From contig NZ_BLAV01000001.1 of NCBI RefSeq assembly GCF_009617875.1, positions 4,402,001-4,466,000 on the forward strand: 64,000 nt of DNA. The letters are read 5' to 3'. The stretch is from Prolixibacter sp. NT017. GTDB taxonomy: Bacteria; Bacteroidota; Bacteroidia; Bacteroidales; Prolixibacteraceae. Shown here one piece after another: positions 1 through 64,000 of the stretch (positions are counted from its first letter, which is position 1; each line of letters opens with the position of its first letter). The notes beneath the pieces were generated by a model, which was not told the DNA's origin, did no database searches, and saw nothing but the letters and a program-made list of their open reading frames with translations. A program made the translations under genes and the position numbers.

Positions 1-310
1 GCTGGTTCCCACCGGACTTTTTATTGAACTTCCGGTAGGATACGAAGCACAAGTTCGACCACGCAGCGGTCTTGCTGTGAAAAAAGGCATTACCGTTTTG
101 AATTCTCCCGGAACCATTGATGCTGATTACCGTGGAGAAATTCAGGTTATCCTCATCAATCTTTCCTCCGAAGAATTTGTTATTTCCGATGGCGAGCGTA
201 TTGCTCAGATGGTAGTTGCTCAGCACGAAAAAGTAGAATGGGTGAAAGTGACTGAATTGGTTGAAACAGTTCGCGGTGAAGGCGGATTCGGGCACACCGG
301 AAAAAATTAA
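1..310 (+). CDS. dut: dUTP diphosphatase, 3' part (start lies before the window)
   Basis: This is the C-terminal part of trimeric dUTPase, which hydrolyses dUTP to dUMP and pyrophosphate and so keeps uracil out of DNA and feeds dTMP synthesis. The first complete codon is at position 2 and the reading frame is open at the window edge. Visible family motifs are RPRSGLA (motif 2), a motif 3 containing [13 protein letters not shown] with the catalytic Asp, RIAQMV (motif 4), and the Gly-rich C-terminal arm GEGGFGHTG (motif 5) that closes over the substrate. About 102 residues are present of the usual 145 or so. It is followed after 36 bp by a TPR lipoprotein gene and may be cotranscribed with it. 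Confidence 0.96.
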
Positions 311-346
311 ATTATACACAGGCACACGGTGCTATTAATTAACACC

Positions 347-2116
347 ATGATTAGAAAAAATTCGATTACCTATTGGGTTTTGTTTCTGGCCCTCGTTGGT
401 TTGTCATCTTGTGCAACAACGAAAAAAGTGGCGCAAAAAGCTCCTGTCAAACAGGCGACTCAGGATACAACCCATGTGACCAAGGATCAGGAACGTGAAT
501 TTCAATATTTGTTAATAGAAGGTTTAAAACAGAAAGCGTTGGGGAATCTCGACAAGGCTATTCCGATTTTCTCACGTTGTCTCGAAATTGATCCTTCGTC
601 GTCGATAGCTATGTTCGAACTGGCTAATATTCACATCGCCAAAGGCGATTTTACCAGCGCCATGCTGTTGCTCGAAAAAGCTGTTGCTAACAATCCCGAA
701 AATGAATATTACCATTTGATGTTGGCGCGCGTTTATCAGCAAAATAAACAGTTCGATAAGGCGGCCGACCAATATGGACAGCTGGCTATTTTGGTTCCCG
801 GAAACGACGATTACAAATATTATCATGCTTCGTTATTGGCGCAAGCTGGCAAATACGAAGATGCGTTGAAAGCTTTCGATGTACTTCAGCAGTCGACCGG
901 GCCGCTGGAACAAATTGCAGTAGCCAAGCAACAGCTTTACCTCAAGATGGGTAAAAAGAAGGAAGCTTTTGACGAGATTGAAGGATTGATTAAAACGAAT
1001 CCGAAAGATACCCGTTATTACGGCTTGTTGGCTGATATGTATCTGGCGGAAGGCGACAGTGCAAAAGCATTAGAGAACTACCATAAAATTCTTCAAATAG
1101 AGCCGGATAATGGGTTTGTTCAGATTTCGCTGGCCAATTATTATCGCGAAAGCGGAAAACCGGATCAAGCATACAACCATTTGTTGATGGCATTCAAAAA
1201 TCCAAATCTGGATGTGGATACCAAGATTCAAATGTATGTGATGATTGTTCAGAAGGATAATCGCAAAGTATCCGATGAGCAGGAACTCCAGTTGTTGAAG
1301 GCGATGATGAACGCCAATATGGATGACGAGCGTCCCCGTGCGATGTATGTTGAATACCTTGTTCAGCACAATGAGATTGAAAAGGCACGCGATCAGATGC
1401 GCATCGTGGTTGGCATGAACAAAGACAACATTCGGTATTGGCAGCGTCTGCTTTTCCTGGACAATAATCTGCAGGACTGGAAAGCCATGTACACCGACGG
1501 TGACAACGCGCTTAAATATTTCCCCAGTCAGCCTCTGCTTTATGTAATGAAAGCGGTTGGAGCGTTACAGATGGAAAAGTACAAGGACGTTATTTCTATT
1601 TTGGACAAGGGACAGCAATATGTCGGCGACAACAATCAGTTGAGTTCGCAATTCTATATGTATCGTGCTGAGGCATTATACAAAATGAAGGACCTGAAGA
1701 AGTCGTACGCCATGTTCGACAAGGTGGTTCAGCTCGACCCGACAAACTACACGGCCATGAATAACTACGCTTATTATCTTTCGTTGCGGAGCGATAGTTT
1801 GCAGTTGGCTGAAAAGTTGAGCGGTAAAGTGGTACAAGCCAATCCCGACAATGCCACGTTCCTGGATACTTATGCATGGGTGCTTTTCAAGAAGAAAGAT
1901 TATAGCCTGGCCAAGTTTTATATGGAGTCTGCCATTCGGAATGATAATGATAAGAATCCGGTTCTGCTTGAGCATTATGGCGATATTCTGTATTTCCTTG
2001 ATGAAAAGGACAAGGCTTTGGAGAATTGGAAGAAGTCCGAAGAAATGGGGAATGACTCACCTACGCTGAAAGAGAAAATTAAGAAGAAAACCTACATCGA
2101 AGAAAATCCGAATTAA
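347..2116 (+). CDS. TPR-repeat lipoprotein
   Basis: A 589-residue protein built of tetratricopeptide repeats, probably a periplasm-facing scaffold for protein-protein contacts; no enzymatic domain is visible. I prefer the ATG at 347 to the upstream GTG at 329 because it places a typical lipoprotein signal at the N-terminus: basic MIRKN, a hydrophobic stretch, then the lipobox GLSSC. TPR motifs run from about residue 50 to the C-terminus, with recurring A...Y or A...F helix signatures and DPxxx turns such as LEIDPSS and LQIEPDN. The stop is 2 bp before the DUF4292 gene and the EnvC-like gene follows 3 bp after that, so the three form a tight operon. This gene order downstream of dut is, from memory, common in Bacteroidota and hints at a shared envelope role. 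Specific function unknown. Confidence 0.9.
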   Translation: MIRKNSITYWVLFLALVGLSSCATTKKVAQKAPVKQATQDTTHVTKDQEREFQYLLIEGLKQKALGNLDKAIPIFSRCLEIDPSSSIAMFELANIHIAKGDFTSAMLLLEKAVANNPENEYYHLMLARVYQQNKQFDKAADQYGQLAILVPGNDDYKYYHASLLAQAGKYEDALKAFDVLQQSTGPLEQIAVAKQQLYLKMGKKKEAFDEIEGLIKTNPKDTRYYGLLADMYLAEGDSAKALENYHKILQIEPDNGFVQISLANYYRESGKPDQAYNHLLMAFKNPNLDVDTKIQMYVMIVQKDNRKVSDEQELQLLKAMMNANMDDERPRAMYVEYLVQHNEIEKARDQMRIVVGMNKDNIRYWQRLLFLDNNLQDWKAMYTDGDNALKYFPSQPLLYVMKAVGALQMEKYKDVISILDKGQQYVGDNNQLSSQFYMYRAEALYKMKDLKKSYAMFDKVVQLDPTNYTAMNNYAYYLSLRSDSLQLAEKLSGKVVQANPDNATFLDTYAWVLFKKKDYSLAKFYMESAIRNDNDKNPVLLEHYGDILYFLDEKDKALENWKKSEEMGNDSPTLKEKIKKKTYIEENPN

Positions 2117-2118
2117 CC

Positions 2119-3000
2119 GTGTTAAAGATTAGCAGGAGAGTTGTATTCCGTTTTATTTGGGTGAGCATCATTGCAACACTTTTATTTTCATGTAAATCGG
2201 CTGAAAAAGTTACAACGGCAAAAAAGATCAGGCACATGAGCTGCGGACGTATTTTGAAAAACGTTTCAGCAAATGAACCTTCTTATGAAACCATGGCCGT
2301 AAAACGCGTTTCAGTTAATGTAGAGGCGGAGGGTAAAAGTCATTCATTCAGAGCTTCGTACCGAATCAGACGTGACAGTGTAATACAAATTAATGCGCAA
2401 AAAGCTACCATTCCGGTAGGTAAACTGGAAATTACTCCCGATACATTCCGGGCTGTTTATTATATTGACAGAGAATATTACGAAGGCGCTTTGAATTATT
2501 TGTCAAAGCGATTAGGGATGGACATTGGCTTCGATATGTTTGAAGCCATTTTTACCAACCAGCTTTTTTCGTTTCGAAATGATCCGAAAGATCGCGACTT
2601 CCGTGATTTTCACTGCGCCATCGATGATGGTATGTACCGGATTTCGTCGATGAAAGACCGAAAGCTCCGGAAGGTAATTCGCAAGGAAGAAAAGCTGGAG
2701 CGATATCGAAACCGTTTTGATGAAGAGCATTTAATCCGGCAAGATATTTATGTCGATCCGAATAGATTTGTCATACGGAAGCTGGTATTCAACGATATTG
2801 ATTATAATCGTACGATGAGTCTGGATTTCTCGCATTTCGAAATGATCGACGGTCGTTGGTTTCCGGAAGAAATACATCTGGATTATCAGGGAAAGGAAAG
2901 TTACAAGGTGAAGGTGAAACTGAGCCGGATTTCGTTTGACGAACCGGAATCTTTCAGGTTTAGAATTCCATCGAAGTACAAACAAATATTGCTGAAGTAA
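2119..3000 (+). CDS. DUF4292-family lipoprotein
   Basis: A 293-residue predicted lipoprotein that starts at GTG 2 bp after the stop of the TPR gene. The lipobox is LLFSC with Cys25. The body resembles the DUF4292 family, a Bacteroidota group with a likely LolA/LolB-like beta fold; that fold is recalled family knowledge and is not proven here. The sequence is rich in alternating beta-strand patterns and basic residues and has no recognisable catalytic motif. It sits between a TPR lipoprotein and an EnvC-like protein with 2-3 bp gaps, so an outer-membrane or cell-wall maintenance role is the best inference. No other ATG or GTG near the start would preserve the signal peptide better. Confidence 0.85.
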   Translation: MLKISRRVVFRFIWVSIIATLLFSCKSAEKVTTAKKIRHMSCGRILKNVSANEPSYETMAVKRVSVNVEAEGKSHSFRASYRIRRDSVIQINAQKATIPVGKLEITPDTFRAVYYIDREYYEGALNYLSKRLGMDIGFDMFEAIFTNQLFSFRNDPKDRDFRDFHCAIDDGMYRISSMKDRKLRKVIRKEEKLERYRNRFDEEHLIRQDIYVDPNRFVIRKLVFNDIDYNRTMSLDFSHFEMIDGRWFPEEIHLDYQGKESYKVKVKLSRISFDEPESFRFRIPSKYKQILLK

Positions 3001-3003
3001 TAT

Positions 3004-4206
3004 ATGAACAGGTGTACGGGATTTGTAATAGCTGTGTTTTTTGTGATGGCAGTTGCTGCAACAGCGTCTGCCCAGTCTCTTTCCGATCTCAGGAAAAAGA
3101 GGCAAAAAACAGCCGATGAGATTAAGTATACCAACCAATTGCTGGAAGAGACCAGCAAACATGCCAAAAGTTCGCTTAACCGTTTGGCGCTGCTGAACAA
3201 GCAGATCAGGCTTCGGGCGCAACTGATTGGCGAAATCAACGGCGAAATTGCCTACCTCGACAGTTCTATTTCTGATAATGCTTTTGTCGTCAAAGGACTT
3301 ACTTCCGATTTAAAGAATATCCGTGCCAACTATGCCCAGATGATCCGGTATGCCCGTCGAAATGCTGACGCGAACAGCAAGCTTCTATTCTTGTTGTCGG
3401 CCGAGGATTTCAACCAGGCTTATAAAAGGTTTCTTTATTTAAGACAGTATGCCGATTACCGGAAAAAACAGGTGGAAGCCATTGTAGCTGTGAAAGACAT
3501 TCTTGACGCCAAATTGGCCGACCTGGAAAAGCGCCGTAAGGAAAAGGAAGTGATGCTGGAGCAGAAGCGGAATGAATCGCAGCAAATGAGAACCCAGAAG
3601 GTTCAGCAAAACCAGTATTACGCGAGTTTACAGAAAAAGCAGCGTGACCTGAAGAAAAAGCTGGAGCAACAACGGGAAGTAGAACAACGTCTTCAAAAAG
3701 AGATTGAGCGCATCATTGCCGAGGAGGCGAAGAAAAGTGCCGCTAAGAATAAAAAAGGCTTTAGCCTGACGCCTGCCGAAAAAGAATTGTCTGCCGATTT
3801 TGGCAAAAATAAAGGACGTTTCCCCTGGCCGGTTGATCGGGGCTTGATTACCGAAGAGTTTGGTGAACATCCGCATCCGGTGCTGAAACGTGTAATGGTC
3901 CGGAATAATGGTATCGATATTACGACCAGTGCAGGCGAAAAGGCGCGGACTATATTCAGGGGAACCGTTTCGCGGGTGGTGGCCATACCAGGCGGTAACA
4001 TGGCCGTAATAATCCGCCACGGAAATTACCTGACTGTTTATTCCAACCTGAGTGACGTGTTTGTTCGTGTAGGTCAAAAAGTGGAGACAAAACAGGAAAT
4101 AGGAAAAATATATACCGACCCGGGAGATAACAAAACCGTTCTGAAGTTCCAGATTTGGCATGAGAATAAAAAGCAAAATCCCGAGGATTGGATTGTGAAG
4201 AAGTAG
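3004..4206 (+). CDS. EnvC-like protein with degenerate LytM/M23 domain
   Basis: A 400-residue exported protein resembling EnvC, the periplasmic activator of cell-separation amidases. It has a signal peptide ending near ASA-Q, a long charged coiled coil from about residue 25 to 255 (many K/E/Q/R heptads), and a C-terminal LytM (peptidase M23) domain from about 290 to 395. Active M23 enzymes need a zinc site of HxxxD plus HxH. Here the first His is replaced (NNGIDI where HxGxDI is expected) and the second motif reads YSNL instead of YAHL, so zinc binding is probably lost. That fits an amidase activator rather than a hydrolase. It is the last gene of the operon with the TPR and DUF4292 lipoproteins. 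An A/T-rich hairpin follows at 4293-4332. Confidence 0.88.
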   Translation: MNRCTGFVIAVFFVMAVAATASAQSLSDLRKKRQKTADEIKYTNQLLEETSKHAKSSLNRLALLNKQIRLRAQLIGEINGEIAYLDSSISDNAFVVKGLTSDLKNIRANYAQMIRYARRNADANSKLLFLLSAEDFNQAYKRFLYLRQYADYRKKQVEAIVAVKDILDAKLADLEKRRKEKEVMLEQKRNESQQMRTQKVQQNQYYASLQKKQRDLKKKLEQQREVEQRLQKEIERIIAEEAKKSAAKNKKGFSLTPAEKELSADFGKNKGRFPWPVDRGLITEEFGEHPHPVLKRVMVRNNGIDITTSAGEKARTIFRGTVSRVVAIPGGNMAVIIRHGNYLTVYSNLSDVFVRVGQKVETKQEIGKIYTDPGDNKTVLKFQIWHENKKQNPEDWIVKK

Positions 4207-4292
4207 CCTGCCAAGCTGTGGCGAACAACCGGCAATGGCTGAATATCTGGCTTCATGAAAATAGATCCTGATCCAAAATTATTTTCACCGGG

Positions 4293-4332
4293 ATGTTTTT
4301 TTATTTCTGTCCCGATGGAAATAAAAAAACAT
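4293..4332. terminator. A/T-rich perfect hairpin between convergent genes
   Basis: A perfect 15-bp inverted repeat (4293-4307 with 4318-4332) with a 10-nt loop. The stem contains seven consecutive T and A pairs, so each strand ends in a T-rich arm. It lies between the EnvC-like gene ending at 4206 and the minus-strand Crp/Fnr gene ending at 4481, so it could stop transcription from both sides. The remainder of 4207-4480 shows no convincing gene: a 103-codon frame at 4255-4566 contains this hairpin, overlaps the Crp gene antisense and looks spurious. Confidence 0.55.
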
Positions 4333-4480
4333 AGCAATCGAATTTCAATTACATCCGGACATGTTTATTCACATCCTGACCTTACATTAAAAAAGATCGG
4401 TAAAAGGTTGGAAAACACAGGCGAAACAGGGTTTCAACTCTTTCAGGTTGCCGGCATCCTCCGTTGGCTTACGGTGGGTT

Positions 4481-5179
4481 TTACAAATTCGCTACTCTTG
4501 TTAATCCAGGCAGGTCGACGATTCGTATCTTTCTTCCGTGAAGTTCGATCAATTGGTCGTGTTTAAACTCCGAAAGAAGCCGAATAACCGATTCTGTCGC
4601 CGTGCCGACCATATTGGCCAACTCTTCCCGCGTAAGCGAAATTTGCAGCGTTTTATTGTCATCCAGGTCGAAATTATCTTTCAGCAAAAGCAATACTTCA
4701 GCCAGACGTTCACGAACTGTTTTCTGTGCAATATCGGTGATGAAATCGTTGGCGTCCTTCAGCTCGGCGCAAACAATACGCAACATAGCTAACGAGAACT
4801 TCGAATTTTCATCAATCAGATACAGCAAGGTTTTATAAGGAATGTGGCATAAAACGGCATCTTCGATTACTTTGGCAGTGGTACACGCCGATTCCTGACT
4901 CAGTAATGAACGATAGGCGATAATATCTCCCTTCTTCACAAAACGGATGATCTGTTCTTTGCCGTCGATTCCGGTTTTATAAATTTTCAGAATTCCACGG
5001 GTGATGCAGTAAAATCCGGTAAGCCGGTTACCTTCCCGATAGATTACGCTTCCCTTCTTGTAAAATGAACAGGTCTTTTCGTAATTCAACCTTTCCATTT
5101 CCTCAGGTGTTAACGTTTGAAAGAAACGGAATTTGGAAAGATCGGCCTCCTCCTCTATAGGTTCATTATAATTTCTCAT
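4481..5179 (-). CDS. Crp/Fnr-family transcriptional regulator
   Basis: A 232-residue regulator with an N-terminal cyclic-nucleotide-binding-like beta-barrel (about 20-140, including GSVIYREGNRLTGFYCITRG and KKGDIIAYRSLL) and a C-terminal winged helix (about 155-225). The recognition helix region is LTREELANMVGTATESVIRLLSEF, typical of Crp/Fnr HTH domains. There is no N-terminal cysteine cluster as in FNR, and the Arg and Ser that contact cAMP phosphate are not obvious, so the effector is unknown. It is divergent from an OsmC gene across 102 bp and could control the OsmC/AraC/YceI/pirin stress genes to its right. A near-consensus -7 element on the minus strand lies at 5219-5226. Confidence 0.93.
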   Translation of the reverse strand: MRNYNEPIEEEADLSKFRFFQTLTPEEMERLNYEKTCSFYKKGSVIYREGNRLTGFYCITRGILKIYKTGIDGKEQIIRFVKKGDIIAYRSLLSQESACTTAKVIEDAVLCHIPYKTLLYLIDENSKFSLAMLRIVCAELKDANDFITDIAQKTVRERLAEVLLLLKDNFDLDDNKTLQISLTREELANMVGTATESVIRLLSEFKHDQLIELHGRKIRIVDLPGLTRVANL

Positions 5180-5218
5180 TCTGAAAAAGCGATTGAATTG
5201 AATAGTTTTTAGATTTCG

Positions 5219-5226
5219 TAAATATA
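5219..5226 (-). promoter_or_regulatory. -7 promoter element for the Crp/Fnr gene
   Basis: Minus-strand TATATTTA, one mismatch from the Bacteroidota -7 consensus TAnnTTTG, about 40 bp upstream of the start codon at 5179. No convincing -33 element was found. Confidence 0.4.
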
Positions 5227-5281
5227 CAATTTACGGTTCGAATAACTAAAAATGCTGGAATAACACTTAAAGCCTGATTAT

Positions 5282-5695
5282 ATGAAACATATGGTGGATT
5301 TAGCATGGCATGAAAACATGTTTTTCGACACGGTTTTAGACGGACACCGACTTATTATTGATGCTTCGGAAGAAAACGGCGGTTCGGACAAGGGACCTCG
5401 CCCGAAGAAACTCATGCTATTGGCGTTAGCGGGTTGTACTGCTATGGATGTGATATCGATGTTGCGAAAAATGAAAATTATACCCGATAAATTTAACGTA
5501 ATCGTTGAAGCTAATGTGACCGATGAGCATCCGAAGAAATACGATAAGATGCACGTGATTTACCAGTTTAGCGGAAAAGATCTTCCGTTGGCCAAGCTGG
5601 AAAGAGCCGTTCAGTTATCTGAAGAAAAGTATTGTGGAGTGAGTGCGGTATACCGCGACGCGGCTGAGATGACATCGGAGATACGAATTGTGTAA
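5282..5695 (+). CDS. OsmC/Ohr-family protein
   Basis: A 137-residue OsmC-superfamily protein. Members are small homodimeric peroxidases that detoxify organic hydroperoxides with two cysteines, one in a central helix and one near the C-terminus. Here the helix Cys is in the stretch ALAGCTAMDV (about residue 59) and the second is in EEKYCGVSAV (about residue 121), matching the usual spacing, so a thiol peroxidase activity is plausible. The length agrees with the YhfA/OsmC subgroup. It is divergent from a Crp/Fnr gene and is followed after 3 bp by an AraC-family regulator, which suggests a two-gene operon for peroxide or redox stress. Confidence 0.9.
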   Translation: MKHMVDLAWHENMFFDTVLDGHRLIIDASEENGGSDKGPRPKKLMLLALAGCTAMDVISMLRKMKIIPDKFNVIVEANVTDEHPKKYDKMHVIYQFSGKDLPLAKLERAVQLSEEKYCGVSAVYRDAAEMTSEIRIV

Positions 5696-5698
5696 AAC

Positions 5699-6589
5699 AT
5701 GGTTATACCAACAATAGAGAGAAGGGATATACACAAAGGATGGACCAACGACCAGTGGTTCTTTAAGCTGATGACCATCTGCGATTATAAAGCAGAGAAC
5801 CACTCGGAATCTTTCCATTTGCACGATTATTATTCAGTTTTCTGGATAAAAACCGGCGAGGTGGTTCATGCCACCGATTTTGTGGAGTATACCCTGGCAG
5901 GCAACACCATTTTGTTTGTTCCGCCCGGTATTCGGCATCGGATGATTTTGGATAAATACGCCGATGGAGTCACCTTCATTTTCAATGAAGAATTTGTTCG
6001 CATGAATTACGACTCCAATATTCCAGTTCGTGAATACGAGATATTCTTTAACCAAACATTTAAGAGCCTGGTAACGCTTACCGACGAAGACCTTCCGGCT
6101 TTCGGGATGATTGTGGACAAACTGATGAAGGAGTACAACCGGCACGATAAGTTTTCCCGCAGTATTGTCCTTAATCTGTTGAACCTGTTCTTTCTGGAAG
6201 CATCCCGCCTTTACGAGCAGCAAAACAGTAAGGAAGAGGTAGAACCCGGTGACGCTCCCAATTCGTCCATCATCGAGTTTAAAGCGTTAATCGATAAACA
6301 CTACCGTGAAGAGAAGGGAGTAGCCTTTTATGCCGAAAGGCTGAATATGCAGCCTTCGTGCCTCAACAATGTGACCCGCCGCACTTCCGGAATTACGGCG
6401 GGCGAGATGATTAGGAATCGCATCATCACTGAAGTCAAGCGACTTTTATTCAGTACCGATTTGTCCATCAAAGAAATTGGTGTCGAAATGGGATTCGATG
6501 ATCCGGCGTATTTCAGCCGGTTTTTTAAGAAGTATACCGGCACTTCCCTCTCCGATTTCAGAGAACGCTCGCGTAAAAAGTACAAGTAA
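5699..6589 (+). CDS. AraC-family transcriptional regulator
   Basis: A 296-residue regulator with an N-terminal cupin-type ligand-sensing domain (about 20-160; HLHDYYSVFWIKTGE and FVPPGIRHRM are typical cupin strands) and a C-terminal AraC double HTH (about 185-290). The signature second HTH is visible as LSIKEIGVEMGFDDPAYFSRFFKKYTG, quoted here with 27 letters split as LSIKEIGVEMGFDDPAYF and SRFFKKYTG. The inducer is unknown. The ATG lies 3 bp after the OsmC stop, so the two are probably cotranscribed. The next gene, a YceI protein, has its own promoter motif at 6629-6636 and may be a target. Confidence 0.93.
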   Translation: MVIPTIERRDIHKGWTNDQWFFKLMTICDYKAENHSESFHLHDYYSVFWIKTGEVVHATDFVEYTLAGNTILFVPPGIRHRMILDKYADGVTFIFNEEFVRMNYDSNIPVREYEIFFNQTFKSLVTLTDEDLPAFGMIVDKLMKEYNRHDKFSRSIVLNLLNLFFLEASRLYEQQNSKEEVEPGDAPNSSIIEFKALIDKHYREEKGVAFYAERLNMQPSCLNNVTRRTSGITAGEMIRNRIITEVKRLLFSTDLSIKEIGVEMGFDDPAYFSRFFKKYTGTSLSDFRERSRKKYK

Positions 6590-6628
6590 AACTTATTTTT
6601 GTCCATTTACTGAAATACCAGTCAGTTA

Positions 6629-6636
6629 TACCTTTG
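6629..6636 (+). promoter_or_regulatory. -7 promoter element upstream of the YceI gene
   Basis: TACCTTTG, an exact match to TAnnTTTG, 37 bp upstream of the chosen ATG at 6673. No -33 TTG lies at the expected distance. It makes an upstream TTG start at 6634 unlikely, because that codon lies inside the promoter. Confidence 0.6.
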
Positions 6637-6672
6637 TATTGTTATTTAATTAAAAACCAAAAATTGACAATT

Positions 6673-7275
6673 ATGAAAATGAAGGTAAATAAACTGGCTG
6701 TGATTCTGGCCTTACTTATGGGAGTCTCAGCTCCCGTTTTTGCTCAATCGTATCAGGTCGATACAAACGCAAGTACCATTAAGTGGACTGGTAAGAAAGT
6801 GGCTGGTAGTCATCATGGAACGATCGCTTTTAAAGAGGGCAAGCTGGAAGTGAAAGACAACCAGTTGGTCGGTGGTAACCTGGTCGTCGATATGACAACC
6901 ATTAAGGACCTGGATTTGACCGATCCCGATTGGAACAAAAAACTGGTTGGCCACTTGTCCTCCGACGATTTCTTTGGCGTGGAAAAGCATCCGGTTTCAC
7001 GTTTGGTCATTAAAAAGATTGAGCCCAAAGGTGGACGTCAGTATCATGTAACCGGAGACTTGACCATTAAAGGAATTACCAAACCCGTTGAATTCGATTC
7101 CAATATTTCGGTAACCGGGAATAAGCTGGAAGCTACCGGTACGATGCCGGTAGACAGAACGAAATATGGAATTAAATATGGTTCCGGTTCATTTTTTTCC
7201 AATCTGGGTGACAAGATGATTGACGATGTATTCACCCTCGAATTCAGTTTGGAAGCTAATCAGCAGCCGGACTAA
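6673..7275 (+). CDS. YceI-family lipid-binding periplasmic protein
   Basis: A 200-residue exported protein of the YceI family, an extended lipocalin-like beta-barrel that binds isoprenoid chains or other amphiphiles in the periplasm. A classical signal peptide (KLAVILALLMGVSAPVFAQ) precedes the domain. Family features seen are the opening YQVDTNASTIKWTGKKVAGSHHGTI, given here as YQVDTNASTIKWTG followed by HHGTI, the LTSPDWF-like stretch LDLTDPDWNKKLVGHL, and GDLTIKGITKPVEF. I chose the ATG at 6673, since upstream in-frame TTG 6634 overlaps the promoter and would spoil the signal peptide. A pirin gene follows after 27 bp, probably in the same transcript, consistent with a stress or quinone-related module. 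Confidence 0.94.
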   Translation: MKMKVNKLAVILALLMGVSAPVFAQSYQVDTNASTIKWTGKKVAGSHHGTIAFKEGKLEVKDNQLVGGNLVVDMTTIKDLDLTDPDWNKKLVGHLSSDDFFGVEKHPVSRLVIKKIEPKGGRQYHVTGDLTIKGITKPVEFDSNISVTGNKLEATGTMPVDRTKYGIKYGSGSFFSNLGDKMIDDVFTLEFSLEANQQPD

Positions 7276-7302
7276 CGCTCAAAAAGCAGAAAGGAAATTA
7301 TC

Positions 7303-8013
7303 ATGCAAAAAGTAATTCACAGGGCTGAAACCCGTGGGCACTTTGATCACGGGTGGCTCAATACCTGGCATTCATTCAGTTTTGCGGACTATTATAATCC
7401 CGACCGCATTCAGTTTGGATTGCTTCGGGTATTGAATGATGATATTGTAAAACCAGGAATGGGCTTTGGAACGCATCCGCACAACAATATGGAAATCATC
7501 ACCATTCCGCTTGAAGGACAATTGGAACACCGCGACAGTATGGGAAATGGCTCCATTATCGAAGCTGGTGAAGTTCAGGTAATGACAGCCGGTTCGGGAA
7601 TTACACACTCTGAGTTCAATCCTTCGAAAGATACGGAAGTGAATTTGCTTCAAATCTGGGTTTTCCCGCGCGAGCGGAATCTAACACCGAGGTACGACCA
7701 AAAACGCTTCGATACTTCAAAAATGAAAAATGAGTTTCTGACAGTTGTGACGCCCGACGGAGCCAGTGAGTCATTGTTTGTTCATCAGGATGCGTGGTTT
7801 TCACTTGCCGAAACGGATGACGGCAAAGAAATGAAATACCAGATGCATTCCGGCAACAGCGGTGTATATCTTTTCGTGATTGACGGAGAACTGGAAGTGG
7901 ATGGAGATACGCTGAAAAGCCGCGATGGAATAGGTATTTACGATACTTCGGAATTCTCGGTGAAGAGTTTGCAACCCGCAAAATTCCTTGTTATGGAAAT
8001 TCCGATGAATTAA
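7303..8013 (+). CDS. Pirin-family protein (possible quercetinase)
   Basis: A 236-residue bicupin of the pirin family. Bacterial pirins bind a metal and some show quercetin 2,3-dioxygenase activity; others modulate metabolic enzymes. The N-terminal cupin carries the metal-site pattern GFGTHPHNNMEIIT followed by the strand with GSGITHSEFNP, giving the expected His and Glu ligands (HPH, E, H). The second cupin covers about 140-230. Length and order match YhhW-type pirins. It lies 27 bp after the YceI gene and likely shares its promoter. A weak T-rich hairpin at 8033-8049 may end the transcript. Confidence 0.93.
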   Translation: MQKVIHRAETRGHFDHGWLNTWHSFSFADYYNPDRIQFGLLRVLNDDIVKPGMGFGTHPHNNMEIITIPLEGQLEHRDSMGNGSIIEAGEVQVMTAGSGITHSEFNPSKDTEVNLLQIWVFPRERNLTPRYDQKRFDTSKMKNEFLTVVTPDGASESLFVHQDAWFSLAETDDGKEMKYQMHSGNSGVYLFVIDGELEVDGDTLKSRDGIGIYDTSEFSVKSLQPAKFLVMEIPMN

Positions 8014-8032
8014 TCGTTGAAAATACAGGAAT

Positions 8033-8049
8033 AGGCTTTGCCTTTTTTA
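8033..8049 (+). terminator. Weak terminator after pirin
   Basis: AGGC-TTT-GCCT followed by a run of six T. The stem is only 4 bp, so it may be inefficient. Confidence 0.35.
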
Positions 8050-8067
8050 TATGACTCCCTTTCGTTG

Positions 8068-8075
8068 TACCTTTA
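8068..8075 (+). promoter_or_regulatory. Near-consensus -7 element upstream of the pterin cluster
   Basis: TACCTTTA, one mismatch from TAnnTTTG, 22 bp before the reductase start codon at 8098. Confidence 0.45.
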
Positions 8076-8097
8076 ATGGAAACAAAAAAGAAGAGGT

Positions 8098-8817
8098 ATG
8101 CGAAAAGTGGCTTTAATTACCGGAAGCGCCAAGCGCATCGGACGAGCTGTTGCTTTGCATCTGGCTCAGTCAGGATGGGACTTGGCGCTTCATTTTCATC
8201 ATTCGGAGACGGAGGCGGCTGAATTAAAGAGAGAGTTAAAACATATCAATAGTCACGGTACTTATCGCCTGTTTCAGGCCGATCTGAATCATGTTCCGGA
8301 TGCGGAGAATTTGATTTCGAATGTGATTAGTGCTTTTGCCCGACTCGATTTGCTGGTGAACAATGCCTCCGTTTTTCAGCCCGTCACCATCAAGGATACT
8401 TCTACCATGATGTTGCAGCGCAATCTGCAGGTGAATTTCGTGGCTCCTTTCATACTCACGAGGGAATTCGCGAACCATGCCGACAATGGTGTGATTATTA
8501 ATTTGGTCGATACCCGGATAAAGAAGAACAATTCCTCTCATGCTGCTTATAGTTTATCGAAAAAAGTACTTTGGGAACTAACGAAAATGAGTGCACTGGA
8601 ACTGGCACCGGCATTCCGCGTAAACGCTATTGCTCCCGGTGCTGTTCTTCCTCCGGAAGGAAAAGATGATGCTTACCTGAATAATTTATCCGAGGCAACA
8701 CCAATGAAAGAGCCGGCCGGACTGAAGCCGGTTTTACAGAGTCTTTCCTATATTTTGGAAAACGAAAATCTGACTGGCCAGGTTTTGTTCTGCGATAGCG
8801 GTGAGCAATTGCTTTAA
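8098..8817 (+). CDS. folM: SDR pterin reductase, FolM/PTR1-like
   Basis: A 239-residue short-chain dehydrogenase. The N-terminal NADP site is TGSAKRIGRA, like the TGAAKRLG of pteridine reductases, and NNAS follows at about 88-91. The catalytic residues appear to be Asp138, Tyr151 and Lys155 rather than the usual Ser-Tyr-Lys. The D-to-Y spacing of 13 and Y-to-K spacing of 4 match the Asp181-Tyr194-Lys198 of Leishmania PTR1, as I recall that enzyme. This points to dihydropterin reduction (dihydromonapterin or dihydrofolate to the tetrahydro form) with NADPH. The neighbours support this: a FolX-like aldolase/epimerase and a FolK-like protein follow on the same strand. The exact pterin substrate is inferred. 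Confidence 0.82.
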   Translation: MRKVALITGSAKRIGRAVALHLAQSGWDLALHFHHSETEAAELKRELKHINSHGTYRLFQADLNHVPDAENLISNVISAFARLDLLVNNASVFQPVTIKDTSTMMLQRNLQVNFVAPFILTREFANHADNGVIINLVDTRIKKNNSSHAAYSLSKKVLWELTKMSALELAPAFRVNAIAPGAVLPPEGKDDAYLNNLSEATPMKEPAGLKPVLQSLSYILENENLTGQVLFCDSGEQLL

Positions 8818-8890
8818 CTTTTCGCCGATCATTTTGTTTTTATTTACTGAAGTGCTAATTTTTAGCCTGCTAACTTAGATTCCCCTTTTT

Positions 8891-9241
8891 ATGGCCCTGA
8901 TACGCATCAAAGATCTGCTCATACGCACCATCATTGGATTTAATCCCGACGAAAGGAAGAATCGTCAGGATGTGCTGATTAATATCGAGATAGAAGTCGA
9001 TACTCAAATGGCAGTAGAAACCGACGAACCAGATGGTATTTACGATTATAAAGCCATCACGAAACAGGTGATAAGCCTGGTGCAGGAGAGTCAGTTCAAT
9101 CTGCTGGAAAAATTGACGCACACAATTCTTTCCCTTATTATGAAAGATGAGCGGGTAAAACGGGCGCGCGTTGAAGTAGACAAACCTCATGCCCTGCGTT
9201 TTGCTGAATCAGTTTCCGTAGTAATGGAGGAAAAAAGATGA
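8891..9241 (+). CDS. folX: Dihydroneopterin triphosphate 2'-epimerase / aldolase family (FolX-like)
   Basis: A 116-residue tunnelling-fold pterin enzyme. FolB cleaves dihydroneopterin and FolX epimerises dihydroneopterin triphosphate to the monapterin form. The sequence is closer to E. coli FolX as I remember it: NRQDVLINIEIEVD, YDYKAITKQVI, FNLLEKLTHTIL, and VEVDKPHALRFAESVSV match the FolX pattern (NRQDI, LNYRTITKNI, FSLLEKLTQDVL, VEIDKLHALRYADSVS). It begins 73 bp after the FolM-like gene and its last four bases ATGA overlap the FolK-like start, so translation of the two is coupled. FolM and FolX act together in making tetrahydromonapterin in gammaproteobacteria. A FolB role cannot be excluded. 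Confidence 0.82.
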   Translation: MALIRIKDLLIRTIIGFNPDERKNRQDVLINIEIEVDTQMAVETDEPDGIYDYKAITKQVISLVQESQFNLLEKLTHTILSLIMKDERVKRARVEVDKPHALRFAESVSVVMEEKR

Positions 9242-9615
9242 GCGAAATGAATACTTGCGTGGTTGGTATCGGCTCGAATATTCACCCGGAAGAGAATATC
9301 CGTGAAGCAATTCGCATTTTGGAAGAAGAGCAGACACTTCTATCGGTGTCGGCGATGGTAGAAACCGAACCCATCGGGATTACCGATCAGCCGGCTTTCA
9401 TCAACGGCGCCGTAAAGGTTTCTACGTCAATGCAGCAGGTGGAATTTTCGGCTTATCTGAAAAATATTGAAGATCGGTTGAAACGGGACCGTACACAGCC
9501 CCGTTTCGGACCCAGAACCATCGACCTTGATGTAGTTGTATGGAACGGTAAAGTAGTCGATCGCGATTATTATACTCGTCAGTTTTTAAAGAACGCTGTC
9601 GATGAAGTGCTCTGA
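9238..9615 (+). CDS. Short FolK-like pyrophosphokinase homologue
   Basis: A 125-residue homologue of HPPK (FolK), which transfers pyrophosphate from ATP to 6-hydroxymethyl-dihydropterin. Visible family parts are GIGSNIHPEENI at the N-terminus, TDQPAFINGAVKV, and the core FGPRTIDLDVVV holding the two magnesium-binding Asp (96 and 98) and Arg93. It is unusually short: normal FolK is about 155-165 residues and continues with an HPR...R.FVL.PL segment containing a conserved His. Here that part is reduced to a tail RDYYTRQFLKNAVDEVL with no HPR. Either a minimal or altered-substrate enzyme, or a paralogue. Start ATG overlaps the FolX stop by 4 bp. Its stop is 19 bp from the convergent hydrolase gene. 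Confidence 0.75.
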   Translation: MSEMNTCVVGIGSNIHPEENIREAIRILEEEQTLLSVSAMVETEPIGITDQPAFINGAVKVSTSMQQVEFSAYLKNIEDRLKRDRTQPRFGPRTIDLDVVVWNGKVVDRDYYTRQFLKNAVDEVL

Positions 9616-9634
9616 ATCCTACCAATCTTATATT

Positions 9635-10810
9635 TTAACTTAAGAAAGCTGCAGCTTTGCTGAATACTTGCCGGAAGCTTTCGTCCACATCTTTCGCAAT
9701 TCCATTATTACTTACCGGAAAAGGATTTTCGTGACTGTATGGAAACGGAAAATCCAGGACTTCCATCGGAACGGGGATACTTCCTTTCCTTCCGTGAAGT
9801 GTCCGGTCGATGGCATCCGGCGGCATCACTTTATCTTTAGCCAGTGCTATCGAATAAATCTGCTGGTTATACTTTTTGAAAAAATGTTCCCGCCTCCGTT
9901 TCTTTTTCTCAATCCGAAGCATTGTTACAAATGATTTCCACATCTCGCGAAAGCGGAGAATGCCGTACATTTTCAGAATGGCCCGTATTTCCCGGTTTCG
10001 TTTGTGGAAAAACATTTGGCGCAGCGTAAAAAACGCCTGGTTGTCCATGATGTATTTTGAGGCGCCGTTCATCTGGTCGAAAGTCGGGCCGCCACAAAAC
10101 ATGAACAGTCGCGCATCTTTCAGCAATCCTTTTGGGTTGGAGAGGAAGAGAATTTCCGACAGAAAGGCTCCGATGGAATAAGCGAAAAAGTCAACCTTTG
10201 TTCCTTCCGGGAAAAGCGCATGTTCACCTTTCGTTACCTGTTTCAACAAGGTGACTACATCCTGGTAACTTTGCGCACCTGAAATAAAAAACTGCTCGGG
10301 ACGTTCATCCAACCGCGAACTTAACGCTGCGTTGGCGAATGAAAGCTCTTTTAATTCTGCCGAGCTGGTTTTCCGTTCTTTCACCACCGAATTCATTTCC
10401 CTCGGATTGGTCCACTTTTTTGGCGAGCGGTTCATATGAAATGCAATGGGAAACAGAATGACAGCTTTTCCGGTGTGTTGCGCGAGGTAAAATGCCCACG
10501 AAAAATATTTGTCCCAGCTCCGCTCATTGAGGCCGTGAAGCAACAAAATAGCTTCGTCCGGTTTTCTGTCTTTTTCCGGAAGGAAAACGGGGTACCAGAA
10601 TTGGTCATTTTCCGGATAACTGGTTCCCAATAGCTCATGATTGCATAACGAAGCAGGAAGCAAATCCTTCCAACTACGCTTTTTTCGGAACTCCGAGCGA
10701 AACTGAAAGTTCCGAATGCTCACCGGGCAACTTTCCAACTGAATTTCTGGCTTATCGTATACAAAATTGGCAGCAATCATTTGTTGCATCTCGGTGTAGT
10801 CTCTTTTCAT
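9635..10810 (-). CDS. Alpha/beta-hydrolase-like protein (DUF6051-type)
   Basis: A 391-residue cytoplasmic protein with alpha/beta-hydrolase traits: a strand-turn AILLLHGLNERSWDKYF (oxyanion HG motif) and a nucleophile-elbow-like FAYSIGAF, in which the first Gly of GxSxG is Ala. Large segments between and after are rich in basic residues. I recall a Bacteroidota family called DUF6051 with this look; the assignment is tentative and the substrate is unknown. An upstream TTG would start the frame at 10852, but the ATG at 10810 is more likely. No signal peptide. It converges on the FolK-like gene and stands alone. Confidence 0.65.
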   Translation of the reverse strand: MKRDYTEMQQMIAANFVYDKPEIQLESCPVSIRNFQFRSEFRKKRSWKDLLPASLCNHELLGTSYPENDQFWYPVFLPEKDRKPDEAILLLHGLNERSWDKYFSWAFYLAQHTGKAVILFPIAFHMNRSPKKWTNPREMNSVVKERKTSSAELKELSFANAALSSRLDERPEQFFISGAQSYQDVVTLLKQVTKGEHALFPEGTKVDFFAYSIGAFLSEILFLSNPKGLLKDARLFMFCGGPTFDQMNGASKYIMDNQAFFTLRQMFFHKRNREIRAILKMYGILRFREMWKSFVTMLRIEKKKRRREHFFKKYNQQIYSIALAKDKVMPPDAIDRTLHGRKGSIPVPMEVLDFPFPYSHENPFPVSNNGIAKDVDESFRQVFSKAAAFLS

Positions 10811-11151
10811 TGTATTTTCATGCAGGTTGATAATCAGTATTTTCAGTTGCAAGTTAGTTTAACGCATACACTTGTTGGCGGTGTTTTGGAGGCTTTGCCA
10901 TCAATGCTTCGGATTTGGGATGGAATCGTCTTTTTCGGGATGAAATCTCGTATTTCGGGATAAAAAACAGGGAATATTTGGGAGGTATAGTGGATTAAGT
11001 TGGCGGATGCTTTTTCCGATTTTGTGGATTTCGGCGTGAAGTGTAGTTTTGGGGCGAAGATCCGAAGGGAAAGCAACCCGGTTTCGGATCACGTAAGTAG
11101 AATATGTTTACTTTTAACAGCAGAAGAAATTAATCTCACGGTACGTGTTCT
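10811..11151. other. Intergenic region with a short 20-bp-spaced repeat
   Basis: 341 bp between divergent hydrolase and LytTR genes with no supported gene. It carries the element TTT(C/G)GGGA four times, with the GGGA cores at 10917, 10937, 10957 and 10980, that is about two helical turns apart. This could be an operator array for the LytTR gene or a small minisatellite. Confidence 0.55.
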
Positions 11152-12012
11152 ATGGAAAGACCCAAAAGCATACCTGAATATTTCATCAGTAAAAGAAATA
11201 TTTACGTTCAGATTGCCTTTACAACGGTTTTTGCCTATGCTTTTATCAATATTTACGAGCCGTTTGGCGCTGCGCACTGGTACGCTATCACCAAGTGGCA
11301 GTTTCTGCTCTATTCCGGATTGTTGGTGTTGTTGGGGATGGTGGTGGTGATCGTTAGCCGGGTCATCATGTACCAGATTAATAAAGTTCGGTCGGTTTCT
11401 ATTTTGCAGTACAGTTGGATGGTAGCCGCTGAAATCATCATTATGGCTGCCTTTTTCGCCCTCATCGAGGATTACGCGCTCGATGATTCGCGCACCTATG
11501 CCGAACTTTGGTTTATTGCCATCCAGAATACCGCACTGATTCTCCTCATACCGTATGTTATCAGTTTGCTTTTTTTCGCTTTCCAGGAAAAGAAAATCAA
11601 ACTCGAAAATCTCACGTTCGACTATCTCAGAAAACCGGCTATCGATTTTATTCCCTTCCGGGATGAAAACGGTGTGATGCGGCTGAGCCTCAAAAAAAGC
11701 GATTTGCTTTATCTCGAAGCCAGCGAAAATTATGTGTTGGTTCATTACCGTGTCCGGAGTGAAATTAAGCAATACTTGTTGCGAAACAGTTTGAAAAAGC
11801 TGGAAAACGAGATGAAACCCCATCATATCTTACGTTGCCACCGTTCCTACATGGCGAATATAGAGCAGGTAAAGATGATGCAAAAAGGAAAGAAAGGTCT
11901 GGAACTTCATTTGAACGGACCGGAAAATTTAGTCATCCAGGTTTCGAAAACTTACGAGCCGGTCATTATTGCCGAACTCGATCTGTTGCCTTCTGCCAGT
12001 CAATCTTTGTAG
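11152..12012 (+). CDS. Membrane-anchored LytTR-family DNA-binding regulator
   Basis: A 286-residue protein with four predicted transmembrane helices in the first 150 residues (for example IAFTTVFAYAFINIY, LLYSGLLVLLGMVVVIVS, IIIMAAFFALI, TALILLIPYVISLLFF) and a C-terminal LytTR DNA-binding domain from about 170 to 280. LytTR hallmarks seen are DLLYLEASENYVLVHY, LRNSLKKLE and HILRCHRSYMANIEQV. There is no receiver domain, so the signal is probably sensed by the membrane part. LytTR proteins bind direct repeats of about 9 bp spaced by two helical turns; such arrays occur on both flanks (20-bp spacing before, 22-bp spacing after the gene), which suggests autoregulation. Ligand and targets unknown. 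Confidence 0.9.
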   Translation: MERPKSIPEYFISKRNIYVQIAFTTVFAYAFINIYEPFGAAHWYAITKWQFLLYSGLLVLLGMVVVIVSRVIMYQINKVRSVSILQYSWMVAAEIIIMAAFFALIEDYALDDSRTYAELWFIAIQNTALILLIPYVISLLFFAFQEKKIKLENLTFDYLRKPAIDFIPFRDENGVMRLSLKKSDLLYLEASENYVLVHYRVRSEIKQYLLRNSLKKLENEMKPHHILRCHRSYMANIEQVKMMQKGKKGLELHLNGPENLVIQVSKTYEPVIIAELDLLPSASQSL

Positions 12013-12100
12013 TTGGGCAGATGGCGTTTTTCATTCTCCAAGCCTTTTATTGCACGCCCTTTTATTCTCTTATACAAAAGAACAAGAGAAGTGGAAATCT

Positions 12101-12203
12101 TTCTACTGTTCTTTTTCCATCTTTCTAAGTAGAAGTACTGTTCACTTATAAGTAGAAGTTTTCAAAAAGAACAGTAGAAGTTTACGAACTTATACGTAGA
12201 AGT
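12101..12203. repeat. Four 22-bp-spaced GTAGAAGT repeats with a 16-bp inverted arm
   Basis: GTAGAAGT occurs at 12129, 12152, 12174 and 12196 (spacing 23, 22, 22). The four copies fall into two 45-bp units that also share ACTTATA between copies. In addition, a 16-bp segment at 12101-12116 is the exact reverse complement of 12164-12179 (which includes the third copy), and ACTTATAAGT at 12144-12153 is a perfect palindrome. The block sits between the LytTR gene and ileS. The rest of 12013-12434 holds only the ileS promoter and no gene. Confidence 0.85.
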
Positions 12204-12393
12204 TTTTGCTGTCGGAACAGATCTTATTTTTTGAGAACAAAATTGCTTTTGCAAAAGCTCTGATGGAAAATTGAATTTAGGTTTTATGATAAACTACGGC
12301 CACCTGAAGTTCTCAATATTTTCCAAAGAAAATTGTACACTTTAAACCCATTTGGAAAGCCATAAAACATCTGAGCTTCAATAAAAATTTTCC

Positions 12394-12401
12394 TATATTT
12401 G
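12394..12401 (+). promoter_or_regulatory. -7 promoter element of ileS
   Basis: TATATTTG, exact match to TAnnTTTG, 33 bp upstream of the ileS ATG. Confidence 0.65.
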
Positions 12402-12434
12402 TAGACTTTTAAAAACCGGAGGTTTTCAATCATT

Positions 12435-15400
12435 ATGACGAGGAAATTCAGGGAATATAAAGAGTTTGATCTATCGCAAATAAACAAGGATGTTCTGAGC
12501 TATTGGGAGCAGGACGATACGTTTCATAAATCCATGTCGACCCGTGAAGGACGTCCGACATTCGTGTTCTACGAAGGTCCGCCTTCTGCCAATGGTCAGC
12601 CGGGTATTCACCACGTAATGGCCCGCGCTATCAAAGATGTTTTTTGCCGCTACAAAACCCAACAGGGTTACCTGGTAAAACGGAAAGCCGGCTGGGATAC
12701 ACATGGACTTCCTGTTGAACTGGGCGTTGAGAAAATGCTGGGCATAACCAAGGAAGATATTGGTAAGAGCATTACCGTTGAGGAATACAATGCTGCCTGC
12801 CGCAAAGAGGTGATGAAATACACCGACATGTGGGAAGAGCTGACCCGCAAAATGGGTTACTGGGTGAACATGGATGACCCGTACATCACGTACGATAACC
12901 GTTACATCGAAACGCTTTGGTGGTTGTTGCGCCAACTGTACGACAAGGATATGTTGTACAAAGGGTACACCATTCAGCCGTATTCTCCTGCTGCCGGAAC
13001 CGGATTGAGCTCACATGAGTTGAACCAGCCGGGGTGCTACCGCGATGTGAAAGACACTACTTGTGTGGCTCAGTTTAAGGTTGTTCGTGACGGTAAGTCG
13101 GAAAAACTTTTCGACAGCGTTGATACGGAGTTATTCTTCCTGGCCTGGACCACTACGCCCTGGACGTTACCTTCGAACACCGCACTGGCTGTTGGTGAAA
13201 AGATCCGGTATGTCCGGGTAGAAACCTTCAATCCGTACACCGGTATTCCGGTAACGGTTGTGTTGGCCAAGGATCTGCTGAGAAGCTATTTTCCTGAAAA
13301 GAATGAAGAACTATCGCTGGAAGATTATCAACCCGGCGACAAAAAGATACCTTTTAAAATCACAGCCGAATTTACAGGTGCCGATTTGGAAGGAACAGCT
13401 TACGAGCAATTAATCCCATGGGTAAAACCGATGGGAGATGCGTTCCGCGTGATCACTGGTGATTTTGTGACGACCGCGGATGGTACCGGAATTGTGCACA
13501 TCGCGCCTACGTTTGGTGCGGATGACGACCGTGTAGCGAAAAAATCCGGAATTGCTCCGTTGATTTTGATTGACAACGAAGGGCGTCGCCAGCCGATGGT
13601 TGATAAAAAAGGACGCTTTTTCCGTACCGAAGATCTGGATACATCGTTTGTTGACGAGAATGTCAATACAGAGTTGTATGCAGAATATGCCGGACGATAT
13701 GTGAAAAATGCGTACGACGAAAGTCTGGCCGACGATGATGCAACTCTGGATGTGGATATTTCGGTTATGCTGAAGAAGGAAAACAAAGCCTTCCGTGTCG
13801 AAAAGCACGAGCACAACTATCCGCACTGTTGGCGTACCGATAAGCCGGTGCTCTACTACCCGCTTGATTCATGGTTTATCCGGACCACAGCGGTTCGTGA
13901 TGATTTGATCGAACTGAATAATACCATCAACTGGAAACCGAAATCGACCGGAACCGGCCGTTTTGGTAACTGGCTGGAAAACCTGGTTGACTGGAACCTG
14001 TCGCGTTCGCGTTACTGGGGAACTCCGTTGCCTATCTGGCGTACGGAAGATGGATCTGAAGAGAAGTGTATTGGTTCGGTAGAAGAGCTTTATGGAGAAA
14101 TTGAAAAGGCTGTTGCTGCCGGATTCATGGAGAAGAATCCTTACAAAGGATTTGTTCCGGGTGACTACTCGAAAGAGAATTACGACAAAATCGATTTGCA
14201 CCGTCCGTATGTCGACAACATCGTACTGGTTTCGGCTAAAGGTGAGAAAATGTTCCGCGAGCCCGATTTGATTGACGTTTGGTTCGATTCGGGAGCTATG
14301 CCGTTTGCGCAGATGCACTACCCGTTCGAAAACAAAGAAATCTTCGAGCAGGTGTTTCCGGCTGACTTCATCGCGGAAGGTGTTGACCAGACGCGTGGAT
14401 GGTTCTTTACATTGCATGCTATTGCAACCATGACGAAGAAGTCAGTTGCATTCAAGAATATTATTTCCAACGGTCTCGTTCTCGATGCCAAAGGAAACAA
14501 GATGTCGAAGCGACTCGGCAATGCGGTCGATCCGTTTGAATCGATTGAGAAATATGGTTCTGATCCGTTGCGTTGGTACATGCTGACCAACTCGCAACCG
14601 TGGGACAACCTGAAATTCGATATTGCAGGTGTGGAAGAGGTACGCCGCAAGTTCTTCGGAACGTTGTACAATACCTACAGCTTCTTCTCGCTTTACGCGA
14701 ATGTGGATGGCTTTAGTTACAGCGAGCCGGAAGTAGCCGCTACTGAACGCCCCGAAATTGACCGCTGGATTTTGTCGCTGCTGAACAGTTTGGTACTGGA
14801 AGTGAGCGACGCGTTGGAAAGCTACGAGCCAACCCGCGCCGGTCGTGCGATATCGGAATTTGTTACCGAGAATTTGTCGAACTGGTACGTGCGTTTGAGC
14901 CGGAAACGTTTTTGGGGTGGTGAGTATGGTACCGACAAGATTTCGGCATACCAGACGCTTTATACCTGCCTGGAAACAGTTGCCAAATTGGCTGCTCCTA
15001 TCGCACCATTCTATATGGAACAGTTGTTCCGTGACCTGAATGCGGTAACAGGCCGTGATGAGGACAGTTCGGTTCACCTGACTGAATTCCCGAAAGCAGA
15101 CAGTTCGCTTATCGACAAGTCGCTGGAAGAACGGATGGATATTGCACAAAAGGTTTCATCTATGATTCTCGGCCTTCGCCGGAAGGAAAAACTGAAAGTG
15201 CGTCAGCCGCTGGCCAAAATCATGGTTCCGGTTTTGAGTGAACATTTCCGTGAACAATTCGACGCTGTTCGCGATATTATTCTGACGGAAGTCAACGTTA
15301 AGGAAGTTGAATATATTGATGATACAGCCGGTATTATCAAGAAAAAGATAAAGCCGAATTTCAAGACATTAGGTCCGAAATACGGAAAAATCATGAAGCA

Positions 15401-15875
15401 GATTGCTGCTGCCATTAACCAGATGACGCAGGAAGATATTGCTCGTTTCGAAAAAGAGAGCGCTTATGAGCTCGTCGTTGGCGACGAAAACGTTCATCTC
15501 GGACTGGAAGATGTTGAAATTCTTTCGGAAGATATTCCGGGTTGGTTGGTTGCCAGTGAAGGCGGCCTGACAGTTGCCCTGGATATCGAGGTGTCGCCTG
15601 AATTGCGACAGGAAGGAATTGCCCGTGAGTTCATCAACCGTATTCAGAATCTCCGGAAGGAAAGTGATTTTGAGGTAACCGATAAGATTAACCTTCGAAT
15701 TGCTCGTCAGGACGAGATTAATGAAGCGGTCAATAATTTTAGTGATTACATCAGTAACCAGACATTGGCTTCGAATCTCGAACTGGTGGATGCCATTGAG
15801 GATGAAAAGGCCAGACTGGTTGAAATTGATAAAGGAGTCGAAACCTATATTATGGTTGAGAAGGTGGGAAAATAA
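12435..15875 (+). CDS. ileS: Isoleucyl-tRNA synthetase (IleRS2 type)
   Basis: A 1146-residue class I aminoacyl-tRNA synthetase that charges tRNA-Ile and edits valine. The signature 1 region reads NGQPGIHHVMAR, so the canonical HIGH is GIHH (residues 57-60): first and third positions are swapped. Signature 2 is KMSKR at about 689-693. The CP1 editing domain is seen from TGTGIVHIAPTFGADD. There is no C-terminal zinc finger, and the length and C-terminal part fit the eukaryote-like IleRS2 class. Published work on IleRS2 links the GXHH swap to very high mupirocin resistance. Start ATG follows promoter TATATTTG. A hairpin at 15902-15934 separates it from the DksA-like gene. Confidence 0.97.
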   Translation: MTRKFREYKEFDLSQINKDVLSYWEQDDTFHKSMSTREGRPTFVFYEGPPSANGQPGIHHVMARAIKDVFCRYKTQQGYLVKRKAGWDTHGLPVELGVEKMLGITKEDIGKSITVEEYNAACRKEVMKYTDMWEELTRKMGYWVNMDDPYITYDNRYIETLWWLLRQLYDKDMLYKGYTIQPYSPAAGTGLSSHELNQPGCYRDVKDTTCVAQFKVVRDGKSEKLFDSVDTELFFLAWTTTPWTLPSNTALAVGEKIRYVRVETFNPYTGIPVTVVLAKDLLRSYFPEKNEELSLEDYQPGDKKIPFKITAEFTGADLEGTAYEQLIPWVKPMGDAFRVITGDFVTTADGTGIVHIAPTFGADDDRVAKKSGIAPLILIDNEGRRQPMVDKKGRFFRTEDLDTSFVDENVNTELYAEYAGRYVKNAYDESLADDDATLDVDISVMLKKENKAFRVEKHEHNYPHCWRTDKPVLYYPLDSWFIRTTAVRDDLIELNNTINWKPKSTGTGRFGNWLENLVDWNLSRSRYWGTPLPIWRTEDGSEEKCIGSVEELYGEIEKAVAAGFMEKNPYKGFVPGDYSKENYDKIDLHRPYVDNIVLVSAKGEKMFREPDLIDVWFDSGAMPFAQMHYPFENKEIFEQVFPADFIAEGVDQTRGWFFTLHAIATMTKKSVAFKNIISNGLVLDAKGNKMSKRLGNAVDPFESIEKYGSDPLRWYMLTNSQPWDNLKFDIAGVEEVRRKFFGTLYNTYSFFSLYANVDGFSYSEPEVAATERPEIDRWILSLLNSLVLEVSDALESYEPTRAGRAISEFVTENLSNWYVRLSRKRFWGGEYGTDKISAYQTLYTCLETVAKLAAPIAPFYMEQLFRDLNAVTGRDEDSSVHLTEFPKADSSLIDKSLEERMDIAQKVSSMILGLRRKEKLKVRQPLAKIMVPVLSEHFREQFDAVRDIILTEVNVKEVEYIDDTAGIIKKKIKPNFKTLGPKYGKIMKQIAAAINQMTQEDIARFEKESAYELVVGDENVHLGLEDVEILSEDIPGWLVASEGGLTVALDIEVSPELRQEGIAREFINRIQNLRKESDFEVTDKINLRIARQDEINEAVNNFSDYISNQTLASNLELVDAIEDEKARLVEIDKGVETYIMVEKVGK

Positions 15876-15901
15876 TTTCCCATGTTATCAGCCATGGAAA
15901 T

Positions 15902-15937
15902 ATAAGCTGAAAAAAGTTATATTAGTCAGCTTATTTT
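15902..15937 (+). terminator. Hairpin after ileS
   Basis: A perfect 9-bp stem (15902-15910 with 15926-15934, ATAAGCTGA) with a 15-nt loop, followed by TTT. Possibly a partial terminator or processing hairpin between ileS and the DksA-like gene. Confidence 0.45.
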
Positions 15938-15968
15938 AAGCCTGTATTCACCTTAATACTTTTACATT

Positions 15969-16346
15969 ATGGCTGAAAAAATGCGATATTCAGATGAAGA
16001 ATTGGCCGAGTTCAAGGATATCATTCTGAAGAAACTTGAGAAAGCGCGGAAGGATTACGAGTTGTACCGTAATGCTATTACCCATGGTGACGGAAACGAC
16101 ACGCAAGACACTTCGCCTACATTTAAAGTGCTGGAAGAAGGAGCTGCAACCCTTTCTAAAGAAGAAGCCGGTAAATTAGCTCAACGTCAGCAAAAATTCA
16201 TTCAGCACCTCGAAGCTGCATTAATCCGTATTGAAAATAAAACCTACGGTATTTGCCGCGAAACAGGAAAATTGATTTCGAAAGAACGACTGCGTGCTGT
16301 TCCTCATGCTACGCTCAGTATCGATGCAAAAAACAAGCAACGGTAA
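15969..16346 (+). CDS. TraR/DksA-family protein with reduced zinc finger
   Basis: A 125-residue DksA/TraR-type protein. Relatives bind the RNA polymerase secondary channel and adjust transcription with ppGpp. The N-terminal half is a charged coiled coil (about 5-85) and the C-terminal part has the DksA-box shape YGICRETGKLISKERLRAVPHAT. Only one Cys remains of the four zinc ligands, which as I recall is usual for the Bacteroidota version. The order ileS, dksA-like, lspA on one strand is common in the phylum. A strong terminator follows at 16402-16435. Confidence 0.88.
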   Translation: MAEKMRYSDEELAEFKDIILKKLEKARKDYELYRNAITHGDGNDTQDTSPTFKVLEEGAATLSKEEAGKLAQRQQKFIQHLEAALIRIENKTYGICRETGKLISKERLRAVPHATLSIDAKNKQR

Positions 16347-16401
16347 TTGTTCGTGCAGAGGTAACTGGATGAAGGTTGTAAAAAATAAATGACTTATTTT
16401 G

Positions 16402-16435
16402 TCCGGGGTGGAATTCTGCGCTCCGGATTTTTTTT
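16402..16435 (+). terminator. Terminator after the DksA-like gene
   Basis: TCCGG (16402-16406) pairs with CCGGA (16423-16427), then eight T. It lies 26 bp before lspA, so lspA may depend on read-through or a promoter not recognised here. Confidence 0.65.
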
Positions 16436-16460
16436 AATGGTTTGTTGAAAATTTAGGATA

Positions 16461-17120
16461 ATGGGTAAGAAAACCAGTTCGTTGTTGATTGTCTTTCTGA
16501 TTTTGCTGGCCGATCAGACGTTGAAGTTTTGGGTGAAGACGCATATGATGCTTGGACAGGAATTTTCCGTTTTTGGGAAATGGTTTGTCATTCACTTTGT
16601 GGAGAATAACGGTATGGCTTTTGGATTCGAGTTTGCCGGTAATTATGGCAAAATCTTCCTGAGTGTTTTCCGCATAGCAGCTGTGGTAGGTATTGGCTGG
16701 TATCTGACAAAGCTCTGGAAAAGAGACGTGCCGTTTGGATTGATTGTTAGTGTTTCTCTTATCATGGCAGGTGCTATTGGTAATATTATCGATAGTGCTT
16801 TTTACGGAATGATTTTCAGCGATAGCTATGGACAAGTGGCTACACTATTCCCTCCCGGAGGTGGTTATTCCACATTCCTTCACGGTAGGGTGGTCGATAT
16901 GCTTTATTTCCCCATTCTGGAGGGACACTACCCGATGTGGTTCCCGTTCTGGGGTGGACAGCAGTTTATCTTTTTCCGACCGGTTTTCAACCTCGCTGAC
17001 TCGTCAATTACTGTTGGAATCTTTTTGATTCTGCTTTTTTATCGCCGTTTTTTTGACCGTCAGCCCGCAACCGTTGAGGCTCCTGAAGCTTCCACAACTG
17101 AAAATATAGAGGTGAATTGA
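16461..17120 (+). CDS. lspA: Signal peptidase II (lipoprotein signal peptidase)
   Basis: A 219-residue inner-membrane aspartyl protease that removes the signal peptide of prolipoproteins after the lipobox Cys is acylated. Motifs seen are ENNGMAFGF (NxGxAF), GAIGNIIDSAFYG with the first catalytic Asp, and FNLADSSITVG with the second. Four hydrophobic segments are present. It is longer than the E. coli enzyme (164) because of an insertion around 120-150 and a C-terminal tail, both typical of Bacteroidota LspA. Many lipoproteins in this window would be its substrates. A clear terminator follows. Confidence 0.96.
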   Translation: MGKKTSSLLIVFLILLADQTLKFWVKTHMMLGQEFSVFGKWFVIHFVENNGMAFGFEFAGNYGKIFLSVFRIAAVVGIGWYLTKLWKRDVPFGLIVSVSLIMAGAIGNIIDSAFYGMIFSDSYGQVATLFPPGGGYSTFLHGRVVDMLYFPILEGHYPMWFPFWGGQQFIFFRPVFNLADSSITVGIFLILLFYRRFFDRQPATVEAPEASTTENIEVN

Positions 17121-17125
17121 CATAG

Positions 17126-17152
17126 AAAAAGCCGGTGTTTCACCGGCTTTTT
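17126..17152 (+). terminator. Terminator after lspA
   Basis: AAAAA-GCCGGTG, loop TTT, CACCGGC-TTTTT: 7-bp GC stem extended by A/T pairs. It can act in both directions; on the minus strand it lies beyond the MORN gene, which ends at 17205. Confidence 0.85.
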
Positions 17153-17204
17153 CATTCCATAAGATGTAATCTATTTACCCGAATTTTTAAGATTCAGAGA
17201 ATCA

Positions 17205-17663
17205 TTAAAAAGTTCTTTCGCTCAATAGTTTTCCTTCTGAGCCATATTTTTTCCATGTGCCCGATTTCTGTCCGTTCACATAGTTCATTTCATAAATGAG
17301 GTTTCCCTGGTCGTCCCAGATTTTCCAATCACCGTTCTTTTCTCCGTTTTTATAATTAGCGATGGCGACCTTTACTCCCTGCTGGTTGTAAGTAACCCAG
17401 GTTCCGTCCATTTCGTTGTTTTTGTATGAGCAAATACCTTTCAGTTTGCCATCTTCGAAATAGATTTTTGCTTTTCCATCCTTTAAACCATCTTTCAGGT
17501 TCATCTTTGTTTTCGGATTTCCATTGTCGTAGTACTGGGTGTATTCGCCGGTGTAAGGCTTTGAATCGGCAAAGTATATACCGTCTACTTTACTGACTTC
17601 CTGGGCAAATGTATTGGGTAAGAGGAAAAACAATATCGCGATCAATCCAATTAACTTCTTCAT
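17205..17663 (-). CDS. Exported MORN-repeat protein (YwqK-like)
   Basis: A 152-residue protein with a signal peptide (KKLIGLIAILFFLLPNTFAQ) and about five MORN/YwqK-type repeats of roughly 23 residues: examples are YTGEYTQYYDNGNPKTKMN, MDGTWVTYNQQG, KNGDWKIWDDQGN and KSGTWKKYGSEGK. Such repeats form a beta-meander used for binding. It is probably periplasmic or surface-exposed; the automated label 'toxin-antitoxin system YwqK family antitoxin' has no support from neighbours here. The upstream region has GTTAAx repeats 11 bp apart at 17705-17741 similar to those near the phosphate genes. Confidence 0.85.
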   Translation of the reverse strand: MKKLIGLIAILFFLLPNTFAQEVSKVDGIYFADSKPYTGEYTQYYDNGNPKTKMNLKDGLKDGKAKIYFEDGKLKGICSYKNNEMDGTWVTYNQQGVKVAIANYKNGEKNGDWKIWDDQGNLIYEMNYVNGQKSGTWKKYGSEGKLLSERTF

Positions 17664-17950
17664 AACAGCCTCCTTATCTCGTTACGTGTTTTTATTATGC
17701 TAAAGTTAAGTAAAAGTTAACTGAGTTGATTTTTGGTTAACAAAAAATTAATGTTAAATAATTATTTCAAAATGAAATTGATAAAATATGGAATGTGTCT
17801 ATAAAGAGATATTTCAAGTTAAATATTAAATATTTATGCAACATAACATATAGAGTGAGAGTTTTAGAAGCAGCTTATTTGCCGTGAAATGGTGAGACGG
17901 AGGGAGCTAAAAACTGCGAAACGAATGCGAATTGGGTCAGAAAATTCAAT
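17664..17950. promoter_or_regulatory. Intergenic region with GTTAA-type repeats
   Basis: No gene is supported here. GTTAAG (17705), GTTAAC (17716), GTTGAT (17725) and GTTAAC (17736) are spaced 11, 9 and 11 bp, a Pho-box-like arrangement upstream of the minus-strand MORN gene. The remainder is A/T-rich without further structure that I can see. Confidence 0.4.
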
Positions 17951-17982
17951 AAAAAAACCCGCTCCGGGGCAACAGAACGGGT
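17951..17982 (-). terminator. Terminator of the 118-residue gene
   Basis: On the minus strand ACCCGTTC ... GAGCGGGT followed by seven T. It lies 20 bp after the stop at 18003. Confidence 0.75.
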
Positions 17983-18002
17983 CGAATGATTTTGAAATAA
18001 AT

Positions 18003-18359
18003 TTAGTTCGGGTTCTTCAAACTAAAATCAACTTCATTGGCTTTTGGAGTGAGCACAATATTTTCAACGGTTTTGTTTTCGTACGAAATGTAGGAAGCTG
18101 TCAGGTTATATGTGCCCGGTTTCAAATTATCGAAATGGTATTTTCCGTCAAAATCGGTGTAAGCAACCTTATCAGTTCCGTCAATTGACACTTTTACGCC
18201 AACCAGGGTTTCGTTGGTTTTGGTGTCTACAATTTCTCCTGAGAGCTCTGTTACGAAAGCCTTCCCGGTAGAGGTATTTTCTGACTTACTTTCCTTATTG
18301 GCAGCCATCGCAAAAACGGTGCTTCCAATCAATAAAACTGATAAAACAAATTTTTTCAT
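18003..18359 (-). CDS. Free-standing carboxypeptidase-regulatory-like domain protein
   Basis: A 118-residue exported protein: signal peptide (KKFVLSVLLIGSTVFAMA) then one carboxypeptidase-regulatory-like (CarboxypepD_reg) beta-sandwich (about 35-115). The domain strongly resembles the N-terminal domain of the TonB-dependent receptor encoded nearby at 19146-21977: both share an ETL.G..V.I.GT..... TDFDG core and a GTYN...SYISY strand. A lone copy of this domain is unusual; it may bind a partner that normally contacts the receptor. Upstream at 18399-18420 is an exact-phase repeat GGTTACAAAGC/GGTTACAAAGA, a candidate Pho box. Function unknown. Confidence 0.85.
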   Translation of the reverse strand: MKKFVLSVLLIGSTVFAMAANKESKSENTSTGKAFVTELSGEIVDTKTNETLVGVKVSIDGTDKVAYTDFDGKYHFDNLKPGTYNLTASYISYENKTVENIVLTPKANEVDFSLKNPN

Positions 18360-18381
18360 CTCGCTTGTGTTTATTCAACAG

Positions 18382-18420
18382 GAAAAGTATGGGTAAAAGG
18401 TTACAAAGCGGTTACAAAGA
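18382..18420 (-). promoter_or_regulatory. Candidate Pho-type box and -7 element
   Basis: Two adjacent 11-bp direct repeats, GGTTACAAAGC (18399-18409) and GGTTACAAAGA (18410-18420), lie 9 bp from a minus-strand near-consensus -7 element TACTTTTC (18382-18389) of the 118-residue gene. The 11-bp period and the position next to the promoter are those of PhoB boxes. Confidence 0.5.
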
Positions 18421-18485
18421 TGTGAAGATCCGATTAAGATTAATATATAAGGCTCGGTTACTGAGTTAGGAATGAGGGTAACTGA

Positions 18486-18520
18486 AAAACGTCGGCTCTG
18501 TTTTAGGATGCCGGCGTTTT
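18486..18520 (-). terminator. Distal terminator of the TonB-receptor operon
   Basis: AAAAACGTCGGC pairs with GCCGGCGTTTT (one G-T pair), giving a T run on the minus strand. It lies 130 bp beyond the stop of the small lipoprotein. Confidence 0.6.
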
Positions 18521-18530
18521 CAGTTCTTAA

Positions 18531-18566
18531 GAATGAACCAGACCCGGTTGGGATGCTGGTTCATTC
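18531..18566. terminator. Perfect 11-bp hairpin
   Basis: GAATGAACCAG (18531-18541) pairs with CTGGTTCATTC (18556-18566), loop 14 nt. No T run follows, so it may be an mRNA 3'-end stabiliser in tandem with the hairpin at 18486-18520. Confidence 0.5.
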
Positions 18567-18650
18567 GTGCTGTTTAAGCGCTGTCAATTCGATAGAATTT
18601 TACAATTCCGCATGCTGTATAAATAAATTGAAAGCATAAACAGTGGTGTT

Positions 18651-19127
18651 TTAGTCCTTCAGTTTGAAGTATATTTTGAAAGCCTTTTCGTTCCCGTTTG
18701 GCTTATTCCCGACCAGGTAAAAATTCACAACCGGATATTGCGGATAAACGTTTTTCCACATAATATAAGCACTGGTATCCCGACTGGTTGCCGATTTAAA
18801 TGGCAAACCGAAGCGGGTGACGCTTTCGGCACTGTAGGCGACTGTGGGCTTGTGCACAATGATCTCAATTAGCTTATTATGCTTGAACCGAAATTCTGTA
18901 GAGTCGAGAGCATCATACATCTGAATGTATCTCGGTCGACCGAAAAGTAAGCGGTAGAAGGCGGTGTCCGGCCGGGCATCCAACAGCTTTTTGACTTCCG
19001 TTGTATCCGGATGTCCTTTAAACAGCTTTGCATCGAAAATGAGCCCGTTATTTTGCTTTTGCGGGTTGCAGGCGAACATGAGTCCTACAAGCAGGGTAAA
19101 AATGAAAATTTGAACAAATTTCTTCAT
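18651..19127 (-). CDS. Small lipoprotein of unknown function, downstream of the TonB receptor
   Basis: A 158-residue predicted lipoprotein (signal peptide ending LMFAC, Cys20). I do not recognise the domain. The sequence has short hydrophobic strands and a central LLFGRPRYIQMYDALDSTEF segment. Its start lies 18 bp after the stop of the TonB-dependent receptor, so the two are an operon and it may serve the same uptake system as an accessory surface or periplasmic lipoprotein. It is too small and unlike SusD to be a SusD protein. Confidence 0.8.
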   Translation of the reverse strand: MKKFVQIFIFTLLVGLMFACNPQKQNNGLIFDAKLFKGHPDTTEVKKLLDARPDTAFYRLLFGRPRYIQMYDALDSTEFRFKHNKLIEIIVHKPTVAYSAESVTRFGLPFKSATSRDTSAYIMWKNVYPQYPVVNFYLVGNKPNGNEKAFKIYFKLKD

Positions 19128-19145
19128 TTGATTTATCTGTTTTTT

Positions 19146-21977
19146 CTATTTACTTAAGTTATAGCTGAACGAAACAGCATAGGTCCGCCCAAGCTGATAT
19201 TTGGTTGTGTAATAAATGTTGTCTCCGAGCGTGATTTGCTCTTTATAGGTATTGTCCAGAATGTTTTTGGCCTTAAACATCACAGAAACCCGCTTCGACA
19301 AATTCTTTCTCAAAGTAAAATTCATGTCCGGCATTGGCTGTAGGTAAATCGACGGTAAGTCAATCTGGTAAACGATCAGCCGTTTGCCGCTGACGTTATA
19401 ACTCAGGGTCGATTCCCAGCCTTTTTCCAGATTATCATATGATAAACTGGCGTTGAATGTATACGGCGCCTGGTCATACATCGGCCGCGTATCGCTGGCT
19501 CCCGGGTTCCAGGCGCGGATGGCTACCAACTCTTCCGGAGTGACATTCACGTAAGAGTAAACGTAGGTGTAGTTCGCTGCAATACGGAAATTCTTCAGTG
19601 CTTCCGTAAGTGAGCCGAGGTTCTTTCTGATTTCAATCTCCGCACCGTATAAGGTCGATTTGTCAACGTTTTTAAACTGGAACTGACTGGTTGATCCTCC
19701 GGCACGTGGCAACTGTGCGTTCTCAATCGGGTTATAGAACTTTTTATAGAACAGACTTGCCGACAGGTATTCTCCCGGGCTTGGGTATTTTTCCCAGCGC
19801 AGGTCGAAGTTGTTTACCAATGTACGTTTCAGATCGGGATTACCGTTCTGAATGTATCCACCGAAAAAATCATACGTAGCCAGCGGCGCAAACTCCCTGA
19901 ATGAAGGGCGTGCCAACGTGCGGTTGGCAGAAGCGCGAATATTGGTTTTGTCGTTGATATTATAGGTCAGCGCAATCGAAGGAAGCAGGTCATTGGTCTT
20001 AATCGTACCTGTCGAATCGTTAAAGGCGCGCAGTTCCATATCGGTTTTTTCCATCCGGACACCAGCCGTCAGATTCAGTTTCTTCGCAATCGGACTTTCA
20101 ATCATTGCGTAACCCGCGAACAAACGTTGGTAAGCATCGAAGTTGTTGCCGTCGATGTTGATCATCATCAGGTAGTTTTTCAGCGTTCCGTCTACGTAAC
20201 CGAGATTCTGGTCCTGAAAGAAGACGCTGATATCACCGTCGAAATTTTTATTCGATTGGATATTGTACTGGTAAATATTTTCCCGGAATTCACGGTTTTT
20301 GTAGGTATACAAACCACCGAATTTGATCTTTGAATCGCGTCCGCCAAACAATTTCGCCGGAAGGGTAAAATCGAGTTTTGAACTGTTGTTGATCTCCTTC
20401 AGGTCACGATAAAAGCGGGACGGACGGTCAAGGTTTCCCATATAATAAAGGGTGTCTCCCTGTTGATTGATCGTGTATTGGTTCCTGATCATTCGCGTGT
20501 CGGGCTGCTTGATGGAAGAAAGAGTGAATGAGTTGCTCCATTTTACACTCAGGTTGTTCAGGTGCGGAAACACATGTTCACCCCGAAGCTGTCCGTTACG
20601 GAAAGCCCGTTGCGTGTAGGTGATAGCGCGGTTTTGCAAGTGGGTTGTTGAGTCGGGGTTGGCATCCAGCAAGTAACCGTCCTGATAACGAGCATCATTT
20701 GTTCCACTTTGGTTGGTCATCAGACTCAAGCCAATTTTGTTGTTATTGTTGAACTTGTATGAGGTGTTGAACATGGCTCCAAGTAACACTTCATCCTCCG
20801 ATTTATGTTCGGTTGTAGCCATGTGAATGTCACGGTTCAGCGTGGTTTGTCCTTCACTAATTCCCTCGTAGGAATTTTGAACACCATCAGTATAGTTTGA
20901 ATATTTTCGGTTGTACGACAGTCCGAAAATGTATCCGAGCGGTTTACCAAAAAGTTTCACCTGGTCACCTACCGAGAAGCTGAAGCTGTGATTCAGAAAC
21001 TGTGAGGCTTTTCCCGGATTGAATTGGCGGTTTTTAAACGCACGTGAAACAGACGTGATTTCATTCTTATTGAGGTACGGATCGGGGAAATCACTGGCAC
21101 TGTACTGTGCAATTTCTTTCGGTAAGGCCCGGAAGCCGTTATCATATCCCAGGAAGTCGGTTGAACTTCCTTTTGGGGCCAGAAAATCACTGTTAAAATT
21201 GGCTTGCGGATTGTATTCGAGTCCGGCTGAAAATGTCAGGTTAAAGGAAGTCGGAAAATCCTTTGTCGTGATGTCTACCAATCCTCCGGTGAAATCGCCC
21301 GGAAGGTCGGGAGTAAATGTTTTATAAACGATGATGTTGTCAATCAGGTTTGTTGGGAACAAGTCGAGCTGAACCGAGTTTTTGTTCGGGTCAAGACTTG
21401 GAACGTCGGAACCGTTCAGTACCGATTTACTATAGCGGTCACCCAATCCCCTGACAAATACATATTTTCCTGATGTAATGGTGACACCGGTTACCTTTTT
21501 CAGAGCGCCGGCTGCATCACTCACGCCCATGCGTGAAAATTGATCAGCGGTAATGGCGTCGAAAAGTTTGGGTGATTTGCGTTGTAGCGTGAGTAGGGCA
21601 TTTTCGCTGTTTTTGGCCGCTTTAGCGGTAATAACAACTTCATTGATTTCGAGATCGGCCGGTTTCAAGTGGACGATCAACTCTTCCGCGTTACCAGCTT
21701 CAACTTTTACATCGGAAATGACGGTGGTTTGGTATGAAATGTATGAAACCCTGACATTGTATGTGCCAGCGTTTATATTGTTTAGTGTGGCAATTCCATC
21801 AAAATCGGTAATGGTTCCTTTCGAGGTTCCTTCAATCATTACCGTTGCCCCAATCAATGTCTCTCCGGTTTTGTCATCAACCACTGTCAGCCGGACGGAC
21901 CCTGTTGTTTGGGCAAAGGCAGAAAAAACACTACCAATTACCAACATTAGACTTAATACAGCATGCTTGAAATTCAT
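19146..21977 (-). CDS. TonB-dependent outer-membrane receptor with N-terminal regulatory-like domain
   Basis: A 943-residue outer-membrane transporter energised by TonB. Order: signal peptide (to about 22, FSAFAQ), carboxypeptidase-regulatory-like domain (about 25-108), TonB-dependent plug (about 125-240, with VRGLGDRYSKSVLNGSDVPS and TKDFPTSF), then the 22-strand barrel to the C-terminus (RTYAVSFSYNLSK). It is not a classical SusC: there is no SusD partner, and the upstream gene is instead a beta-helix lipoprotein. A small lipoprotein follows 18 bp downstream. The substrate is unknown; proximity to a PiT transporter and PhoR/PhoB, with Pho-like boxes upstream of the group, suggests a phosphorus compound. 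A terminator hairpin at 22081-22108 separates it from the beta-helix gene. Confidence 0.93.
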   Translation of the reverse strand: MNFKHAVLSLMLVIGSVFSAFAQTTGSVRLTVVDDKTGETLIGATVMIEGTSKGTITDFDGIATLNNINAGTYNVRVSYISYQTTVISDVKVEAGNAEELIVHLKPADLEINEVVITAKAAKNSENALLTLQRKSPKLFDAITADQFSRMGVSDAAGALKKVTGVTITSGKYVFVRGLGDRYSKSVLNGSDVPSLDPNKNSVQLDLFPTNLIDNIIVYKTFTPDLPGDFTGGLVDITTKDFPTSFNLTFSAGLEYNPQANFNSDFLAPKGSSTDFLGYDNGFRALPKEIAQYSASDFPDPYLNKNEITSVSRAFKNRQFNPGKASQFLNHSFSFSVGDQVKLFGKPLGYIFGLSYNRKYSNYTDGVQNSYEGISEGQTTLNRDIHMATTEHKSEDEVLLGAMFNTSYKFNNNNKIGLSLMTNQSGTNDARYQDGYLLDANPDSTTHLQNRAITYTQRAFRNGQLRGEHVFPHLNNLSVKWSNSFTLSSIKQPDTRMIRNQYTINQQGDTLYYMGNLDRPSRFYRDLKEINNSSKLDFTLPAKLFGGRDSKIKFGGLYTYKNREFRENIYQYNIQSNKNFDGDISVFFQDQNLGYVDGTLKNYLMMINIDGNNFDAYQRLFAGYAMIESPIAKKLNLTAGVRMEKTDMELRAFNDSTGTIKTNDLLPSIALTYNINDKTNIRASANRTLARPSFREFAPLATYDFFGGYIQNGNPDLKRTLVNNFDLRWEKYPSPGEYLSASLFYKKFYNPIENAQLPRAGGSTSQFQFKNVDKSTLYGAEIEIRKNLGSLTEALKNFRIAANYTYVYSYVNVTPEELVAIRAWNPGASDTRPMYDQAPYTFNASLSYDNLEKGWESTLSYNVSGKRLIVYQIDLPSIYLQPMPDMNFTLRKNLSKRVSVMFKAKNILDNTYKEQITLGDNIYYTTKYQLGRTYAVSFSYNLSK

Positions 21978-22080
21978 AATAAATCTGTTAAAATTCTTAG
22001 ACTGATAAAATTTGGGCTTTGTTATGTTGGTTTACTCGGTTGATTTTTATGTAAAGATTTTGTCACATGGTATTCTAAAA

Positions 22081-22108
22081 AAAAGGGCCAAAGTGAATTG
22101 GCCCTTTT
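22081..22108 (-). terminator. Intra-cluster terminator between beta-helix lipoprotein and TonB receptor
   Basis: Perfect 11-bp stem (AAAAGGGCCAA with TTGGCCCTTTT) with a T run on the minus strand. It could make the lipoprotein mRNA more abundant than the receptor mRNA by partial termination. Confidence 0.8.
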
Positions 22109-22126
22109 GTATATCATCACGGGGTA

Positions 22127-23887
22127 TTAGTTGTTGATCACTTCCCAGGTTTTAGTCCAGTTAGCAAAGAACGGAGTCGTTGCATTGGGGTCAACTGCGC
22201 CTTTGAAACCTGCGTCTTCCAGGCTTGCATTGTATGCAGAAGCAAGACCTGTAGCCACATCAGTAGTTATGTCTGCTGAGGTAGGAGTGAATTTCTGAGC
22301 ACCCGTTCCGAAAGCAGGGTCACCGATTTTGTTTTTCGCCATCAGGTATTTCTCTACATTATATTCCAGAGCAGCATCAGTTTCGTCGCTCAGCTGGAAC
22401 ATGTTGGCAAAGCCGGTAGAATCGTTAGAGAATGCATTGTTGGTATAAATCAGGTTGTTTTCGATTTTCAGCGTTCCGTAACCACCATCGGCAACAGAAA
22501 GCCACATATCGTAACAGCTGGCTGATTTGTTATCAGTTGCATTGATTTTGTCTGTTCTTCTCTCCATGTCAATAGGACCGTCAAATCCGTAGAATACAGA
22601 GTTGATCCAACGTCCTGCCCAACCATCGCGCATATAGATGGTCTGTTTGTTACTAGGAGTAAGGTTATCGTTGGTTCCTTCGTTATAGAGAGTAACGTTA
22701 ACGTTTGCTACGGTAGCAAAAGGTTTTGCAGCTTCGTTAGCACCAACACCACCGTCATCTTCAGAACCGCGTGGGTCGCTACTTTCGTTAACTGAAGCTT
22801 TTTTCCATACCAGGGCGTACTGAACAGTTCCGTGGAAACCTTCGTCTTCGTCAAGACCGTCATCACCGGTGTATGAAAGAACAGCGTGTCTTAGGTTCGG
22901 AGCACCACCGAAGAACTCGATACCATCGTCGAAGTTGGAGAATACTTCAATGTGATCAAGGGTTGTTCCTGAACCTACAGCACCCAGTGAAATACCGTTG
23001 ATTTCGTTGTCGGCGCCAATTACACTACCACCATGACGAACAGATACATATTTCAATACACCTGAGTTGTCGGTATCATCAGTACCACCGTACAATCCGC
23101 GTGTTTCAGTTTCAGGAATACCTTCGATTGATTTTTCGCCACCTTCAGCAACGTTGCTGGTAGTTGCTTTACCAAGAATGATCAATCCACCCCAGGTTTG
23201 GTTGGCATCGTCTGGTACAGAACCATTCAGGTCATCAGCCAGACCCGTCATGATGATAGGCTTGTCTGCGGTACCTTCAGCCATGATTTTAGCACCACGG
23301 GCAACGATTAAAGCAGATGCGCCAGCACCCTGTCCGGGCTGTCCTTTAATGATAGTTCCGGGCTCGATGGTCAACGTTTGACCGTCGTTAACAAAGATGA
23401 AACCACGCAATACATAGATGGTGTCGGCACTCCAGGTTACGGTTCCAATACCATCAGCACTCGCGTATACATCTTTGGTCGGCATTGCCGGCTCAGCAGT
23501 TTTGTTCATCGTTGCTGTAGCATTGTCCGATTTGGAATTGGCATCGGTAATGGTCAGGCTAACTGAACCTGCACCAACTTCGTTGTCAGCAGTAAAGGTA
23601 ACAACTACATCGCCGCTGGTTGCTCCTGCTGTAAGTTCACTCTTAATAGTAGCTGAACCTCCTGTGGCATTTGCAGTGGCTGAATTGTATCCTCCGGGAA
23701 CAGAAACATTGAAAGTAACATCAACGTCTGTAGCAACCTGTACATCGGTGTTGACAGAAGGAGCACTTACAGATGGAGCATCTGCTACTGAAGGGCTGTC
23801 ATTTTTTGAACATGAGTTCAAAACGACTGCGCCCATAATCAGTGTTGCAAACAGGAAAAAATGCAATTTTTTCATAATCCTCTTCAT
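22127..23887 (-). CDS. Surface beta-helix lipoprotein paired with the TonB receptor
   Basis: A 586-residue lipoprotein (lipobox VLNSC). Residues about 28-135 form an Ig-like or low-complexity A/T/S/V-rich part (SVADAPSVSAPSVNTDVQ), and about 140-580 look like a right-handed parallel beta-helix: short repeating strands such as LTIEPGTIIKGQPG, LIVARGAKIMAEG, WGGLIILGKA, and a D-rich turn set FDDGIEFFGGAPN, YTGDDGLDEDEGFHG. The acidic loops could bind calcium. Homologues I recall sit next to TonB receptors of this kind in Bacteroidota and are sometimes wrongly called multidrug transporters. It is probably the surface substrate-capturing partner of the receptor. GTTACA-type repeats lie in its 540-bp upstream region. 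Confidence 0.8.
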   Translation of the reverse strand: MKRIMKKLHFFLFATLIMGAVVLNSCSKNDSPSVADAPSVSAPSVNTDVQVATDVDVTFNVSVPGGYNSATANATGGSATIKSELTAGATSGDVVVTFTADNEVGAGSVSLTITDANSKSDNATATMNKTAEPAMPTKDVYASADGIGTVTWSADTIYVLRGFIFVNDGQTLTIEPGTIIKGQPGQGAGASALIVARGAKIMAEGTADKPIIMTGLADDLNGSVPDDANQTWGGLIILGKATTSNVAEGGEKSIEGIPETETRGLYGGTDDTDNSGVLKYVSVRHGGSVIGADNEINGISLGAVGSGTTLDHIEVFSNFDDGIEFFGGAPNLRHAVLSYTGDDGLDEDEGFHGTVQYALVWKKASVNESSDPRGSEDDGGVGANEAAKPFATVANVNVTLYNEGTNDNLTPSNKQTIYMRDGWAGRWINSVFYGFDGPIDMERRTDKINATDNKSASCYDMWLSVADGGYGTLKIENNLIYTNNAFSNDSTGFANMFQLSDETDAALEYNVEKYLMAKNKIGDPAFGTGAQKFTPTSADITTDVATGLASAYNASLEDAGFKGAVDPNATTPFFANWTKTWEVINN

Positions 23888-24382
23888 TATTTAATTTAAA
23901 ATTCGGGTTCGTTTTTCTTTTTTTGGATTTGATATTTATGTTCACTAATTGCTTCTTTCTCTCTACGGTTTAAAGCCGTTTTTGGTGAAGAAATTAGTTG
24001 TTACATTTTCGTCATATTTTTGAATATCAATCCCTTTCGAATTCGATGTGAAGAACGACGTAAAATATTACACTGTGATTAAGGAATATTAACTTTTGTG
24101 TTACAATAAGGTCGGTGCTGTTACAATTTGATTAATGGTTAATTATCATTAGTACAGCTTATTGTATGGTGTTTTGAATGATGTTACAGAGGTGAGTTGT
24201 AACAATGTAGGGAAGTATTTTTGTCGCAAAATTTCGACAGCTTTTTGGGGGGGGGCGCCTAAACAGGCTGATCAGCAGTATGGAAAGACATTAAAAATGA
24301 ATTACTGGAGGAAAAATTGTCTGGAGTAGATTTCAGCCGGACGAAAAGTGAAAACTTAAGGAGCAATGGTTGGGCAAATAAA
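23888..24382. promoter_or_regulatory. Long upstream region with repeated TGTTACA motifs and a G9 tract
   Basis: No gene is supported in this stretch. TGTTACA occurs at 23999, 24099, 24119 and 24182, and in inverse form TGTAACA at 24198. The first copy is part of a Pho-like pair GTTACAT (24000) and GTCATAT (24011), 11 bp apart. The last two form an inverted repeat with a 9-bp spacer (24182-24204). A run of nine G is at 24247-24255. The set lies upstream of the minus-strand beta-helix lipoprotein gene. Confidence 0.55.
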
Positions 24383-24408
24383 AAAGGGCGGAGAAATTTC
24401 CGCCCTTT
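24383..24408 (-). terminator. Terminator of the GH2 gene
   Basis: AAAGGGCGGA pairs with TCCGCCCTTT; on the minus strand a T run follows. It lies 22 bp beyond the stop of the GH2 gene. Confidence 0.85.
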
Positions 24409-24429
24409 CCATTACCATGTATAATGGTA

Positions 24430-27216
24430 TTACTCTTTTGTCAAAAATTCAATCTGCGGGTCGACCGGGTACCGACCGGATTCTGCTCCGTAAACCGAGA
24501 GACCTCCTTTTTCCGATGTCAGACGAATGGTGATGAATCCTTTTTTTACTGCTTCTTTTACCTCGTCGAGCGATAATCCAACTGTAATCAGGTAACCATA
24601 CGAACCCGCTTCGTCGAGCATCCATTTTTTGCCGGTGTTTTCGCCCCACTTATCTCCAGGCTCCTGGTTCATCCACGACAGCATGCCCCGATGGTCAGCT
24701 GGATCATCCTCCAGAGGAATTTGGTTCAGCGGTCTTCCATCGATGGAGATGGAGAGTGTTCCTGGATGTTTCTTCTCATCAGTTTGTGGATAGGAGTTTT
24801 GTCCGTACCCCGGGTCGGTGCCTTTTTCAGTAACAATCGTCATCCCGATATTTTCAGCATCACCGTCTTCCAGGTATTTGCTCTGCGGAAACCTCGATGC
24901 AACCTCACAACGAAAGACTGCACCCGTCACATTGTCCAGATTCAAATCGGCTGGCACCTTAAATCGGTATTCAAAATATCCGGTACCCATTCCCCACACT
25001 TTTTTCCCTTCCTGTGGCTTCCGGTATTTGATGCTCCAGTCGGCTTTGCTGAACTGTGAAGGCGACATTGCAACCGTATTTACCGGTAGTTTCGTACCGG
25101 TTGCCCGGAATGGAAGGAAATTTCGTTGAATAATATCACCATTTTCATCTTTCAGCAAGGTAACCAACATGCCGGACGCTAGATTTTCAGGTAGGCTGGT
25201 TGTAATGTTTTCTTGCGGAACTGCCTCGAACGGTTTTATGACAGCGGGCATGGTTCCGCTCTCGCCTTCAATTACTTTTCCTGTCGGTGAATATCCTTTA
25301 ATATACCAGGCGATAGTTGCTGGGCCGATATTCTTTTGAGTGACCGATGAAACGGTAACAGGAATGGTTACTTTCTGACCGGCCTGATAAACCTCGTAAA
25401 AATCTTTACCCGGAATGACGTAGTAATTGGAATGAAAATCGCGCATGCTCATGCCTAGAACGAGGTCCGACAGTCCAAATATTTTCTTACCGCGGTCGAA
25501 TCGGTAGTAGCCGTTCCATTCATTAATCACGTCATGGAATTCAGTGAACAGGAATCCCGCGATTTTCGGCCTTCGTCTGAATTCGTTCATCATGACATGG
25601 TATTCCCAGGTCAGGTCGATGTCGCCTGTACTGCCTGCATAACCCCACACGGCACCACACTCTGAGTTGAGCATCGGCACCTTTCCTTGCTTGTGCCCGT
25701 TGATATAATTGAAGGTCGAGCCGGGAAAAGTTTTAGCGACTACATTATCCAAAAAATCGGACCATTGCCTTGCAGGTAAGTAGGCATGCCAGGTGTTGAG
25801 GTCGGTTACCACATGGTCGTAGTTACAGGGGGAGTTATCTTCTACCAATCGGGTTGGATCCATTTCTTTTGCTTTGTGATACCAGTCGGCAACCCATTGT
25901 TGAGTAGAAGGTGTGTATTTTCGATTGTTTCCTTTTCCGGAAAAAAGTCCCCAGGTTTCGTTGAACAGAACCCATGAAAAAATGGATGGATGATTGAAAT
26001 CGCGGTTGATCTCGGCTACAGCCAACTCCTCCCAGTTCTTTTTTGCTTCCGGTGTCGGCGGCCCCCAAAAGTTCGGGATATCTTCCATGATAAGAAGCCC
26101 GAGTTTATCTGCCCAGAAAAGTTTGCGCGGAATTTCGGCTTTGATGTGAATACGAAGTCCGTTTAAGCCGAGCGCTTTGGCCCGTTTTATTTCGTTTTTC
26201 ATGAAGTTATCGGAAGGAAAGGTGTAAAAACCTTCCGGATGATAACTCTGGTCGAGTGTCAGGCGCAGGTAAATTGGTTTGTTATTCAAAGCCACGTACC
26301 AGAAATCTTCTCCGGGGATTTTGACCGATGAAATTTTCCGCATTCCGAAGTAGGTATGAATCTCATCGGCTTGTTTTCCTTTTCCCGCAGTAGCGGTTAC
26401 ATTATATAAGAAGGGATTACTCAATTCCCATAAGAGCATGTTCTTCACCGGAAGGGTGAATTGCGCCGTAGCATCTGAGGCCGGAATCACTCCTTTCAGA
26501 TGCAGGTTGTTGTTTTCTCCTGTTAAAGTAAAAGGCCAGTCTGTTTCGGCTTTCCGCGAAAGCGTTACCCGGACGGTTACTTGCTTTTTGTCGATGTCCG
26601 GAAAAAAATGAACCTGTTTGATAAAGATGTCCGGACGTTTCTCCAGATAGACAGTTTGCCAGATTCCCCGGGCGTTTCCATAATACTGTTTCCCTGATGG
26701 GCGGTCGTCCAAGTCGCGATCCTCAACTCGCACCACCAAACGGTTTTTTCCTGGTTGTAGGTAAGGTTGAATATTGAAATCGAAAGGGGTGTATCCGCCA
26801 CGATGCTCCCCTATTTTATTACCGTTCAGCCAAACTGTCGTGTGAAAATCGCTGGCCATGAAAACCACGTAGGTTTTCCCTTCGGATGTGCTGAGTTCGT
26901 CATTCAACGTGAATTCCCGGGTGTACCATCCGTAATGTACATCGGGCTCTTTTATTCCTGACTTTGGACTTGCCCACGAAAAAGGAACCAGTATTTGCTG
27001 GTCGAAGCTTTCCGGTTGGTTTTGCCAATGCTGCCTGACCCCTACATTGTTTTTATCGGTCCGGAAATGCCATGTTCCGTTCAGGTTTTGGAATGTGTTG
27101 CGTTGGAATCCCGGACGCGGATGTTCTTTTAAGGGGATATTTTCCGGCGCATTTGGCGCCGCCGCTGCTGCATAGAAAAATGAGCAGAGAAAGAATAGTG
27201 AAATAATCAGTTTCAT
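24430..27216 (-). CDS. Glycoside hydrolase family 2 protein (beta-galactosidase/beta-glucuronidase type)
   Basis: A 928-residue exported enzyme with a signal peptide (KLIISLFFLCSFFYAAAAA). Order: GH2 sugar-binding jelly roll (about 30-215; WHFRTDKNN, VWLNGNKIGEHRGGYTPFDF), Ig-like domain (about 215-300), TIM barrel (about 300-600). The acid/base Glu is in FSWVLFNETWG and the nucleophile candidate Glu in GFLFTEFHDVINEWNG. A C-terminal part of about 300 residues contains a second galactose-binding-like fold. Substrate is a beta-linked glycoside and cannot be fixed from sequence. It stands alone with its own terminator, and a near-consensus -7 element TATCTTTA is at 27246-27253 on the minus strand. 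Confidence 0.92.
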   Translation of the reverse strand: MKLIISLFFLCSFFYAAAAAPNAPENIPLKEHPRPGFQRNTFQNLNGTWHFRTDKNNVGVRQHWQNQPESFDQQILVPFSWASPKSGIKEPDVHYGWYTREFTLNDELSTSEGKTYVVFMASDFHTTVWLNGNKIGEHRGGYTPFDFNIQPYLQPGKNRLVVRVEDRDLDDRPSGKQYYGNARGIWQTVYLEKRPDIFIKQVHFFPDIDKKQVTVRVTLSRKAETDWPFTLTGENNNLHLKGVIPASDATAQFTLPVKNMLLWELSNPFLYNVTATAGKGKQADEIHTYFGMRKISSVKIPGEDFWYVALNNKPIYLRLTLDQSYHPEGFYTFPSDNFMKNEIKRAKALGLNGLRIHIKAEIPRKLFWADKLGLLIMEDIPNFWGPPTPEAKKNWEELAVAEINRDFNHPSIFSWVLFNETWGLFSGKGNNRKYTPSTQQWVADWYHKAKEMDPTRLVEDNSPCNYDHVVTDLNTWHAYLPARQWSDFLDNVVAKTFPGSTFNYINGHKQGKVPMLNSECGAVWGYAGSTGDIDLTWEYHVMMNEFRRRPKIAGFLFTEFHDVINEWNGYYRFDRGKKIFGLSDLVLGMSMRDFHSNYYVIPGKDFYEVYQAGQKVTIPVTVSSVTQKNIGPATIAWYIKGYSPTGKVIEGESGTMPAVIKPFEAVPQENITTSLPENLASGMLVTLLKDENGDIIQRNFLPFRATGTKLPVNTVAMSPSQFSKADWSIKYRKPQEGKKVWGMGTGYFEYRFKVPADLNLDNVTGAVFRCEVASRFPQSKYLEDGDAENIGMTIVTEKGTDPGYGQNSYPQTDEKKHPGTLSISIDGRPLNQIPLEDDPADHRGMLSWMNQEPGDKWGENTGKKWMLDEAGSYGYLITVGLSLDEVKEAVKKGFITIRLTSEKGGLSVYGAESGRYPVDPQIEFLTKE

Positions 27217-27630
27217 TGTTTGGTTTATTTTGGATTAGAACATGTTAAAGATAATCACATTCTGTATTGAAGCGAAGCCTGTTTAGCAATAAAAAGAAAA
27301 AGGGCACCCGACGCTTCAGGTACCCTTTTTGGAAAGGAAAGTTACTTGCCATCTAACAATGGCCTCTTGAAAAATTGTTCTGAACCTATATGTTTCTAAT
27401 GAATTCTCACCTTGCCGTTTTTCTACTAAAGAAAGCTGGCTTGTTCAATCTGTTTTCTATTTCAATCTTTTCAGACTACATAGTTAAAGATGAAATAGTA
27501 AGTGAATGCTAATTCAGATTAAATAAGTGTTTAAAGAAATATTTCGAGGGTATTACAGCTTAATAATTAATTAACAAAAACTGCTATATGAGCCTATAAT
27601 AAAGGGAAGTATATAGTCTTGAACAAGAAA
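27217..27630. other. Gene-free interval with an isolated hairpin
   Basis: 414 bp with no supported gene. A hairpin at 27297-27330 (AAAAAGGGCACC with GGTACCCTTTTT, one mismatch) has T runs on both strands and looks like a terminator, but no gene ends close by on either strand; it may remain from a lost gene or end an unseen small transcript. The near-consensus GH2 promoter element is at 27246-27253. The rest is A/T-rich with nothing I can assign. Confidence 0.5.
27297..27330. terminator. Isolated terminator-like hairpin
   Basis: 12-bp stem with one C-A mismatch, loop 10 nt, flanked by A and T runs so it could act either way. No adjacent gene end explains it. Confidence 0.5.
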
Positions 27631-27655
27631 AGCCCTTCCCGGAAGGGGAAGGGCT
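27631..27655 (-). terminator. Terminator of the phosphate transporter gene
   Basis: AGCCCTTCCC (27631-27640) pairs perfectly with GGGAAGGGCT (27646-27655). On the minus strand it is followed by TTTCTTG. It lies 22 bp beyond the transporter stop. Confidence 0.75.
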
Positions 27656-27677
27656 CAGTATATTGAAGCAACCAGTT

Positions 27678-29930
27678 TTATTGTTGTTCCATTGTTGAAT
27701 GTGTGATAAAATCACGGGTCGATTTGACCATGTTAACAGTTTGCAGCAACAGGTTTTTGGTTTCTGACATCACATTGAAAAACAGAACCGAGTTGCGGCT
27801 ATTGACTTCTTTCTTCTTGATACGGCGAATCTGGTTTTTCTCCAAATCGCGGATGTTATCGATGATGACTTGTCGTTTGGCAATCAGTTCTTCAATTTGA
27901 TCGAACTCGCTTTCTTTAATAATGTGAAGAGCAAAATTCAGGAAGTCGGTAATTTGCGAACTGAACTTGGTTAAATCTTCAACCTGATCTTCATTGAAAG
28001 GCTTGTGATTATTCTCTACATGCTGGTGCAACGGACCAACTACGTATTTGATTGAGTGAGCCATTTCGCGCAGGTAATCAACAATTTGCACGTAGAAATG
28101 TCCGGTTTCAACCGAATCTTTCTGTAATTTTTGCACCACCTTTGAAATGTTGGCTTTCAGCTTTCTCGCTTTCTGGTTGAACTCTTCCACGTCGCGATCA
28201 ATCTGTGCCAGTTGTTTCCGGTTTTGGGCAAAGAAACTTTCCAGTGCAAGGAAGTAAGCTTTCGATGTGGAAATAATCGCGTTGGTTACTTTCTGATTGG
28301 ACTTATCCAGCACCTTTTCTACTTCTACGGTTGCTTCCGGGAAATCTTCTTCTTCCAGCTTTTTAGCTTCGCGTTTGCGGAAGAATACATAGGTGCGAAT
28401 CACCATAATAGCGGCAACAGCAGCAAAGACAAAAATCATGTACTGTCCACCGAGTGAAATCAGGGTAGCAATGATGAGTGAAACAGTGAAAGCAACAAAA
28501 GCGGTCAGGAACCAACCTCCTACTACCGTGAAGACACCTGAAATTCGGTAAACGGCCGATTCACGATCCCAGGCGCGGTCGGCCAACGAAGTACCCATGG
28601 CTACCATGAAGGTAACATAGGTTGTTGAAAGGGGTAATTTCAGGTTGGTACCGATGGTAATCAATACCGATGCAACAACCAGGTTACTGGCCGCCCTGAT
28701 TTTATCGAAATGAGGTCGGTCCGGATTCGTATCGTCTATCGGAACAGCTTCGAAACGGCTGTCGATCCAGTTGGTAACCCGGCTTCCCAGGATGCGTTTC
28801 AATCTATCGCCGGTGCGAATAGAAGAGCGTACCAGGGCACGTGATGCGTAGGAAGAACCAAAGCGCTCGTCGCCTTCAGCCTGACGGGCCAAATCCACAG
28901 TTGTAGCAACCACCGATTTTGCTTTTCGGGAGGCGATAAGCGTTCCAATCATGATGAGGCCGGCGATCAGCAGCATGTAGGTATCGGTTCTCACCGGTTG
29001 GTTGAGGATGTTCATGGTGAATCCATCCGGATTAACGGCACCGGCGGCCATCCACGCTTTGAACGATTCGAATCCGGCAAGCGGTACCCCGATAAAGTTC
29101 ACCAAATCGTTTCCGGCGAAAGCCATAGCTAACGCGAAGGTTCCTACCAGCACAATGAACTTGAGAACATCGAACTTCTTGAAAATGAACTGGAGAATTT
29201 GCAGTAAAATGGTCCACCCGATGAAGCTGAAAAAGAGAATCGTCCACATGTTGTGTGTGAGATAAGCAACATTTTCGGGTGTCAACCATGAGGCACCTTT
29301 TGCACCTTTGATGACAATGAAATAGGTAATAACGGCAAAGCCGAATCCTCCGAACATGGAACCGATGTAACGAATTTTCTTTTCGTACTTAAAGGTGAAT
29401 ACCAGTCGGGTAAACCATTGGACGATGGTTCCGACCGTAAAAGCGATGACTACCGATACCAGGATACCGGAAATAATGGCGAGTGCTTTTTCAGTATTGA
29501 TATACTGAGCGAGTTCTACCATTGAACCAGAGGCTTCTTTGATCTTAACAGCAGCCACCGCTACAGCCGAACCTAAAAGTTCGAAAACGATGGATACGGT
29601 TGTAGACGTAGGTAAACCAAACGTATTGAACATGTCAAGCAGGATGATATCCGTTATCATCACCGCAAGGAAAACGGTCATAATTTCGGAAAAAGCAAAC
29701 ATGTCAGGATGGAAGATCCCTTTACGGGCGACCTCCATCATACCGCTGGAAAAAGTTGCTCCGATAAGAACACCTAAACCGGCGACACCCAAAATGAGCC
29801 ATTTGGGAGCGGCTTTGGAACCTATGGCTGAATTCAGGAAGTTAACGGCATCGTTACTTACCCCGACAATCAGGTCGGAAGCAGCCAAAGCAAACAGGAT
29901 AATTACAAGGATTAGATAAAAGCTTTCCAT
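27678..29930 (-). CDS. PiT-family inorganic phosphate transporter with C-terminal PhoU-like part
   Basis: A 750-residue inner-membrane protein. The first 530 residues hold about 12 hydrophobic helices with the PiT signature repeats GVSNDAVNFLNSAIGS near the N-terminus and AFAGNDLVNFIGVPLAG in the second half; these GANDxxN-like motifs bind phosphate in cation-phosphate symport. A soluble helical tail (about 560-750, with VEEFNQKARKLKANISKVV and YLREMAHSIKYVVGPLHQHV) resembles PhoU/DUF47. Such fusions are the usual Bacteroidota form. It is divergent from the PhoR/PhoB-like pair. Five TGTTAxx repeats and a minus-strand -7 element TATCTTTG at 29959-29966 lie just upstream, so PhoB control is likely. 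Confidence 0.93.
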   Translation of the reverse strand: MESFYLILVIILFALAASDLIVGVSNDAVNFLNSAIGSKAAPKWLILGVAGLGVLIGATFSSGMMEVARKGIFHPDMFAFSEIMTVFLAVMITDIILLDMFNTFGLPTSTTVSIVFELLGSAVAVAAVKIKEASGSMVELAQYINTEKALAIISGILVSVVIAFTVGTIVQWFTRLVFTFKYEKKIRYIGSMFGGFGFAVITYFIVIKGAKGASWLTPENVAYLTHNMWTILFFSFIGWTILLQILQFIFKKFDVLKFIVLVGTFALAMAFAGNDLVNFIGVPLAGFESFKAWMAAGAVNPDGFTMNILNQPVRTDTYMLLIAGLIMIGTLIASRKAKSVVATTVDLARQAEGDERFGSSYASRALVRSSIRTGDRLKRILGSRVTNWIDSRFEAVPIDDTNPDRPHFDKIRAASNLVVASVLITIGTNLKLPLSTTYVTFMVAMGTSLADRAWDRESAVYRISGVFTVVGGWFLTAFVAFTVSLIIATLISLGGQYMIFVFAAVAAIMVIRTYVFFRKREAKKLEEEDFPEATVEVEKVLDKSNQKVTNAIISTSKAYFLALESFFAQNRKQLAQIDRDVEEFNQKARKLKANISKVVQKLQKDSVETGHFYVQIVDYLREMAHSIKYVVGPLHQHVENNHKPFNEDQVEDLTKFSSQITDFLNFALHIIKESEFDQIEELIAKRQVIIDNIRDLEKNQIRRIKKKEVNSRNSVLFFNVMSETKNLLLQTVNMVKSTRDFITHSTMEQQ

Positions 29931-29958
29931 TGATTAGATTTTTGTAAAAAACTCGTGC

Positions 29959-30015
29959 CAAAGATATTGTTACACAGTTGTTACCTATGTTAAGAAATGT
30001 TAAAATAATGTTAAC
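29959..30015. promoter_or_regulatory. Pho-box-like repeat array with phosphate-transporter promoter
   Basis: TGTTACA (29968), TGTTACC (29979), TGTTAAG (29988), TGTTAAA (29998) and TGTTAAC (30009) form five direct repeats spaced 11, 9, 10 and 11 bp. They start 2 bp from the minus-strand -7 element TATCTTTG (29959-29966) of the transporter, covering its -33 region, and also lie upstream of the kinase promoter at 30080-30087. Confidence 0.6.
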
Positions 30016-30079
30016 TGGTTATCATTATCTGAATTTTCTTATTTATTGTTTAGTTTAGGTTTACCGGACAAACAATTCC

Positions 30080-30087
30080 TATATTTG
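30080..30087 (+). promoter_or_regulatory. -7 promoter element of the sensor kinase gene
   Basis: TATATTTG, exact match to TAnnTTTG, 42-49 bp before the preferred ATG at 30129. Confidence 0.65.
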
Positions 30088-30128
30088 TTGATATTTAGAG
30101 TGTAATAGAATTGAAAAACGAACAATTA

Positions 30129-31181
30129 ATGAATACTTCCTCACCAAGAAGGATGTCGGTGTTACTATCGGTATCCCTCACACTCGTTTTCACGCTTTTA
30201 TTGGCAAGCTCTTTCTTTCTGCACGTAACCTACTGGTACTGGAGTTTTCTCTTCGTTCCGGTTTTTTTCGGAATCGCATATTTATTGATTCATTATATTC
30301 TGAATCACCTGATATACGATAAAATTACCCCAATTTACAAAACCATTCGGGAAGTTCCGGTTGAAGGAAAGAAACAATTGAAACGGCAGGAAGGCAGCTC
30401 CGATATTATTTCGCAGGTAAACATGGAAGTAAAAGCCTGGGCCAGCGAAAAGCTTTCGGAAATTGAGCGCCTTCGTGATTTGGAAAAATACCGGAAAGAT
30501 TTTTTGGGTAACGTTTCGCATGAGCTGAAAACCCCGATTTTTAATATTCAGGGGTACGTTCTCACGTTACTCGACGGTGGAATGGACGACCCGAAAATCA
30601 ATCGATTGTACCTGGAACGTACCGAGAGAAGTATCGACCGAATGATTAGTATTGTGGAAGATCTGGAGTCAATCACCAAATTAGAGTCGGGTGAGTTGAA
30701 GCTGAACTGGGAGACTTTCGACATTGTGAAACTGACGGAAGACGTATTTGAGCTGGAGCTGATGGAGGCCCAGGAACGCCGCATTTCACTTCTTTTCCAG
30801 CAAACCAATACGAAGCCGCTTTGGGTGCTGGCCGATAAGAAACGCATCTTCGAGGCGGTTAGCAACCTGGTGATGAATGGACTGAAATACGGAAAGAAAG
30901 GCGGCTATGTAAAAGTAGGGTTCTTCGATATGGATGACCACGTACTGGTGGAAGTGAGCGATAATGGAATTGGAATTGCCAAGCAGGATCTACCCCGTAT
31001 TTTTGAACGTTTTTACCGTGTCGATAAAAGTCGTTCGCGGCAGCAGGGAGGTACCGGCCTTGGACTGGCGATTGTTAAACATATTATTGAAGCACATGAC
31101 CAAACCATACAGGTGAGGAGTGTTCTCGATAAAGGAACTACTTTTACGTTTACGTTAGAAAAGGGCACTCCGGGCAAATAA
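30129..31181 (+). CDS. phoR: Membrane sensor histidine kinase, PhoR-like
   Basis: About 350 residues: two adjacent transmembrane helices near the N-terminus (VLLSVSLTLVFTLLLASSFF and WYWSFLFVPVFFGIAYLLIH), a short linker, a HisKA dimerisation domain with the phospho-accepting His in FLGNVSHELKTPIFNIQGY, and a HATPase_c domain with the N box (NLVMNGLKYG), G1 (VSDNGIGI), F (IFERFYRVDKSRS) and G2 (GGTGLGLAIVKHI). There is hardly any periplasmic loop, as in PhoR. I prefer ATG 30129 over an in-frame TTG at 30111. An OmpR-type regulator follows after 79 bp, and a phosphate transporter is divergent, so PhoR is the best name, but by context. Confidence 0.85.
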   Translation: MNTSSPRRMSVLLSVSLTLVFTLLLASSFFLHVTYWYWSFLFVPVFFGIAYLLIHYILNHLIYDKITPIYKTIREVPVEGKKQLKRQEGSSDIISQVNMEVKAWASEKLSEIERLRDLEKYRKDFLGNVSHELKTPIFNIQGYVLTLLDGGMDDPKINRLYLERTERSIDRMISIVEDLESITKLESGELKLNWETFDIVKLTEDVFELELMEAQERRISLLFQQTNTKPLWVLADKKRIFEAVSNLVMNGLKYGKKGGYVKVGFFDMDDHVLVEVSDNGIGIAKQDLPRIFERFYRVDKSRSRQQGGTGLGLAIVKHIIEAHDQTIQVRSVLDKGTTFTFTLEKGTPGK

Positions 31182-31260
31182 TTTTTCCGGAATGGGTTAA
31201 ACCAAATTAACATTTTGTAATTTGGGAGGGTAAAACTGACCCGGCATAATCATAATCATT

Positions 31261-31962
31261 ATGGCAGAAAAAGAAAATAACTACAAAATTCTCCTGGTAG
31301 ACGACGAAGAAGACATTCTTGAATTTATCAGCTACAACCTCGAGCGCGAAGGTTTTAAGGTGTATTCGGCCAGGAATGGAGTGGAAGCCATTAAGATGGC
31401 TGAAAAGAAGAAACCGGATCTGATTATTCTGGATGTCATGATGCCTGAAATGGATGGTATCGTGGCTTGTGAAGAAATCCGAAAGATTCCGTCATGTAAG
31501 GATACCGTGATTGCTTTCCTGACAGCACGTGGTGAAGATTATTCACAGATTGCCGGTTTCGAGGCGGGAGCCGATGATTACATCACCAAGCCCATCCGGC
31601 CGAAGGTGCTCATCAGTCGTGTTAAAGCGCTGCTGAAGCGCTCAGGCGTTGCTGCAGCCGAGGCCGCTGCTCCCGAACAAATTATCACAATTGGTAACCT
31701 AACGATTGATAAAGAGCGTTATCTGCTCAAAATCGATGATAAGGAGATGATTCTTCCCCGAAAGGAATTTGAATTGCTGTCGTTGTTGGTTTCTAAGCCT
31801 GAAAAGGTATTTACCCGCGAAGAGATTTATAATGCCGTATGGGGAGAAAACGTGATTGTCGGTGATCGTACCATTGACGTGCATATCAGGAAATTACGAG
31901 AGAAGATAGGTAACGATCATATCAAAACTCTGAAAGGTATTGGTTATAAGTTTGTGAATTAA
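31261..31962 (+). CDS. phoB: OmpR/PhoB-type response regulator
   Basis: A 233-residue response regulator: receiver domain (about 8-125) with acidic pocket DDEED, phospho-accepting Asp in LIILDVMMPEMDG, Thr in AFLTARG and Lys in YITKPI; then a linker rich in Ala (GVAAAEAAAPEQ) and a winged-helix Trans_reg_C domain (about 140-230) ending in the typical DVHIRKLREKIG and TLKGIGYKF. It would be phosphorylated by the kinase encoded just upstream. PhoB-type proteins bind 11-bp direct repeats, and such repeats are present before the phosphate transporter, the 118-residue gene, the beta-helix lipoprotein region and the MORN gene. Confidence 0.88.
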   Translation: MAEKENNYKILLVDDEEDILEFISYNLEREGFKVYSARNGVEAIKMAEKKKPDLIILDVMMPEMDGIVACEEIRKIPSCKDTVIAFLTARGEDYSQIAGFEAGADDYITKPIRPKVLISRVKALLKRSGVAAAEAAAPEQIITIGNLTIDKERYLLKIDDKEMILPRKEFELLSLLVSKPEKVFTREEIYNAVWGENVIVGDRTIDVHIRKLREKIGNDHIKTLKGIGYKFVN

Positions 31963-32010
31963 CCAGGTAGTCCGGATAGTTTTCATAATGGAATTCAACC
32001 GGATTATTAT

Positions 32011-32018
32011 TACATTTG
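32011..32018 (+). promoter_or_regulatory. -7 promoter element of the SPOR lipoprotein gene
   Basis: TACATTTG, exact match to TAnnTTTG, 25 bp before the ATG at 32043. Confidence 0.6.
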
Positions 32019-32042
32019 TTTTAATCACGTAAATTCACGCTT

Positions 32043-32477
32043 ATGAAGAGATTTGTGATTGCCGTAATGGTCATTGTTGTTGCTTTTTCCTATTCATGTA
32101 AGAAAAAGGAGAAGCCGGCACCGCCACCTCCGGCACCGCCAAAAATCGAGACTCCCAAGCCAAAACCCAAGCCGGTAGTCAAGCCAGAACCGGTGGTAAA
32201 GGACGAAGGGGTTAATCTCGATGATAAGTATTTTGTGGTAGTAAATAGCTATACGATTCCGGAAATTGCCCGTGAAAGGAGTAAGGAATGGAGCAAGAAG
32301 GGATTCAACCCCCGGGTGATTATGCGGAATATGGACGGCTATTATCGGTTGGCTGTTAAATCGTTTAACGATTACTCCGACGCCATGGCCGCCGCATTAA
32401 AGCTTCGGAAGGAATACCCGGAGTTTAAAGATGCCTGGGTGATGAATCGCTCAAACAAAATTGAAGATGAGGAATAA
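32043..32477 (+). CDS. SPOR-domain lipoprotein
   Basis: A 144-residue lipoprotein (signal peptide ending AFSYSC, Cys19). A Pro/Lys-rich linker from about 20 to 58 (PAPPPPAPPKIETPKPKPKP) could span the periplasmic space, and a C-terminal SPOR-type domain (about 62-135; YFVVVNSYTIPEIARERSK, GYYRLAVKSFNDYSDAMAA) would bind denuded septal peptidoglycan. This suggests a role at the division site. Its last 27 bases overlap the end of the convergent PAP2-like gene. Confidence is good for domain type, moderate for role. Confidence 0.85.
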   Translation: MKRFVIAVMVIVVAFSYSCKKKEKPAPPPPAPPKIETPKPKPKPVVKPEPVVKDEGVNLDDKYFVVVNSYTIPEIARERSKEWSKKGFNPRVIMRNMDGYYRLAVKSFNDYSDAMAAALKLRKEYPEFKDAWVMNRSNKIEDEE

Positions 32478-33056
32478 AATCGAAAATCCTAAGATATACC
32501 CGGCATAAACCTGTGCCGGGTTATTTTTCCCCATTACCAGCCTCGCGTATCCTGTAAAGCCACCGGCCAGCAGGATGATTATAATCAAGCCCATATCGTG
32601 TTGCCCCAGGCGCAGCATGATGGCCAAAACAATCCCGAACAAAGCTCCTAATGCAGCCATATGTGAACTGATATTCCACCGAAGGGATATTAATGCCAAA
32701 GCCACTAAAACGAGCGTTCCGGAAAGAAAAATAGCGTTAAAAAAGCCGGCAACCGGTAATTTGGAAACCAAATAGTATCCGGCAAAATAACTCACACCCG
32801 AGATGAGATAAGTTAATGTCTGGACCGGAACTTTCTCCCACGATTCAGAGTTGCTTTTAAATATTCGCCCGCTAAGAACAAACAGGGCAGGAATAACTCC
32901 CGTGCTGGCCAGCGTACTGATGATAACAACTTGTTTTAGCGTTCCCGATAAAAATGTGATATACAAATCTGTTTGAAACAGAAGAAGCAATCCGAGTGTG
33001 GGTAATAACAACGGGTGAAAAGCAATTGATATGCTTCGGGCTAAAAATTTTTCCAT
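32451..33056 (-). CDS. Integral membrane protein resembling PAP2 phosphatases
   Basis: A 201-residue protein with about six hydrophobic helices. Two segments recall PAP2 phosphatidic-acid phosphatases: ISSHMAALGALFG (where SGH is expected) and NNPAQVYAGYILGF (resembling the HxxxQVxxGxxLG motif, but the catalytic His is Pro or missing). It may therefore be a non-catalytic relative or a different family. The 3' end overlaps the SPOR lipoprotein gene by 27 bp. rpoN lies 41 bp upstream on the same strand, so cotranscription with rpoN is likely. Confidence 0.7.
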   Translation of the reverse strand: MEKFLARSISIAFHPLLLPTLGLLLLFQTDLYITFLSGTLKQVVIISTLASTGVIPALFVLSGRIFKSNSESWEKVPVQTLTYLISGVSYFAGYYLVSKLPVAGFFNAIFLSGTLVLVALALISLRWNISSHMAALGALFGIVLAIMLRLGQHDMGLIIIILLAGGFTGYARLVMGKNNPAQVYAGYILGFSILFLIFNFV

Positions 33057-33097
33057 TACGGTATTGTTCAGGTGAATATTGTTGCCTTCCTTTTTAC

Positions 33098-34555
33098 TTA
33101 CAACTCTTTTCGCATACGGGCGACCGGAATGTCCATCTGTTCGCGGTATTTGGCAACAGTACGGCGTGCAATTGGGTAAGACTTCTGCTTCAGAATTTCG
33201 GCCAGAGCCTGATCGGTCAGAGGCTTTCGTTTGTCCTCTCCTTCAATGCACTCCTTTAGTATTTGCTTTATTTCCCGGGTAGAGACTTCCTCTCCCGTGT
33301 CTTTTTGCATCGATTCGGAAAAGAAATATTTAAGCGGGAAAATTCCAAAATGCGTTTGAATGTACTTGCTGTTCGAAACGCGCGAAACCGTTGAAATATC
33401 CAGGCCGGTTCTGTCGGCAATGTCTTTCAGGATCATCGGACGCATTTTGGTTTCATCGCCTTCCATGAAATATTCCTTCTGGTAGTCGATGATTTCGTTC
33501 ATAACCAGTAACAACGTTTGCTGTCGTTGGCGAATAGCGTCGATGAACCACTTGGCCGAATCGAGCTTTTGCTTCATGAACATGACCGTATCCTTGTCCT
33601 GACGGCTTAGGTTTTTCCGGTTTTCCTGGTAAGCTTTGAGCATATTGGCATAATGCCCGTTGATATGAAGATCAGGCACATTCCGCTGGTTCAGCGAAAG
33701 CTGTAATTCGCCATCCATCAACTCCAGAATGAAATCGGGGATGATGGATTGGTTTGTGCGATTAATTGTATTGCTAAACGAACTTCCCGGCTTCGGATTC
33801 AGCTTTAATATTTCATCGATGGCTCTTTTCAGCTCGTCTTCCGAAACGCCGAATTTCCGGGTAATCTTATCGTAATGCTTGCGCGTGAATTCGTCGAATG
33901 TGTCACGAAGAATCCGGGATGCCAGTTGTATTTCCGTTTTCGAGAGGTCTTTCCTCTCCATCTGCAAACGCAGACATTCCCGCAGGTTCCGTGCTCCTAC
34001 GCCCGGAGGTTCAAATTCCTGGATGACACGGAGAATGCGCAATAACTCGAACTCGTCGGTGGTGACATTCTGCATGAATGCCAAATCATCCATAATCGAC
34101 TCCAAATCGCGGCGCAAATAGCCGTCTTCGTCGATATTACCAATGATCTGCTCTGCCAGCACTAACTCGTGCTCCGAAAGATAAACCTCGCTCAATTGTT
34201 GCTCAACGTACTCGTGAAACGATGAACCGGATGAGAAAGGTATTTCGGTGAATTTGTCGTCCTTTGAATAATTCTGGGCCGTGTATTTGTACGACGGGTA
34301 ATCTTCGTCGTTCAGGTAGTCGTCTACCGAGAATTCATCATTGTCCTTATCTTCATTCGACTTCAGATCGTTGTCGTATTCCTCTTCCTGGTACTCGGAA
34401 TTATCATTGTCCATATCCAGTACCGGGTTTTCTTCCAGCTCTTTCTTGATGCGTTGCTCCAACTGCATCGTAGGAATCTCCAACAGCTTGATAACTTGTA
34501 TCTGCTGTGGAGAAAGCTTTTGCAGCAATTTCTGTTGAAGACTTAATTTTTGCAT
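33098..34555 (-). CDS. rpoN: RNA polymerase sigma-54 factor
   Basis: A 485-residue sigma factor that directs RNA polymerase to -24/-12 promoters and needs AAA+ enhancer-binding activators. Region I is the Gln/Leu-rich start (QKLSLQQKLLQKLSPQQIQVIKLLEIP), given here in part as LQQKLLQKLSPQQ. An acidic region II follows (about 45-100), then the core-binding domain (about 105-290), and the C-terminal RpoN box ARRTVAKYRE at about 461-470. Length is normal. A near-consensus -7 element lies at 34579-34586 on the minus strand. No activator gene is in the window. Confidence 0.96.
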   Translation of the reverse strand: MQKLSLQQKLLQKLSPQQIQVIKLLEIPTMQLEQRIKKELEENPVLDMDNDNSEYQEEEYDNDLKSNEDKDNDEFSVDDYLNDEDYPSYKYTAQNYSKDDKFTEIPFSSGSSFHEYVEQQLSEVYLSEHELVLAEQIIGNIDEDGYLRRDLESIMDDLAFMQNVTTDEFELLRILRVIQEFEPPGVGARNLRECLRLQMERKDLSKTEIQLASRILRDTFDEFTRKHYDKITRKFGVSEDELKRAIDEILKLNPKPGSSFSNTINRTNQSIIPDFILELMDGELQLSLNQRNVPDLHINGHYANMLKAYQENRKNLSRQDKDTVMFMKQKLDSAKWFIDAIRQRQQTLLLVMNEIIDYQKEYFMEGDETKMRPMILKDIADRTGLDISTVSRVSNSKYIQTHFGIFPLKYFFSESMQKDTGEEVSTREIKQILKECIEGEDKRKPLTDQALAEILKQKSYPIARRTVAKYREQMDIPVARMRKEL

Positions 34556-34617
34556 CTCTGGCTGATTTTAATCTGTCCGAAATTTATAAAATAAAGAACA
34601 AACTTCCGTGAAAATAA

Positions 34618-34647
34618 AACCCCGCTAATGCAATAATTAACGGGGTT
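34618..34647 (-). terminator. Terminator of asnS
   Basis: AACCCCG pairs with CGGGGTT, and inner TTAAT/ATTAA-like bases extend the stem; on the minus strand a T-rich tract follows. It lies 25 bp after the asnS stop and just before the rpoN promoter. Confidence 0.8.
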
Positions 34648-34672
34648 CGCGTATTTTATGTTTTTAACTTAA

Positions 34673-36112
34673 TTAAAATTCACAGTTTTTCGGCGTACGC
34701 GGGAATGGAATGACGTCGCGAATGTTACCCATTCCGGTTACGAATTGAACGAGACGTTCAAAGCCCAATCCGAATCCTGCGTGCTGGCATCCGCCAAAAC
34801 GACGGGTATCCAGGTACCACTGCATTTCGTCGGCCGGAATGTTCATTTCTGCCATGCGGCTTTCCAGCACCTCTAAGCGTTCTTCACGTTGCGAACCACC
34901 AATGATTTCACCAATCTGCGGGAAGAGAACATCCATGGCGGCAACTGTTTGATTATCGTCATTCATACGCATGTAGAATGCTTTGATTTCTTTCGGATAA
35001 TCGGTCAGGATGACAGGCTTCTGGAATTTCTTCTCTACCAGGTAGCGCTCGTGCTCACTCTGCAGGTCGGTTCCGAATCCTTCGATTGGATACTGGAATT
35101 TACCTTTCTTGTTCTGTTTCGAATTCTTCAGAATGTCGATGGCTTCGGTATACGTCAAACGAACAAATTCGTTGTCGGCCACAAACTTCAGCTTCTCGAT
35201 TAATTCCATCGAACGTTGGTCGGCCGGCTTATTCTTCTCTTCTTCCTGAAGCCGTTTGCTGAGGAACTGCAGGTCGTCCATGCAATTATCCAGCGCATAG
35301 CGGATGAGGTATTGCAGGAACTCTTCGGCCAAATCCATGTTATCGTTCAGGTCGAAGAAAGCAACTTCCGGCTCAATCATCCAGAACTCAGCGAGGTGAC
35401 GCGAAGTGTTGGAATTTTCGGCACGGAATGTAGGACCGAACGTGTAAATACGTGACATCGCCATAGCGAATAATTCGCCTTCCAACTGACCCGAAACTGT
35501 TAGATTGGTTGATTTTCCGAAGAAATCTTCGCTGTAATCAATTCCGCCATCTTCGGTTTTGGGAAGATCGTTCATGGGTAAAGTGGTTACCCGGAACATT
35601 TCGCCGGCTCCTTCAGCGTCAGAACTGGTGATAATCGGTGTATGAATATTGTAAAATCCACGTTCGTTGAAGAAGTTGTGGATAGCAAAAATCAATTTAT
35701 GCCGGATACGAAAAATGGCGCTGTAAGTTGCTGTACGTGGACGTAAGTGTGCTACATCGCGCAAAAATTCGAGCGTATGACGCTTGGGCTGAATCGGATA
35801 TTTATCCGGATCGGCTTTACCGATGATTTCAATTTTTTCAGCCTGTAGTTCAACCGACTGACCGCTTCCTGCCGACTCTACCAATTTTCCGATTGCAGCA
35901 ATGGCCGCGCCTGTATTAATGTGCTTCAGAATCTCTTCCGCAAAGTTTTCAGCATCAGCTACCACCTGCAAATTATTGATGGTTGAGCCGTCATTTAAAG
36001 CGATGAAACTTACATTTTTACTGCCGCGACGGGTTCTAACCCAACCTTTCACTGTAATTTCGGCGCCAACCTGGCCCGATTTCAGAATGTCAATAATTTG
36101 ATTCTTCTTCAT
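34673..36112 (-). CDS. asnS: Asparaginyl-tRNA synthetase
   Basis: A 479-residue class IIb synthetase that charges tRNA-Asn. An N-terminal OB-fold anticodon-binding domain (about 15-105; [23 protein letters not shown], seen as [10 protein letters not shown] and FIALNDGS) is followed by the catalytic domain with motif 2 ([25 protein letters not shown], seen as [16 protein letters not shown]) and motif 3 ([21 protein letters not shown]). The ERLV and GFGLG forms and the length match AsnRS rather than AspRS. A perfect minus-strand -7 element lies at 36148-36155. Confidence 0.97.
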
Positions 36113-36147
36113 TTTAAAAATTTTTTATAGCTGATTGAACAGAACTA

Positions 36148-36155
36148 CAAAAGTA
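36148..36155 (-). promoter_or_regulatory. -7 promoter element of asnS
   Basis: Minus-strand TACTTTTG, exact match to TAnnTTTG, 36 bp upstream of the asnS ATG. Confidence 0.65.
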
Positions 36156-36256
36156 AGATTTTTGTCTTTTACAGGGTGACCTCAACTTTAAATCTTTTTA
36201 ATTGTCAGGGGACAGAGCGTTGGTAAATCTGCATAGCCGACTTTAATGTCTTTTTT

Positions 36257-36264
36257 TACCTTTG
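36257..36264 (+). promoter_or_regulatory. -7 promoter element of the 115-residue gene
   Basis: TACCTTTG, exact match to TAnnTTTG, 19 bp before the ATG at 36283. It overlaps an in-frame TTG at 36262, which rules that codon out as the start. Confidence 0.65.
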
Positions 36265-36282
36265 CAAAAAACAAGTAGTAAA

Positions 36283-36630
36283 ATGAGTGCACCGCAGAAT
36301 TGGAATGAGTTGTGTGACCGACTGAGTGATATGTTCGGGATGGATGTTGACCTGAATGGCGTATTGTACCTGGTGGGAGTTAGGGAGCGCGGATTGACTC
36401 TTCGGAAATTCACCAAATTTGAAAAATGGAGCCTGATCAATCTGGGCAGTTGCGTTTTATATAAAGAAATTGGCATGGTAGAAGAGTTGGGAACCGACCG
36501 GGACGGCTGGCCAATGTTCCGCGAAAAATCTCTTTTGACCAACTGGACAGAGGATAGAAAGCAGAAAACACTTCAGGATTGTGCTATTCGCTATTTCTCG
36601 AAAGTTTTTGAAGACAATCCCGCAGAATAA
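36283..36630 (+). CDS. Conserved small protein of unknown function
   Basis: A 115-residue cytoplasmic protein without signal peptide or transmembrane helix. I do not recognise a domain. It begins SAPQNWNELCDRLSDMFGM, contains a hydrophobic VLYLVGVRERGL strand-turn, and is acidic and amphipathic elsewhere. The start at ATG 36283 is chosen because it lies 19 bp downstream of a perfect -7 element; the mRNA leader would be only about a dozen bases. Its compact shape and housekeeping neighbourhood (next to asnS) suggest a widely conserved Bacteroidota protein, but no function can be given. Confidence 0.75.
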   Translation: MSAPQNWNELCDRLSDMFGMDVDLNGVLYLVGVRERGLTLRKFTKFEKWSLINLGSCVLYKEIGMVEELGTDRDGWPMFREKSLLTNWTEDRKQKTLQDCAIRYFSKVFEDNPAE

Positions 36631-36895
36631 TGTAATTGTTTTTTTTTGAAGTTAGAATTTGTGATTAGCGAAGAATGTTTGTTTCTCCTTTCGTTTGGAA
36701 TAATCAAATTTTAAGGATAATTTCGGGATAGAAAGACGGATAACCTCTGGATAAGAATACTTAAAAAAAAGTAATTAGCTATTAATTACTTTGTCCGGTA
36801 AATGCGAGAAGTGGTCTGAATGTGCATTGGTATTGCTGCGATAGTTACGGGGAAGAAGTTATCCACATTTGTTTGACTAGTTAATCGATAATTCC

Positions 36896-37297
36896 ATGGG
36901 CAGAAGAGAGGCCTCTTTAGCAAAACAAAGTCATCTGTTGCTGTTGGCGGCTTATTTATTTACCCTTTCCTTAGCCGTTGTGTTTGTGAATTGGGAAGCT
37001 ACACCTTATAATCCCGGATATGCCTGTATTCAAACCGTTGAAGTATTTTGCATTCTACTGTTCACATTCGTTTTAAGTGATTATCCCGCACGAAACTTTA
37101 TCAAACATGGTCTTTTCCAACTTTTGTTTCGCTTGTTGGTTCTTTTCGGCGCGTCGGTGCTAATCATTCGGTTGAATATTGAGTTTACACCCTACAACGT
37201 CGAGTTTGTTTTGTTTAGGGCTTTAAAAGTCTTCGCAACGCTTTCGCTGGCGATGATTATCCGCTTGGTTTTTATCCGGTATCAAATGAAGCGGTAA
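36896..37297 (+). CDS. Small integral membrane protein of unknown function
   Basis: A 133-residue protein with four predicted transmembrane helices: HLLLLAAYLFTLSLAVVFV, CIQTVEVFCILLFTFVL, LLFRLLVLFGASVLIIRL and LFRALKVFATLSLAMIIRL. The two helix pairs share a motif, TPYNPGYACIQTVEVF and TPYNVEFVLFRALKVF, so the protein looks like an internal duplication of a two-helix unit. No known family recognised. The preceding 265 bp (36631-36895) show no gene. It ends 1 bp before the convergent DUF255 gene. Confidence 0.72.
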   Translation: MGRREASLAKQSHLLLLAAYLFTLSLAVVFVNWEATPYNPGYACIQTVEVFCILLFTFVLSDYPARNFIKHGLFQLLFRLLVLFGASVLIIRLNIEFTPYNVEFVLFRALKVFATLSLAMIIRLVFIRYQMKR

Positions 37298-37298
37298 A

Positions 37299-39332
37299 CT
37301 ATTTTATCATCTCTAGTGCATCTGCAACTTCTTCTACCGGAAGTTGACATGCCTGATTGACACAGACATATATCCTTGTTTTATCTTCTTCCAATCGGTT
37401 TTTCAGAAGCGGCAATTCGCTACGTTCGTTTCCCAAACAAATGACTGTATTGGGCAGATAATGCTGATTAATTTCATCAGAGTGTTTAATTGCGTCTGGT
37501 CCAGAAATCGCTATTTCGTAATAGGGATTAGCCAGGTTGAGAAGTAGTCTTCCCCAGTTGGCAAACGCTCCCGGTATTTTCGTAAACAGCTTTTGATGTT
37601 GGAGCGCCATACGTGAAGCTGTGTCGATCCACTCTCTGTTTTCGAGCAAATGCCCCAAACGGAACAGCACATGCGCCATCACCGAATTGGCTGCCGGAAT
37701 TACGTTGTCATACGTTTCATACGAATTGGTGACAAAAGCCTGTTCTCCGCCCGGAGAATAGTAGAAAAGGTTGGCGTTTTCGTTATAGAATTTGTTGAAA
37801 CTGGTTTGAGTAAGCTGCTCTGCTCGTGTCAGCCAAATCGAATCGCCGGTCACTTCGAACAGCGAAATACTTGCTTCCGCCAGCATGGCGTAGTCATCCA
37901 GAAAACCATCAATGTTGCTGGTGCCGTTCTTATAATTCCGTAGTAGATTTCCTTCCGGCGAAAGCTGGTTTGTGAATAGGAATTCGCCGTTTTGCAAAGC
38001 GAGTTTTAGAAATTCCTTTTCTCCGAATGCCCGGTAAGCTTTGACCAGCCCGGATATCATCAGCGCATTCCAGGAAGTTAGTGTTTTATCGTCCAATCCC
38101 GGTCGTTCGCGTTGGCTTCTGGCTTCCACAAGCTTCGATTTCCAATTCTTTATTTTATCCTGTAAAACAGATAATTCAATATTCTTTTCCTTCGTAAATA
38201 GCTCATCACTTTCCGTCCGGAAAAGAATATAATTTCCATCCTCCCAATGACCTGTTTTATTGACATTGTAGTAGTCGGAAAAGAGCATGAAATCGTCTCC
38301 GATAATCTGCTTTAGTCCCTCTTTCGACCAAATATAATACCGGCCCTCCTCTCCTTCGCTGTCGGCATCGAGTGCCGAATAAAATGCCCCTTCCGGTGAA
38401 GTCATTTCGCGGCTGACAAATTCTACAGACTCGTAAACCACCTGCCGGTACAACTCTTTCCCCGTTTTTTGAAAAGCTTCGGCATATACGCCTATCAATT
38501 GCGCATTATCGTACAGCATTTTTTCGAAATGGGGTACCTTCCAGATTTCGTCTACCGAATAGCGGGCAAAACCTCCTCCTACCTGGTCGTAAATTCCACC
38601 AAACGCCATTTTTTGCAAAGTGTTTTCGAACTGGCGAAGAACTTCTTCGTTTCGCAACAGATGAGAAGCCTGCAACTGAAAGCTAAGGTTAACCGGCATC
38701 GGGAATTTGGGTGCTCCTTTGCTCCCTCCGTATTCGTGGTCAATATCGTCGACAACGTTTTTCAGGACCGCACTCCATTCTTTTTTCGTGAACGTTTCTT
38801 TGTCTGACGGTTCTGAAGCCAGCGACGTCTGAATAATGCCCTGATTGAGTTGCTCGGCGTATTCAACTGTTTTCTGCCGGTTATCGCGATAAAATCCAGC
38901 AATAGTATTGAGGTAGTGCGTCCATTGTTCTTTCGGGAAGTAGGTGCCTCCCCAAATGGGACGTCCATCGGGAAGAGCGATACAGTTTAACGGCCAACCT
39001 CCTTGCCGCGTTAGCAACTGAACAGCTGTCATGTAGATCTTATCAATGTCAGGACGTTCTTCCCTGTCTACCTTGATGCATACATAGTTACGGTTCATCA
39101 ATTCCGCGACTTCGGTGTCTTCGAAACTTTCGTGCTCCATCACATGGCACCAGTGGCAAGCTGAATAACCAATGCTAATCAGGAGCAGCTTGTTTTCCGA
39201 TTTGGCTTTTTCCAACGCTTTATCACCCCACGGATACCAGTCAACCGGATTGTGAGCATGTTGTAGCAGATATGGACTGGTTTCATTGATGAGTTCGTTG
39301 CTGAATTCAGGTTGGCTTGAATCGGTTTTCAT
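37299..39332 (-). CDS. Thioredoxin-domain protein of the DUF255 (YyaL/SPATA20) family
   Basis: A 677-residue protein. The N-terminal thioredoxin-like DUF255 domain (about 10-170) holds the family hallmark [13 protein letters not shown] and the redox motif [13 protein letters not shown] with CxxC. The rest (about 200-670) is an alpha/alpha six-barrel like N-acylglucosamine epimerases, including [13 protein letters not shown] and [12 protein letters not shown], also family hallmarks. No signal peptide, so cytoplasmic. The function of the family is poorly defined; redox-linked sugar or protein modification has been proposed. Length is normal. Confidence 0.93.
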
Positions 39333-39424
39333 TTTCCTCCTCCACTAAGTTTTTTTACATCGCCGTTTTTATCAAACGAAATGGCGGTTAATAAGTTTAT
39401 TTTTTCCGAAGGCAAAAAGGCATA

Positions 39425-39440
39425 ATACCCCAATTGGTAT
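39425..39440. promoter_or_regulatory. Palindrome upstream of the small HTH gene
   Basis: ATACC-CCAATT-GGTAT, a near-perfect 16-bp palindrome with an AATT core, 73 bp before the HTH start codon. Candidate operator for autoregulation. Confidence 0.4.
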
Positions 39441-39513
39441 GGCATCATACTTGCATTATCCTTTACCATTTTGTAAAATTGTTAGTCTGTAACCTGAGTA
39501 ACTGGATGAGCTA

Positions 39514-39738
39514 ATGAAAATGGTTGATGTGCTTGAGCGGATGGAAGAATCCATTCACCAAGCTAGTACAGGAGCGCCCGATGAATTTGCAAGACGTTTG
39601 GGGATTTCCACCCGCACGCTTTATAATTATTTGCATTTTCTTCGTGACAGAGGAGCACCAATAGAATATAGCCGTGTCCGGGAAACCTATTATTATAAAT
39701 ATCCCGGAAAAATGATGATCAAGTTTGAGCCCGAATAA
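39514..39738 (+). CDS. Small HTH DNA-binding protein
   Basis: A 74-residue protein consisting almost only of a helix-turn-helix: SIHQASTGAPDEFARRLGISTRTLYNYLHFLRDRGAPIEY, seen as DEFARRLGISTRTLYNYLHF with the wing RDRGAPIEYSR. It resembles the HTH_11/DeoR-type N-terminal domain without any ligand domain. It is probably a local repressor; a palindrome lies 73 bp upstream. A terminator hairpin overlaps the stop codon, so the mRNA is monocistronic. The neighbouring unit to the right is a probable structured RNA, a possible target, but that is speculation. Confidence 0.82.
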   Translation: MKMVDVLERMEESIHQASTGAPDEFARRLGISTRTLYNYLHFLRDRGAPIEYSRVRETYYYKYPGKMMIKFEPE

Positions 39739-39749
39739 CGGGCTTTTTT
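39728..39749 (+). terminator. Terminator overlapping the HTH stop codon
   Basis: AGCCCG-AATAA-CGGGCT followed by six T in total; the TAA stop (39736-39738) lies in the loop. Confidence 0.85.
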
Positions 39750-39816
39750 CGTTTGTTAAAAATCGTTAAAGTTTATAAAATCCAGATTACTGCAACTGAC
39801 TTGCAGTGTACTGACC

Positions 39817-39824
39817 TATATTTG
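39817..39824 (+). promoter_or_regulatory. -7 promoter element of the candidate RNA
   Basis: TATATTTG, exact match to TAnnTTTG; transcription would begin near 39831. Confidence 0.6.
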
Positions 39825-39830
39825 CGATGG

Positions 39831-40120
39831 CCGGATACCCGGTTTGTGTGATAGTAAGTATTAAATTTTTTCTTTTGAGTTTAGGTGGTTATCTGCCCTG
39901 TTTCCCGGGGCAGTTAACTTTATTCTTTTTCCGAAAGCACGTATTGGTATAAATCGACAAGGAATCAGGTCAGAATTGAGCTGATGCCGGAATACCAGCG
40001 GAAAGAGAATTGAGAGAAAAGTGTGTGAGCTATCTAAGATATTATCATCATAGATGATTGTATTGATTAGGTAGTCGTAAAGCCAAAGCGGGGAAGAGTG
40101 GTTGCTTCCCCGCTTGTTAC
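39831..40120 (+). ncRNA. Candidate structured non-coding RNA, about 290 nt
   Basis: No convincing protein is encoded, but the stretch folds well and is bracketed by a promoter and a terminator. Helices seen: 39893-39898 with 39908-39913 (CTGCCC/GGGCAG, extended by GTTA/TAAC); a long rod with 39922-39933 pairing with 39999-40010 (12 bp), then 39944-39950 with 39992-39998, then 39961-39968 with 39981-39988; 40030-40037 with 40067-40074 (8 bp) enclosing 40044-40049/40053-40058; and the final hairpin 40086-40115. On the 3' side helices two and one are contiguous, with a 10-nt bulge (39934-39943) on the 5' side. I saw none of the conserved sequences of RNase P RNA, tmRNA or SRP RNA. A divergent 6S-like RNA remains possible. 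Confidence 0.6.
40086..40115 (+). terminator. Strong hairpin ending the candidate RNA
   Basis: Perfect 11-bp stem AAGCGGGGAAG/CTTCCCCGCTT with an 8-nt loop. On the plus strand it is followed by GTTACTTTTACC; on the minus strand there is no T run, so termination of the plus-strand RNA is favoured, although it could also protect the 3' end of the convergent reductase mRNA. Confidence 0.7.
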
Positions 40121-40192
40121 TTTTACCAAAAGGCCAACAGCAACTCCAAAAGAAAAAATCGAAATCATACCGTCAGCTATCTAATTCATTAT

Positions 40193-41182
40193 CTATTTCA
40201 GAATCTTCTCAATTTCATTCAGTTCAGATTCACTAAATGACAGATTCTTCAACGCCGATAGATTGTTCTGCAGCTGTTTTACCGAACTGGAACCAATCAG
40301 TACGGAAGTTGTTCTTGGGTCACGCAGTAACCAGGCTATAGCCATCTGTGCCAACGACTGGCCGCGTTGCTCTGCCAGTTGGTTTAGTTTTCTCACTTTT
40401 TCCAATGCCGGTTCTACCGCATCTTTTTGCAAGAATCCCCACGATTTAGCTGCACGGGAATCTTCCGGTATACCGTGAAGATAGCGATCGGTTAAAAGTC
40501 CCTGGGCTAATGGAGAAAAGGCGATCAAACCGATTCCTTCTTCTTCCAGTGTATCAGTGAGCCCATCTTCAACCCAACGTTCGAACATGGAATACTTTGC
40601 CTGGTGAATCAGGCAGGGCGTTCCCAGTTCCTCCAGAATCCGGGATGCTTCTTTGGTGGCTTCTTTTGGGTAATTGGAGATGCCGGCATACAATGCTTTT
40701 CCTGAACGAACGGCATAATCGAGTGCGCCCATAGTTTCTTCCAGCGGTGTTTCCGGGTCGAAGCGGTGCGAATAGAAAATATCGACGTAGTCCAAATCCA
40801 TCCGTTTCAGGCTTTGATCCAAACTGGAGAGAACATATTTGCGCGATCCCCATTCCCCGTAAGGGCCATCCCACATCAGGTAACCGGCTTTGGTTGAAAT
40901 AATCAGTTCATCCCGATAGGGCATGAAATCTTTTTTCATGATGACTCCGAAGTTCTCTTCGGCTGAGCCGGGAGGAGGGCCATAATTGTTGGCCAAATCG
41001 AAGTGTGTTACACCGTGGTCGAAAGCGTAGCGCAACATGGCGCGGCCGTTTTCCATCACGTCTACTCCGCCGAAGTTGTGCCAAAGTCCCAGCGATATAG
41101 CAGGAAGTTTCAGTCCACTTCGTCCGCAACGGTTGTACGGAATTTTGCTGTCGTATCGATCGGATGCCGGTAAATAGTTCAT
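40193..41182 (-). CDS. yghZ: Aldo/keto reductase, L-glyceraldehyde 3-phosphate reductase type
   Basis: A 329-residue AKR14-like enzyme. It resembles E. coli YghZ (Gpr) closely along its length: YRYCGKSGL-like YNRCGRSGLKLPAISLGLWHN at the N-terminus, FDLANNYGPPPGSAEENFG, ISTKAGYLMWDGPYG, SLDQSLKRMDLDYVDIFYSH, and SPLAQGLLTDRYL. The catalytic tetrad Asp-Tyr-Lys-His is present in FDLANNY, STKAG and YSHR. It reduces aldehydes such as L-glyceraldehyde 3-phosphate or methylglyoxal with NADPH, in the cytoplasm. It is slightly shorter at the C-terminus than YghZ (346). A near-consensus -7 element lies at 41210-41217 on the minus strand. It stands alone. Confidence 0.92.
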   Translation of the reverse strand: MNYLPASDRYDSKIPYNRCGRSGLKLPAISLGLWHNFGGVDVMENGRAMLRYAFDHGVTHFDLANNYGPPPGSAEENFGVIMKKDFMPYRDELIISTKAGYLMWDGPYGEWGSRKYVLSSLDQSLKRMDLDYVDIFYSHRFDPETPLEETMGALDYAVRSGKALYAGISNYPKEATKEASRILEELGTPCLIHQAKYSMFERWVEDGLTDTLEEEGIGLIAFSPLAQGLLTDRYLHGIPEDSRAAKSWGFLQKDAVEPALEKVRKLNQLAEQRGQSLAQMAIAWLLRDPRTTSVLIGSSSVKQLQNNLSALKNLSFSESELNEIEKILK

Positions 41183-41392
41183 TTCATTTTTGTTTTGCGA
41201 TTAGTTGGTTAAAGGTATAAAGAACTGCGCTAAAATTGCAAGACGTCAAGTGGACAGTAAACCAGAGCATGTTATGGATTTCGTTGTGGCTTTTGGTTGG
41301 ATGCAAAAGATGAGGAAAGCCCGGATTGAATGGTTTTAACTGTTCCGGTAACTCCCTTTGATTTTCGTATTTTAGCCTAAATTTTCGAAGAT

Positions 41393-42013
41393 ATGGGAAA
41401 ACAAAACTGGAAACCGGGAAACATGGTTTATCCGTTGCCGGCTGCCTTGGTCAGCTGCGGACATACCCCGGAAGAATACAACCTGATTACGATTGCCTGG
41501 ACCGGAACCATCTGTTCCGATCCGCCCATGTGTTACATCTCGGTTCGCCCGGGAAGACATTCCTACGATATCATCAAACGTACCGGCGAATTTGTTATTA
41601 ACCTGACGACGGAAGAAATGGCCAATGTGACTGACTGGTGCGGTGTGCGCTCGGGCCGTGATTACGACAAGTTCAAAGAGACCGGATTAACGCCTGCCGA
41701 GGCATCGGTGGTCAAATGTCCGATTGTTGAGGAAGCGCCGGTGAGCATCGAGTGCCGGGTGACCGAAATCAAACCACTTGGCAGCCACGACATGTTTATG
41801 GCAGAAGTGGTGAACGTGATTGCTGACGATCGGTATATCGACCCGGAAACTAATGCGTTCAGCCTGATTCGCTCCAAACCGATTGCTTACTCGCATGGTC
41901 ATTATTACTCACTAGGGAAAGAAGTAGGACGGTTTGGCTACAGCGTGATGAAGCCGAAAACGAAAAAACGCCTGGCCCGGCAGAAGGGAAAATCAGGCGG
42001 CGGGAAGAAGTAA
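41393..42013 (+). CDS. Flavin reductase-like FMN-binding protein
   Basis: A 206-residue protein of the flavin reductase-like family, a split-barrel FMN-binding fold. Family hallmarks: PLPAALVSCG near the N-terminus, NLITIAWTGTICSDPPMCYISVRPGRHSYD, seen as ITIAWTGTICSDPPMCYIS and RPGRHSYDII, and GEFVINLTTEEM. The C-terminal tail is strongly basic (KPKTKKRLARQKGKSGGGKK), which may bind nucleic acid or be a family quirk. Probably cytoplasmic; substrate unknown. Monocistronic by position. Confidence 0.9.
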   Translation: MGKQNWKPGNMVYPLPAALVSCGHTPEEYNLITIAWTGTICSDPPMCYISVRPGRHSYDIIKRTGEFVINLTTEEMANVTDWCGVRSGRDYDKFKETGLTPAEASVVKCPIVEEAPVSIECRVTEIKPLGSHDMFMAEVVNVIADDRYIDPETNAFSLIRSKPIAYSHGHYYSLGKEVGRFGYSVMKPKTKKRLARQKGKSGGGKK

Positions 42014-42185
42014 TTCTCAGAAAAATCTTTCATTTAAACTATTCCCTAGTCCTTCTGTTACTATGAAATTGCATCCGGTTAATGATTTTTAATCAGGATG
42101 TTTGGTTGTTCATGTAATAAAAAAGACGTTATGAAGACTTAAAAGGAAAAATAATAATAACCAGAGTAACTAACCATTTTTAATC

Positions 42186-44294
42186 ATGAAGAAAACAATT
42201 GTATTGTCGATGATGATCCTATTTAGCATAGCTTCTTCGCAGGGAGCTTCCGAAGGAACGGAAAGCAATCCGCTGTTAATGAAGTGGAATACACCGCACG
42301 AAACGGCACCTTTCAATTTAATCAAAACCGAAGATTTTGTCCCGGCTATCGATGTCGCACTCGCTGAAGCGCGCAAAGACGTTGATGCGATTATCAATAA
42401 TCCGGAGCCGGCAACTTTTCAGAATACCATTGAAGCACTCGAGGTTTCCGGCGAGCAACTCGACCGGGTAACTGGTGTGCTCTTCAATCTGAATTCGGCT
42501 GAAACCAACAAAGAGTTGCAGGCAGTAGCCCGCGAAGTTTCACCAAAACTGTCGGAGTTTGGCAACTATGTTTCGCTGAACGAAGATTTGTTCAAGCGCG
42601 TAAAGGCGGTTTACGATAAACGCGAATCGCTTGATTTGACGCCTGAGCAAGCCAAGTTGCTGGAGAATTCCTACAAAGGTTTTGTTCGCCGCGGAGCCAA
42701 CCTTCAGGGGGAAGCCAAAAAGCGGTATGCGGAAATCACTACGGAGCTGGCTCAGCTTTCGCTGAAATTTGGTGAAAACGTGCTGGAGGAAACCAACGCA
42801 TTTGAGCTGCTGATTACTGACGAAAAGGACCTTTCCGGTCTTCCGGAAGCGGTTCGTGAGGCGGCGCAACAGCTGGCGAAGTCGAAAGGCAAGGAAGGCT
42901 GGATGTTCAACCTTCAATATCCAAGTTACCTGCCGTTTATGAAGTATGCCGACAACCGCGAACTGCGGGAGAAAATGTACCGGGCCTATACTTCGCGTGC
43001 CTTTAAAGACAACGAGTACAACAATGAAGAGATCATTCACAAGATTGTGAATCTCCGTCTGGAGAAAGCCAATTTGCTCGGCTTTAAAAGCCATGCCGAC
43101 TATGTGCTTTCAGAGCGAATGGCTGAGACTCCCGAGAAGGTGAATAGTTTCCTGGAAGAGTTGCACGAAGCATCGAAACCTTATGCCGAGAAGGAATTTA
43201 AGGAAGTGACCGACTTCGCGAAAGCGAATGGACTGAAAGGCGACTTGCAACGTTGGGACTGGGCTTATTATTCCGAAAAATTGAAGGCCGAAAAATATGG
43301 CTTCGACGAAGAGGAAGTGAAGCCCTACTTCCAGTTGGAAAAAGTGCGTGAAGGAGTTTTCGAACTGGCGCACCGTCTGTACGGATTAAACTTTAAAGAG
43401 AATAAAGACATCCAGGTTTACCATCCGGATGTGACAGCTTATGATGTGTTCAACGCGGACGGTTCATTCCTGTCGGTGTTGTACCTCGATTTCTTCCCGC
43501 GGGAAGGGAAGCGCGGCGGTGCCTGGATGAACGACTTCCGTGCGCAAAGCAATATCAATGGTAAAATGGAACGCCCGATCATCACGGTCGTGACCAACTT
43601 TACCAAGCCAACGGAAACCAAGCCGTCGTTGCTGACATTTGACGAAGTGGAGACCTTCCTGCACGAATTTGGTCACTCGCTGCACGGCATGCTGGCTAAT
43701 ACGGTTTATCCAAGCATGTCAGGAACCGGCGTGTACCGCGATTTCGTGGAACTGCCTTCGCAGATCATGGAGAACTGGGCGACCGAGAAGGAGTGGCTCG
43801 ACTTGTTTGCCGTTCATTACAAAACCGGTGAGAAGATTCCGGCCGAACTGGTTGATAAACTCATCAAAGCCCGCAATTTCCAGTCGGGATACCTGAGCGA
43901 GCGCCAGTTGAGTTTTGGAATGGACGACATGGCCTGGCACTCGATTACCAAACCGGTCACCGAAGACGTGATTTCGTTCGAGCGTCGGGTGATGGACAAA
44001 ACAGAATTGTTCCCTCATGTGGACGGTAGTTGCTTTAACACTGCTTTCTCGCACATTTTTGCAGGAGGTTACGCGGCCGGTTACTACGGTTACAAGTGGG
44101 CCGAAGTACTCGATGCCGATGCTTTCTCGATGTTCAAAAAGAACGGTATTTTCGATAAAGCTACTGCTGAGTCGTTCCGCAAGAATATTTTGGAAAAAGG
44201 AGGAACGCAGCACCCAATGGAACTGTACAAAGCTTTCCGCGGACAGGAGCCAACGGTTGATGCATTGCTGGAAAGAAGTGGATTGAAAGAGTAA
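42186..44294 (+). CDS. dcp: M3-family peptidase (dipeptidyl carboxypeptidase type)
   Basis: A 702-residue zinc metallopeptidase of family M3. The signal peptide (KKTIVLSMMILFSIASSQG) suggests periplasmic location. The zinc-binding motif HEFGH is in VETFLHEFGHSLHGML at about 488-492, and the third ligand Glu lies in the downstream FVELPSQIMENW region. The substrate-binding loop GSCFNTAFSHIFAGGYAAGYYGY is typical of M3 (seen as FSHIFAGGYAAGYYGYKW). It releases dipeptides from peptide C-termini or cleaves oligopeptides. Length is normal for Dcp. A bidirectional terminator follows. Confidence 0.94.
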   Translation: MKKTIVLSMMILFSIASSQGASEGTESNPLLMKWNTPHETAPFNLIKTEDFVPAIDVALAEARKDVDAIINNPEPATFQNTIEALEVSGEQLDRVTGVLFNLNSAETNKELQAVAREVSPKLSEFGNYVSLNEDLFKRVKAVYDKRESLDLTPEQAKLLENSYKGFVRRGANLQGEAKKRYAEITTELAQLSLKFGENVLEETNAFELLITDEKDLSGLPEAVREAAQQLAKSKGKEGWMFNLQYPSYLPFMKYADNRELREKMYRAYTSRAFKDNEYNNEEIIHKIVNLRLEKANLLGFKSHADYVLSERMAETPEKVNSFLEELHEASKPYAEKEFKEVTDFAKANGLKGDLQRWDWAYYSEKLKAEKYGFDEEEVKPYFQLEKVREGVFELAHRLYGLNFKENKDIQVYHPDVTAYDVFNADGSFLSVLYLDFFPREGKRGGAWMNDFRAQSNINGKMERPIITVVTNFTKPTETKPSLLTFDEVETFLHEFGHSLHGMLANTVYPSMSGTGVYRDFVELPSQIMENWATEKEWLDLFAVHYKTGEKIPAELVDKLIKARNFQSGYLSERQLSFGMDDMAWHSITKPVTEDVISFERRVMDKTELFPHVDGSCFNTAFSHIFAGGYAAGYYGYKWAEVLDADAFSMFKKNGIFDKATAESFRKNILEKGGTQHPMELYKAFRGQEPTVDALLERSGLKE

Positions 44295-44313
44295 GCACTC
44301 TGCACCATAAATG

Positions 44314-44348
44314 AAAAGGACATCCTAAACCGGGATGCCCTTTTTTTC
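44314..44348. terminator. Bidirectional terminator between convergent genes
   Basis: AAAAGGACATCC pairs with GGATGCCCTTTT (one mismatch) with T runs in both directions, between the M3 peptidase and the CoA-disulfide-reductase-type gene. Confidence 0.8.
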
Positions 44349-44381
44349 TGATTGATAAACTTATGTGCAGGTTTATAAAAG

Positions 44382-46844
44382 TCAGACAAACAGATTGACA
44401 TTCGACTGCTCGGCTTCTTCGAGGTAGTTGGCCACTCCGCCGATGTTTACGTTGTTGAGGAGTTCCTCTTGCGTTACGCCCATGATGTCCATGCTCATCT
44501 GGCAGGCAATCATGTTCACCCCCATCTCAGCTGCTTTGTCAATCATCCGCTCCAGCGCATCCACGTTCTTGGCTTTCATGCGCTGCCGCATCATTTTCGA
44601 GCCGATGCCGCCCATGTTCATGTTCGACAGCTTCAGTTTTTTCGCATTGCCCGGCATCATCTTACCAAACATCTGTCCCATGAAATCTTTCTTTACCCTG
44701 GGCTTGTCTTGTTTCTTAATCACGTTCAATCCCCAGAAGGTAAAGAACATGGTTACTTTTTTGCCCATGGACGCGGCGCCGTTGGCAATAACGAAAGAAG
44801 CCAGCGCTTTGTCGAGGTCGTCGCTGAAAACAATGAGCGTTTTGTTTCCGCCCTGATTCATCACCTTCACTCCCTCTGCCGGTTCGGCTTTTTCAATGAT
44901 AGCCCTGATTTCGCCATTTTCACGCGAACGCGCTACCAGGCGGTTTCCGGTGACATTACACCACGATTCTACATCTTTGTAGAAGCCGGCATCGGTAGCC
45001 AGCACACGCATACGCTCGCCCGGCTGTATTTTTTCGATGTCTTCTTTTAACTTCAGAATCGGGCCCGGGCACTGCAGTCCGCAGGCGTCCACCTCCATGG
45101 TTTTCACATTGAAATGCGTTTTGGCACTTTCGGTGTATTCACTTTCGTGGATGTAAACGTCTTCGTGGTAATTAATGGGATTGGATTGCCCGGCAATGGC
45201 ATCCTTGCATACTTTCAATCCACCCGAAAGGTTGTAGACCTCTTTAAATCCTTTTTGACGAAGAATACGGGCAGCTACATAACCACGCAATCCAACGCCG
45301 CAATAGATGTATATTTTTTTGTCTTTCGGAATACGGTCGAGGTTATCCCGGAGGCTGTCTACTTCGATGTTGGTTGCATCATCGAGGTGATCCAGTTCAA
45401 ATTCATCGGGAGTGCGCACATCCAACACGAATGTATTTTCCTTTTCTCGTGAGTGAAATTTGTACGGCGATAGCGGTTTGAACAATCCCTTAATGATGTT
45501 CTCGGCATTGAAGCCAGCCTGGTTGACCGGGTCTTTCGCTGAGCTGAAAGGTGGTGCATAGGCGTGCTCGAGCTCTTGCAGATCGTAAATGTCACCACCA
45601 TTTTTGATAACAGCTGCCAGCATGTCGAGGCGTTTATCGACGCCTTTGTAGCCGACAATTTGCCCACCGTACAACTTCCCGGTTTCGGGATGGAACGAGA
45701 TTTTCAACACCATTTGCATAGCGCCGGGATAGTAACCAGCGTGCGATCCGGCATTCACGATAGTGGACTGGTAAGGCAAACCGGCTGCTTCCAGCGCCTT
45801 GTCGCTTAAACCGGTGATGCCGGCGGTTTTGTCGAACACCTTGGCAATGGCTGTCCCGATCGAACCACGGTACTTTCGTACGTTGCCATACACCATGTTG
45901 TCGGCCAAAATACGTCCCTGTTTGTTCGCCGGTCCGGCCAGGAATGCCAGTGAAGGCTTTCCGGTAACGGGATGCGGGAACTCAATGCCGTCACCAACTG
46001 CGTAAATGTCTTTGACGGAGGTTTCGAGATATTCGTTAACGATAATTCCGCCGCGTTCACCGGTTTCGATGCCGGCCTTTTGCGCCAGACGCGTATCGGG
46101 CTTCACGCCAATGGAGAGAATGATGAAATCGGCTTTCAGCTTCTTCCCACTACTCAGGCTCACTTTAAGCTGGTGGCCATCGGGAGCAAATTCCTGCACC
46201 GCATCTTTCAGGTAAAGCGCTACTTCCATCTCTTTGAAATGCTGATGCAACTGGGCCGCCATTTCGGGGTCCATCATGTTCATCACCTGCTCAGCAGCTT
46301 CCACCACCGTCACTTTCACGCCCCGGCGGTGCAGGTTTTCGGCCATTTCCAACCCGATGAATCCGGCGCCGATAACGATAGCAGAATGGGGCTCATTGTC
46401 ATCGACGAAAGCTTTAATGCGGTCGGTGTCCTGCACATTCCGTAAGGTGAAGATATTGGGTGAATCGATGCCCGGAATAGGCGGCCTCACCGGCGATGCA
46501 CCGGGCGACAGTACCAGTTTATCGTATGTCTCGTAATATGTTTCGCCGGTTTGGGAATTGTATATTTTTACTTTTTTGCTGGCTGCATCGATGTCTTTCA
46601 CTTCGGTGTGAATACGCACATCGATGTTGAAGCGGTTGCCGAAACTTTCCGGCGTTTGCACCAACAGTTTGTCGCGTTCTTTAATCACGCCTCCGATGTA
46701 ATAAGGCAATCCGCAGTTTGCATACGAAATATGCGGCCCTTTCTCACACATGATGATTTCGGCGTCTTCGTCCACTCTCCTGAGCCGGGCTGCTGTGGTG
46801 GCACCACCGGCTACTCCTCCTACAATGATGTATTTCATGCTCAT
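44382..46844 (-). CDS. Four-domain CoA-disulfide reductase / rhodanese / TusA / DsrE fusion
   Basis: An 820-residue cytoplasmic fusion. Residues 1-450 are an FAD-dependent pyridine nucleotide-disulfide oxidoreductase of the CoA-disulfide reductase type: FAD motif GGVAGGATTAARL, redox Cys44 in SYANCGLPYY, NAD motif VIGAGFIGLEMAENL. About 470-555 is a rhodanese domain with active Cys in YCGVGLRGY. About 585-650 is a TusA domain with CPGP in ACGLQCPGPILKL. About 665-820 is a DsrE/DsrF-like domain with a Cys in NMIACQMSMDIMG. All four active cysteines are present. The set suggests transfer of persulfide sulfur between domains and reduction of CoA disulfides or persulfides. A perfect minus-strand promoter element lies at 46962-46969. 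Confidence 0.93.
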   Translation of the reverse strand: MSMKYIIVGGVAGGATTAARLRRVDEDAEIIMCEKGPHISYANCGLPYYIGGVIKERDKLLVQTPESFGNRFNIDVRIHTEVKDIDAASKKVKIYNSQTGETYYETYDKLVLSPGASPVRPPIPGIDSPNIFTLRNVQDTDRIKAFVDDNEPHSAIVIGAGFIGLEMAENLHRRGVKVTVVEAAEQVMNMMDPEMAAQLHQHFKEMEVALYLKDAVQEFAPDGHQLKVSLSSGKKLKADFIILSIGVKPDTRLAQKAGIETGERGGIIVNEYLETSVKDIYAVGDGIEFPHPVTGKPSLAFLAGPANKQGRILADNMVYGNVRKYRGSIGTAIAKVFDKTAGITGLSDKALEAAGLPYQSTIVNAGSHAGYYPGAMQMVLKISFHPETGKLYGGQIVGYKGVDKRLDMLAAVIKNGGDIYDLQELEHAYAPPFSSAKDPVNQAGFNAENIIKGLFKPLSPYKFHSREKENTFVLDVRTPDEFELDHLDDATNIEVDSLRDNLDRIPKDKKIYIYCGVGLRGYVAARILRQKGFKEVYNLSGGLKVCKDAIAGQSNPINYHEDVYIHESEYTESAKTHFNVKTMEVDACGLQCPGPILKLKEDIEKIQPGERMRVLATDAGFYKDVESWCNVTGNRLVARSRENGEIRAIIEKAEPAEGVKVMNQGGNKTLIVFSDDLDKALASFVIANGAASMGKKVTMFFTFWGLNVIKKQDKPRVKKDFMGQMFGKMMPGNAKKLKLSNMNMGGIGSKMMRQRMKAKNVDALERMIDKAAEMGVNMIACQMSMDIMGVTQEELLNNVNIGGVANYLEEAEQSNVNLFV

Positions 46845-46961
46845 TTCTCAATCAACTCCTCTCACTGTCTGCAGAACAGACCGTATTATACCTATTCAAA
46901 TTGAAATATTGCTTTTTCTTACAGGTTGGACGGCTGGCTCTATTGTTTCGGTTTAGGGCCG

Positions 46962-46969
46962 CAAATATA
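46962..46969 (-). promoter_or_regulatory. -7 promoter element of the sulfur-handling fusion gene
   Basis: Minus-strand TATATTTG, exact match to TAnnTTTG, about 120 bp upstream of the start, giving a long leader with nothing else recognised in it. Confidence 0.55.
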
Positions 46970-47095
46970 TAAAAATGGAGGTGTCTGGATATGTAGATGA
47001 TGAGATTATAAGGAATCCTTAACCTTCTGCATGTCCTCTTAAAACAGGGATAACATAGTATTTGAGATTGTTCGGGCTAAACAAAATGATAAAGT

Positions 47096-48109
47096 CTACC
47101 GGGCGGTAGTGGCTTCGGTATGAATAGCCTGAAGAAGGGATGTGGCGGCTCCCGGTGCAACATCCTGCGTTAGTTCCCACGCCATAATTCCTGCATAGCT
47201 TTTGTCGATAAGATAGCGGGTCTTCAGTGCCAGCAAATCAGGGCCATTGTATGAGTAGTCGCCGGCCTTGTTCATGTTCACGCCGGGCTGATACCGGGCA
47301 ACAATTTGGCGGTAGGTGAGTGCCGATGGCTCATCGGTGGAGGCTCCGGGCACCCGTCGTCCGTAAAACGGCACACCGCCTATGAGTTTCGATTTGGGAA
47401 CACCTGCTTCGCTGAATGTTGTGAGTGCATCGACAAATTGATTGGCAGTGGCCTGGTTGCCGCTGTTGTCAAACGAGTCGTAAATCATCAGGTTGAGGAA
47501 ATCGGCGTAATTGGCTATCGCGACGGAGCGCTGTACATTGTAAGTAGTTGCCGCCACCGAGAACATCAGCTTCTGATTGTGCAGGGATGCTGACAGATCC
47601 GAGCAGAGTGCTTCGTAGTCCTGCTGTGGAATCGATTGAGGGTAGTCTTCCCAGTCGAGGTCCACTCCGGCGAGCTTTTCGCTTACGCAGAAGTTGGTGA
47701 TATCGGCTACATACTGCGCTCTTTTTTCGGCGGAAGCCGCCATCGGGAAAATGGTTTCTGATTCGTACCAACCGCCCAGCACCAGGAAGAGCTCGATATG
47801 CTGACTGCCAATGGCCGATTTGACCTCACGGATGTGCGCTGTCATTTCCGGAGAAATGGTGAAGCTGCCTGATTGGTCGGGTGCTACCGAGAAGAAATAG
47901 ACGCGTGACAGTAAATTCAGTGCGTCGAAATCGAAGCTGCTGAAGCTGTAATCGGGCAAATAGCCGGCGATGATGATCGGGCTTTCAACGGTTGTGGGTT
48001 GAGGTGGTGTTACCGGGCTGTCGTCCTTTTGGCACGAAGCAAGGATAAACATCAGCGGAAGCATCGAAACCAGCCACTTCAGTTGAAATCGGAACAGGTT
48101 GTTTTTCAT
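47096..48109 (-). CDS. GH18 family lipoprotein (chitinase/endoglycosidase-like)
   Basis: A 337-residue lipoprotein (lipobox FILASC) with one glycoside hydrolase family 18 TIM barrel. The catalytic motif DxxDxDxE reads AGVDLDWE: the first Asp is Ala but the final D-x-E pair with the acid Glu is intact. SxGG-like LVLGGWYES and the barrel strands FSVAATTYN, LNLMIYDSF, GGVPFYGR and AGIMAWELTQD are typical. It could act on chitin oligomers or N-glycans at the cell surface. It is short, with no extra binding domain. The 5' side faces the 21-bp minisatellite. Confidence 0.9.
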   Translation of the reverse strand: MKNNLFRFQLKWLVSMLPLMFILASCQKDDSPVTPPQPTTVESPIIIAGYLPDYSFSSFDFDALNLLSRVYFFSVAPDQSGSFTISPEMTAHIREVKSAIGSQHIELFLVLGGWYESETIFPMAASAEKRAQYVADITNFCVSEKLAGVDLDWEDYPQSIPQQDYEALCSDLSASLHNQKLMFSVAATTYNVQRSVAIANYADFLNLMIYDSFDNSGNQATANQFVDALTTFSEAGVPKSKLIGGVPFYGRRVPGASTDEPSALTYRQIVARYQPGVNMNKAGDYSYNGPDLLALKTRYLIDKSYAGIMAWELTQDVAPGAATSLLQAIHTEATTAR

Positions 48110-48283
48110 TTATTGGTCAGGTATATGCCTGGAAAAGCATGGTACGGTGCCGAAGATAGTCATCTGCGGCATGACTGGCAAAACTTTTCAAATGTGGAAA
48201 GAGTCAGAAAGAAGGCAGGGCTTAACGACGGAGCCGGGTGGTCGTACCGGACAGATCAGATTGGCTGAAACAACCGGTTTTAC

Positions 48284-48890
48284 TGGTTGGAACAACTCCG
48301 TTCGTCGTTGGAAGATGTCAGCGGTTGGTTGGAACTACTCCGCTACCCGTTGGAACTACTGCGACAGGTGTTGGAACTACTCCGTCATGCATTGGACGAA
48401 GTCAGCGGGTCGTTGGAACTACTAATGCAGCCGTTGGAACCACTTTCCGGTAGGTTGGACGAACCCGGAGAGGTGTTGGAAGTACTTCCCCGGTCGTTGG
48501 AATTACTCCGGCATGCGTTGGAGGAACCTAGCGGTCAGTTGGAACTACTCCGGCATGCATTGGGCGAACAGGAAGGCGAGCGGAAACCACATGCCGGGTA
48601 ACGGAAACATGTACCGACGAAGCGGAACGTACTCCGGGCCTAACGGAAAATACTTGCTAACTGCCGGAAAGTCAGTTTCTGCTGCCGGAATAGCAGTCGC
48701 GGACAGCGGAAACATCTCCGGTGGTAACAGAAACTATCCGGGGCACAGCGGAATGATGATCACGAGCGGCGGAAACATGATGGCCGGCACCGGAATGAAC
48801 AAGACGGTGGGCGGAAACGACTCGGCGATTGGAGGAATGAATTGGAAGGTCAACGGAACGGACTACTGGTACGACGGAATATCGTTAAAC
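48284..48890. repeat. 29-copy 21-bp minisatellite
   Basis: A GG core recurs at every 21st base from 48289 to 48876 with one single-base deletion (interval 48562 to 48582). The first 14 copies share GTTGGAACTACTCCG, and the next 15 share (G/C)CGGAA(A/T), so the array has two families joined at the deletion. Copies are degenerate outside the core. One copy (48729) has lost the first G of the core. Overlapping open frames read through it with 7-residue periodicity: 48287-48601 (LELLRxx heptads) and 48513-48926 (SGGNMMAG-like). Whether any is translated is unknown. 48110-48283 holds no gene I can support. Confidence 0.9.
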
Positions 48891-48993
48891 GGGAGCATAA
48901 TCATGGATCGTGGTCAAAATTTCTAACCCGGGGAACTCCCTGTTGGGTCAATTTCATCCCAAACGGGTATGATTTGCGTTGCTTCGTGTTATT

Positions 48994-49013
48994 ATATACC
49001 CGTACGGGTATAT
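48994..49013. promoter_or_regulatory. HipB operator O1
   Basis: A perfect 20-bp palindrome with half-site ATATACCCGT, overlapping the -7 element at 49011-49018. A weaker degenerate site (TCATCCC ... GGGTATGA) lies at 48954-48972. Confidence 0.8.
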
Positions 49014-49018
49014 TTTTG
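49011..49018 (+). promoter_or_regulatory. -7 promoter element of the hipB gene
   Basis: TATTTTTG, exact match to TAnnTTTG, overlapped by operator O1 as expected for an autorepressed antitoxin gene. Confidence 0.6.
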
Positions 49019-49035
49019 TGTCGAAACCATTATTT

Positions 49036-49053
49036 TATACCCGAACAGGTATA
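49036..49053. promoter_or_regulatory. HipB operator O2
   Basis: TATACC-CGAACA-GGTATA, an 18-bp near-palindrome centred 41 bp from O1. Confidence 0.75.
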
Positions 49054-49076
49054 ATTGACCAGAATAATGTTATTTT

Positions 49077-49094
49077 TATACCCGAACAGGTATA
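49077..49094. promoter_or_regulatory. HipB operator O3
   Basis: Identical to O2, again centred 41 bp further on, ending 2 bp before the hipB start codon. Confidence 0.75.
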
Positions 49095-49096
49095 TT

Positions 49097-49327
49097 ATGG
49101 ATAGTAAGAAGGTACATCAGTTTGTTAAAGAGAAACGAAAGGCTTTGGGTTTAACCCAGGAAGAACTTTCGTTTAAAGCCGGCGTCGGACTGCGGTTTAT
49201 CCGTGAGATCGAGCAGGGCAAACCAACTTTGCAAATGAACAAAGTAAATCAGGTGCTTAAACTTTTCGGGTACGAACTGGGCCCGGTTCCTGTCGACAGA
49301 AATGATTTGACCCATGAAGGAAGCTAA
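49097..49327 (+). CDS. hipB: HipB-like XRE-family antitoxin/repressor
   Basis: A 76-residue XRE-family protein: LTQEELSFKAGVGLRFIREIEQGKPTLQMNKVNQVLKLFG is the HTH, seen as LTQEELSFKAGVGLRFIREI and GKPTLQMNKVN, ending in the HipB-like GYELGPVP. I chose ATG 49097 rather than an upstream in-frame codon at 49055 because the latter would place the operator O3 inside the gene and add unrelated residues. Three operators precede it. In complete modules HipA, a kinase toxin, is encoded immediately downstream with overlap; here only a 33-codon hipA remnant follows. It is thus an orphan antitoxin or a surviving repressor. Confidence 0.88.
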   Translation: MDSKKVHQFVKEKRKALGLTQEELSFKAGVGLRFIREIEQGKPTLQMNKVNQVLKLFGYELGPVPVDRNDLTHEGS

Positions 49328-49415
49328 CGTTTATATGCACAATCAGTGTCAGGAGCTGGTATGGACTCCCGGGGTATTTCCCCTCTTCCTCATGAAAGTC
49401 CGGCGATTATGCTGA
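49314..49415 (+). pseudogene. hipA remnant
   Basis: The frame starting at ATG 49314, overlapping hipB by 14 bp as in intact hipBA operons, reads MKEANVYMHNQ and then QELVWTPG, like the N-terminal strand of HipA-type proteins (xAxVYxNxxxAGxLxWT). It is stopped at 49413-49415 after 33 codons, with no further HipA sequence before pheS, whose promoter lies at 49424. The toxin gene was evidently removed except for its first codons. Confidence 0.7.
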
Positions 49416-49423
49416 TTATTTTA

Positions 49424-49431
49424 TAAATTTG
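49424..49431 (+). promoter_or_regulatory. -7 promoter element of pheS
   Basis: TAAATTTG, exact match to TAnnTTTG, 25 bp before the pheS ATG at 49456. It overlaps an in-frame TTG at 49429, which is therefore not the start. Confidence 0.6.
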
Positions 49432-49455
49432 CCCTTCAGAAAAAATCCGGAAGGA

Positions 49456-50475
49456 ATGCTAGATAAGATCGAACAACTGAAGAAAGAGATTGAAGCCGTG
49501 GCGGCTCAATCGGCTGAGGAAGTAGAACAATTGCGTATTAAATACCTCAGCAAAAAAGGAGAGGTTTCAAAACTTTTTGCTGAATTCCGGGATGTTCCGG
49601 CTGAGCAAAAACGCGAAGTTGGACAGGCCATTAATACCCTCAGGGATTTTGCCCAGGAGCGTTTGGACGTGTTGCGCAGCGGTTTGCAGGAGCAGAAGGA
49701 TAGTGTAGCCGGTATCGATTTTACCCTTCCGGGAGAATCGATGAAACTGGGTACCCGTCACCCGCTTTCCATCGTACGGAATGAGATTCTCGATATCTTC
49801 AAGCGGTTGGGTTTCGTGGTAACGGAAGGACCGGAAATTGAAGATGACTGGCATGTTTTCTCGGCGTTGAACTTTCCGGAAGAACACCCGGCCCGCGATA
49901 TGCAGGATACATTCTTTATTCAGCGTAATCCGGATATTTTGCTGCGTACGCATACTTCTTCGGTGCAGGTGCACGACATGGAAGAGATGGAGCCACCGAT
50001 TCGTACGGTCACTCCGGGGCGCGTTTTCCGGAACGAAGCCATTTCGGCCCGGGCACATTGTATGTTCCACCAGATTGAGGGATTGTATATCGATGAGAAT
50101 GTTTCGTTTGCCGACCTGAAACAGACCCTGCTTTACTTTGCACAGGAACTTTTCGGCGAGGAAACAAAAATCCGGATGCGTCCGTCGTACTTCCCGTTCA
50201 CCGAGCCGTCGGCTGAGATGGATGTTTCGTGCTCTATTTGTGGCGGCGAAGGATGTAACGTTTGTAAGCACACCGGCTGGCTGGAAATTCTCGGTTGCGG
50301 TATGGTCGATCCCAATGTATTGGAATCATCGGGCATTGATAGCAACAAGTACACCGGTTTTGCCTTCGGAATGGGAATCGAGCGCATCGCCATGTTGAAA
50401 TACGGTATCAACGACTTGCGCCTCTATTTCGAGAATGACGTGCGCTTCCTGAATCAATTCAAATCAGCTCACTAA
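49456..50475 (+). CDS. pheS: Phenylalanyl-tRNA synthetase alpha subunit
   Basis: A 339-residue alpha subunit of the alpha2beta2 class II enzyme that charges tRNA-Phe. The N-terminal coiled coil (about 1-85; DKIEQLKKEIEAVAAQSAEEVE) grips tRNA; the catalytic part has motif 2 (PGRVFRNEAISARAHCMFHQIEG, seen as GRVFRNEAISARAHCMFHQ), the FPFTEPSAEMDVSC segment, and motif 3 (GFAFGMGIERIAMLKYGI). ATG 49456 is the start because the upstream TTG lies in the promoter. The beta subunit gene is not adjacent. A strong terminator follows. Confidence 0.97.
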   Translation: MLDKIEQLKKEIEAVAAQSAEEVEQLRIKYLSKKGEVSKLFAEFRDVPAEQKREVGQAINTLRDFAQERLDVLRSGLQEQKDSVAGIDFTLPGESMKLGTRHPLSIVRNEILDIFKRLGFVVTEGPEIEDDWHVFSALNFPEEHPARDMQDTFFIQRNPDILLRTHTSSVQVHDMEEMEPPIRTVTPGRVFRNEAISARAHCMFHQIEGLYIDENVSFADLKQTLLYFAQELFGEETKIRMRPSYFPFTEPSAEMDVSCSICGGEGCNVCKHTGWLEILGCGMVDPNVLESSGIDSNKYTGFAFGMGIERIAMLKYGINDLRLYFENDVRFLNQFKSAH

Positions 50476-50498
50476 GAGTTTACTTCATATTATATAAG

Positions 50499-50526
50499 AA
50501 AGGCTGCCTTTATCGGGCAGCCTTTT
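50499..50526. terminator. Terminator after pheS
   Basis: AAAGGCTGCC pairs with GGGCAGCCTTT(T) around a short loop; T runs exist on both strands, so it may also serve the convergent DUF6599-like gene. Confidence 0.85.
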
Positions 50527-50544
50527 GTTTTGCATGAAATAGGT

Positions 50545-51393
50545 CTATAAGTTTTTCATGGTTTCTTTGGCAAGAGCGAAAGCTTTTTCCGGTGTTACTT
50601 TGCCCGATGCGCCCACCAGGTAATTCCCTTTCCACAGTAGGTAAATAGTACCGTTAAACGGATCGTCGATGGTGTATTCTCCCTCTTCTGTTTTGATGGA
50701 TTCAGCCTGACTGAACTCCTGGTATTTCTTCATGGTTTCGGCTGCAGCATCCCGATCTTTTTTATGCATAATAAAAAGCGTGAAATCGCCTTCACTGCCG
50801 GTGTATTTTGCCCTGAAGGCCGAGCCCATCATGCTTAATCCCATGAAATTGGTAGAGACATACTGCTGTGAATGCGGTACCATGCTTTCTTGCGGAAAAG
50901 CAGCATACTGAGCCGGCAGCTTCGGGGCTTCACACAAAGTGGGAGCCAGTTGCTGAGCCACTTTTGTCAGAAGAGTTTCCCCGGCATTTTCTACATGGTA
51001 TGTATTCATCTTCACGTAGTATTTTCCGGTTGTGAAATTCAGCGTGGCATCGTCGTAATAACCTTCGAGACCGATGGATTTTGTATCGGCAGATGGCGGA
51101 CGTTCCATGCTGTAAATTCCGTACGCATGAACCGGGTCGTGCTGGTCGTAAATTTCGATGGTCAGCTCGGCATCTCCCTTTTTGTATTCGGCAACGTACA
51201 GTTTTTCGAACGCGTAGCTGAAGTAAAACTCCGAAGCACCGTCGATGCGTTCGAATAGGTTGTCGCGGTTGTAGGTTTTCACTTCACCGTCCTGTTGCCA
51301 TCCCTCAATCTTTGGGAATTTGACATCTTCAGCGAAAGCAAAAACCGGCAGCAGCAGAATGAGCAGAATCAATGGTTTTTTGAACATGAACAT
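50545..51393 (-). CDS. Exported DUF6599-like protein
   Basis: A 282-residue protein with a signal peptide (KKPLILLILLLPVFAFA). The sequence contains FERIDGASEFYFSYAFEKL, AELTIEIYDQHDPVHAYGIYS and GRPYLVG-like GNYLVGASG, which I associate with the DUF6599 family; the name is from memory and tentative. It may bind a cofactor or metal centre. It lies 69 bp downstream of a Tat-exported Fe-S aldo/keto reductase on the same strand, probably in one transcript, so a shared periplasmic redox role is plausible. No catalytic motif recognised. Confidence 0.72.
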   Translation of the reverse strand: MFMFKKPLILLILLLPVFAFAEDVKFPKIEGWQQDGEVKTYNRDNLFERIDGASEFYFSYAFEKLYVAEYKKGDAELTIEIYDQHDPVHAYGIYSMERPPSADTKSIGLEGYYDDATLNFTTGKYYVKMNTYHVENAGETLLTKVAQQLAPTLCEAPKLPAQYAAFPQESMVPHSQQYVSTNFMGLSMMGSAFRAKYTGSEGDFTLFIMHKKDRDAAAETMKKYQEFSQAESIKTEEGEYTIDDPFNGTIYLLWKGNYLVGASGKVTPEKAFALAKETMKNL

Positions 51394-51462
51394 TTGGGTT
51401 TAAAAATTCCGGGAACAATTCAAAAATCATCCCCGGATAGTGAAGGTTAATTAATTGATTGA

Positions 51463-52641
51463 TTATATCAGAAACTCGCCCGGAATATTCCGGATTCGGG
51501 CGATATCGGCTACCCGTTCACCAACATTCAGACCGTTGGGACAGGTAACGGTGCATTCATCACAATTGGCGCATGGATTTTCGGGTAATGAAAGTGCAGC
51601 TACTGTTTCGTATGCTTTTGCCGGATAACTGTAGCCGTAATTGTACATGTACGATCGCATCAGGTCGGGTATGGGCAGATTTTCCGGACACTGCCCGTTA
51701 CAGCTTTGACAACCTTGGCAATACAATCCTACTTCGTTGGAAGCCAGTTGCAGGTCGCTCATTTCTTTTGCGTCCAGGTTGATATCAGAAGCAACCGACC
51801 AGTTTTCCATCAGCATCTCGTAGGTGGTGAAGCCGGGGATACAGGTATGAACATCCGGATTGGTGAGCGCCCATTTTAACGCCGCTTTGCAGTTCACCGG
51901 TTTTTGTTTTTCCCGGTCGAGGAAACCTCCGGCCATGTTTTTCATTCCAATAATACCTAAGCCTGCTTCATTGGCTTTTCTTAACGCTTTGTGAAGCTCT
52001 TCATCTTTCGCCAGGCGGAAGTTATAAGAAGTCAAAACAACTTCGTAAATCTTGCTGTCTACGGCTGCATTGATGACTTCAGCCATGTTGGAATGTGTGG
52101 TTACGCCCAGATGTTTTGCTTTGCCCTCTGCTTTGGCTTGTTTGAGTGCTGCCAGGTAACGCGGATCGAGTGTATAGTCTTTGTCGTTGGCGGCATGCAG
52201 ATAGAGAATATCGACATGATCCATTTGCAGCCTTTTTAGACTAATGTCCAGCATTTCCATGAATTTCTCAGTGGAAATCCCCCCACCGTCTGGGTGGATT
52301 TTCGTGGAAACGATAAATGAATCGCGTGGTTTGTCTTTGAAAAACTCACCAACCATCTCTTCATTGCGACCACCCTGATAGCCGTGTGCCGTATCGAAAT
52401 GTTTGATTCCTATTTGGTAGGCGGCTTTCAGAATGTTGGGATTGTCAGCGCGCATAACGCCCATACTGACAATGGGAAGTTCGATACCGGTATTACCCAG
52501 TTTCCGGGTAATGATTTTCTTGTCGGCTTTCGATGAAGCCCTCGCATTTTCGGGAGTGAAAGCAACGGCAGTTGTTAATCCAGCCGTAGCAGCAGCCCCC
52601 AGCCGCAAAAAATGACGGCGGTCAAGTTTAGCTTCTGACAT
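51463..52641 (-). CDS. Tat-exported aldo/keto reductase with 4Fe-4S ferredoxin domain
   Basis: A 392-residue protein. The N-terminus carries a twin-arginine signal (DRRHFLRLGAAATAGL), implying export of a folded cofactor-bearing protein. About 45-310 is an aldo/keto reductase barrel (KLGNTGIELPIVSMGVM, IKHFDTAHGYQGGRNEE, IVSTKIHPDGG, DILYLHA), with the catalytic Asp, Tyr and Lys and His in LYLHA. The C-terminus binds two 4Fe-4S clusters: CQGCQSCNGQCPENLPIP and CANCDECTVTCPNGLNV. Such AKR-ferredoxin fusions are common in Bacteroidota; the substrate is unknown. It precedes the DUF6599-like gene in the same direction. Confidence 0.92.
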   Translation of the reverse strand: MSEAKLDRRHFLRLGAAATAGLTTAVAFTPENARASSKADKKIITRKLGNTGIELPIVSMGVMRADNPNILKAAYQIGIKHFDTAHGYQGGRNEEMVGEFFKDKPRDSFIVSTKIHPDGGGISTEKFMEMLDISLKRLQMDHVDILYLHAANDKDYTLDPRYLAALKQAKAEGKAKHLGVTTHSNMAEVINAAVDSKIYEVVLTSYNFRLAKDEELHKALRKANEAGLGIIGMKNMAGGFLDREKQKPVNCKAALKWALTNPDVHTCIPGFTTYEMLMENWSVASDINLDAKEMSDLQLASNEVGLYCQGCQSCNGQCPENLPIPDLMRSYMYNYGYSYPAKAYETVAALSLPENPCANCDECTVTCPNGLNVGERVADIARIRNIPGEFLI

Positions 52642-52950
52642 GTTGTTAATTGTTTAGTTGGTTTTTCAGTTTCAATGTTTAAAAATGCAACCAATCAGTC
52701 GGTTGCAAGCAATGTAGGAATTTGTAAATATCCATATCATCCGTTGCACTGTTCGGAATAACCTCACAGGGAGTCTTCCTCTTTAATTATTTAATTCACA
52801 AGATAATCTGAAGCGTCCAGAAACAAAAGAAGCGTAGGATTCAATGATGAAATGAAATTGCTTACAGGAGAGTATAGTGGTTGAAATTACTGGTTGTTGA
52901 ATCTTATTTAGAAAGGGAAAAAATTTGGGTAGAGTTTTCAAAAATAAAAA
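52642..52950. other. Intergenic region without recognised features
   Basis: About 310 bp between the start of the Fe-S aldo/keto reductase and the terminator of the maltose operon. I see no gene and no clear promoter element beyond general A/T richness. Confidence 0.5.
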
Positions 52951-52978
52951 AAGCACCTTCCCCGGAAGGAAGATGCTT
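52951..52978 (-). terminator. Terminator of the maltose operon
   Basis: AAGCA-C-CTTCC pairs with GGAAG-A-TGCTT (one mismatch), loop 6 nt, followed on the minus strand by a run of seven T, then A and four more T. It lies 31 bp after the last operon stop. Confidence 0.85.
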
Positions 52979-53009
52979 CAACGATAAAAACTAACTAAAC
53001 CAAACTAAA

Positions 53010-54410
53010 CTATTTTACAAATATCTGGTAGCCCCACGGTTTTAGTTTAAAGATGCCGTTGAGCGTACGTTCCTGTCCGGTGAAGGCTTCCTTGAAAGTT
53101 CCTTCCGGAATGGAGCCGGTAATTTCGAATGACACCGCTTCCGGTGATAGGTTGAATACCGATACTACCTCGTTGCCGTTGTTCTTACGTGAGAAGGTTA
53201 ATACTTTCGGCATTGCTGAGTTCTGCAGGTTCTCAAAGTCACCGCCCGAGTTTCCGTTCCACAGCGCATTGTTGTCTTTCTTCAGCTGAACCAGCTTATG
53301 GAAGAAATTACTCATCGACAGATCGCTCCAATCGATTTGGTCTTTCTCGAAGAATGAGAGGCGCTTGTTCAAACCGGCTTCCTGGCCACTGTAAATCAAC
53401 GGTATTCCCGGAACAACAAAAGTGAGTGCCGAGAATGTTTTCACTGCATCGCCCAGACGCTCGTATGCAGTACCGTTCCAAGAGTTTTCATCGTGGTTGG
53501 TGGTAAACATCATCGGGTACGAACCTTGCGGGTAAGCAGCGTATGTTTTCTCGAAGTAGTTGACGATATCAGCCGAGGTTTTTTTCCCTTTGTAAATCTC
53601 ATTCATGATGTGAAGGAAGGGCCAGCCATAATTGGCATTGAATGCCTTTTTCAATAGGTTCATGTTGTCAGCATCTTCCGCCAGCATGTACACCGGTTTG
53701 ATGGCATCCAGTTCGGCGCGCGCCTGGTTCCAGAAATCGACCGGAACGCTACCGGCAACGTCGCAGCGGTAACCATCGATGTTGGCTTCTTTTACCCAGT
53801 ATTTCATAGCGTCGATCATGGCCGCGCGCATGTTGGGATTGTTGTAGTTTAAATCAGCAACATCGGTCCAGTCGGGAACCGGAGAAATGATGTGACCCAG
53901 CGAATCCTGCGTGTACCAGTCCGGATGTTCGGTAATCCATTTGTTGTCCCATCCGGTGTGATTAGCCACCCAGTCGAGTAACACGTGAAAGCCCATTTCA
54001 TGCGCTTTGTCTACCAGTTGCTTGAAATCTGCCAGGTTACCGAATTCAGGATTAACTCCCTTGTAATCTGCGATAGCATAATACGACCCCAGCGTACCTT
54101 TTCGGTTCTTTTCGCTAATCGGGTAAATCGGCATAATCCAGAGAATGTCTACGCCCAGTTTTTTCAGACGGGGAAGACTTTTTTCAAAGGCGGCGAAGGT
54201 TCCCTCTTTGGTGTACTGACGAATATTCACTTCGTAAATGGTCGCGTCGCGGGACCAATCTGGAAAGATGGCTTCTGCCTTGCCCGGACCGGCAACCTCT
54301 TTTTCATTAGCTTTTTTCTCGGCCTTCTTTTTCGACGTGCCGTTGCAAGCCGTAAAAAACATGCCAGCCATCAGGGCCAATACCAATAAGTTTCTTAATC
54401 TAAGCATCAC
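53010..54410 (-). CDS. GH13 alpha-amylase lipoprotein
   Basis: A 466-residue lipoprotein (lipobox MFFTAC) of glycoside hydrolase family 13. Conserved regions: I, HVLLDWVANHTG; II, GYRCDVAGSVP with the nucleophile Asp; III, MLAEDAD with the acid Glu; IV, FTTNHDENSWNG. It is compact, with a short C-terminal beta domain (about 385-466) and no extra starch-binding modules, so it is smaller than SusG. It probably cleaves alpha-1,4-glucans at the cell surface or periplasm. It is the last gene of the maltose operon, 20 bp after the GH31 gene. Confidence 0.94.
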   Translation of the reverse strand: MMLRLRNLLVLALMAGMFFTACNGTSKKKAEKKANEKEVAGPGKAEAIFPDWSRDATIYEVNIRQYTKEGTFAAFEKSLPRLKKLGVDILWIMPIYPISEKNRKGTLGSYYAIADYKGVNPEFGNLADFKQLVDKAHEMGFHVLLDWVANHTGWDNKWITEHPDWYTQDSLGHIISPVPDWTDVADLNYNNPNMRAAMIDAMKYWVKEANIDGYRCDVAGSVPVDFWNQARAELDAIKPVYMLAEDADNMNLLKKAFNANYGWPFLHIMNEIYKGKKTSADIVNYFEKTYAAYPQGSYPMMFTTNHDENSWNGTAYERLGDAVKTFSALTFVVPGIPLIYSGQEAGLNKRLSFFEKDQIDWSDLSMSNFFHKLVQLKKDNNALWNGNSGGDFENLQNSAMPKVLTFSRKNNGNEVVSVFNLSPEAVSFEITGSIPEGTFKEAFTGQERTLNGIFKLKPWGYQIFVK

Positions 54411-54430
54411 TTTCTGTTTTAGAATAACGA

Positions 54431-56854
54431 TTAATTCAGTTGTATGGTCACCTCATCACTCATCTTCCACGGGAAGCGAATAACGAGATTCTTTTCTTTC
54501 ATTTGGGCAGAATAGGCTGTTCCCTCAGCGTTTTCGTTCAGCGGGATTTGAACATTGTCAACCTGAACGGTTTGTATGCCTTCTGCATGGTGAACAACCA
54601 GTTTCATCTCCCGGTTTTCCGGTGCACCGGAATAATGTCCTCCATCACGCGTGAAGCGAAATGTCATGCCATTTTTGTTTGACTGTTGTGTAAAGTGCAG
54701 CAATTCATACTCGCCTTTTTTGTAGGCATTTCGCGTATGACCGTCGTCGTCGTACATGGTGTACTCAGCCTGTTTTACTTCCGGCGAATGGTAATAATCA
54801 ACCGTTAGTTTCTGGCTTGAATACTGGGCGGTGGAATAGAATACCGGTACTGACGGAATGAAACTTCCGGCTTTGACAAATACGGGAATCGTCGAGTCGT
54901 TCAGGTTAAAGTGAACCCAGCCATTGCCGTCGTATTCCTTTCCGCTGAAGTAATCGAACCATGTTCCGCGCGGCAACAAAATGTCGTTCGATTTTACTCC
55001 TGCATTTAACACCGGTGAAACAAGAAAGGCATCACCCCAATAGTACAGGTCGTTGTTGGACCAGTATTTTTTCGGATAAGCCGATTTATAGAAAACGGGG
55101 GAGGCCAGAGGTTCTCCTGTTACGCTCTGTTGCCACGCCAGGGTATAATTGTAGGGCATCAACCGGTAGCGCAGTTTGATGAGGTTGCGCACGATGTGTT
55201 GTGTCGAATCGGAATAATAAATCGGTTCGGGCGGCGCCGTTCCCGAGTGCGGTCGGAAAATGGGGTTGAATACGCCAAACTGCAGCCAGCGGCGATACAA
55301 TGCTTCGTCCTTTTTCCCGATGCTGAAACCACCCAAATCGGAGCTGGCATAAGGAATCTGGCACATGCTCATGCCCAGCATGATGGGAACCTGCGCTTTC
55401 AGTCCTGCCCATGAGTGCCCTACGTCTCCCGACCAAGGGAAACTGGAATAACGCTGTGAGCCGGCAAATCCGGCGCGGTTGAGATGGAATAACCGAACAT
55501 CCGGATAGTTGGCTGCGTATTTGTCGTGTAGCATTTTGCTCCACACAAGACCAAACGCATTCTTTACATCGTTGGCCTTTCCGTTAATAAATACCAGGTT
55601 GGATGGCAATGTTTCGGGTTCGCCCAAATCGCCCCACCAGCCTGAAACCCCAATCTTGATTTGCTTGTTGTATTTCTTCCAGAACCAATCCTGTGCTACC
55701 GGGTCGAACATATCAATCAGGCCAGCTTTTCCGAAGTAAAAGTTCTTAATGATACCGGTTTTGCCATTTTGGTCATCGGCCAGGATGCCTAAACTATCGG
55801 CTTCCGGAAAGTTTTTCGATGACTGCAGAATGTACGGCTCGGTAATTAAAATGGTGTGAACGCCTTTCTTCTTGAAATCGGCGATCATTTTCTTCGGTGT
55901 CGGCCAGTTCTTCCTGAACCAGTCAAGGTCGCCCATGCGCCAGTCTTTTTCGCCCTGCCCAAACCAATAGAGGTCGAGGATGATTCCGTCGAGCGGATAA
56001 CCAGCTTGTTGCATGCTGTCAACAACATCGCGCGCTTGTTTCTCCGTTTGGTAACCAAAGCGTGACTGCAGGTTGCCGAGTGCCCAACGTGGGGGCATCG
56101 GTTGCGTTCCGGTTAAATGAGCCAGCGAATGATGAAGGTTTTCGAAGGTTTTTCCCGCCAGGAAATAATAAACCAATTGTCCACCTGTTGCTCCCAGTTC
56201 CATGGTGCCGGCATTTGTCTTACCTAAGTCAGCATAACCAATGGATGGATTGTCGAACAGAATGCCGTATTCGTTGGAGGACACAAAATAAGGAACCGAG
56301 AAATTCAGATTCTCTTCACCCCAGCCGTAACCGTAGTGTGCTTCGTTGTTGAGGTGTAAGCGATATCCTCGTCGATTCATGGAAATGGCCCGCTCTCCGC
56401 CACCGAAAATCATTTCCCTTGGCTGTAAACGGAAGCGAAAACCAGCCGTGTCCTGTTTCGAAAAAGTGGCTTTTTGAACGGCAATGGTATCGGTTGTTCC
56501 TCTGCGGATGAAAGCTATCTGAAGCGGATTTTTCCGGACCGAAATCTGAAGCGAAGACAGGTTCATGGTAACCGAATTCTTGTCTTCCCTGACCGTTACA
56601 CCTGTCGTGTCAGGATGAGCAACAACTGCATACGATGGCGGCAACTCCCCGTTTTCGGTCAATGCAACCCGAACCATTTCCGGGCCGAAAGGCGTTAATG
56701 TAAGGAGGCCTTCGTCCGTTTTTATTTGTAGTTGTCCGTTAGCGTAAACCGACGAGCTGTATTGAGGATTTAAAAAAGAATTCTCCCCTGCCATGAGGGG
56801 AGAAATCAAAGCTAACTGTAAAAATAAAACCGCAAGTTGTTTTACATACTTCAC
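54431..56854 (-). CDS. GH31 alpha-glucosidase
   Basis: An 807-residue exported enzyme (signal peptide YVKQLAVLFLQLALISPLMAG). The N-terminal beta domain (about 25-240) precedes the GH31 barrel: DGIILDLYWFGQGEKDW, nucleophile Asp in GVSGWWGDLGEPE (WWxDxxEP) and acid/base Asp in FPWSGDVGHSWAGL. The C-terminal part (about 590-807) includes the family proximal domain and a DUF5110-like domain (VDYYHSPEVKQAEYTMYDDDG, seen as YYHSPEVKQAEYTMYDDD). It would release glucose from non-reducing ends of malto-oligosaccharides. It sits between two GH13 genes with 20-21 bp gaps. Confidence 0.95.
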   Translation of the reverse strand: MKYVKQLAVLFLQLALISPLMAGENSFLNPQYSSSVYANGQLQIKTDEGLLTLTPFGPEMVRVALTENGELPPSYAVVAHPDTTGVTVREDKNSVTMNLSSLQISVRKNPLQIAFIRRGTTDTIAVQKATFSKQDTAGFRFRLQPREMIFGGGERAISMNRRGYRLHLNNEAHYGYGWGEENLNFSVPYFVSSNEYGILFDNPSIGYADLGKTNAGTMELGATGGQLVYYFLAGKTFENLHHSLAHLTGTQPMPPRWALGNLQSRFGYQTEKQARDVVDSMQQAGYPLDGIILDLYWFGQGEKDWRMGDLDWFRKNWPTPKKMIADFKKKGVHTILITEPYILQSSKNFPEADSLGILADDQNGKTGIIKNFYFGKAGLIDMFDPVAQDWFWKKYNKQIKIGVSGWWGDLGEPETLPSNLVFINGKANDVKNAFGLVWSKMLHDKYAANYPDVRLFHLNRAGFAGSQRYSSFPWSGDVGHSWAGLKAQVPIMLGMSMCQIPYASSDLGGFSIGKKDEALYRRWLQFGVFNPIFRPHSGTAPPEPIYYSDSTQHIVRNLIKLRYRLMPYNYTLAWQQSVTGEPLASPVFYKSAYPKKYWSNNDLYYWGDAFLVSPVLNAGVKSNDILLPRGTWFDYFSGKEYDGNGWVHFNLNDSTIPVFVKAGSFIPSVPVFYSTAQYSSQKLTVDYYHSPEVKQAEYTMYDDDGHTRNAYKKGEYELLHFTQQSNKNGMTFRFTRDGGHYSGAPENREMKLVVHHAEGIQTVQVDNVQIPLNENAEGTAYSAQMKEKNLVIRFPWKMSDEVTIQLN

Positions 56855-56875
56855 TGCGATATGTTTTAGTCTTGT

Positions 56876-58729
56876 TTACTTCTTTAGTTCAATTATCATA
56901 GGCGACATGGCCGGAACCGTAATGGTCGACAAGTCGGTAATGTTATCACCACTAATCACGTCGTGTCCACTGGTAAATCCTTTCATGATTTCAGCAAAAC
57001 GAGCTGTCGACAATGATTTGCCTTCGGTATTCTTGTTCAGAATGACCATTACAGTGCCTTTGTCGTTGTAACGGAAATAGACATAAATGTTGTCATGCGG
57101 AATGAAGTGCATTAGCTTGCCATGTTCCACAATATCATTCGATTTCCGCCAGTTGAGTAATTTTTTGACAAACTCCTGTGCGGTCTTTTGTTGTGCGGTC
57201 AATCCTTCGCCAGTAAAGGCATTTACTTTATCGCCGGCCCATCCGCCCGGGAAATCTTTCCGTTTGAAGCCGTCACCTTCACCGTTGGCACCACCGGTAC
57301 TCAGGATTTCTGTTCCGTAGTAAATCTGCGGAATGCCGCGGGTGGTTAAAATGTAAGCCATTCCCAATTTAAACTTGCCGGGCTTTTCACCGATGCTCGA
57401 GAAGAAACGTTCGGTGTCGTGGTTGTCGGCAAAAACCACGAGGTTATCCGGGTCCGGGTACAAAAAGTCCATGGCCAGTGTCCCGTAAAGCGGCATCCAG
57501 CTGTTGCCGGTAAGCGACTTGGTGAGTGCATCCTGGATGGGGAAATCCATCAGGCTGGGAAGGCATGATTTGTAACCGTTCGGATTTTTCTTGCCCCGCT
57601 GCCAGTAGGAAACGATAGCGGGTGAAGTGTCCCATTCTTCTCCGACGATATTGAAATTTGGATATTCTTTCAGGATGCGGCAAGTCCATCGTGCCATCAT
57701 GTGCATATCGGGAAAAGAATAGGTATCCATGCGGATGCCGCTTAGTCCGGCATATTCAATCCACCAGATGGAATTTTCAATCAGGTAATTGGCCACATAA
57801 GGGTTTTTCTGATTCAAATCGGGCATCGAAGGTACGAACCAGCCGTCGTACATCTGGTTGTAATCTTCCTTCGATACGTGCGGGTCCTGAGCCACGGTTT
57901 TCTGGAAGTTGCACAGTTCAAAATCCGGATAACCGTTGAGCCAGTCTTTCATCGGCATATCTTTCATCCACCAGTGGGCCGAACCAATGTGGTTGAACAC
58001 CATATCCATGATAAGACCAATCCCTTTAGCTTTTGCTTCCGCCGAAAGCTCTGCATATTCCTTATTGGTTCCCATGCGCGGGTCGACCTTGTAAAAATCG
58101 GTGGTTGAGTAACCATGGTAGGAATATTTGGGCTGATTATTTTCCAGTACGGGGTTTAACCAGATTTGCGTGTATCCCTGTTTGGAAATGTAATTAAGGT
58201 GATCGATTACCCCCTGGATGTCGCCTCCGTGACGGCCATTCGGATCGCTCCGGTCTGCCTTTTCCAGCATTCCATCCATCGAGTCATTCGACGGATTACC
58301 ATTGGCAAAACGGTCGGGCATAATCAGGTAGATTACGTCGCTGTCAGAAAAACCTTTTCGCTGTGCGGAACCCTTTTTTCGGGCTTCCAGTTGATAGGTG
58401 TACTTCTGAATCGTCTTTCCTTTCTGCGTGAAGAGGATGTCAAACGAGCCTGCTTTCACGGTATCGGCCAGCACCAGGTCGATGAAAAGGTAGTTGGGAT
58501 TTTCCACGGAAGTGACCCCTTCTACCCGGACACCCGGATAATCGATTTTTACTTTCGTATCCGAGATGTTTTGTCCGTGCACCATTAATTGCAGGTGCGG
58601 ATCTTTCATTCCGACCCACCAGTTCGGTGGTTCAACCCGGTCGAGTTTGGGTTTGACTGCCGCCTGCGTTGCTAACGACGTCAGCAACATCAGGGCGATT
58701 AACGCTAATAAATTTCTATACCTTGACAT
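56876..58729 (-). CDS. GH13 neopullulanase/cyclomaltodextrinase (SusA-like)
   Basis: A 617-residue exported enzyme (signal peptide LLALIALMLLTSLATQA). An N-terminal Ig-like cyclomaltodextrinase domain (about 25-115; RVEPPNWWVGMKDPHLQLMVHG, seen as PPNWWVGMKDPHLQLMVHG) precedes the GH13 barrel: region I GLIMDMVFNHIG, II GIRMDTYSF with the nucleophile Asp, III IVGEEWDT with the acid Glu, and IV VFADNHDTERF. Together with the N-terminal domain these match SusA-type neopullulanases of the periplasm. The start is 4 bp from the GH65 stop, so the genes are cotranscribed. Confidence 0.95.
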   Translation of the reverse strand: MSRYRNLLALIALMLLTSLATQAAVKPKLDRVEPPNWWVGMKDPHLQLMVHGQNISDTKVKIDYPGVRVEGVTSVENPNYLFIDLVLADTVKAGSFDILFTQKGKTIQKYTYQLEARKKGSAQRKGFSDSDVIYLIMPDRFANGNPSNDSMDGMLEKADRSDPNGRHGGDIQGVIDHLNYISKQGYTQIWLNPVLENNQPKYSYHGYSTTDFYKVDPRMGTNKEYAELSAEAKAKGIGLIMDMVFNHIGSAHWWMKDMPMKDWLNGYPDFELCNFQKTVAQDPHVSKEDYNQMYDGWFVPSMPDLNQKNPYVANYLIENSIWWIEYAGLSGIRMDTYSFPDMHMMARWTCRILKEYPNFNIVGEEWDTSPAIVSYWQRGKKNPNGYKSCLPSLMDFPIQDALTKSLTGNSWMPLYGTLAMDFLYPDPDNLVVFADNHDTERFFSSIGEKPGKFKLGMAYILTTRGIPQIYYGTEILSTGGANGEGDGFKRKDFPGGWAGDKVNAFTGEGLTAQQKTAQEFVKKLLNWRKSNDIVEHGKLMHFIPHDNIYVYFRYNDKGTVMVILNKNTEGKSLSTARFAEIMKGFTSGHDVISGDNITDLSTITVPAMSPMIIELKK

Positions 58730-58733
58730 TGTT

Positions 58734-61064
58734 TCAAGAATTTATGGTTAGGCTTTGGTGTTCAACTTCGAGGTTTTGGTTGCCCTCAAGAGTGTAATCT
58801 TTTCCGTAGATGGTCAGCGGACAAGCAGTAGCCGAGTGATTCTCGATGTATACTTTGCCCTGGCTCGCTTTGATTTGCAGCCATGCACCCCGGAAGTTAA
58901 TGCGGAATGCATACGATTTCCAGGATTTCGTGATGAACGGATTGAGCACTACGCGGCCATTGCGTACACGCATTCCGCCAAAGCCCATCACAAAGGCCAT
59001 CCAGGTTCCGCCCATCGAGGTGATGTGACAACCTTCATCGGTATCGCTGTTGTAATCGTCGATATCGAGACGGGCAGTCCGCAAATACATTTCGTAGGCC
59101 TTTTCTTCCTTACCTAACGTAGAAGCCAAAATGGTATGGATACAAGGAGAAAGCGACGATTCGTGAACCGTAATAGGCTCGTAGAAATCGAAGTGACGCT
59201 TGATGGTCTCTTTATCGAACTCATTTTCATAAAGGAAAATGCTTTGCAACGTGTCCGCCTGCTTGATGTAGCATGAACGCAAAATCCGATCCCACGACCA
59301 GTTTTTGTTCAGCGGGCGTTCCTCTGCGGGAAGCTGTGCAGCCGGTGTCAAATCTTTATCGAGGAAACCATCCTGTTGGAGGAATATTCCGCGTTCTTCG
59401 TCAAATGCGAAGTACATCTTCTCGATGATGTCGGCCCACTTGCTTAGTTCTGTCTTTTCGTCAAGATTCCATTTCTTGACTAAATCGGCATATGTATCTG
59501 CGTGATTTTTCTTCAGGAATTCAATTACTTCCAGCGTATAACGTAGCGTCCATTGAGCCATTCGGTTGGTGTGGAAGTTATTGTTCACATTGTTTTCGTA
59601 TTCGTTCGGACCGGTAACGCCCAGCATCACGTATTGCTGTTTGGCTTCAGACCAATTTACGCGCTGCGCCCAGAAACGGGAGATTCCCAGCAGTACTTCA
59701 AATCCGTAAGGGGCCAGATAATCCTCGTCGCCGGTATACCGGATGTAATCGTAAATAGCAAAAGCGATGGCGCCGTTCCTGTGAATTTCTTCGAAGGTGA
59801 TTTCCCATTCGTTGTGGCACTCTTCACCATTCATCGTAACCATCGGGTAAAGGGCTGCACCGTTTTTGAATCCGAGTTTTTCAGCGTTTTCAATGGCTTT
59901 CTGCAGATGTTTGTGACGGTAGAGCAACAGGTTGCGCGATACATCCTGTGGTGCGGTGGCCAGGTAAAACGGCACACAGTACGCTTCGGTATCCCAGTAA
60001 GTAGAACCTCCGTATTTTTCGCCGGTGAATCCTTTCGGTCCAATGTTCAGACGCTCATCTTCACCAGTGTATGTTTGATTCAGCTGGAAAATATTGAAGC
60101 GGATTCCCTGCTGTGCCGACACGTCACCTTCGATGATGATATCGCTGGTTTCCCATTTAACAGCCCAGGCGTCGGCCTGCTCTTTCATCATCTGGTCGAA
60201 ACCTTTGGCATAAACACCGTTCAGCAGCTCTTTGGCTTTCGCCTGAAGACCTTGCTTCGGGTGATATTCAGATGAGAGATTGACACCGAATTTTTCGATG
60301 GTAATCTCGTCTCCTTCTGATACGTTTACCGTAAATGTGTTGGCGATGTATTTGTTCCGCTCTTCGGTGGCTGCTTCAACTTTGATCTCTTCACCATTCT
60401 TCAGTACCCTGAATTTCATTCCTGAAGTAACGTGGAAGAAAGTCTTGCGAACTTCGGCAGTCACATATCCCTCTCCGCCCTTTACTTCTTTGCCTACCTC
60501 ATCCCAGAATTTCTCGTCGTAGTTGGCGTCTTCGTTCATCACATCGAAGTCGACGTAAGGCCGAAGCGTAATTTCGCCTGCGAAGTTATTTGCCTTCAGC
60601 GTGTAGCGGATGGCTCCGGTGGCTGAATCGACAATACTGAGCAGTCGCTGAGAATGAATGGAAACCTCTTCACCGGAAGAAAGACCGGCGGTTACTGTTC
60701 GGGTGAGGTGACCTTCCTTCATGTTGAGCTCGCGCCGGAATGCTTTTACGTCGGCCTGGGCCAAGTCGAGCACACTGTCGTTAATGCGTACGTCGATTCC
60801 CAGCCAGTTGGCTGCGTTCAATACTTTGGCAAAATATTCGGGATAACCGTTTTTCCACCATCCAACGCGGGTTTTGTCGGGATAATAAATACCCGCAACG
60901 TAATTACCCTGGAGGGTTTCACCAGAATATTGCTCTTCGAAATTGGCCCGGTGGCCCATCCGGCCGTTACCGAGGCTCATTACACTTTCTGATATTTTAT
61001 TGTATTCCGGGTGAAATTTGTCCTCTACAATCTTCCACTCGTCATTGATCAGGTAATTCTTCAT
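58734..61064 (-). CDS. malP: GH65 maltose phosphorylase
   Basis: A 776-residue cytoplasmic GH65 enzyme (no signal peptide). It phosphorolyses maltose to glucose and beta-glucose 1-phosphate. Hallmarks: GNGRMGHRANFEE near the N-terminus, NIGPKGFTGEKYGGSTYWDTEAYCVPFYL (seen as GPKGFTGEKYGGSTYWDTEA), and the catalytic Glu in MVTMNGEECHNEWEITFEEIH, seen as NGEECHNEWEITFEEIH. I chose ATG 61064; an upstream TTG at 61118 would add 18 basic residues. It is followed by GH13 and preceded by pgmB, the enzyme that uses its product, so maltose rather than trehalose is the likely substrate. Confidence 0.92.
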   Translation of the reverse strand: MKNYLINDEWKIVEDKFHPEYNKISESVMSLGNGRMGHRANFEEQYSGETLQGNYVAGIYYPDKTRVGWWKNGYPEYFAKVLNAANWLGIDVRINDSVLDLAQADVKAFRRELNMKEGHLTRTVTAGLSSGEEVSIHSQRLLSIVDSATGAIRYTLKANNFAGEITLRPYVDFDVMNEDANYDEKFWDEVGKEVKGGEGYVTAEVRKTFFHVTSGMKFRVLKNGEEIKVEAATEERNKYIANTFTVNVSEGDEITIEKFGVNLSSEYHPKQGLQAKAKELLNGVYAKGFDQMMKEQADAWAVKWETSDIIIEGDVSAQQGIRFNIFQLNQTYTGEDERLNIGPKGFTGEKYGGSTYWDTEAYCVPFYLATAPQDVSRNLLLYRHKHLQKAIENAEKLGFKNGAALYPMVTMNGEECHNEWEITFEEIHRNGAIAFAIYDYIRYTGDEDYLAPYGFEVLLGISRFWAQRVNWSEAKQQYVMLGVTGPNEYENNVNNNFHTNRMAQWTLRYTLEVIEFLKKNHADTYADLVKKWNLDEKTELSKWADIIEKMYFAFDEERGIFLQQDGFLDKDLTPAAQLPAEERPLNKNWSWDRILRSCYIKQADTLQSIFLYENEFDKETIKRHFDFYEPITVHESSLSPCIHTILASTLGKEEKAYEMYLRTARLDIDDYNSDTDEGCHITSMGGTWMAFVMGFGGMRVRNGRVVLNPFITKSWKSYAFRINFRGAWLQIKASQGKVYIENHSATACPLTIYGKDYTLEGNQNLEVEHQSLTINS

Positions 61065-61167
61065 CTTCCGTCTGGTTTTATCAGGTTTCGTCTTCTCTAT
61101 TCTCAGACGAACTCCCAATTCACTTTTATATATGGATGGCTACTTTGTTCGGTCGCAGCCAGTATAT

Positions 61168-61818
61168 TTAATTGAATTTCAATTTATCAATGTTCATGTC
61201 TTCAAATCCGGGCATAACGAAATCCGCATTTTTCAGATTGTCGGGATGTCCGATACCAATAACATGCATACCGGCATTGCGTGCGGCTTCGATTCCTGCC
61301 TGTGCATCCTCAAAAACGACACAGTCGGTTGGCTCTACGTTAAGCGCTTCGGCACCCTTTAGAAATACTTCCGGGTCCGGTTTCGCTTTCGACACGCTGT
61401 TACCGTCAATGATGGCATCGAACAGATGTGTCAAACCAATCTGTTTAAGGATTAGCGGCGCGTTTTTACTGGCCGATCCGAGTGCAATCAAAATTCCGTT
61501 TTTCTTTAACTCACCCAGAAAATCTTCTACACCAGGAAGTATCTCATCCGGTTTCATTTTCCGGATGTAGCTGACATAGTTTTCATTTTTTTGAGCTGCG
61601 AGTTGTTCTTTTCGCTCATCATCTAATTCAATACCGCCAATTTCCAGCAGAATTTCCAGCGAACGTACCCGGCTCACTCCTTTCAGCCGCTCATTATCGG
61701 CCTCAGTAAAATCGAATCCTAGTTCGTTTGCCAGTTCTTTCCAGGCAATGAAATGGTATTTGGCTGTATCAACAACTACCCCGTCGAGGTCGAACAAACA
61801 AGCTTTTATCTGTGTCAT
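61168..61818 (-). CDS. pgmB: Beta-phosphoglucomutase
   Basis: A 216-residue HAD-superfamily enzyme that converts beta-glucose 1-phosphate to glucose 6-phosphate. The nucleophile Asp10 and acid/base Asp12 are in CLFDLDGVVVDTAKYHF; the cap domain holds KGVSRVRSLEILLEI, a beta-PGM signature; motif II Ser is in LGSASKNAP, and motif IV has VFEDAQAGIEAA. Length matches the family (about 215-220). It lies 5 bp after the MFS stop and 103 bp before malP, so its substrate would come from maltose phosphorolysis. Confidence 0.95.
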   Translation of the reverse strand: MTQIKACLFDLDGVVVDTAKYHFIAWKELANELGFDFTEADNERLKGVSRVRSLEILLEIGGIELDDERKEQLAAQKNENYVSYIRKMKPDEILPGVEDFLGELKKNGILIALGSASKNAPLILKQIGLTHLFDAIIDGNSVSKAKPDPEVFLKGAEALNVEPTDCVVFEDAQAGIEAARNAGMHVIGIGHPDNLKNADFVMPGFEDMNIDKLKFN

Positions 61819-61823
61819 GAAAA

Positions 61824-63197
61824 TTATTCGATGGTTATAACTTCGTGTTTCTTCACTTTTACAAAGAATACGGTGGCTGCACCCAACAACATGGATACAC
61901 CGCAGATGATCATCATATAAATGGCTTGGTTGCCAAAAATGTCGCGCACGATAGTACCTCCCACAATTCCTGAAATGATTTGGGGGCCGGCAATCGTGAA
62001 GTTGAAGATTCCCATGTAAACGCCCATCTTATCTGCCGGAAGTGCATCGGACAGAAGCGAGTAGGGCATGGCCAGAATCGCTGCCCAGGCAATACCAATA
62101 CCAACCATCGATATTAGCAATGAATTGGGAGTGTTGAGGAAATACATGGAAATGTAGCCTATTCCACCCAATGCCAACGCCAGTGAATAGGTCGATTTTC
62201 TTCCGATGACACTGGCAATCTTGGTCATTACAATGGAGAACAGTGCGGCGAAGAGGCTGTATGCCCCAAATAAAATTCCGACCCAGTTTCCGGCTTCCTG
62301 GTAAGCAGCAGAGGAAGCATCCCCGATGGGCGTTCCGTATATGTGCTGCGCGACTGCCGGCGTGGTATATACCCACATCAGGTAGAGCGCAAACCAGGAG
62401 AAGAATTGTACGATAGCCAGTTGCGCCATCGTTTTGGGCATCTTGGTAAACAGTTCAAAGAATGCTTTCAGCCTGGTCGCCAACGATTTCTTTTCGGTTT
62501 TATCGTTGCTCCACGTCTCATAATCGAGATCGTTCTGTTCGCAGTAAACTTCCGGCGGGTACTCTTTCGTTCTGAAAACGGTCCAGAGGACTGATAACAG
62601 AAGAATACTACCTCCAATGTAAAAGGACCAGATTACTGAAGGTGGAACCTCGCCGCTGGGAGCTGTATTCCGGACATGTAAAATATTCGTCAGGAAATAC
62701 GGTAATACGGAACCGACAACTGCTCCGGCATTGATGAGAAAGCTTTGGATAGAATAACCCAGGGTTCGTTGTCCCTCGGGGACCATATCGGCAACCAGTG
62801 CACGGAAAGGTTGCATGGTAATATTAAAGGAACCGTCCATCAATGCAAACATCATGGCTCCGAAAATAATGGGAGGTATGATGGCCACCAGGGCCGATGC
62901 ATTTGGCATAAGCCACATGGCAATGGTGGCTACCAGGGCACCTCCAAAGATGTATGGACCGCGCCGTCCCAGCCGGTTCCATGTGCGATCGCTTGCAGCG
63001 CCAACAATCGGTTGGACAATTAATCCCATTAAGGGAGCGGCCAGCCAGAAAAATGAAAGCGAATGCAAGTCGGCACCCAGATTTGAAAGAATACGGCTGA
63101 CATTGGCATTTTGCAGAGAAAATCCGATTTGGACTCCCAGAAAGCCGAAACTTACGTTCCAGATCTGCCAAAAGTTTAGGCGTGGTTTTTTTGCCAT
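61824..63197 (-). CDS. MFS sugar transporter (maltose-type, SLC45-like)
   Basis: A 457-residue inner-membrane carrier with 12 predicted helices. The N-terminal signature WQIWNVSFGFLGVQIGFSLQNANVSRI (seen as WNVSFGFLGVQIGFSLQNAN), the GAASDRTWNRLGRRGPYIFGGAL loop between helices 2 and 3 (seen as SDRTWNRLGRRGPYIF), and MPYSLLSDALPADKMGVYMGIFN (seen as SLLSDALPADKMGVYMG) are typical of the SLC45/sucrose-maltose subgroup in Bacteroidota. It probably imports maltose with a cation. It heads the six-gene operon; a -7 element and candidate operator lie at 63363-63406. Confidence 0.93.
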   Translation of the reverse strand: MAKKPRLNFWQIWNVSFGFLGVQIGFSLQNANVSRILSNLGADLHSLSFFWLAAPLMGLIVQPIVGAASDRTWNRLGRRGPYIFGGALVATIAMWLMPNASALVAIIPPIIFGAMMFALMDGSFNITMQPFRALVADMVPEGQRTLGYSIQSFLINAGAVVGSVLPYFLTNILHVRNTAPSGEVPPSVIWSFYIGGSILLLSVLWTVFRTKEYPPEVYCEQNDLDYETWSNDKTEKKSLATRLKAFFELFTKMPKTMAQLAIVQFFSWFALYLMWVYTTPAVAQHIYGTPIGDASSAAYQEAGNWVGILFGAYSLFAALFSIVMTKIASVIGRKSTYSLALALGGIGYISMYFLNTPNSLLISMVGIGIAWAAILAMPYSLLSDALPADKMGVYMGIFNFTIAGPQIISGIVGGTIVRDIFGNQAIYMMIICGVSMLLGAATVFFVKVKKHEVITIE

Positions 63198-63362
63198 ACG
63201 TTAATAATTATCGTCTGAATTAATAATTGAAACAGAGAAGCATATCAATGCACTAAAGCATAGAATACCTGTTGTTTCGTTCCTGAAAAGTAGATAGATC
63301 AATTCTGCGCCGGAAGCAATTCCGTGCTAAGTGGAAAGAATAGAATGGAATGATTTTCGGTT

Positions 63363-63370
63363 CAAAAATA
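63363..63370 (-). promoter_or_regulatory. -7 promoter element of the maltose operon
   Basis: Minus-strand TATTTTTG, exact match to TAnnTTTG, about 166 bp upstream of the MFS start, giving a long untranslated leader. Confidence 0.6.
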
Positions 63371-63391
63371 GTTAAGCCACTCGTTTTTTGC

Positions 63392-63406
63392 AAGTGGTAA
63401 CCGCTT
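63392..63406. promoter_or_regulatory. Palindrome at the maltose-operon promoter
   Basis: AAGTGGT-A-ACCGCTT, a 15-bp palindrome with one mismatched pair, placed just upstream of the -7 element over the -33 region; candidate operator of the LacI-type regulator. Confidence 0.5.
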
Positions 63407-63449
63407 TTATATCAAAAAAATATAGTCTTCTTATTCAGGATACCTTATT

Positions 63450-63461
63450 GCAATCGTTTGC
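63450..63461. promoter_or_regulatory. LacI-type operator candidate
   Basis: GCAA-T-CG-T-TTGC, with perfect GCAA/TTGC half-sites around CG, the layout typical of LacI-family operators. It lies 26 bp beyond the stop of the LacI gene and about 80 bp upstream of the operon -7 element. Confidence 0.55.
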
Positions 63462-63487
63462 GATGCATAACATGTTTTATAGCGATT

Positions 63488-64000
63488 TTATATACTGCGG
63501 GTCGACTCCCGAATCACAAGGTTGGTATCGACTACTTTAGTATCGCCGTAGCTATAATTCGGATTAGCAATGCGTTTCAATAAAATACGAGTGGCTTCGG
63601 CACCCATCTCATAGCCATGCTGGTCTACCGAGCTTAATTTGGGTGTTGTAAAATCCGAGAACCGCCCTGCGGAAAATCCCATGATACTTACATCTTCCGG
63701 AACCCGGTATTCCCGGCGCTGGAGAGCCTTCATGGCTCCAATGGCCGTTAAATCGTTGTTCGCGAATATTCCGTCAGGTGGCTCCGGTAAATGCATCAGG
63801 TACTCGATGGCATTTTCGGCCAGTTCGACCGAATCGGCAGGGTAAACATACTCCTCTTTATAAGGAAGGCCTCCATCCCGCAATGCATCCTTGTATCCTT
63901 CCAAGCGTTTTTCACCGATAGCCAGATTTTGCGGAGCTGCCAGGTGAGCAATCCGTTTGCAGCCTGTTTTAACCAGATGTTGTGTTGCAGTGTAAGCGGC
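63488..64000 (-). CDS. LacI-family transcriptional regulator, 3' part (start lies beyond the window)
   Basis: The C-terminal 170 residues of a LacI/GalR-type regulator. The periplasmic-binding-protein-like sugar-binding domain shows HLVKTGCKRIAHLAA, RLEGYKDALRDGG, GIFANNDLTAIGAMKAL, DVSIMGFSAGRFSDFTTPKLSSVDQ (seen as IMGFSAGRFSDFTTPKLSSV) and VIRESTR at the end, all standard. The N-terminal HTH is outside the window. Reading is open to base 64000 without a stop. It is located directly upstream of the maltose operon in the same direction, and LacI-type operators lie between, so it most likely controls maltose genes. Confidence 0.93.
   Translation of the reverse strand, partial: AAYTATQHLVKTGCKRIAHLAAPQNLAIGEKRLEGYKDALRDGGLPYKEEYVYPADSVELAENAIEYLMHLPEPPDGIFANNDLTAIGAMKALQRREYRVPEDVSIMGFSAGRFSDFTTPKLSSVDQHGYEMGAEATRILLKRIANPNYSYGDTKVVDTNLVIRESTRSI

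Follow-up and report, generated by a model that had tools for sequence, protein, structure and literature searches.

Intergenic minisatellites of Prolixibacter and its order keep a 21-bp step over unrelated unit sequences

Minisatellites of bacteria are usually put down to slippage or treated as families of one repeat. Some better-known repeats have a comparable layout: the iterons of plasmid replication origins are direct repeats spaced near two helical turns, and CRISPR arrays are tandem arrays with conserved and variable parts. Porphyromonas gingivalis is a member of the same order as Prolixibacter. In the excerpts of its published description that we draw on, P. gingivalis carries the minisatellite-MITEs BrickBuilt (23-nt) and PgRS/464 (41-nt), as well as 22-nt repeats (PMC4596501). 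REP/BIME elements are dispersed repeats that serve as targets of insertion sequences (IS), again according to excerpts of the source (PMC1525189). Among open-licence papers, our literature search found none that joins Prolixibacter with tandem repeats and none that names a common 21-bp step.

We analysed a 64,000-nucleotide stretch of the Prolixibacter sp. NT017 genome, here called the window (C1:4402001-4466000; the genome is a single contig of 5.14 Mb). The window contains a tandem array in the gene order GH18, array, HipB-like gene, pheS. In window positions, the features of the locus are as follows.

47096-48109, minus strand: GH18 gene (PF00704) flanking the array, assigned by Pfam; a lipoprotein by eye
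48110-48283, plus strand: intergenic stretch ahead of the array, conserved in P. bellariivorans and P. denitrificans
48284-48576, plus strand: half A of the array, 14 units of the GTTGGAAC type at 21-bp steps
48577-48896, plus strand: half B of the array, 15 units of the CGGAA type at 21-bp steps
49055-49327, plus strand: HipB-like HTH_3 protein (PF01381, by Pfam), remnant of a hipBA module; none in P. denitrificans
49314-49345, plus strand: remaining first codons of hipA, the rest deleted, recognised by eye against L049 of P. bellariivorans
49456-50475, plus strand: pheS (PF01409, PF02912, by Pfam), the conserved gene past a variable slot

The window array (48284-48896) has 29 units, separated by 27 steps of 21 bp and one of 20 bp. 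Its GG cores lie at 48289 + 21k in half A (k = 0-13, the last at 48562) and at 48582 + 21k in half B (k = 0-14, the last at 48876), with AG instead of GG at one core (48729). Recomputed from these positions and from the autocorrelation (0.49-0.53 at lags 21, 42, 63, 84, 105 and 126; mean 0.26 over lags 1-130), the copy number and spacing agree with an earlier note on this DNA. The strong divergence between cores that it described is equally evident, with a mean pairwise unit identity of 0.58 in half A and 0.47 in half B. Tandem Repeats Finder returned only overlapping pieces of the array.

The two halves represent two unit families. Across three species, the consensus is ..GTTGGAAc.ACTccg for 81 A units and ..AgCGGAAa..acttc for 51 B units. 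The single 20-bp step (48562 to 48582) marks the entry to half B. The earlier note had the two families, which are real, meet at a 1-bp deletion. The ACT part lies one base later relative to GGAA in B than in A units, so that the ACT-part lattice continues through the 20-bp step. A more likely reading of this step is that the GGAA core has shifted by one base.

The array is shared by other members of the genus. It lies at the same place in P. bellariivorans (G001) and P. denitrificans (G002), beginning with the same first units and between the same genes, GH18 and pheS. This makes an assembly artefact very unlikely. The first seven units differ from those of P. denitrificans by 2 substitutions in 157 aligned bases and from those of P. 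bellariivorans, which has lost one 21-bp unit among them, by 2 in 136. Identity of the four upstream flank blocks is 93-96% and 83-97%, respectively. No two of the three species have the same distal half, and both orthologues also have a 20-bp step near the A/B junction, at other units. Recent expansion, one of the two explanations suggested earlier for the regular spacing, is not supported, given the seven first units common to two other species and the strong divergence of the units.

The slot distal to the array varies in content. In P. bellariivorans it holds a 490-amino-acid ORF without a Pfam match, hipB and both HipA domains (HipB with the N- and C-terminal domains of HipA at L049:6610-8175); in the source genome it holds a hipB remnant, and in P. 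denitrificans it is empty. The label “orphan HipB” was apt for the window gene, a PF01381 helix-turn-helix protein next to which only the first codons of hipA remain. The suggestion of a recombination hot spot is supported in part: the distal half turns over, the gene slot beyond it varies, and arrays are sites of IS insertion.

We find that the window array is best read as an intergenic minisatellite akin to BrickBuilt and PgRS. Gene context and frame tests indicate an untranslated, imperfect, intergenic tandem repeat, and the unit lost in P. bellariivorans is a whole-unit change. As far as the excerpts of PMC4596501 go, the P. gingivalis elements are likewise intergenic and noncoding, with imperfect tandem units that lack spacers; they have step classes of 22-23 and 41 nt, occur in several copies per genome, and gain or lose whole units, there between strains. 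According to the same excerpts, each of those element families has one unit sequence, and leaders, tails and inverted ends are present, whereas Prolixibacter arrays have mostly unrelated units at the same step. No single unit sequence is dispersed through the Prolixibacter genome, since a few loci are alike and most arrays are not. The two systems also differ in that a Prolixibacter array is interrupted by an IS3-like element.

The other systems are less similar in kind. REP/BIME elements, in the excerpted account, are also repeats scattered between genes and favoured by particular insertion sequences, but REPs are short palindromes of one family, while the Prolixibacter repeats are direct, of fixed step and varied in sequence (PMC1525189). 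The window units themselves are direct repeats with no general complementary covariation. Like iterons, they stand near two-helical-turn spacing; unlike iterons, such arrays occur at many chromosomal loci with unrelated units, and no initiator gene was found among the window-array neighbours examined. The tandem layout with conserved and variable parts recalls CRISPR, but here the unit is 21 bp in whole, with repeat and spacer not separate, and the window array had no match in phage and plasmid collections at blastn sensitivity.

The window array is one of many in the source genome. A DNA search with the window array as query detected two more loci. The window array, A2974 and A4894 have units in common, while most other arrays have unrelated units. 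GGAA at 21-bp steps (≤3 mismatches) gave 142 matches in the source genome versus 21 for the reversed pattern; among the GGAA matches listed are at least 14 places, including the window, with several unit families and a few longer-period arrays. GC skew identifies the GGAA strand as the leading one at 11 of the 14 array places listed; the sign of the skew switches just ahead of the window and near 2.0 Mb.

An unbiased scan for periods 12-63 covered 40 evenly spaced 20-kb samples plus the window (864 kb). It detected 35 arrays, and none when the sequence was shuffled in 3-base blocks, which excludes chance as the source of the periodicity. Among the 29 arrays classed as noncoding, 25 have periods of 21 (13), 22 (2), 23 (2), 41 (5) or 42 (3) bp. 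This tally counts the halves of one IS-split array (12914 and 14638) separately, and includes the window array itself (4450250), an array within a 156-amino-acid ORF (4243070), one assigned period 21 by a halving rule after an earlier best score at 42 (2840245), and two that the scan put in ORFs judged spurious (1174543 and 4893780). Outside it are four noncoding rows, whose periods are 12, 16, 50 and 52 (a tRNA cluster in the case of 52), and six rows inside ORFs. Together, the 25 arrays span about 10 kb. Arrays make up 1.2% of the DNA sampled, and of its long intergenic regions about a fifth. Scaled up from 25 per 864 kb, the whole source genome is estimated to hold about 150 arrays.

Most arrays lie between genes. 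Of 28 rows with periods 20-23 or 41-43, 23 are intergenic, four lie in ORFs and one lies at a sample edge. The genes flanking the 23 intergenic arrays are tandem in 14 cases, divergent in five and convergent in four, close to the background of 60, 38 and 23. We considered whether 41 and 42 bp are doubled 21-bp units, but a half period of 20-22 is absent from all eight such arrays (the cut at 1558140 was badly placed, with little period), and they are not evident dimers.

Some arrays have features of their own. The two CTGGAA arrays (A3200 and A3944; L038:3680-4039 and L039 near 3990-4348) also have a leader in common (209 bp at 73%), the only such pair; nothing else hints at a dispersed element that carries a flank of its own. 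In P. bellariivorans, a 21-bp array at L206:1707-2190 has TCAGGACA units followed by TGTCCTGA units, the second part being the inverted complement of the first. The 22-23-bp arrays at L072:1302733-1303020 and in L083 at C1:4131262-4131518 contain palindromes that, by eye, differ between units (GGTAGTTAGTACTACC, GATCCTTATAAGGATC).

A step of 21 bp is preferred across the family and the order. We searched with two cores only, GGAA and AAGG, and the counts still include 7-bp microrepeats (G044, G164) and coding-looking matches (G126, G192). Five exact GGAA cores occur at 21 bp in 29 of 140 family genomes, at 20 bp in 5, at 22 in 1 and at 24 in 5, and 21-bp GGAA arrays cover 10 of the family's 23 genera. 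The reversed core AAGG occurs at 21 bp in 22 of the 140 genomes, at 20 in none, at 22 in 3 and at 24 in 8 (hand count); this control is a second core with the same step preference, not a blank. In 178 genomes of the order, arrays were found at 21 bp in 32 and at 22 bp in 8 with GGAA, and at 21 bp in 28 and at 22 bp in 4 with AAGG (hand count).

In genomes dense with arrays the counts fall on one side: 142 GGAA matches at 21 bp against none at 22 in G278, and 91 against none in G249. Two genomes of one genus, G220 and G305, go the other way, with 10 and 40 GGAA matches at a step of 22 bp but no match at 21; their 22-bp arrays include palindromic units such as GGAACTTTTTAGTTCC. The array step looks like a property of the lineage. 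Together with the 864-kb scan, the family and order tests carry the conserved spacing far past the window locus, and the earlier observation on the window array is thus both right and understated.

Scans of other genomes gave more mixed periods. In 400 kb of two sister drafts, the noncoding periods are 21, 41 and 41, plus a tRNA pair, a density below that of the source genome. About 970 kb drawn from E. coli and ten further genomes of the order yielded 13 noncoding rows, five of which have period 20-21, including two in G003, of the same genus as the source; the remaining rows have periods 12-35, and one is a tRNA cluster. A true 21-bp array with the GTTGGAAC core lies beyond Prolixibacter, in a Breznakibacter MAG (L185:4753-5225), where the search pattern had selected for the core. 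Two further candidates from beyond the genus, L183 and L184, fall in genes and are probably there by chance.

Constraint appears to act on spacing rather than on sequence. Three P. denitrificans arrays are 93-96% identical to their counterparts, and their flanks 82-100%. As the arrays tested change between species about as fast as their flanks, constraint on array sequence is weak. Along minimum spanning trees, 211 units from 17 arrays have accumulated 1109 substitutions. In the flanks, four P. denitrificans comparisons (coding DNA included) show 11 indels (≤15 bp) per about 331 substitutions. For 11 arrays with 813 unit substitutions, about 27 off-lattice indels are expected and 5 were seen, a deficit that favours constraint on spacing, although the arrays were defined by the lattice and the units cut on it, which biases the test. 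Aligned arrays in the P. denitrificans comparisons have no indels where about 1.2 are expected, which is little informative. In P. bellariivorans (G001), A4507 aligns ambiguously, with gaps of 30, 12 and 64, none a clean multiple of 21.

The best explanation is that the window array is a noncoding intergenic minisatellite, and that arrays of this kind, fixed in step but not in sequence, occur across the order. Exact 21-bp spacing extends over unrelated unit sequences and many genomes. We give a probability of about 0.5 to the reading that the arrays are DNA-level elements with constrained spacing, whose function we infer. The array would act as double-stranded DNA. Because 21 bp is two helical turns and 41-42 bp about four, equivalent positions of all units would face the same side. 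A likely use would be as a phased platform, on which recombination machinery or a DNA-binding protein tolerant of sequence would assemble. The protein-binding array that the earlier note listed, with its core on one helical face, would be compatible with the data. Units would be copied and lost in register, with off-register units either not made or selected against. The preference for 21 bp with both cores in the family and the order, the 25 of 29 noncoding periods, the missing half period in 41- and 42-bp arrays, and the indel deficit all argue for constraint on spacing. Against it stand the flank-like divergence of arrays, the A4507 gaps, the mixed periods elsewhere, and the lower density in sister drafts. 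Four of the 25 arrays, at 22-23 bp, are also off the two-turn ideal, and some pattern matches are microrepeats or coding-looking.

The main rival is that these are neutral minisatellites, formed by slippage or unequal recombination and of no use to the cell, with the 21-bp step reflecting nothing more than biased copying by the replication or repair enzymes of the lineage. Similar divergence of arrays and flanks in the three P. denitrificans comparisons is consistent with this, as are unit sequences that are unrelated from array to array, turnover by units at the window locus, and array density that varies widely among relatives. A bias in how arrays are made would, however, leave unexplained why old and strongly diverged arrays keep their step with few 1-bp indels, an argument with some bias of its own, as the units were cut on the lattice. 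We regard neutrality as somewhat unlikely. A very improbable reading is that the array encodes a heptad-repeat protein. Seven codons make 21 bp, a leucine-heptad (LE) frame (48287-48601) is open over half A in three species and mostly open in A2974, and half B has one frame open across 15 units. Yet in six frames of 17 arrays the stops match column shuffles and are not significantly below them (lowest P 0.07 of 102 tests), the open frame differs from array to array, and A4894 has several stops in the LE frame. Three ORFs over arrays matched no Pfam family, and one frame cannot be kept in the arrays of period 22, 23 and 41 that exist. The variable coding repeat that the earlier note had listed is thus not borne out.

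A transcribed array, in which each unit would be recognised by an RNA-binding protein or adopt a small fold, is highly unlikely too. The GGA-rich cores do lie on one strand, the leading one at most places listed, but there is no Rfam match at the gathering threshold. Within units, A shows no complementary covariation and B a weak signal (columns 3/13, z 3.4; columns 2/14, z 2.5), and 23 of 24 fold z-scores, from 12 of the 17 arrays, fall between -2.5 and +2.3, the exception being one strand of A780 (-6.3). At the DNA level, we rejected intrinsic bending as a common property. In a dinucleotide wedge model, the curvature of 3 of 17 arrays equals or exceeds that of 99% of the intergenic controls (up to 135), no curvature is shared, and half A of the window array is predicted to lie under the control median.

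Constrained spacing at the DNA level might have a more specific basis, which we put forward tentatively and consider rather doubtful. The step could be a lineage-specific constant imposed in trans, with a cellular machine as the ruler at many intergenic loci of any sequence. This ruler may be an array-copying enzyme, or a DNA-binding filament with a two-turn pitch. Of the genomes of the order that were searched and bear arrays, most would have a ruler of 21 bp; at least one genus, that of G220 and G305, would have one of 22, and P. gingivalis would measure 22-23 and 41. If this is true, the arrays would make up a new class of chromosomal element, which spacing rather than sequence would define. 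Spacing is what arrays of unrelated sequence have in common, within a genome and across the order. What measures 21 bp becomes a testable question, one that matters for chromosome organisation, array-making enzymes and the targeting of IS in Bacteroidota.

Arrays are associated with an IS3-like element. A leader that seemed common to arrays proved to be this element, which encodes OrfB with an rve domain (PF00665); its family was assigned by eye. The copies in the source genome are as follows.

L067:13085-14683, and C1 near 748810, 1700386, 1760399 and 5133506: IS3-like copies

Every one of the five right ends (≥99% identity) in the source genome sits at an array or no further than about 25 bp from one, and four array contexts are represented, although the right flank at 5133k has an autocorrelation of only 0.41 at lag 21, yet the same units as 748k. 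Of four left ends, two adjoin array sequence, identical in both, and two (1760k and 748k) do not. The copy at 14 kb splits a 21-bp array, with the same array on both sides and, by eye, a 3-bp duplication inside a unit. An IS3-like relic at 1567k has no array, and the ends at 2537k and in G003 (ambiguous) are not tallied as at arrays. In P. denitrificans, two IS3-like ends lie at arrays too, one of period 42. The copies at 14, 748 and 5133 kb have exchanged flanks, which makes recombination between them likely.
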